Shown here piece after piece: positions 1-17,974 of a stretch of 17,974 nt of DNA. The notes below the pieces were generated by a model. The model did not search any database, was not told where the DNA came from, and saw only the letters and a program-made list of their open reading frames with translations. Location: NCBI GenBank assembly GCA_030625925.1, contig DAOUPY010000004.1, positions 1-17,974 on the forward strand. The letters are read 5' to 3'. The stretch comes from Fusobacteriaceae bacterium (lineage in GTDB: Bacteria > Fusobacteriota > Fusobacteriia > Fusobacteriales > Fusobacteriaceae). The position numbers and the translations under genes are program-made. Position 1 is the stretch's first letter. Every line of letters begins with the position of its first letter.

Positions 1-4
1 GATA

Positions 5-250
5 ATGAAAAAATTAAACACTAAAAATGTAACATTAATTTCTAGTGCCAGCCATATTAGAAGGGGGTTATCAGTATATAAGGAAGTTTCTGTAAGAGAA
101 AACTTAGATATTAATTTTGATAACTTAGTATATTTAGACTATGATTCTGTAGAAGAAGCAATGAAAGTATCATCTAAAGAATATATGGTTGTTTATAGAG
201 ACACATTGAGAGCTTCTGGGTTATGGAATTATCCAGGAATCCAAAGATAA
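5..250 (+). CDS. Small protein of unknown function (possibly the C-terminal part of a longer gene)
   Basis: An 81-residue reading frame runs from an ATG at position 5 to a TAA and is followed at once by a strong terminator, so it is probably a real gene end. I do not recognise the family. The sequence is soluble and of mixed charge, has no membrane segment or signal peptide, and ends in WNYPGIQR. Only four bases precede the ATG, so no ribosome binding site can be judged. The true start may lie outside the window and this may be the tail of a larger protein. Confidence 0.55.
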   Translation: MKKLNTKNVTLISSASHIRRGLSVYKEVSVRENLDINFDNLVYLDYDSVEEAMKVSSKEYMVVYRDTLRASGLWNYPGIQR

Positions 251-265
251 GAGAACATATTAGAT

Positions 266-302
266 AAAAAAACGTCACGAAATTTTTCGTGACGTTTTTT
301 TT
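266..302. terminator. Bidirectional intrinsic terminator
   Basis: A perfect 12-bp stem (271-282 with 285-296) is flanked by an A-run on the left and a T-run on the right. It can therefore end transcripts from both the small plus-strand gene (stop at 250) and the convergent permease gene (stop at 317). Confidence 0.9.
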
Positions 303-316
303 CTAAAAATATTTAT

Positions 317-2233
317 TTATTTCTTCTTGTTTTTTCTTTTTCTAAGTAAAATTAGATCCCTTAAATAATTCTCATCCTTAGCCTCTAACCATTTTTCTTG
401 GAAATGTTCATCTTTAATTAGTGTTGCTATAGATGCCAGAGTCTGCAGGTGTAATTTATTTAATTTAGGGCTGCTGACAAATAAAAATACAGCTTTTATT
501 TCTGGATGTTTTTCACTGAATTTAATTCCATCTTTACATCTAAACACAGCCATATGGAATGTATCGATATCTTCTATAACAATATGCGGGATAGCTGTAA
601 ATCCGGATATAGCAGTGGTTATCTCATTTTCCCTTTCAAAGAAAAGATTCTCCAATTCCAAATTATTTTTCCCTAAGATGGTAGAGAATTTTTCAGCTTC
701 TACCTTAATTAACTCTTCTAAACTAGTAAAACCTTTTAGATCTACAATGGGAGCTTCCATGACTATCCTATCAAATTCTGTAAGTTCAACATCATCTCTT
801 TGATGAATAATATCCCGAAGTTCGCTTTCTAAATTATGACCTAATTTGAGGTTATCAGTAATTCTGATTAAAAGATGTAATAATGCATATTCTTTACTAG
901 AATTTTTCTTTCCGTAGATAAAATAGATAGCTAAACTGATAAAAATAAGACCTATACTAGATTCTATAGCAGCTATTCCCAATTGAGCTATAAAAGATAT
1001 AAATACAAATATAGTAAATATCTGAATCCATGGATATAGAGGGGCTATAAAAGAAGGTCTGTAATTTGATAGATTACTCTCTCTGATGATGATCACCGAT
1101 AAATTGGTAAGAACATAGGTCATTAATATAACGGCTGATGCTGTCTTAGCCAGTGTTTCTAATGGTAACAATAAAGATCCGACCATAAGCAGCCCTGTAG
1201 ATATAATAGCCACTGTAGGAGTTTTAAATTTTTTATTTACCCGGCCTACAAATTCAGGAAATAATTTATCTCGGCTCAGTGCCAGTGGATACCTAGACGC
1301 TGCCATAATCCCTGCATTTGCCGTAGAGATAAAGGCTAAAAGGGATGCTATAGTGAGGACTATATATCCAGGTTTTCCTGCTAATACCCTGGCAGCATCA
1401 GCAATAGGAGTCAGTGAATTGGCTAACTCGTCTCCAGGTAAAACTCCTACAGTAACAAATAATGTAGCTGCGTAAACTATAGTTATAACCGTAATTGAGG
1501 AAATCATTCCTTTAGGAATATTAACTTTAGGGTTCTTTACCTCTTCTGAGATAGAAGCAACTTTTAAAAGTCCACCAAAGGATACAAAGATAAAGGCTGC
1601 AGTAGATATTGTAACTCCAGCTCCTAGTGATGAAAAAGGTCCGCCGCTAGTAACTAATTCTAACTTATTATCAACTAAATCATATATTTGAATAAAAGGA
1701 GTAAAAAAATCAATATTTATATTAAATATTCCAACGGCTATAAAAATTCCCATTAAAAATAGTAAGCCTGTAACTAAAACAACCTCAAAGGTACTTGCTA
1801 TCTCTACTCCTATAATATTTAAAAATAAAAAGACAGAGGTAACAGCAGCAGATATAATAACCAGAGTCTGATGATCCAGATCTCCTCCGTATATGATTCC
1901 ACCGATAACTCCTGCTATACCAAAAATTGCAAAAGCAGTTTTCAAGCAGATTGCAAACCAGCTGAGGACTCCAGAGATAGTCCCTATGAGAGGACCCAGA
2001 GTTCTCACGATAAAAAAGTAATCTCCGCCGGCTTTTGGCATGGCAGTGGTAAGTTCAATAATAGATAATATTCCCGTAAAAGCAATTAACCCGCCTAATA
2101 TATAACCAAAAATCATCATTGGCCCTGCCTTACTAAAGGCTATTCCAGGCAATATAAATATCCCTGAACTTATCATAGCTCCAGATGAAATACTAAATAC
2201 ATCCATGTATCCAAGTTCTTTTTTTAGTTCCAC
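317..2233 (-). CDS. APC-superfamily amino acid permease with C-terminal PTS EIIA-like domain
   Basis: This is a 638-residue inner-membrane transporter. Residues 1 to about 440 are hydrophobic, with the APC signature near the N-terminus (SSGIFILPG) and multiple membrane helices, as expected of an amino acid/polyamine/organocation permease. After a linker, residues about 489-630 resemble a fructose/mannitol-type PTS EIIA domain. The region FFEREN...TAIPH places a histidine at residue 550, where EIIA proteins carry the phosphorylated His, and a later segment HLQTLASIATLI matches the conserved helix. The substrate cannot be told from sequence. The start is GTG, chosen because AAGGAGG lies 6 nt upstream. 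The gene stands alone between a terminator and a decayed gene. The EIIA-like part is probably regulatory (inference), possibly linking uptake to PTS phosphorylation state. Confidence 0.85.
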   Translation of the reverse strand: MELKKELGYMDVFSISSGAMISSGIFILPGIAFSKAGPMMIFGYILGGLIAFTGILSIIELTTAMPKAGGDYFFIVRTLGPLIGTISGVLSWFAICLKTAFAIFGIAGVIGGIIYGGDLDHQTLVIISAAVTSVFLFLNIIGVEIASTFEVVLVTGLLFLMGIFIAVGIFNINIDFFTPFIQIYDLVDNKLELVTSGGPFSSLGAGVTISTAAFIFVSFGGLLKVASISEEVKNPKVNIPKGMISSITVITIVYAATLFVTVGVLPGDELANSLTPIADAARVLAGKPGYIVLTIASLLAFISTANAGIMAASRYPLALSRDKLFPEFVGRVNKKFKTPTVAIISTGLLMVGSLLLPLETLAKTASAVILMTYVLTNLSVIIIRESNLSNYRPSFIAPLYPWIQIFTIFVFISFIAQLGIAAIESSIGLIFISLAIYFIYGKKNSSKEYALLHLLIRITDNLKLGHNLESELRDIIHQRDDVELTEFDRIVMEAPIVDLKGFTSLEELIKVEAEKFSTILGKNNLELENLFFERENEITTAISGFTAIPHIVIEDIDTFHMAVFRCKDGIKFSEKHPEIKAVFLFVSSPKLNKLHLQTLASIATLIKDEHFQEKWLEAKDENYLRDLILLRKRKNKKK

Positions 2234-2264
2234 AATATGCCTCCTTTTTTTAATAATAATTATG

Positions 2265-2292
2265 AGTATACTTCATTTCCATGTTATTCCAA
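2265..2292 (-). promoter_or_regulatory. Candidate sigma-70 promoter of the permease gene
   Basis: On the minus strand TTGGAA (2287-2292) and TATACT (2265-2270) are separated by 16 nt. They lie about 32 nt upstream of the GTG start, with AAGGAGG in between. The -10 is good and the -35 moderate. Confidence 0.5.
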
Positions 2293-2310
2293 ACGAAGCT
2301 ATTGTTAAAA

Positions 2311-2668
2311 TTAAACTGATAATTCTAAAGTTATTCTTAAATAAAATTGGTTGAACTCAATGTTTAAAGTTGTTATATTTTTCAACAGATCAGGAAATTC
2401 AAAATTTATTTTGCTGATCAAAGAATGAATTTTTAAGATAGCTTTTTTCTGTTGGGGTGGAATTGAAAATTATCTCTTTTTAATTGCAGATATTGTTTGG
2501 CTAAACCAGCCACATAGTCTCCTAAGGATTCATAAAAATCTGCCAGCCCTAGATAATGTCTAACCTCTAAAACTGATTTATTGGAATCGCTGTGTCAGAC
2601 ATTCGAAACATCCCGTAAAGGAAGATACTTAAACCACTGACAGTATTAAATAATATCTCTAATGTCAT
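2311..2668 (-). pseudogene. Remnant of a Na+/phosphate symporter-like gene (NptA/PhoU-type)
   Basis: The ATG at 2668-2666 overlaps the HNH gene stop (ATGA) and opens a 33-codon frame reading MTLEILFNTVSGLSIFLYGM, then stops at 2567. That start matches the N-terminus of the Na/Pi-cotransporter family (GLxxFLxGM). A second frame, from about 2605, reads HYLGLADFYESLGDYVAGLA and resembles a helical PhoU-like tail. Adding one T in the T4 run near 2465 would extend it through SIPPQQKKAILKI to a stop at 2311. An intact symporter has several hundred residues. The sequence therefore suggests a large internal deletion plus a later frameshift. The N-terminal identity is fairly clear. The identity of the tail is tentative. 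Confidence 0.6.
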
Positions 2669-3417
2669 CTCCATAGGATCACTCCTTTAATATCTCTCAA
2701 CCTTATTTTTAGATTATTTATATCGATCTTTCCTAAGAAAAAATTATATTTTATTTTACCGTAGATTATTTGCAGTTTCTGATCTTTAATATAGTAAATC
2801 TTATAAAATATTCCTTTTTTTAACCTATATTTGGATGTTTTTTTCTGGTTCCATAGATAATCTAAGTAATCTAAATATAGTAAAGCCTTATCTTTTAAGT
2901 ATTTTTCATAGAGATCTATGAGATTTTCAATATCTATATTTTTATAATTACCTATATGCTTGTCCTTGTGAGTTTGAATATCGTAAGCTGTTTCTAAAAT
3001 TTTAAGCTGAGATGATGTATAGAATTTTGTGGGGAGGAGACTGCTCTTTTGGTTATTGCAACTTTTACAAAGAAGAACTGCGTTATATTTTTCATCTGTT
3101 TTTAAACCGTAGCCGAGAGAGAGAGGCATATGATGATCTATTTGCAGGTTTTTTTTACTCCCGCAATTAAAACAACGATGTCCGAATAGATGTTTTATCC
3201 ATTGGCTGTCAGCGTAGGTAAAGTTTGAATCTATAATTTTATGTCTCTCATACCTCTTTCCCTTAATTTTAAAAATTTTATAAATTCTTTTTTCAGTAAC
3301 ATTAAAGGGGACCTTACTCCTAAAATCCCCACAAATTATTCTATATGCAGCCTGTTCTTTTTTTTCAAGAAGTTCATCTATCCCATAAAGTTTCCTCCTA
3401 TATATATTTATACCCAT
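2665..3417 (-). CDS. HNH-family endonuclease
   Basis: This 250-residue protein has a central HNH/zinc module. C82-x2-C85 is followed by DHH at residues 94-96 (catalytic His), N112 and C117-x2-C120-NN. This is the Cys4 zinc plus beta-beta-alpha-metal layout of HNH nucleases (DHxxPxSxG...NxxxLCxxCNxxKS). Flanking regions are rich in Lys and Tyr and not recognised. The ATG at 3417 lies inside the end of the upstream peptidase gene (20-nt overlap). The GGAGG near 3390 falls inside the frame and has no usable in-frame start after it, so translational coupling is likely. It is the third gene of a compact operon, and its stop overlaps the start of the decayed symporter gene by 4 nt. The target is unknown: it may be a defence or repair nuclease, or a leftover homing-type enzyme. 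Confidence 0.8.
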   Translation of the reverse strand: MGINIYRRKLYGIDELLEKKEQAAYRIICGDFRSKVPFNVTEKRIYKIFKIKGKRYERHKIIDSNFTYADSQWIKHLFGHRCFNCGSKKNLQIDHHMPLSLGYGLKTDEKYNAVLLCKSCNNQKSSLLPTKFYTSSQLKILETAYDIQTHKDKHIGNYKNIDIENLIDLYEKYLKDKALLYLDYLDYLWNQKKTSKYRLKKGIFYKIYYIKDQKLQIIYGKIKYNFFLGKIDINNLKIRLRDIKGVILWR

Positions 3418-4063
3418 TTTTTCTCAGCCACCTACGGTAAGACTTAGGATCTTCAATATATTTTTCTATATATTCCCAATATTCCTTAGAATGGTTGGGG
3501 TGTTTTAGGTGTCCTAGTTCATGTACCACTAAATATTCAATGACGTTTAGGGGCATTTTTATAAGGTTGAGATTGAAAGTAATAGTCCCGCTGGAATAAC
3601 AGATTCCCCAGGCAGATTTTAATGGTTTAATCTTTATTTTCTTAGGATAAAGTTCCATAAGTTTAGTATATTTTTCAAGGTATGTCTCTAAAATCCTTTT
3701 TATTTTTTGATGATACCAATGATTCAAGACCGAATTAAAATCTTTAGAAGTATTGAAAATTATATTTTCTTCCTCTATCTTTATGGGGATCTTAGATTTT
3801 TCTATTTTCCAAAGATAGAGTTTACCCAGGTAATAAATTCCTGAATTATCATCTACAGCTGAATATTTTTCCAGTTTTTCTTCTATCCAGGCATATTTAT
3901 CCTCTAGCAATTTTAATCCGTAGGAATAGGAAATCCTCATGGGAATATTCAAAATGATCTCCATAGAAGGTCTAACCTGGAGGGAGATATTTTTTTTCTT
4001 TTTTTTGATTATATAGAGCTCTCTTTCTTTATTTCCGATAGTTATCTTATATTTTTTTCTCAT
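3398..4063 (-). CDS. YgjP-like (DUF45) zinc metallopeptidase
   Basis: A 221-residue soluble protein of the YgjP/WLM-like metallopeptidase family. The signature is VVHELGHLKHPNHS: H181-E182-x2-H185 with a third metal ligand at H191. It is followed by the typical C-terminal tryptophan/arginine region (EYW...YRRWL). Upstream, LKSAWGICYSSGTITFNLNL (residues 148-167) matches the conserved strand before the active-site helix. Length fits the family (about 220-240). Its start overlaps the methyltransferase stop by 4 nt (ATGA at 4060-4063) and its end overlaps the HNH gene by 20 nt, so the three are almost certainly one transcript. Family members occur both as housekeeping proteins and beside restriction systems. 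The substrate is unknown. Confidence 0.85.
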   Translation of the reverse strand: MRKKYKITIGNKERELYIIKKKKKNISLQVRPSMEIILNIPMRISYSYGLKLLEDKYAWIEEKLEKYSAVDDNSGIYYLGKLYLWKIEKSKIPIKIEEENIIFNTSKDFNSVLNHWYHQKIKRILETYLEKYTKLMELYPKKIKIKPLKSAWGICYSSGTITFNLNLIKMPLNVIEYLVVHELGHLKHPNHSKEYWEYIEKYIEDPKSYRRWLRKNGYKYI

Positions 4064-4647
4064 TTCTTTCCTATAAGCAAAAATAAAGGATATTTTTTCT
4101 CATTTTTTTCTATAATAAAAATATTTTCAACTATCTTTACCTCTTTAAATCCTGCATCCTTAAAAATTTCCTCTAAAAAATCATTTGAGAATCCTAAGAA
4201 GTAGATTCCATCTAATGAACCATGAAATGAACCATCTTCTTTCATTAGATCTGCAATGGCTATAACTCCATTAGGGTTTAAAGAATCATATAATTTTTTT
4301 GCTAATTTAGTTATGTCTTCGATGTGGTGCATAACCATGGAACTCATAATCAAGTCAAAGGTCGAAGTGATTTCAAATATTCCTGTAAGTTCTGTAGTTA
4401 AGTTTTTATAATCTTTGCCTTTTTCTTTTAAAATGTCTAACATATTAGGAGAAAGATCTATACCATGAACTGCTCCGACTTTCTCTATTAATGGAAAAAT
4501 TAGCAGTCCAGTACCACATCCAAAGTCCAAAATGTTCATATTTTCATCTAATTTTATATTGTTTTTTATCGATCTGGCGATGGCATTGCTGCGTTCTATT
4601 TTTGACTCTGTATCCCAATCTTTTGCACGCTCATTGAAGTTACTCAT
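4060..4647 (-). CDS. Class I SAM-dependent methyltransferase
   Basis: A 195-residue small-molecule-type methyltransferase. The SAM site is NILDFGCGTGLL (motif I), followed by the acidic HGIDLS (motif II), DLIMSSMVMHHIED (motif III/IV) and LNPNGVIAIADL (post-motif). No DNA-methyltransferase catalytic motif (N/DPPY, PCQ) is present, so the substrate is probably a metabolite, cofactor or tRNA/protein side chain. The start at 4647 is chosen because AGGAGG sits 8 nt upstream (AGGAGGATATAATATG). A longer in-frame reading to 4755 begins at a TTG that is itself part of a GGAGG and reads through a GC-rich palindrome, so it is rejected. It is the first gene of the methyltransferase/peptidase/HNH operon. 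Confidence 0.88.
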   Translation of the reverse strand: MSNFNERAKDWDTESKIERSNAIARSIKNNIKLDENMNILDFGCGTGLLIFPLIEKVGAVHGIDLSPNMLDILKEKGKDYKNLTTELTGIFEITSTFDLIMSSMVMHHIEDITKLAKKLYDSLNPNGVIAIADLMKEDGSFHGSLDGIYFLGFSNDFLEEIFKDAGFKEVKIVENIFIIEKNEKKYPLFLLIGKK

Positions 4648-4662
4648 ATTATATCCTCCTAA

Positions 4663-4732
4663 TTGAACTTTCGTAATGGTGCACGCATTAAAAACCATAG
4701 AGTTTGCCCGCCTCCGGCGGGCAAACAGCCAT
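4663..4732 (-). repeat. GC-rich REP-like palindromic element in the operon leader
   Basis: A perfect 10-bp GC-rich stem, TTTGCCCGCC (4703-4712) with GGCGGGCAAA (4716-4725), has a 3-nt loop. Beside it lies the imperfect dyad TAATG...CATTA around GTGCAC (4674-4690). The GC content is far above that of the neighbourhood, which suggests an inserted short repeat. No T-run follows on the minus strand, so it is not a normal terminator. A 14-codon frame (4688-4732) runs through the hairpin, but its nearest GGAGG is 16 nt away, so I doubt that it is translated. Confidence 0.5.
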
Positions 4733-4874
4733 AATTTTTCTTTAAAATCCTCCAAACACTTTATTTTAAATATAATTTTAAAGAAAATAAGAATTACACC
4801 TTAATATTATTGTGGACTTTATAAGCGAGATGCATCAGCTCTTAATTATTTTTTCTAATATAATTATACAATAA

Positions 4875-4910
4875 AAAAGCCATAAACAAATGATTTTGTT
4901 TATGGCTTTT
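4875..4910 (-). terminator. Intrinsic terminator of the AGCS symporter gene
   Basis: A perfect 16-bp stem (4875-4890 with 4895-4910) has a 4-nt loop and is followed on the minus strand by a T-run. It starts 9 nt after the symporter stop. The remaining stretch to 4732 is AT-rich. On the minus strand it holds TATAAT at 4863-4868, a possible -10 for the methyltransferase operon, without a convincing -35. Confidence 0.9.
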
Positions 4911-4918
4911 GATTTATA

Positions 4919-6445
4919 TTATGAAACTTCTAATTCTGCCTCTGTTGGTTGTGCACTTCTACCTTTTATTCTTATATCATCCCAAAGTTCAAAATCACCT
5001 TTAATTCCAATTTCATTAGGATTGAAATCCCAGTTATCTTGGGTTCCGTTTTTCATTCTAGCTTTATAATCTTTTAAACAGATTATAGCTGGTTTAAACA
5101 TAATTAAGATACCTACTATATTAACCCATGCCATCATTCCTACACCAATATCACCAAGTGTCCAAGCTAGACCACCAGACATAATTGTACCTAGGAATAC
5201 AAATCCTAAAAACAGTATACTTAATATTTTTCTGATTTTCTTACCTGAAGCTTCGTCTCCGAATAGGTAGACTGAAGCTGTGTCCCCATTCCAGAAATAA
5301 GCTAGGATTGTTGTAAATGCAAAGAACATGATAGCTATAGCTACAATATAAGCTCCATAACCAATACCAGCATCCAATGCTGCAGTTGTATTAAGAGGAC
5401 CAATAGTAGAGACTGTCATCTCAGCAGAAGATCCAAATCCTGAGTAGATCTCCTTTCCAGTCGGAGCGAAAACTTTATATGCACCAGTGATGATGATCAT
5501 CAATGCAGTTGCTGTACACACGAATACAGAATCAATGTAGATAGAGAAAGCTTGTATTAATCCCTGTTTAGCAGGATGTGAAGTATCAGCGGCAGCAGCA
5601 GATGCAGGACCAGTACCTTGCCCAGCTTCATTAGAATAAATTCCTCTTTTAACTCCCCACATAACAGCACTACCTACGATACCAGCAAAGGCTTCATGCT
5701 GCCCAAATGCAGATTTAACCATTAATACTAATGATGGAATAATACCTTCAACATTTAAAGCTAATACTATAAGAGCCACAATGATATAAGCTACAGCCAT
5801 AAATGGAACTACTACACCGGCAAATTTAGCGATCCTCTTAGCACCACCAAATATAATTATTCCTAACAGTGTAACTATTACTAATCCAGTTGCCCATGTA
5901 GGGATACCAGTAGCTGTCTGCATAGATCCTGCAATTACATTAGCTTGCACAGAAGGCATAAAGAATGTCATTCCGGCTACAGTTACAACGGCAAATAAGT
6001 TACCATACCAAGCTTTACCACCTAATAAACCTTTTTTAAAGTAATAAGCTGGTCCTCCTCTGTATCCACCTTCAATTTTTTCCTTATATAGTTGTCCCAA
6101 TGTAGATTCAACATATGATGAAGCTGCACCTAGAAGTGAGATAACCCATAACCAAAAGATAGATCCTGGTCCTCCTAAAGCAATGGCTGTGGCAACTCCT
6201 GCAATGTTTCCTGTTCCTACTCTTCCAGAAACTGACATACACATTGCCTCAAATCCACTTATTGAATCTTTAGATCTTTCTCCTGGTTTAACATCTTTTC
6301 CCATTAATAATCTTATCATTTCTTTCATCATTGTAAATTGTGCTCCTCCAATCTTTAGAGTGAAGAATAGTCCTGCTCCTAGACAAAGATAGACAAGCAG
6401 CGGTGACCAAATAATACCGTTTAACTGATTAATAAAACTTTCCAT
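4919..6445 (-). CDS. Alanine/glycine:cation symporter (AGCS family)
   Basis: A 508-residue sodium- or proton-coupled alanine/glycine importer of the inner membrane. Family hallmarks are clear: the N-terminal SGFEAMCMSVSGRVGTGNIAGVA region, GGPGSIFWLWV, then EGGYRGGPAYYFKKGLLG, SNEAGQGTGPASAAAADTSHPAKQG and the late FWNGDTASVYLFG segment. About ten or more hydrophobic helices are seen, and the length is normal for AlsT/DagA-like proteins. The start at 6445 follows GGAGG with 7 nt spacing. A 28-residue upstream in-frame extension lacks a ribosome binding site and is not conserved family sequence. The gene is monocistronic, with its own terminator downstream. Confidence 0.93.
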   Translation of the reverse strand: MESFINQLNGIIWSPLLVYLCLGAGLFFTLKIGGAQFTMMKEMIRLLMGKDVKPGERSKDSISGFEAMCMSVSGRVGTGNIAGVATAIALGGPGSIFWLWVISLLGAASSYVESTLGQLYKEKIEGGYRGGPAYYFKKGLLGGKAWYGNLFAVVTVAGMTFFMPSVQANVIAGSMQTATGIPTWATGLVIVTLLGIIIFGGAKRIAKFAGVVVPFMAVAYIIVALIVLALNVEGIIPSLVLMVKSAFGQHEAFAGIVGSAVMWGVKRGIYSNEAGQGTGPASAAAADTSHPAKQGLIQAFSIYIDSVFVCTATALMIIITGAYKVFAPTGKEIYSGFGSSAEMTVSTIGPLNTTAALDAGIGYGAYIVAIAIMFFAFTTILAYFWNGDTASVYLFGDEASGKKIRKILSILFLGFVFLGTIMSGGLAWTLGDIGVGMMAWVNIVGILIMFKPAIICLKDYKARMKNGTQDNWDFNPNEIGIKGDFELWDDIRIKGRSAQPTEAELEVS

Positions 6446-6533
6446 AAAATACCTCCGTTTAAATACAATATAAAATAATTGAAATTCGATCTGAATAATT
6501 GGAACAATAGTCTTTATCATTGGTAACAATTAA

Positions 6534-6562
6534 AGGATAGCACCCTATAAATGAGAAGTCAA
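6534..6562 (-). promoter_or_regulatory. Candidate sigma-70 promoter of the AGCS gene
   Basis: Minus-strand TTGACT (6557-6562) and TATCCT (6534-6539) are separated by 17 nt, leaving a leader of about 80 nt before the start codon. The match is reasonable. I see no riboswitch or T-box motif in the leader. Confidence 0.4.
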
Positions 6563-6710
6563 ACCTAAAAAGAAACACTTTATTTGTTTTTAGGACAATA
6601 TTGCTTTGCTTGAAGTTATTGGATAGTGAATTTTTTATCTTACATATTGAGACAGAAATGTTATTTAGGTAACTTTTTTGTTGCAAAAATAGAGGTTGAT
6701 TTTCAATAAA

Positions 6711-6750
6711 AGAAAAGAAATCCCTACTTATTAGTAGGAATTTCTTTTCT
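6711..6750. terminator. Long hairpin, probable intrinsic terminator
   Basis: An 18-bp stem (6711-6728 with 6733-6750) has one C/A mismatch (G-U on the minus-strand RNA) and a TATT loop. Read on the minus strand it ends in TTTCTTTTCTTTT. It lies between the acyltransferase gene and the AGCS promoter, so it probably stops read-through into the symporter gene. The rest of 6751-6909 is very AT-rich and includes an (AT)8 run at 6797-6812. I see no gene there. Confidence 0.65.
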
Positions 6751-6909
6751 TAATGTTTATATATCATTTTATGCTCATATATTATTTTCACATAGGATAT
6801 ATATATATATATCTTAATGTTTAATTTTTTATGCATATAAATCAAAATAATAGATACTTTTAACATGAGTTCAGAACTTTATTTAACTTATAAAGTGAAA
6901 TAAATAACA

Positions 6910-6943
6910 ACATAATTAAAATATTCTTATTTTTTAATTATGT
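6910..6943 (-). terminator. AT-rich hairpin after the acyl ligase fusion gene
   Basis: A 12-bp stem (6910-6921 with 6932-6943) lies 16 nt downstream of the stop at 6959. It is purely AT-rich apart from one G-C pair and is followed by a moderate T-rich stretch, so it is a weak but plausible terminator. Confidence 0.45.
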
Positions 6944-6958
6944 CAAAAAAATTAAAGC

Positions 6959-9427
6959 TTAATTCTTTTCTAGGAGTTTTTTAACTAAACGTTCACTTTC
7001 CCTCACAATTTCTTCGATCTCTAAATTTTTAGGGTATAGAGGTGGAAGGAATGTTAGGTCAACATTTGTAGACTTAGGGAATTTACTTCCAATAGGCATG
7101 GATTTATAAGCTCCATCGATGACAAATGGTTGAACTGGTATATTTAGAGTTTTACTTAAGATAGCAAAAGCTTTTTTAAATTTTGCCATCTCTCCATCCC
7201 TGCTTCTGGCTCCTTCTGGGAATATAACTAGGTTTTTTCCTTGACGAAGTACCATAGCAGCAGTTTGTAAAGTTTCACTTAGATTATTATCCACATCTAA
7301 AAGGATAATATTTCCATGATCAGCACCCCATTTTTTCAATGAATTGTTAAAATGCTTAGAGACAGCTAAGTAATAAGTGTTCTCTAAAATTTTCTTGTTT
7401 AGAGCGGTATTAAGTATAAAACCATCTAGAAAACTTTGGTGATTTCCTATGAATATTGTTGGCTGATTAGTTATATTTTCTAAACCACTTTTATTTATTT
7501 TAATGTATCCCTTAAAAAAAGGAGTTAAGATACATTTTGCAAATTTTAAAGTCGCACTAGATTTAGGGATAAAAACATCGATGTCTTTATTTAATATTTC
7601 AGACCAATCATTTTCTTTTTCTGTGATCTCTACTCCCTTGTCGTGTAAAAACTTAGACAGGTCATATAGAGTCGGATACTGAGAAAGTTCCTCTTCCATA
7701 ATAGTAATATTAAATGTATTTCCGACAAATGATAATAATTCTACAAAATCCAAAGAATCCATTCCTAGATCTAATTCAAAATGATCTTTTGGTGTAGGAG
7801 ACGTTCCTTTTAATTTTTCTATAAATTTTTTCAAGACTAGATATTCTTTTATAGTTGGTTCTTGAACTTTTTCTACGACTCTCTTTTTCTCCTCTAACAG
7901 ATCCTTCAACTTAAATCTTCTGAGTTTTCCCAACCTTGTCTTAGGCAGTTCCTCCTGTACGATTTTGATATCTAATATTTTTCTATAATTAGGAGCTTCA
8001 ATATTATATGGGTCTATAACATTCCATTTTATAGCTTCACTTATGTTTTTTATTCCCTCTTTTTCAATCACTGCAAAATTAGGATATACAATCACAACTA
8101 GATGATTTTTATGTTCAGTAACAGCTAATTCAGAAATTAAATTAGTTTTTTTCATAATATTATCTTCGATATCTTGCGGGTTGATATTTTTTCCATTTGG
8201 AAGAACGATCATTTCTTTTTTTCTACCTATAATATAGAGGTAATCATCCTTGATCTCTCCCAAATCTCCAGTATGAAACCAACCATCTTTATCTATGACT
8301 TCTGCTGTAGCCTCTGGTTTATTATAATATCCCTTCATGATGTTTTTTCCACGAGCAATAATCTCGCCATCATCGGCTATTTTCAATTCAACTTGTGGTA
8401 GTGCACCACCACAAGAGCCAGGTCTGATATCGTCATATCTAGTGAAGGTAAGGATTGGAGAGGTTTCAGTAAGACCATACCCCTCTAATAGTCTAAATCC
8501 AAGAGTACCAAAATCTTTGACTATTTGCGGGTCTATCTTAGCTCCTCCAGATACCATAACATGCATCTCTCCACCAAATCCATCTTGTACTTTTTTGAAT
8601 ATTTTCCTACCCAGTTCTATATTATTTGTTTTAGAAACTATCTTAAATAGTGTTCTAGGGATAAAATTTGCATTTATTTTTTCCATTATTCCCTTATGAA
8701 ACATCTCCCATAGTCTAGGAACTCCTACAAATAATGTGATCTTATATTCCTGCAACGCACCTTTAATAGCGGCAGAAGAGAGGTCATCTAAGATAATAAC
8801 TGTACATCCAACCTTTAGAGGAAGGATTAGATTTCCCATAATTGGGAGTACATGATGCATTGGTAAAAGGGCTAAAACACGATCTTTTTCCCTATACAAA
8901 CCAACTTCAGCGATATTCTCAATATTGGAAAGAAGATTTTCCATAGTAAGCATAACTCCCTTGGGATCTCCAGTAGTACCAGAAGTATAAAGGAGTAAGA
9001 CAGTTTGGTCTCCTACTGGAGCCTCCATATAATCTTTTTTACCTATGTATTTTTCCGGGACTTTCACTTCATCTAAGTTGATGATTGGGATCTCCAGTCC
9101 AGATCTTTTTAGACCTTCTACAGCAACCTCTAAGTTTTTATTACTGGTATACAGATACTTTGGCTTTGCATCGGTTAAAAAATATGCAATTTCAGAGGCA
9201 CTGCTTCCTGCATCGACATTTATAGAAATACCTTTTTTTTCCCAAATAGAAAATACAGCATATGCGATCTCAGGTCGATTTTCTAAGAATACTAACACCT
9301 TGTCTTCTGGATTTTCTAATATTAACATATCTGAATAATATAAAATTCTTCTTACTAATTCTTTGTACGTAATTTCAGTTCCCTTGTATATTAGGGCTGG
9401 TTTGTCTCTTGAAATAATAAATTTCAT
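6959..9427 (-). CDS. Acyl-activating ligase - acyl carrier - 1-acyl-glycerophosphate acyltransferase fusion
   Basis: An 822-residue three-domain enzyme. Residues 1-515 form an AMP-binding adenylating domain: LLYTSGTTGDPKG (146-157), GYGLTETSP (316-324), GWFHTGD (382-388), GRKKEMI (401-407) and a C-terminal KTRLGK with the probable catalytic lysine near 501. Residues about 525-600 form an acyl carrier domain with the phosphopantetheine serine at 558 (GMDSL). Residues about 645-815 form a PlsC-type acyltransferase with NHQSFLD (H663-x4-D668) and FPEGARSR (736-743). The likely role is to activate a free fatty acid with ATP, load it on the built-in carrier and transfer it to a lysophospholipid or glycerolipid. 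The order is the reverse of E. coli Aas (acyltransferase first) and a carrier is added. The start at 9427 follows AGGAGG, so a 22-residue upstream extension is rejected. Confidence 0.88.
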   Translation of the reverse strand: MKFIISRDKPALIYKGTEITYKELVRRILYYSDMLILENPEDKVLVFLENRPEIAYAVFSIWEKKGISINVDAGSSASEIAYFLTDAKPKYLYTSNKNLEVAVEGLKRSGLEIPIINLDEVKVPEKYIGKKDYMEAPVGDQTVLLLYTSGTTGDPKGVMLTMENLLSNIENIAEVGLYREKDRVLALLPMHHVLPIMGNLILPLKVGCTVIILDDLSSAAIKGALQEYKITLFVGVPRLWEMFHKGIMEKINANFIPRTLFKIVSKTNNIELGRKIFKKVQDGFGGEMHVMVSGGAKIDPQIVKDFGTLGFRLLEGYGLTETSPILTFTRYDDIRPGSCGGALPQVELKIADDGEIIARGKNIMKGYYNKPEATAEVIDKDGWFHTGDLGEIKDDYLYIIGRKKEMIVLPNGKNINPQDIEDNIMKKTNLISELAVTEHKNHLVVIVYPNFAVIEKEGIKNISEAIKWNVIDPYNIEAPNYRKILDIKIVQEELPKTRLGKLRRFKLKDLLEEKKRVVEKVQEPTIKEYLVLKKFIEKLKGTSPTPKDHFELDLGMDSLDFVELLSFVGNTFNITIMEEELSQYPTLYDLSKFLHDKGVEITEKENDWSEILNKDIDVFIPKSSATLKFAKCILTPFFKGYIKINKSGLENITNQPTIFIGNHQSFLDGFILNTALNKKILENTYYLAVSKHFNNSLKKWGADHGNIILLDVDNNLSETLQTAAMVLRQGKNLVIFPEGARSRDGEMAKFKKAFAILSKTLNIPVQPFVIDGAYKSMPIGSKFPKSTNVDLTFLPPLYPKNLEIEEIVRESERLVKKLLEKN

Positions 9428-9464
9428 GATATTCCTCCTAAACTTTTGATAAACATTTTTACTT

Positions 9465-9493
9465 ATTATACTATATTTATTGGTGTAAAACAA
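9465..9493 (-). promoter_or_regulatory. Sigma-70 promoter of the acyl ligase fusion gene
   Basis: Minus-strand TTGTTT (9488-9493) and a perfect TATAAT (9465-9470) are separated by 17 nt, about 37 nt before the start codon. Confidence 0.6.
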
Positions 9494-9523
9494 ATTGACT
9501 CAAATAAAAATAAGAATAAAGGA

Positions 9524-9546
9524 ATTTTCTCACCTGCTGAGAAAAT
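9524..9546. promoter_or_regulatory. Perfect inverted repeat between divergent genes (candidate operator)
   Basis: ATTTTCTCA (9524-9532) and TGAGAAAAT (9538-9546) form a perfect 9-bp inverted repeat with a 5-nt spacer. It sits just upstream of the ligase promoter and upstream of lon. No T-run follows and no gene ends here, which favours a protein binding site over a terminator. It is not CIRCE (TTAGCACTC-N9-GAGTGCTAA). Confidence 0.5.
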
Positions 9547-9653
9547 AAAATAGATTAAATATAAAAATTTTTAAATAAATTTACTAGGAAATAATGAGGA
9601 AAGAAGGTATAAATTATTATTATAATAAAATGTTTCATAAAGGGGGGCTGACC

Positions 9654-11435
9654 ATGTATGCACAAGAAAATAATAGTCAATTAATTAACGTAGAGCACAT
9701 CTTGCCAGAAAATTTAACAATTTTACCAATGCTAACAAGACCAATATTTCCAAATATTATGATCCCTATAACTTTTTCAGGGGAAGTTTTTTTAAAAACT
9801 ATCAAGATGGTAGAGGAGACAGAAAATAAATTATTAGGTTTAGTTTTTGTAAAGGAATTAAATCAATTTGATATTTTTAAGTCAGAGCTATATGAAGTTG
9901 GAACAGTAGTAAAAGTTCACAAAATAACACCTCTTTCAGCTAATACAATTCAGATAATAGTCCAAGGGTTGAATAGGTTCGAGCTATTAAAAGTCATGAA
10001 GAAGGAACCTAATATCGTTTGGAATGTAAAATATGATAAAGGGGAAGAGGGTCCTCCGAACGATGAAATACGAGCCTATATGTTAGCAATCATGTCATCT
10101 TTAAAAGAAATTTTTAAGGTTAATCCAATCTTGCAGGAAGAATTGAAGTTACTCATGACCCAGGTAAATTATGAAAAACCAGGTGTACTGATGGATCTGA
10201 TTACTTCTATGTTAAAAACTGAGAATAAAAACCTGCAAGAAGTTTTGGAGGAATGGGAACTAGCTAAGAGGAGTAGATTGATATTAACTATGTTGAAAAA
10301 AGAATTAGAGATATCGCATCTCCAAGAAAAGCTTCAAAAACAAATTGAAGAAAAAGTAAGTAAACAACAAAAAGAATATTTTTTAAGGGAACAATTAAAG
10401 TTAATAAAAAAAGAATTAGGCCTGGAAAAAGATGATAAAGAGACTGAAGTTGAAAAAATATTACAAATATTGGAAGGGAAAACTCTAAGTGAGGAAGCGT
10501 TAAAAACCGTAGAAGAACAAATAGAAAAATTAAAATTGTTAGATAGTCATTCACCGGAACACAATGTGGTAAGATCCTATCTTTTAGCCATAGCGGAGCT
10601 GCCATGGGGAGTTTATTCAGACGATAGTTTGGATATAAATAAATCGAGAAAAAAACTGGATGAAGACCACTATGGATTACAGGATGTTAAAAGTAATATA
10701 TTAGAATTTATTAGTACCATTATGAAAACTGGGACTGTAAGCGGGGCTATCCTTTGTTTAGTAGGACCTCCAGGAGTAGGGAAAACTTCCATTGGAAAAT
10801 CAATCGCAAATGCATTAAATCGTGAATTTTTTAGGTTTTCTGTAGGTGGAATGAAGGATGAAGCGGAGATAAAAGGTCATAGAAGAACTTATATCGGTGC
10901 CATGCCAGGGAAGATATTACAGGCTATAAAAAAAGTTGGAACGGCAAATCCAATAATAATGTTAGATGAGATAGATAAAATTGGGAATAGTTATCAAGGG
11001 GATCCAGCATCGGCTCTCTTAGAGGTATTAGATCCAGAACAGAATGTTGAATTTTTAGATCATTACCTGGATGTAAGATTTGATCTGTCTAAAATTTTAT
11101 TTATAACCACAGCTAACCAGTTAGATACCATCCCTAGACCACTCTTAGATAGAATGGAAATAATTCAATTGCCGGGATATATATTAGAAGAAAAAGAAGA
11201 GATAGCAAAGAAATATTTGATTCCTCATCAAATGGAAGAGCATGGGTTAACGAAAAAAGAGATATCAATATCGGCTCCGACTCTAAGGGAAATCATTGAC
11301 AAATACGCTAGAGAAGCAGGAGTAAGAGGATTAGAAAAGAATATTAAAAAGATTATGAGAAAAGCTACTCTGAAAATTGCCGAGGGAGAACATAAAAAAA
11401 TAAGTGTAAATAAAAAAATATGGAAGAGTTTTTAG
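9654..11435 (+). CDS. lon: Lon protease, N-terminal and AAA+ part (frame broken before the protease domain)
   Basis: A 593-residue frame covering the Lon substrate-binding domain (starting LPMLTRPIFPNIMIP), a coiled-coil linker and the AAA+ motor. Walker A is GPPGVGKT (371-378) and Walker B is IIMLDEIDK (434-442), followed by the pore/sensor region with TTAN and the GVRGLEKNIKKIMRK helix. It stops with IWKSF instead of continuing into the peptidase domain. The missing domain is intact in the -1 frame from 11420. Lon is an ATP-dependent cytoplasmic protease for damaged and regulatory proteins. The start at 9654 is chosen from AAGGGGGG 5 nt upstream. An ATG at 9594 would add 20 non-conserved residues. 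Without a frame correction the product would be an unfolding ATPase with no peptidase. Confidence 0.9.
   Translation: MYAQENNSQLINVEHILPENLTILPMLTRPIFPNIMIPITFSGEVFLKTIKMVEETENKLLGLVFVKELNQFDIFKSELYEVGTVVKVHKITPLSANTIQIIVQGLNRFELLKVMKKEPNIVWNVKYDKGEEGPPNDEIRAYMLAIMSSLKEIFKVNPILQEELKLLMTQVNYEKPGVLMDLITSMLKTENKNLQEVLEEWELAKRSRLILTMLKKELEISHLQEKLQKQIEEKVSKQQKEYFLREQLKLIKKELGLEKDDKETEVEKILQILEGKTLSEEALKTVEEQIEKLKLLDSHSPEHNVVRSYLLAIAELPWGVYSDDSLDINKSRKKLDEDHYGLQDVKSNILEFISTIMKTGTVSGAILCLVGPPGVGKTSIGKSIANALNREFFRFSVGGMKDEAEIKGHRRTYIGAMPGKILQAIKKVGTANPIIMLDEIDKIGNSYQGDPASALLEVLDPEQNVEFLDHYLDVRFDLSKILFITTANQLDTIPRPLLDRMEIIQLPGYILEEKEEIAKKYLIPHQMEEHGLTKKEISISAPTLREIIDKYAREAGVRGLEKNIKKIMRKATLKIAEGEHKKISVNKKIWKSF
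11412..11418 (+). other. A7 slippage/frameshift site within lon
   Basis: Seven A residues lie exactly where the frame breaks. With eight, the protein reads VNKKNMEEFLGKP and gives one 789-residue Lon (E. coli Lon has 784). The downstream frame is reached by a -1 ribosomal shift or by one extra A in the mRNA. A second A7 tract lies 11 nt upstream (11394-11400), but changing its length would lead straight to a stop. Confidence 0.75.
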
Positions 11436-12022
11436 GTAAGCCAATCTTTACCACTGAAGAACTATATAATAAAAACGTACCTGGGGTTACATTGGGATTA
11501 GCCTGGACATCTATGGGAGGAGTTACTCTATATATAGAGGCACGTGTTATAGGTCATCAAGGTGGATTTAAGCAAACAGGTCAATTAGGAGATGTAATGA
11601 AAGAGTCTTCGATTATTGCTTATTCATATGTTAAATCTTTGATGTGTAAAGAAGACTGTGATAAAGATAAAAAAGACTTCTTTGATAAACACAGTATTCA
11701 TCTTCATGTACCGGAAGGTGCTACTCCAAAAGATGGACCTTCTGCTGGAGTAACTATGGCACTTGCCCTATATTCACTGGCTAAAAATCAATCAATTAAA
11801 AACAATATAGCCATGACTGGAGAGATTACCCTCACTGGAAAAGTGTTACCTATTGGGGGAATACGAGAAAAAACAATAGCTGCAAGAAGGGTAGGAATAG
11901 ATACATTATTAATTCCAAAAGATAATAAAACTGATTTTGACAGACTGCCAGATTATATAAAAGAAGGAATCACAGTACACTATGCTGATTATTTTGAAGA
12001 TATATTAAAGGTAGTATTTTAA
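11420..12022 (+). CDS. lon: Lon protease, C-terminal peptidase domain (separate frame)
   Basis: A 200-residue frame holding the complete Lon S16 peptidase domain. The catalytic serine is at residue 108 in ATPKDGPSAG and the catalytic lysine at 151 in GGIREKTIAA, giving an intact Ser-Lys dyad. It begins EEFLGKPIFTTEELYNKNVPGVTLGLAW, which normally follows the AAA+ C-domain without a break. Its ATG overlaps the end of the upstream frame by 16 nt and has no clear ribosome binding site, so independent translation would depend on reinitiation. Alternatives are a true pseudogene mutation, a one-base sequencing error at the A tract, or slippage that makes both full-length and split forms. Confidence 0.9.
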   Translation: MEEFLGKPIFTTEELYNKNVPGVTLGLAWTSMGGVTLYIEARVIGHQGGFKQTGQLGDVMKESSIIAYSYVKSLMCKEDCDKDKKDFFDKHSIHLHVPEGATPKDGPSAGVTMALALYSLAKNQSIKNNIAMTGEITLTGKVLPIGGIREKTIAARRVGIDTLLIPKDNKTDFDRLPDYIKEGITVHYADYFEDILKVVF

Positions 12023-12035
12023 ATTAACTATGAAT

Positions 12036-12084
12036 TATAGAACGTATGACTGGATAGGTTTTATCTATACTTATGCGTTCTATA
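12036..12084 (+). terminator. Hairpin after lon (weak terminator)
   Basis: A 12-bp stem (12036-12047 with 12073-12084, one G-U pair) has a 25-nt loop and is followed only by TTTAAA. It lies 14 nt after the lon stop and may allow read-through into the selenoprotein gene. Confidence 0.45.
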
Positions 12085-12106
12085 TTTAAAAACAAAATTA
12101 AAGTCC

Positions 12107-12112
12107 TATAAT
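12107..12112 (+). promoter_or_regulatory. Candidate -10 box upstream of the selenoprotein gene
   Basis: A perfect TATAAT lies 57 nt before GGAGG. The only -35 at acceptable spacing is a poor TTTAAA (12085-12090, 16 nt spacer). Independent transcription is possible but not proven. Confidence 0.3.
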
Positions 12113-12180
12113 GTATGAATATAAATAATTCCAAACAAAAATATAAAAATCTTAAATCTATGATCTCTGGAGGTTGAATA

Positions 12181-12477
12181 ATGATTTTAATTCATGACAA
12201 ACTGAAAAAATATATGGCTAAAAAAAATCTTAATATTATAAAAATCTCTGTTAAAGTTACTAAAGGCGGCTGATGTGCTGGACAGCAGACACTTCAGGTT
12301 GAAGCAATAGAAAAGATGGAAAATGAAAATGGGTTTACAAAATATGATGTAGATGGTCTGAATTTATATATCTATGATGGTCTGGAATTGACAGATGAAG
12401 TGGAAATTAAATACTTATATTCAATACCTATAATAGGAACTGTACTCAGTGCCAGAGGGTTAAGGATTAAAGATTAA
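12181..12477 (+). CDS. Small HesB/IscA-like selenoprotein (Sec-Cys motif), UGA at codon 31
   Basis: ATG at 12181 follows GGAGG with 7 nt spacing. The frame reads KISVKVTKGG, then TGA (12271-12273), then CAGQQTLQVEA and 57 more codons to TAA at 12475-12477, giving 98 residues. Reading the TGA as selenocysteine gives a GG-Sec-Cys motif between a beta-strand and a polar segment. The later DGLNLYIYDGLEL resembles the DG...fid segment of HesB/IscA-like folds, where known Sec/Cys-Cys redox or metal-binding members occur. A SECIS-like hairpin lies just downstream of the UGA, and a terminator follows the stop. Family assignment is by pattern only. The protein lacks the C-terminal CGC of true IscA, so a redox or metal/selenium role is inferred, not shown. 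If UGA meant stop, a 30-residue peptide would be left, and the open 67 codons after it would be unexplained. Confidence 0.85.
12292..12304 (+). promoter_or_regulatory. Bacterial SECIS-like element
   Basis: CTTCA (12292-12296) pairs perfectly with TGAAG (12300-12304) around a GGT loop that opens 23 nt after the UGA. Bacterial SECIS elements are short stem-loops in the coding region just after the UGA, with a G among the first apical loop bases, which fits. An alternative longer fold from 12270 to 12297 (CTGA...TCAG) competes with it and contains the UGA. Confidence 0.65.
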
Positions 12478-12510
12478 AAAATAAGGAAGCTTTTGGGTTT
12501 CCTTATTTTT
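12477..12510 (+). terminator. Intrinsic terminator of the selenoprotein gene
   Basis: AAAAATAAGGAA (12477-12488) pairs with TTCCTTATTTTT (12499-12510) around a 10-nt loop. It starts at the last base of the stop codon and ends in a T-run. Confidence 0.85.
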
Positions 12511-12539
12511 TAATTACATTGTATAATTAAATGCAAAAA

Positions 12540-12559
12540 AAAAGGTTATAAAACCTTTT
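12540..12559 (-). terminator. Terminator of the half-permease operon
   Basis: An 8-bp stem (12540-12547 with 12552-12559) has a 4-nt loop. On the minus strand it is followed by a long T-run (A-run at 12534-12541 on plus). It lies about 95 nt after the stop at 12655. Confidence 0.7.
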
Positions 12560-12654
12560 AATAAAGACTTATAATTTATAAAAATATAGGGTAGATTTAA
12601 TTCCATAAAATAGAAAGATTAAGGCAGGAATCTATTGGTATTTAAATTAAACTA

Positions 12655-13185
12655 TTAACTTTTTATTGGTAATTTATAACCATTTTTTTCTAATATTCTG
12701 CCCATAGCAATACCGCTTAAGATAACAAGTGGGATAGAGGCTATAATACGAATAAGACTAAATTTCCAACCAAGAAATGTTGATTCAAATAGAATCATAG
12801 GAATACGACCAATTCCGACAGCACCCAAAAATGTAAGGATAACTGTTAAACGAGCACCCTTTTGATAAAGAGAATAAGCTATAGGAAATGCAGGCAGAAG
12901 ACCACCAGCCATGGGAGCTGCCAAAATAAATACCCAGATAAAACTTTTAATACCGCCATCCTTACCAAGATGTTTTACTATTGTCTCTTTTTTCATCCAA
13001 ACATCAAAAAATCCAATCAAAATAAATATTGCCGGTAAAATTTTTATCATTTGAAATGAAAAATTTCCAAAGTTTTTACCGATTTCCATGCCTGGAATAA
13101 ATTTAATTAAAAATGAGATTCCAATAAAAATAATAAATGTTATTAAAAAAATTATTTTAATGGAAAATTGTTTCGTATTTTTCAT
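12655..13185 (-). CDS. Half-size membrane permease, second subunit (ArsP/DUF318-like)
   Basis: A 176-residue integral membrane protein with about four or five helices. The central segment APMAGGLLPAFPIAYSLYQK, followed by GARLTVILTFLGAVGIGRIP, resembles the conserved core of COG0701-type permeases (ArsP/YraQ family), which are normally about twice this length. Its start overlaps the stop of the upstream gene by 4 nt (ATGA, 13182-13185), so the two are co-translated. The upstream protein has a matching core (MPGPIVYPLCKMLVEKGVS). The pair therefore looks like two homologous halves that assemble into one transporter (inference). The substrate is unknown, and no metalloid or metal regulator gene is adjacent. 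Confidence 0.7.
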   Translation of the reverse strand: MKNTKQFSIKIIFLITFIIFIGISFLIKFIPGMEIGKNFGNFSFQMIKILPAIFILIGFFDVWMKKETIVKHLGKDGGIKSFIWVFILAAPMAGGLLPAFPIAYSLYQKGARLTVILTFLGAVGIGRIPMILFESTFLGWKFSLIRIIASIPLVILSGIAMGRILEKNGYKLPIKS

Positions 13186-13664
13186 ATTAACCTCCCTTCT
13201 ACAAACGAAAAGATTAATGCAATAATTAATGCCATAACTAAACTAATAAGATTTCTTAAAATAGCAAATTTCTTCCCAAAATACGCCTTTTCTATAGGAA
13301 AAGTAAGTACTCCTACCATCATAAGAGATGAAGAAAACGCTGCAATAACGCTGTACGATACACCTTTTTCTACAAGCATTTTACAAAGAGGATAAACGAT
13401 AGGTCCTGGCATAACAGTAATTGCACCAATTATTGAAGCAATTGCAACACCAAAATAAGAATCTGAGCCACCAAGATAATTTACAATCAGACTATGTGGT
13501 ATAAAATACAATATAATAGAAACCGATATTAGAATAGAAATAAATGGGAGCGTAATCTTCCATAACTTTTTCATGCCAACGATAAAAGCCTTTTTAGTTT
13601 TTTGCTGATCAATGAAAAAAGAAATTATTGTAACAATTACTGTTAAAAAATATATAAAATTCAT
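13182..13664 (-). CDS. Half-size membrane permease, first subunit (ArsP/DUF318-like)
   Basis: A 160-residue membrane protein with four or five helices. The core MPGPIVYPLCKMLVEKGVSY followed by SVIAAFSSSLMMVG is equivalent to the core of its operon partner. It starts with a short hydrophobic segment, then a cytoplasmic KKAFIVGMKKLWK stretch, as seen at the domain start of such permeases. The ATG at 13664 is preceded by AGGAGA at a rather long spacing (11 nt). It is the first gene of the two-gene operon, under the promoter at 13761-13789. The 5' leader contains an inverted repeat that could control it. Confidence 0.7.
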   Translation of the reverse strand: MNFIYFLTVIVTIISFFIDQQKTKKAFIVGMKKLWKITLPFISILISVSIILYFIPHSLIVNYLGGSDSYFGVAIASIIGAITVMPGPIVYPLCKMLVEKGVSYSVIAAFSSSLMMVGVLTFPIEKAYFGKKFAILRNLISLVMALIIALIFSFVEGRLI

Positions 13665-13695
13665 AAATATTAATTCTCCTTATATTTCAAAATAA

Positions 13696-13725
13696 TTGTT
13701 GCCAAAATATAAGATTAAGCAACAA
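13696..13725. promoter_or_regulatory. Inverted repeat in the half-permease leader
   Basis: TTGTTGC (13696-13702) and GCAACAA (13719-13725) form a perfect 7-bp inverted repeat with a 16-nt spacer, downstream of the promoter and upstream of the start codon. It could be a repressor operator or an RNA hairpin. Confidence 0.4.
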
Positions 13726-13760
13726 CTTTATTAAATTAATATATATCTTAATTTGTTCAT

Positions 13761-13789
13761 ATGATACATGATTATTTAATTAAAATCAA
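13761..13789 (-). promoter_or_regulatory. Sigma-70 promoter of the half-permease operon
   Basis: Minus-strand TTGATT (13784-13789) and TATCAT (13761-13766) are separated by 17 nt. The stretch from 13790 to 14010 is AT-rich and shows no gene. I find no convincing promoter for the plus-strand gene that follows. Confidence 0.55.
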
Positions 13790-14025
13790 GTAATATTGAA
13801 TTCAATTTAATCACTGATAAATGTCTGTAGTGTTATATAACGAAATGATAAAAAATAAAAGTCGATGGATTAAGTCAAAATGCCCTTTTAGAATATAAAT
13901 TTATAATTAGAAGAATATTATTTTTTATTGTTATCTAGGAAATTATAAATTTAATTGTAAAAGAATATATATAAATAAGTGAAACAGTAGTTTTATAATC
14001 CCAATTCACTATACAAGGAGAAATT

Positions 14026-14847
14026 ATGGAAAAAAGATTAGAAAAAAAAGATATAGTCTTAAGAAAACGGGACCTTGAAGGATATAAGGGAGATTACGGT
14101 CATGTAATAGTCATAGGAGGGAGTCCTGGGTTTACAGGAGCACCTGTGATTACAGCTAATTCAGCAGTAAGATCAGGAGCAGGTCTTGTAACTCTTTGTA
14201 TAGAGGATAAGATTGAAAATATGATAATACCAAATCTTTTAGAAGCTATGAGCTGTACATTATCAAATGAGACAAAGTTTAAAAAATTACTAAAAAAAGC
14301 CACTGTAGTGGCTTTAGGACCAGGGATGGGAATGGAGAAAACCCTTAGTATTTTAAATTATACTCTGGCTAATTCCACTTGTCCTTTGGTAATAGATGCA
14401 GATGGAATAAATGTTCTGCATAAAAAGATGGAATTATTAAAAGGGAGAAAAGTAGTTTTAACACCTCATCTAGGGGAGTTTTCAAGACTCACTGGGTTGG
14501 ATATAGAAAAAATAAAAAAAGATAGATTAAACATAGCTAGAGAATTTGCCCAGATTCATAATGTGGTTTTACTTTTAAAAGGATATAGGACTCTTATTAC
14601 CGACGGGAAGGAAGTATACATAAATACAAGTGGAAACTCTGCCATGGCAAATGGAGGGATGGGGGATTCTCTTACAGGGATAATTGCCTCTTTAATAGCA
14701 CAAGGATATGACGTATTAGAAGCTGCCTGTATAGGAGCCTATATCCATGGTTATATAGGGGATGAACTATCCAGGGAAAGATTTTGTGTTACAGCAAGGG
14801 ATATAATAGAATATCTGCCTATATATATGAAAAAATTTCAAGAATAA
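14026..14847 (+). CDS. nnrD: ADP-dependent (S)-NAD(P)H-hydrate dehydratase
   Basis: A 273-residue metabolite-repair enzyme. It dehydrates damaged NADHX/NADPHX back to NAD(P)H using ADP, in the cytoplasm. The ribokinase-like fold is evident: HVIVIGGSPGFTGAP (residues 26-40), ALGPGMG (96-102), VIDADGIN (122-129), LTPHLGEFSRL (145-155), LLLKGYRTLI (182-191) and NGGMGDSLTGIIASLIAQG (209-227) with the catalytic Asp at 214. The usual Thr in GTGD is Met here. It covers only the dehydratase half. Many bacteria fuse it to the NnrE epimerase, which is absent from this window. GGAG lies 6 nt before the ATG. No obvious terminator follows the stop, and the next gene has its own promoter. Confidence 0.92.
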   Translation: MEKRLEKKDIVLRKRDLEGYKGDYGHVIVIGGSPGFTGAPVITANSAVRSGAGLVTLCIEDKIENMIIPNLLEAMSCTLSNETKFKKLLKKATVVALGPGMGMEKTLSILNYTLANSTCPLVIDADGINVLHKKMELLKGRKVVLTPHLGEFSRLTGLDIEKIKKDRLNIAREFAQIHNVVLLLKGYRTLITDGKEVYINTSGNSAMANGGMGDSLTGIIASLIAQGYDVLEAACIGAYIHGYIGDELSRERFCVTARDIIEYLPIYMKKFQE

Positions 14848-14968
14848 AAAAATTTTATTTTATATATTGGTATCATCTCATAAAACGGCAATAGAATATT
14901 TTGAAATAGGAGCTGTTAACTTAATAAAAATTGTATTCTTTCGTCATTTTTTATATAAATATGATAAT

Positions 14969-15001
14969 TATACTTGTAATTTAATTTAAATTACAAGTAT
15001 A
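14969..15001. promoter_or_regulatory. 33-bp palindrome overlapping the diguanylate cyclase promoter
   Basis: TATACTTGTAATTTAA (14969-14984) and TTAAATTACAAGTATA (14986-15001) are perfect 16-bp arms around one T. A promoter fits inside and at the edge: TTGTAA (14974-14979), an 18-nt spacer and TATACT (14998-15003). An alternative -10 TATAAT lies at 15009-15014. The symmetry over the promoter core suggests a dimeric repressor site. Confidence 0.55.
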
Positions 15002-15038
15002 CTGTAGGTATAATTAAATTAACTATAGGGGAGAAGAT

Positions 15039-16553
15039 ATGCTTAGGATAAAAAGTTTAACTGTTGTAACTGTTTCAAGTATGCTAGTTTTTGTACTTAT
15101 GTTTTCTTATTTAAAAAAATCAATAGATAGAGATTATAAAAATTTAGAGATTCTTAGATCAAAATCTATATATCATTTGATAGACCATGAATTTCAAGGA
15201 ATGTATAAAGATTTAGAAAAAATTAATACTGACTGGAGTAAGTGGGATGATACTTACGAATTTATAGAAGGAAATGACAAAGTAAGGGAAATATTTATAA
15301 AGAGTAATTTAGATTACGGAATATTATATGGAATATTATCTGATTTAAATTTAAATTTCATTATTTTTCAGGATGACCACGGGCAAATCTTATATCAACA
15401 GGCTTATGATGATTTGGGAGATGATAAAATTCCTAGGGAAAAAATTGACCTGATAACAAAAAAAATATCTGATTATACAGAGGATACAGGGCTGGTAGTT
15501 GTAGATGATAAAGAGGTTTTAGTCTTTTCTAATTTGAAGATAAGCGATAGTAAGAATGTGAAAAAACCAAATGGTAATTTAATAATGGGTTATTTTTTAA
15601 ATGAAAATAGGGTTGCTGCTATAAAAGAAAAATTAGGAATTCAACTTGCTATGGCTGGGATTACTGAAAGATCAGAAGTCCCGTATAATATCAATATAGG
15701 TAAGAATAAAATATATAATAAAATATATATTTCAGCCTCTTCAGGGGAAAGTATTGTTTTTGATAATCAAAGAAATGCTGATATATTGATCCTAGGGAAG
15801 GAAAATATAAAAAAATATGTGATTATGTTATTTGTTAATTTTATAATCTTAATATTTTCAATTTACATTTTTATGGAACATATCATAGTAAGAAGATTGA
15901 GAAAGATGGATCAGTCGGTAAAGGAAATTATAGAATGTCAAGATTTGGGAAAGCGTCTTAAGATTAGAGGTAAAGATGAAATTGGTAATTTAGGGAAAAA
16001 CATAAATAATTTATTAGAAGACATTGAACTTATGAAGGAAAGGTTATATAATCTGGCTGCCTATGACGTGATGACTGGAATTTTAAACAGGCATACGGGG
16101 GTGGAAAAATTAGAAAGAAACTTTAAAAAAGCTCAAAATGAAAATAGAATTTTTACAATAGCTTTTCTAGATATAAATGACTTGAAATATGTAAATGATA
16201 GGTATTCCCATGAAGAGGGAGATGAATTGATTAAAAACATTGTAAAAATAATAGAAAAAAAAGTGAAATCAGATGATGTTTTTTTGAGATTTGGAGGAGA
16301 TGAATTTATCCTGGGGTTTAATAGATTAAATTTAATAGAGACAAAACAGCTATTTAATGAAATTGAAAGAAATATAGAAAAATATAATAATGAATCTAAG
16401 AAAGAATACGCACACAGTATCAGTATAGGAATAGTAGAATGTCGAGAAAATAAAACTTTAGAGGAATATGTCAACATTGCAGATATCAATATGTATGAGA
16501 ATAAAAGAGCTAAAAAAAAGTTTCCTGAAAGAATATATGTTGAAGAAAATTAA
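15039..16553 (+). CDS. Membrane-anchored diguanylate cyclase (CHASE4-like sensor, HAMP, GGDEF)
   Basis: A 504-residue sensor enzyme that makes cyclic di-GMP from two GTP. A membrane helix at about 7-25 and a second at about 259-280 bracket an extracytoplasmic sensor domain. The segment DWSKWDDTYEFI (65-76) is typical of CHASE4. A HAMP linker (about 281-335) leads to the cyclase: YDVMTGILNR (342-351), DINDLKYVNDRYSHEEGD (378-395) and the active-site GGDEF at 419-423. The residues before it read KSDDVFLRF, so the inhibitory RxxD product site is not intact. No EAL or HD-GYP domain is present. The start at 15039 follows AGGGGAG. The gene has its own promoter and a strong terminator. The ligand is unknown. 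Confidence 0.9.
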   Translation: MLRIKSLTVVTVSSMLVFVLMFSYLKKSIDRDYKNLEILRSKSIYHLIDHEFQGMYKDLEKINTDWSKWDDTYEFIEGNDKVREIFIKSNLDYGILYGILSDLNLNFIIFQDDHGQILYQQAYDDLGDDKIPREKIDLITKKISDYTEDTGLVVVDDKEVLVFSNLKISDSKNVKKPNGNLIMGYFLNENRVAAIKEKLGIQLAMAGITERSEVPYNINIGKNKIYNKIYISASSGESIVFDNQRNADILILGKENIKKYVIMLFVNFIILIFSIYIFMEHIIVRRLRKMDQSVKEIIECQDLGKRLKIRGKDEIGNLGKNINNLLEDIELMKERLYNLAAYDVMTGILNRHTGVEKLERNFKKAQNENRIFTIAFLDINDLKYVNDRYSHEEGDELIKNIVKIIEKKVKSDDVFLRFGGDEFILGFNRLNLIETKQLFNEIERNIEKYNNESKKEYAHSISIGIVECRENKTLEEYVNIADINMYENKRAKKKFPERIYVEEN

Positions 16554-16630
16554 AAAGGCAACGTGACGTTTCATCTATACTATTGAAAAAAGAGGTATTT
16601 TCATACATACCTATCAAGCTAAAATAATTC

Positions 16631-16664
16631 AAGGAGTTAATTTATATAATTAGCTCCTTTTTTT
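16631..16664 (+). terminator. Intrinsic terminator of the diguanylate cyclase gene
   Basis: A 12-bp stem (16631-16642 with 16648-16659, one G-U pair), a 5-nt loop and seven T. From 16665 to 16760 the DNA is AT-rich and probably includes the right end of the IS. No terminal repeat can be defined because the other end lies outside the window. Confidence 0.9.
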
Positions 16665-16763
16665 AATTTTGTATGTTAACTTGGGATATTATCAATTAAT
16701 TTTAAGTATTACAAAAAAAACACTTGCAAAAATGTCTAAAAAATATTATTATTTTTATGAGTT

Positions 16764-16798
16764 GGTTCTTAGTAACTTTTTGTTGCTAAGACCTTTTT
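16764..16798 (+). terminator. Plus-strand terminator at the 3' end of the IS transposase gene
   Basis: GGTTCTTAGTAAC (16764-16776) pairs with GTTGCTAAGACC (16782-16793) with one bulge and one G-U, followed by T5 (16794-16798) on the plus strand. It overlaps the last codons of the minus-strand transposase, so it can block transcription entering the element from outside. Confidence 0.6.
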
Positions 16799-17974
16799 CT
16801 TTTTATCTATAATCTTTCTTATTTTACTATTCAAGCGTTCGAACCTTTTGGAACATTTTAATAAATTTAAAAATCCATCTAATATTTGCAAAGAACTCTT
16901 TAAAACCCTGCGAATACTCATTTCTTTTGGAAAACCATCATAAATATTTTTAGTAATTTCAAGTAATAAAATCATTTTAATTAATGTAGCATATAGATGT
17001 GTTTCTATTCTTTCTATTTTTAAATTCTTAATTTTATCTAATTGGAAATCTGATTTAAAAAATTTGAAAAGAAGTTCTATTTGCCATCTTAATCTATATA
17101 TTTCAATAATTTGATTAAGATCAATTTCTTTTACATTTGTAATATAGCCGCTTATTTGTGCAGAATCTCTAGCTAATTTAGATACTGTTTTTCCTCTTTC
17201 TTCTCTTTTTTTTATCTCTTTCAATTTTTCTTGAATAGCACTCTCTTCAAGTTTTGTGACAATAATTCTAAAAGACTGTTTAGGTTCATGACTTCCAACT
17301 AAAAAGTTATACTCTCTTGTTTCGCTTGGCTTTAAATCATTACCTAGTGCTCCAGCATTTGTTACTAGATATTTAGATTTAACTAACATTTTGCCATTTT
17401 TACCATATTTAGGTTTTGGATTTAAAGAAAAAAGTCTGGTTCCTGCCCTCAATCTTGAAATGAAAAAACTATTTTTACTATCAATAATATTAAAATCATC
17501 AAATTTAAAATATCCTAAATCCTTTAAGACTAAAGAATTATCAGATAATTTATCATAGATATGTTTAGAAAAATTTTGTTCATTTTTTCTTCCATTACTA
17601 AATTCAATATTTTCAACAGAATAATTTAAAAGCTCCATAAGAAGGTTAATTTTAAGTGTCGCGGGATTCGTTTGAGTAGTTCCTTTATATACATCTTTTA
17701 ATTTAGGATGTAATTTAATTTCTGTAGAATCCATTAAAAATATTTTATTAAAACCATGACTTTTAAAGGCTTTTAATAGATGTGGTTGTTGCAACTCACA
17801 TAATTTAATGAAAATCCTTTTGAAAAACTCAATAGAAGTTAAATTATATCTCTGATCGAGTGCTTGTGGTGAAACTTCAATATCTTTTCTTATTTCAAGA
17901 TACGAGGTCAGCTCTTCTAAAGTAGATGTACAAATATTGTTCCCGCTAAAACAGTTAAGGTGAAGAAATTCTAA
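16769..17974 (-). mobile_element. IS4-family transposase (N-terminus cut by the window edge)
   Basis: The frame stays open from the window end to TAA at 16769, giving 401 residues with no start in view. The TTG at 17794 is internal. The DDE catalytic core is visible: LMDSTEIKLHP (first Asp), LVLKDLGYF (second Asp) and the IS4 YREK signature YRLRWQIELLFKFFK (Y-x2-R-x3-E-x6-K). The upstream part reads DIEVSPQALDQRYN, the usual IS4 helix-turn-helix-like N-terminal region. No internal stop or frameshift is seen, so it may be active. The gene codes for cut-and-paste transposition of its own element. The left end and terminal repeats are not in the window. Confidence 0.9.

Follow-up and report, generated by a model that had tools for sequence, protein, structure and literature searches.

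Comparative evidence for a mis-annotated small selenoprotein gene, with a predicted IscA/HesB-like fold, downstream of lon in Fusobacteriaceae

The DNA analysed here, called the window throughout, is a stretch of 17,974 nucleotides from a Fusobacteriaceae bacterium (assembly GCA_030625925.1, contig DAOUPY010000004.1), and it raises the question of whether a reading frame broken by one in-frame TGA, directly downstream of lon, encodes a selenoprotein and, if so, what such a protein might do. The frame begins with the ATG at 12181 and runs through 29 further codons to the TGA, which is codon 31 and the sole internal stop of the frame 12181-12477; a Cys codon and 66 more codons follow before the TAA at 12475-12477. 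Read through the TGA, the product would have Sec31 and Cys32 as its only Sec/Cys residues. The features of the locus are as follows.

12181..12477, + strand: predicted selenoprotein gene, 98 residues with Sec at 31, then TAA (frame and comparison with relatives)
12169..12173, + strand: GGAGG ribosome-binding site, 7 nt 5' of the ATG (read in the sequence)
12271..12273, + strand: UGA codon, predicted Sec, residue 31 (position kept in relatives)
12274..12276, + strand: Cys32 codon, vicinal partner of Sec31 (sequence)
12292..12304, + strand: SECIS-like hairpin CTTCA-GGT-TGAAG, loop 23 nt 3' of the UGA (covariation over 22 genes)
12474..12513, + strand: strong hairpin with T-run, overlapping and following the stop, likely transcription terminator (folding energy)

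A preliminary description of the window had proposed a hidden selenoprotein gene next to lon, and its coordinates for the frame, the GGAGG and the TGA at codon 31 proved exact (98 residues, U31 then Cys32); the GGAGG precedes the ATG in 7/7 same-genus copies. The terminator that it placed after the stop stands in part: the hairpin at 12474-12513 is strong (-18.6 kcal/mol, z -5.8) and is likely a transcription terminator, but a strict terminator scan of the window listed none, this hairpin included. In the window, the neighbouring lon (9594-12022) is broken near an A-run into two frames that overlap (9594-11435 and 11420-12022), and it is a single frame of 789-797 residues in four same-genus relatives; the break is either a sequencing error or real.

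The in-frame UGA and its exchange with cysteine

The first genome search covered 61 genomes, namely the source genome and 60 relatives, with eight genomes in the source genus. The window protein was matched in 10 of the 61, including seven of the eight in its own genus; the remaining one, G004, is 76% complete. These same-genus copies share 65-85% protein identity with the window copy, and each contains exactly one TGA, always at codon 31. Over all pairs of the seven copies, pN/pS was 0.42 before the TGA (codons 1-30) and 0.41 after it (codons 32-98), that is, constraint was equal on either side.

When an alignment was used as the query, 29 of 98 Fusobacteriota genomes gave a match. The match in G058 was dropped as false and excluded from the remaining 28, since it falls in an open frame of 476 residues, presumably a leucyl aminopeptidase from its resemblance to that enzyme. 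The 28 family members have UGA at the site in 22 cases and Cys in six, the UGA forms spanning four genera of Fusobacteriota and the Cys forms three, and every relative lacking the UGA has one continuous frame with Cys at the site. They fall into five groups: group A, the source genus (motif [G/S]GUC[A/S]G, seven UGA), with no Cys besides the Sec-Cys pair; group B, genus g4 (GSKUCPV, four UGA and one Cys); group C, genus g14 (GCC, three Cys); group D, genera g13 and g8 (mostly FGUAGC, 11 UGA); and group E, genus g6 (GCSC, two Cys). Group D gave weak matches in the genome search (E 3.7e-9 to 1.4e-5); as a profile, however, it aligned strongly with alignment A1 (hhalign probability 98.2%, E 4.9e-14). 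A Cys partner accompanies the Sec in 22/22 Sec proteins, at +1 in 11, at +3 in 10 and at -2 in one, and the Cys forms carry CC or CSC at the site; one database protein fragment, P0171, has Ser there.

The preliminary description had expected Sec and Cys forms at one site and UC or CC homologues, and both kinds were found, UC in groups A and B and CC in group C. Rather than ending at the TGA or losing conservation beyond it, the relatives are conserved on both sides. Conservation of an in-frame UGA together with its replacement by Cys in some homologues (22 and six members, respectively) is the pattern that marks a selenoprotein gene. The alignments used include A3, with all 22 UGA genes (21 distinct); A5, with 14 of the 28 members and three E. 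coli proteins; and A6, with eight of the 11 group D genes.

Public predictions commonly misread these genes, as the preliminary description had anticipated for standard ORF callers: UGA members are often shortened or given Trp. The 26 database hits comprise eight full-length proteins, which show W where Sec is expected, and 18 products of 53-64 residues from a later Met; the named hits of that search are 64-residue 'hypothetical protein' fragments. The Pfam tag PF28096 is carried by 8/8 full-length hits with their W, by Cys forms and by some group D proteins, and a family entry, PF28096.1, therefore exists already. For these comparisons, 22 of the 76 database proteins found with one search were fetched, and 23 of 96 in another. 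A contig search with the alignment gave at least three loci among the matches listed (590 pattern matches); a contig search with the single protein and a plasmid search gave no match.

The downstream hairpin and the selenocysteine machinery

The preliminary description had also pointed to a SECIS-like hairpin after the TGA, a claim that is unconvincing in the single window sequence but is supported by covariation across the family. In the window, the 60 nt do not adopt the hairpin in their minimum-energy fold (z -0.12), 5.3% of synonymous recodings yield an equal stem at its position, and these 60 nt miss the published SECIS energy limit. The bacterial SECIS model of a 2026 review (PMC13188914) places the loop 16-37 nt after the UGA and a G in the first two loop positions. 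An Rfam scan of the window gave no gathering-level match, and relaxed settings gave one below-threshold snoRNA match. Across the family, no gap is needed to align the 22 UGA genes over 48 bases counted from the UGA. In columns 21-26 and 30-35, 92.1% of stem cells are paired compared with 81.5% in shuffles, 16 cells are changed on both sides compared with 4.7, and covariation is 0.315 compared with 0.102, each of these three values being reached by 0/500 shuffles. The pairs with a change on both sides numbered three compared with 1.9 (reached by 18/500), and the number of pair types was not above that of the shuffles (5 compared with 5.4). Covariation fell to at most 0.065 when the partner was shifted by 1-3 columns. 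Column pair 22-34, as an example, is AU in 10, CG in seven and GC in four of the 21 distinct rows.

The triloop has G as its first base in 18/22 genes and as its second in 22/22, and the GGU stands 23 nt after the UGA, within the loop positions of the model. Ten of the 36 conserved-residue codons in group A are identical in all seven copies, and four of these ten, codons 38-41, stand in a row and make up the hairpin. The stem covariation across the 22 genes led us to reject a chance hairpin. Stems are weak or displaced in G063, G072, G073 and G019. Among the Cys forms, G070 retains a hairpin, AATTCA-AGT-TGAATT, at equal spacing, in a genome that is 82% complete and has no selA or tRNA-Sec over the cut-off, and we read it as a recent Sec-to-Cys change. 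By the rule applied, G020, G085 and G024 have no hairpin; the stem in G031 lies elsewhere and has 4 pairs, and that in G012 has 7 pairs around a 9-base loop.

The genome check for selA, selB, selC and selD that had been suggested found all four in the source genome: tRNA-Sec scores 65.7 bits, and selA, selB and selD lie on one contig. The selD itself (L011, G000 contig 112), beside selA and selB, is predicted to encode a selenoprotein, with an in-frame UGA in a UxxK motif and the sequence GGUTSKI. In the 98 Fusobacteriota genomes, tRNA-Sec was over the cut-off in 50 and selA in 52. All 22 genomes with a UGA form have tRNA-Sec over the cut-off (63-74 bits) and 21 have selA, the exception, G001, being 76% complete; the Cys genomes G070, G012 and G024 are without selA and tRNA-Sec over the cut-off, and the three of g14 have both. 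The association of the UGA form with the machinery gave a Fisher value of 2.6e-8, which ignores kinship. In 14 named control genomes, the over-cut-off counts were five for tRNA-Sec, one for selA and two each for selB and selD; the tRNA-Sec RNA model alone is not fully specific, because it passed in five of these controls. Internal stops were seen in selA of G071 (contig 8) and of G078 (contig 1), the latter genome carrying a UGA-form gene, and are possibly assembly errors.

Three other readings of the UGA were weighed against decoding as Sec. If it were a true stop, the locus would be either a pseudogene or a pair of short genes, and a second product would be made from a later Met; this would fit the 18 of 26 public predictions of 53-64 residues, often beginning at a downstream Met. 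However, the UGA is kept in the seven same-genus copies with equal constraint on either side, the UGA-less relatives have a continuous Cys frame, and the hairpin covaries, all of which make a true stop very improbable. Decoding as tryptophan agrees with the W at position 31 of the eight full-length database hits, but it is hard to reconcile with the Cys found in UGA-less relatives, with a window in which TGA closes three of 14 frames and TGG occurs in 13 of them, or with the presence of tRNA-Sec and selAB, and we give it scarcely any credence. A Sec codon near a gene start makes the full product dependent, in principle, on selenium supply, and the UGA could thus be thought of mainly as a selenium-dependent switch that yields a 30-residue peptide without selenium and the full protein with plenty; the Cys forms could not be switched in that way, and a switch as the main role is just as hard to believe. 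Decoding as Sec, to which we return, rests on the conserved UGA, the Sec/Cys exchange, selection downstream of the UGA, hairpin covariation and the Sec machinery. By these comparative tests, the central proposal of the preliminary description holds, and the window gene is in all probability a real, mis-annotated selenoprotein gene.

Predicted fold and related families

The HesB/IscA-like character suggested for the protein agrees with its predicted structure, which is IscA/SufA-like, but not with family scores: it reached 13.1 bits with PF01521 (cut-off 26.3) and 13.9 bits with TIGR00049 (cut-off 58.8). A search of the PDB by sequence profile gave 0 matches, and hhalign of the family with the three E. 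coli carriers was weak. In the predicted fold, which is that of A-type Fe-S carriers such as IscA, SufA and ErpA, Sec31-Cys32 lies on or next to the position of the first IscA cluster ligand (Cys35), so that a chalcogen residue occupies a comparable place. Unlike those carriers, which use Cys35 and a C-terminal CGC as three ligands, the window protein has the first position filled and no C-terminal CGC, and its second chalcogen is adjacent to the first.

Among named models, the closest is NCBIfam NF041239, the CC/Se motif family, for which a (seleno)protein is predicted in Moorella thermoacetica. Alignment A1 has 10 members, and this was the only model that all of them matched; in another scan it matched four of seven members; the window protein scored 28.2 bits (cut-off 40) over residues 2-77, the motif included, and 12 of the 98 Fusobacteriota genomes matched, with none over the cut-off. 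NF041239 matches also occur at second places in G012 and G024. The motif given for this family in the accessible text of PMC13188914 is CxxU; the window protein has U-C. The HesB-like selenoprotein TIGR01911 is likewise a selenoprotein related to IscA/HesB, but its motif, UxGP in the same text, differs from the GUC[A/S]G seen here, and TIGR01911 was not among the family-model matches of the window protein. These comparisons suggest a branch related to the CC/Se motif family that lies under its cut-off. We put the probability that the window gene encodes a selenoprotein with an IscA/HesB fold at roughly 0.93.

The accessible text of PMC13188914 counts 119 selenoprotein families or subfamilies, including NF041239 and TIGR01911, and gave no hit to the term 'Fusobacteri'. 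HesB-like proteins are listed among selenoprotein families (PMC1794560, PMC9312934), and Fusobacteria are named for another selenium trait (PMC5029168). Mutagenesis and 75Se labelling revealed the HesB-like selenoprotein of Methanococcus maripaludis; what it does was not clear, and nitrogen fixation persisted in a disruption mutant (PMC11097638). Its function is also given as unknown in PMC2933860. Among the matches listed in the open-access literature, with subscription papers outside the search, no paper dealt with the fusobacterial branch.

Neighbouring genes and possible function

Neighbourhoods were examined in stretches of 9-14 kb for 11/11 members of group D, for the window and four others of the seven in group A, for 4/4 UGA forms of group B and for 6/6 Cys forms. 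The order acyl-enzyme, lon, selenoprotein, nnrD is kept in the window and in the four fetched group A genomes, and nnrD is preceded by additional genes in the window and in G003. The acyl-enzyme has AMP-binding, phosphopantetheine and acyltransferase domains. In group D, nine of 11 genomes have a gene for an enzyme of this type adjoining the selenoprotein gene in the same orientation, sometimes on both sides; these are all nine of g13 and neither of g8. In the stretches examined, groups B, C and E showed no such gene. Each of two further clusters is shared by group A and one group D stretch, farther from the selenoprotein gene. The acyl-enzyme linkage is a lead, not a result.

Some further genes were noted in these stretches. 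Between the selenoprotein gene and nnrD, the window has two adjacent minus-strand permease genes (12655-13664), of which one is ArsP_1 and the other falls just short of the Pfam cut-off, and tblastn found no relatives of them in the four other same-genus neighbourhoods; a related permease gene occurs about 5.5 kb from the selenoprotein gene in one group D stretch, L058. A PF01996 (F420-0 gamma-glutamyl ligase) gene adjoins the group D selenoprotein gene in seven of 11 stretches (L058, L059, L062, L067, L068, L069 and L072; Pfam scan on the L058 copy). A DDE transposase gene lies at the right end of the window (16769-17794).

In the mechanism that we propose, SelB and tRNA-Sec would decode UGA 31 as Sec, directed by the hairpin 23 nt downstream, and the Sec31-Cys32 pair would take the place of the first cluster ligand of IscA, the C-terminal CGC ligands being gone. 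The pair may then act as a redox-active selenolate-thiol that forms a reversible Se-S bond, and Cys-Cys or Cys-x-Cys could do the same job in relatives without Sec. Adjacent Cys-Sec redox pairs occur in thioredoxin reductase. We consider this redox role about an even bet, and we favour it because the two residues are retained as a pair while the distance between them changes, which is easier to reconcile with a reversible Se-S bond than with a rigid cluster site.

The protein might instead be an A-type carrier of reduced form, its Sec-Cys pair binding iron, an Fe-S cluster or another soft metal, perhaps across a dimer, and passing it on. The predicted IscA/SufA fold and the Sec on or beside the Cys35 position would accord with such a role, as would the result that the canonical A-type carrier model TIGR00049 had no match in the 98 Fusobacteriota genomes (it matched in eight of 14 controls), although this model may overlook divergent carriers, because the window family itself scores far below its cut-off. 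In the source genome (82% complete), sufB was not found (the control search gave matches in 14). The C-terminal CGC motif is absent, however; the family occurs in just 28 of 98 genomes and is therefore no general replacement; and the second chalcogen stands at differing distances (+1, +2, +3, -2), unlike in a fixed cluster site. We regard a metal carrier as the main alternative to the redox role, a tentative one that deserves some weight. A more elaborate version, in which the Sec-Cys pair of the IscA-fold protein replaces the C-terminal Cys as a selenolate ligand carrying iron or Fe-S and, in a Fusobacterium-like genus, serves the fused acyl-activating/acyltransferase enzyme next door, appears doubtful.

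Whichever chemistry the Sec-Cys pair may have, the locus would add a family branch with natural Sec and Cys forms that is commonly mis-annotated in public predictions. The protein is small, has no other Cys in its genus and exists in both Sec and Cys forms, and the function of HesB/IscA-type selenoproteins would thereby become directly testable.
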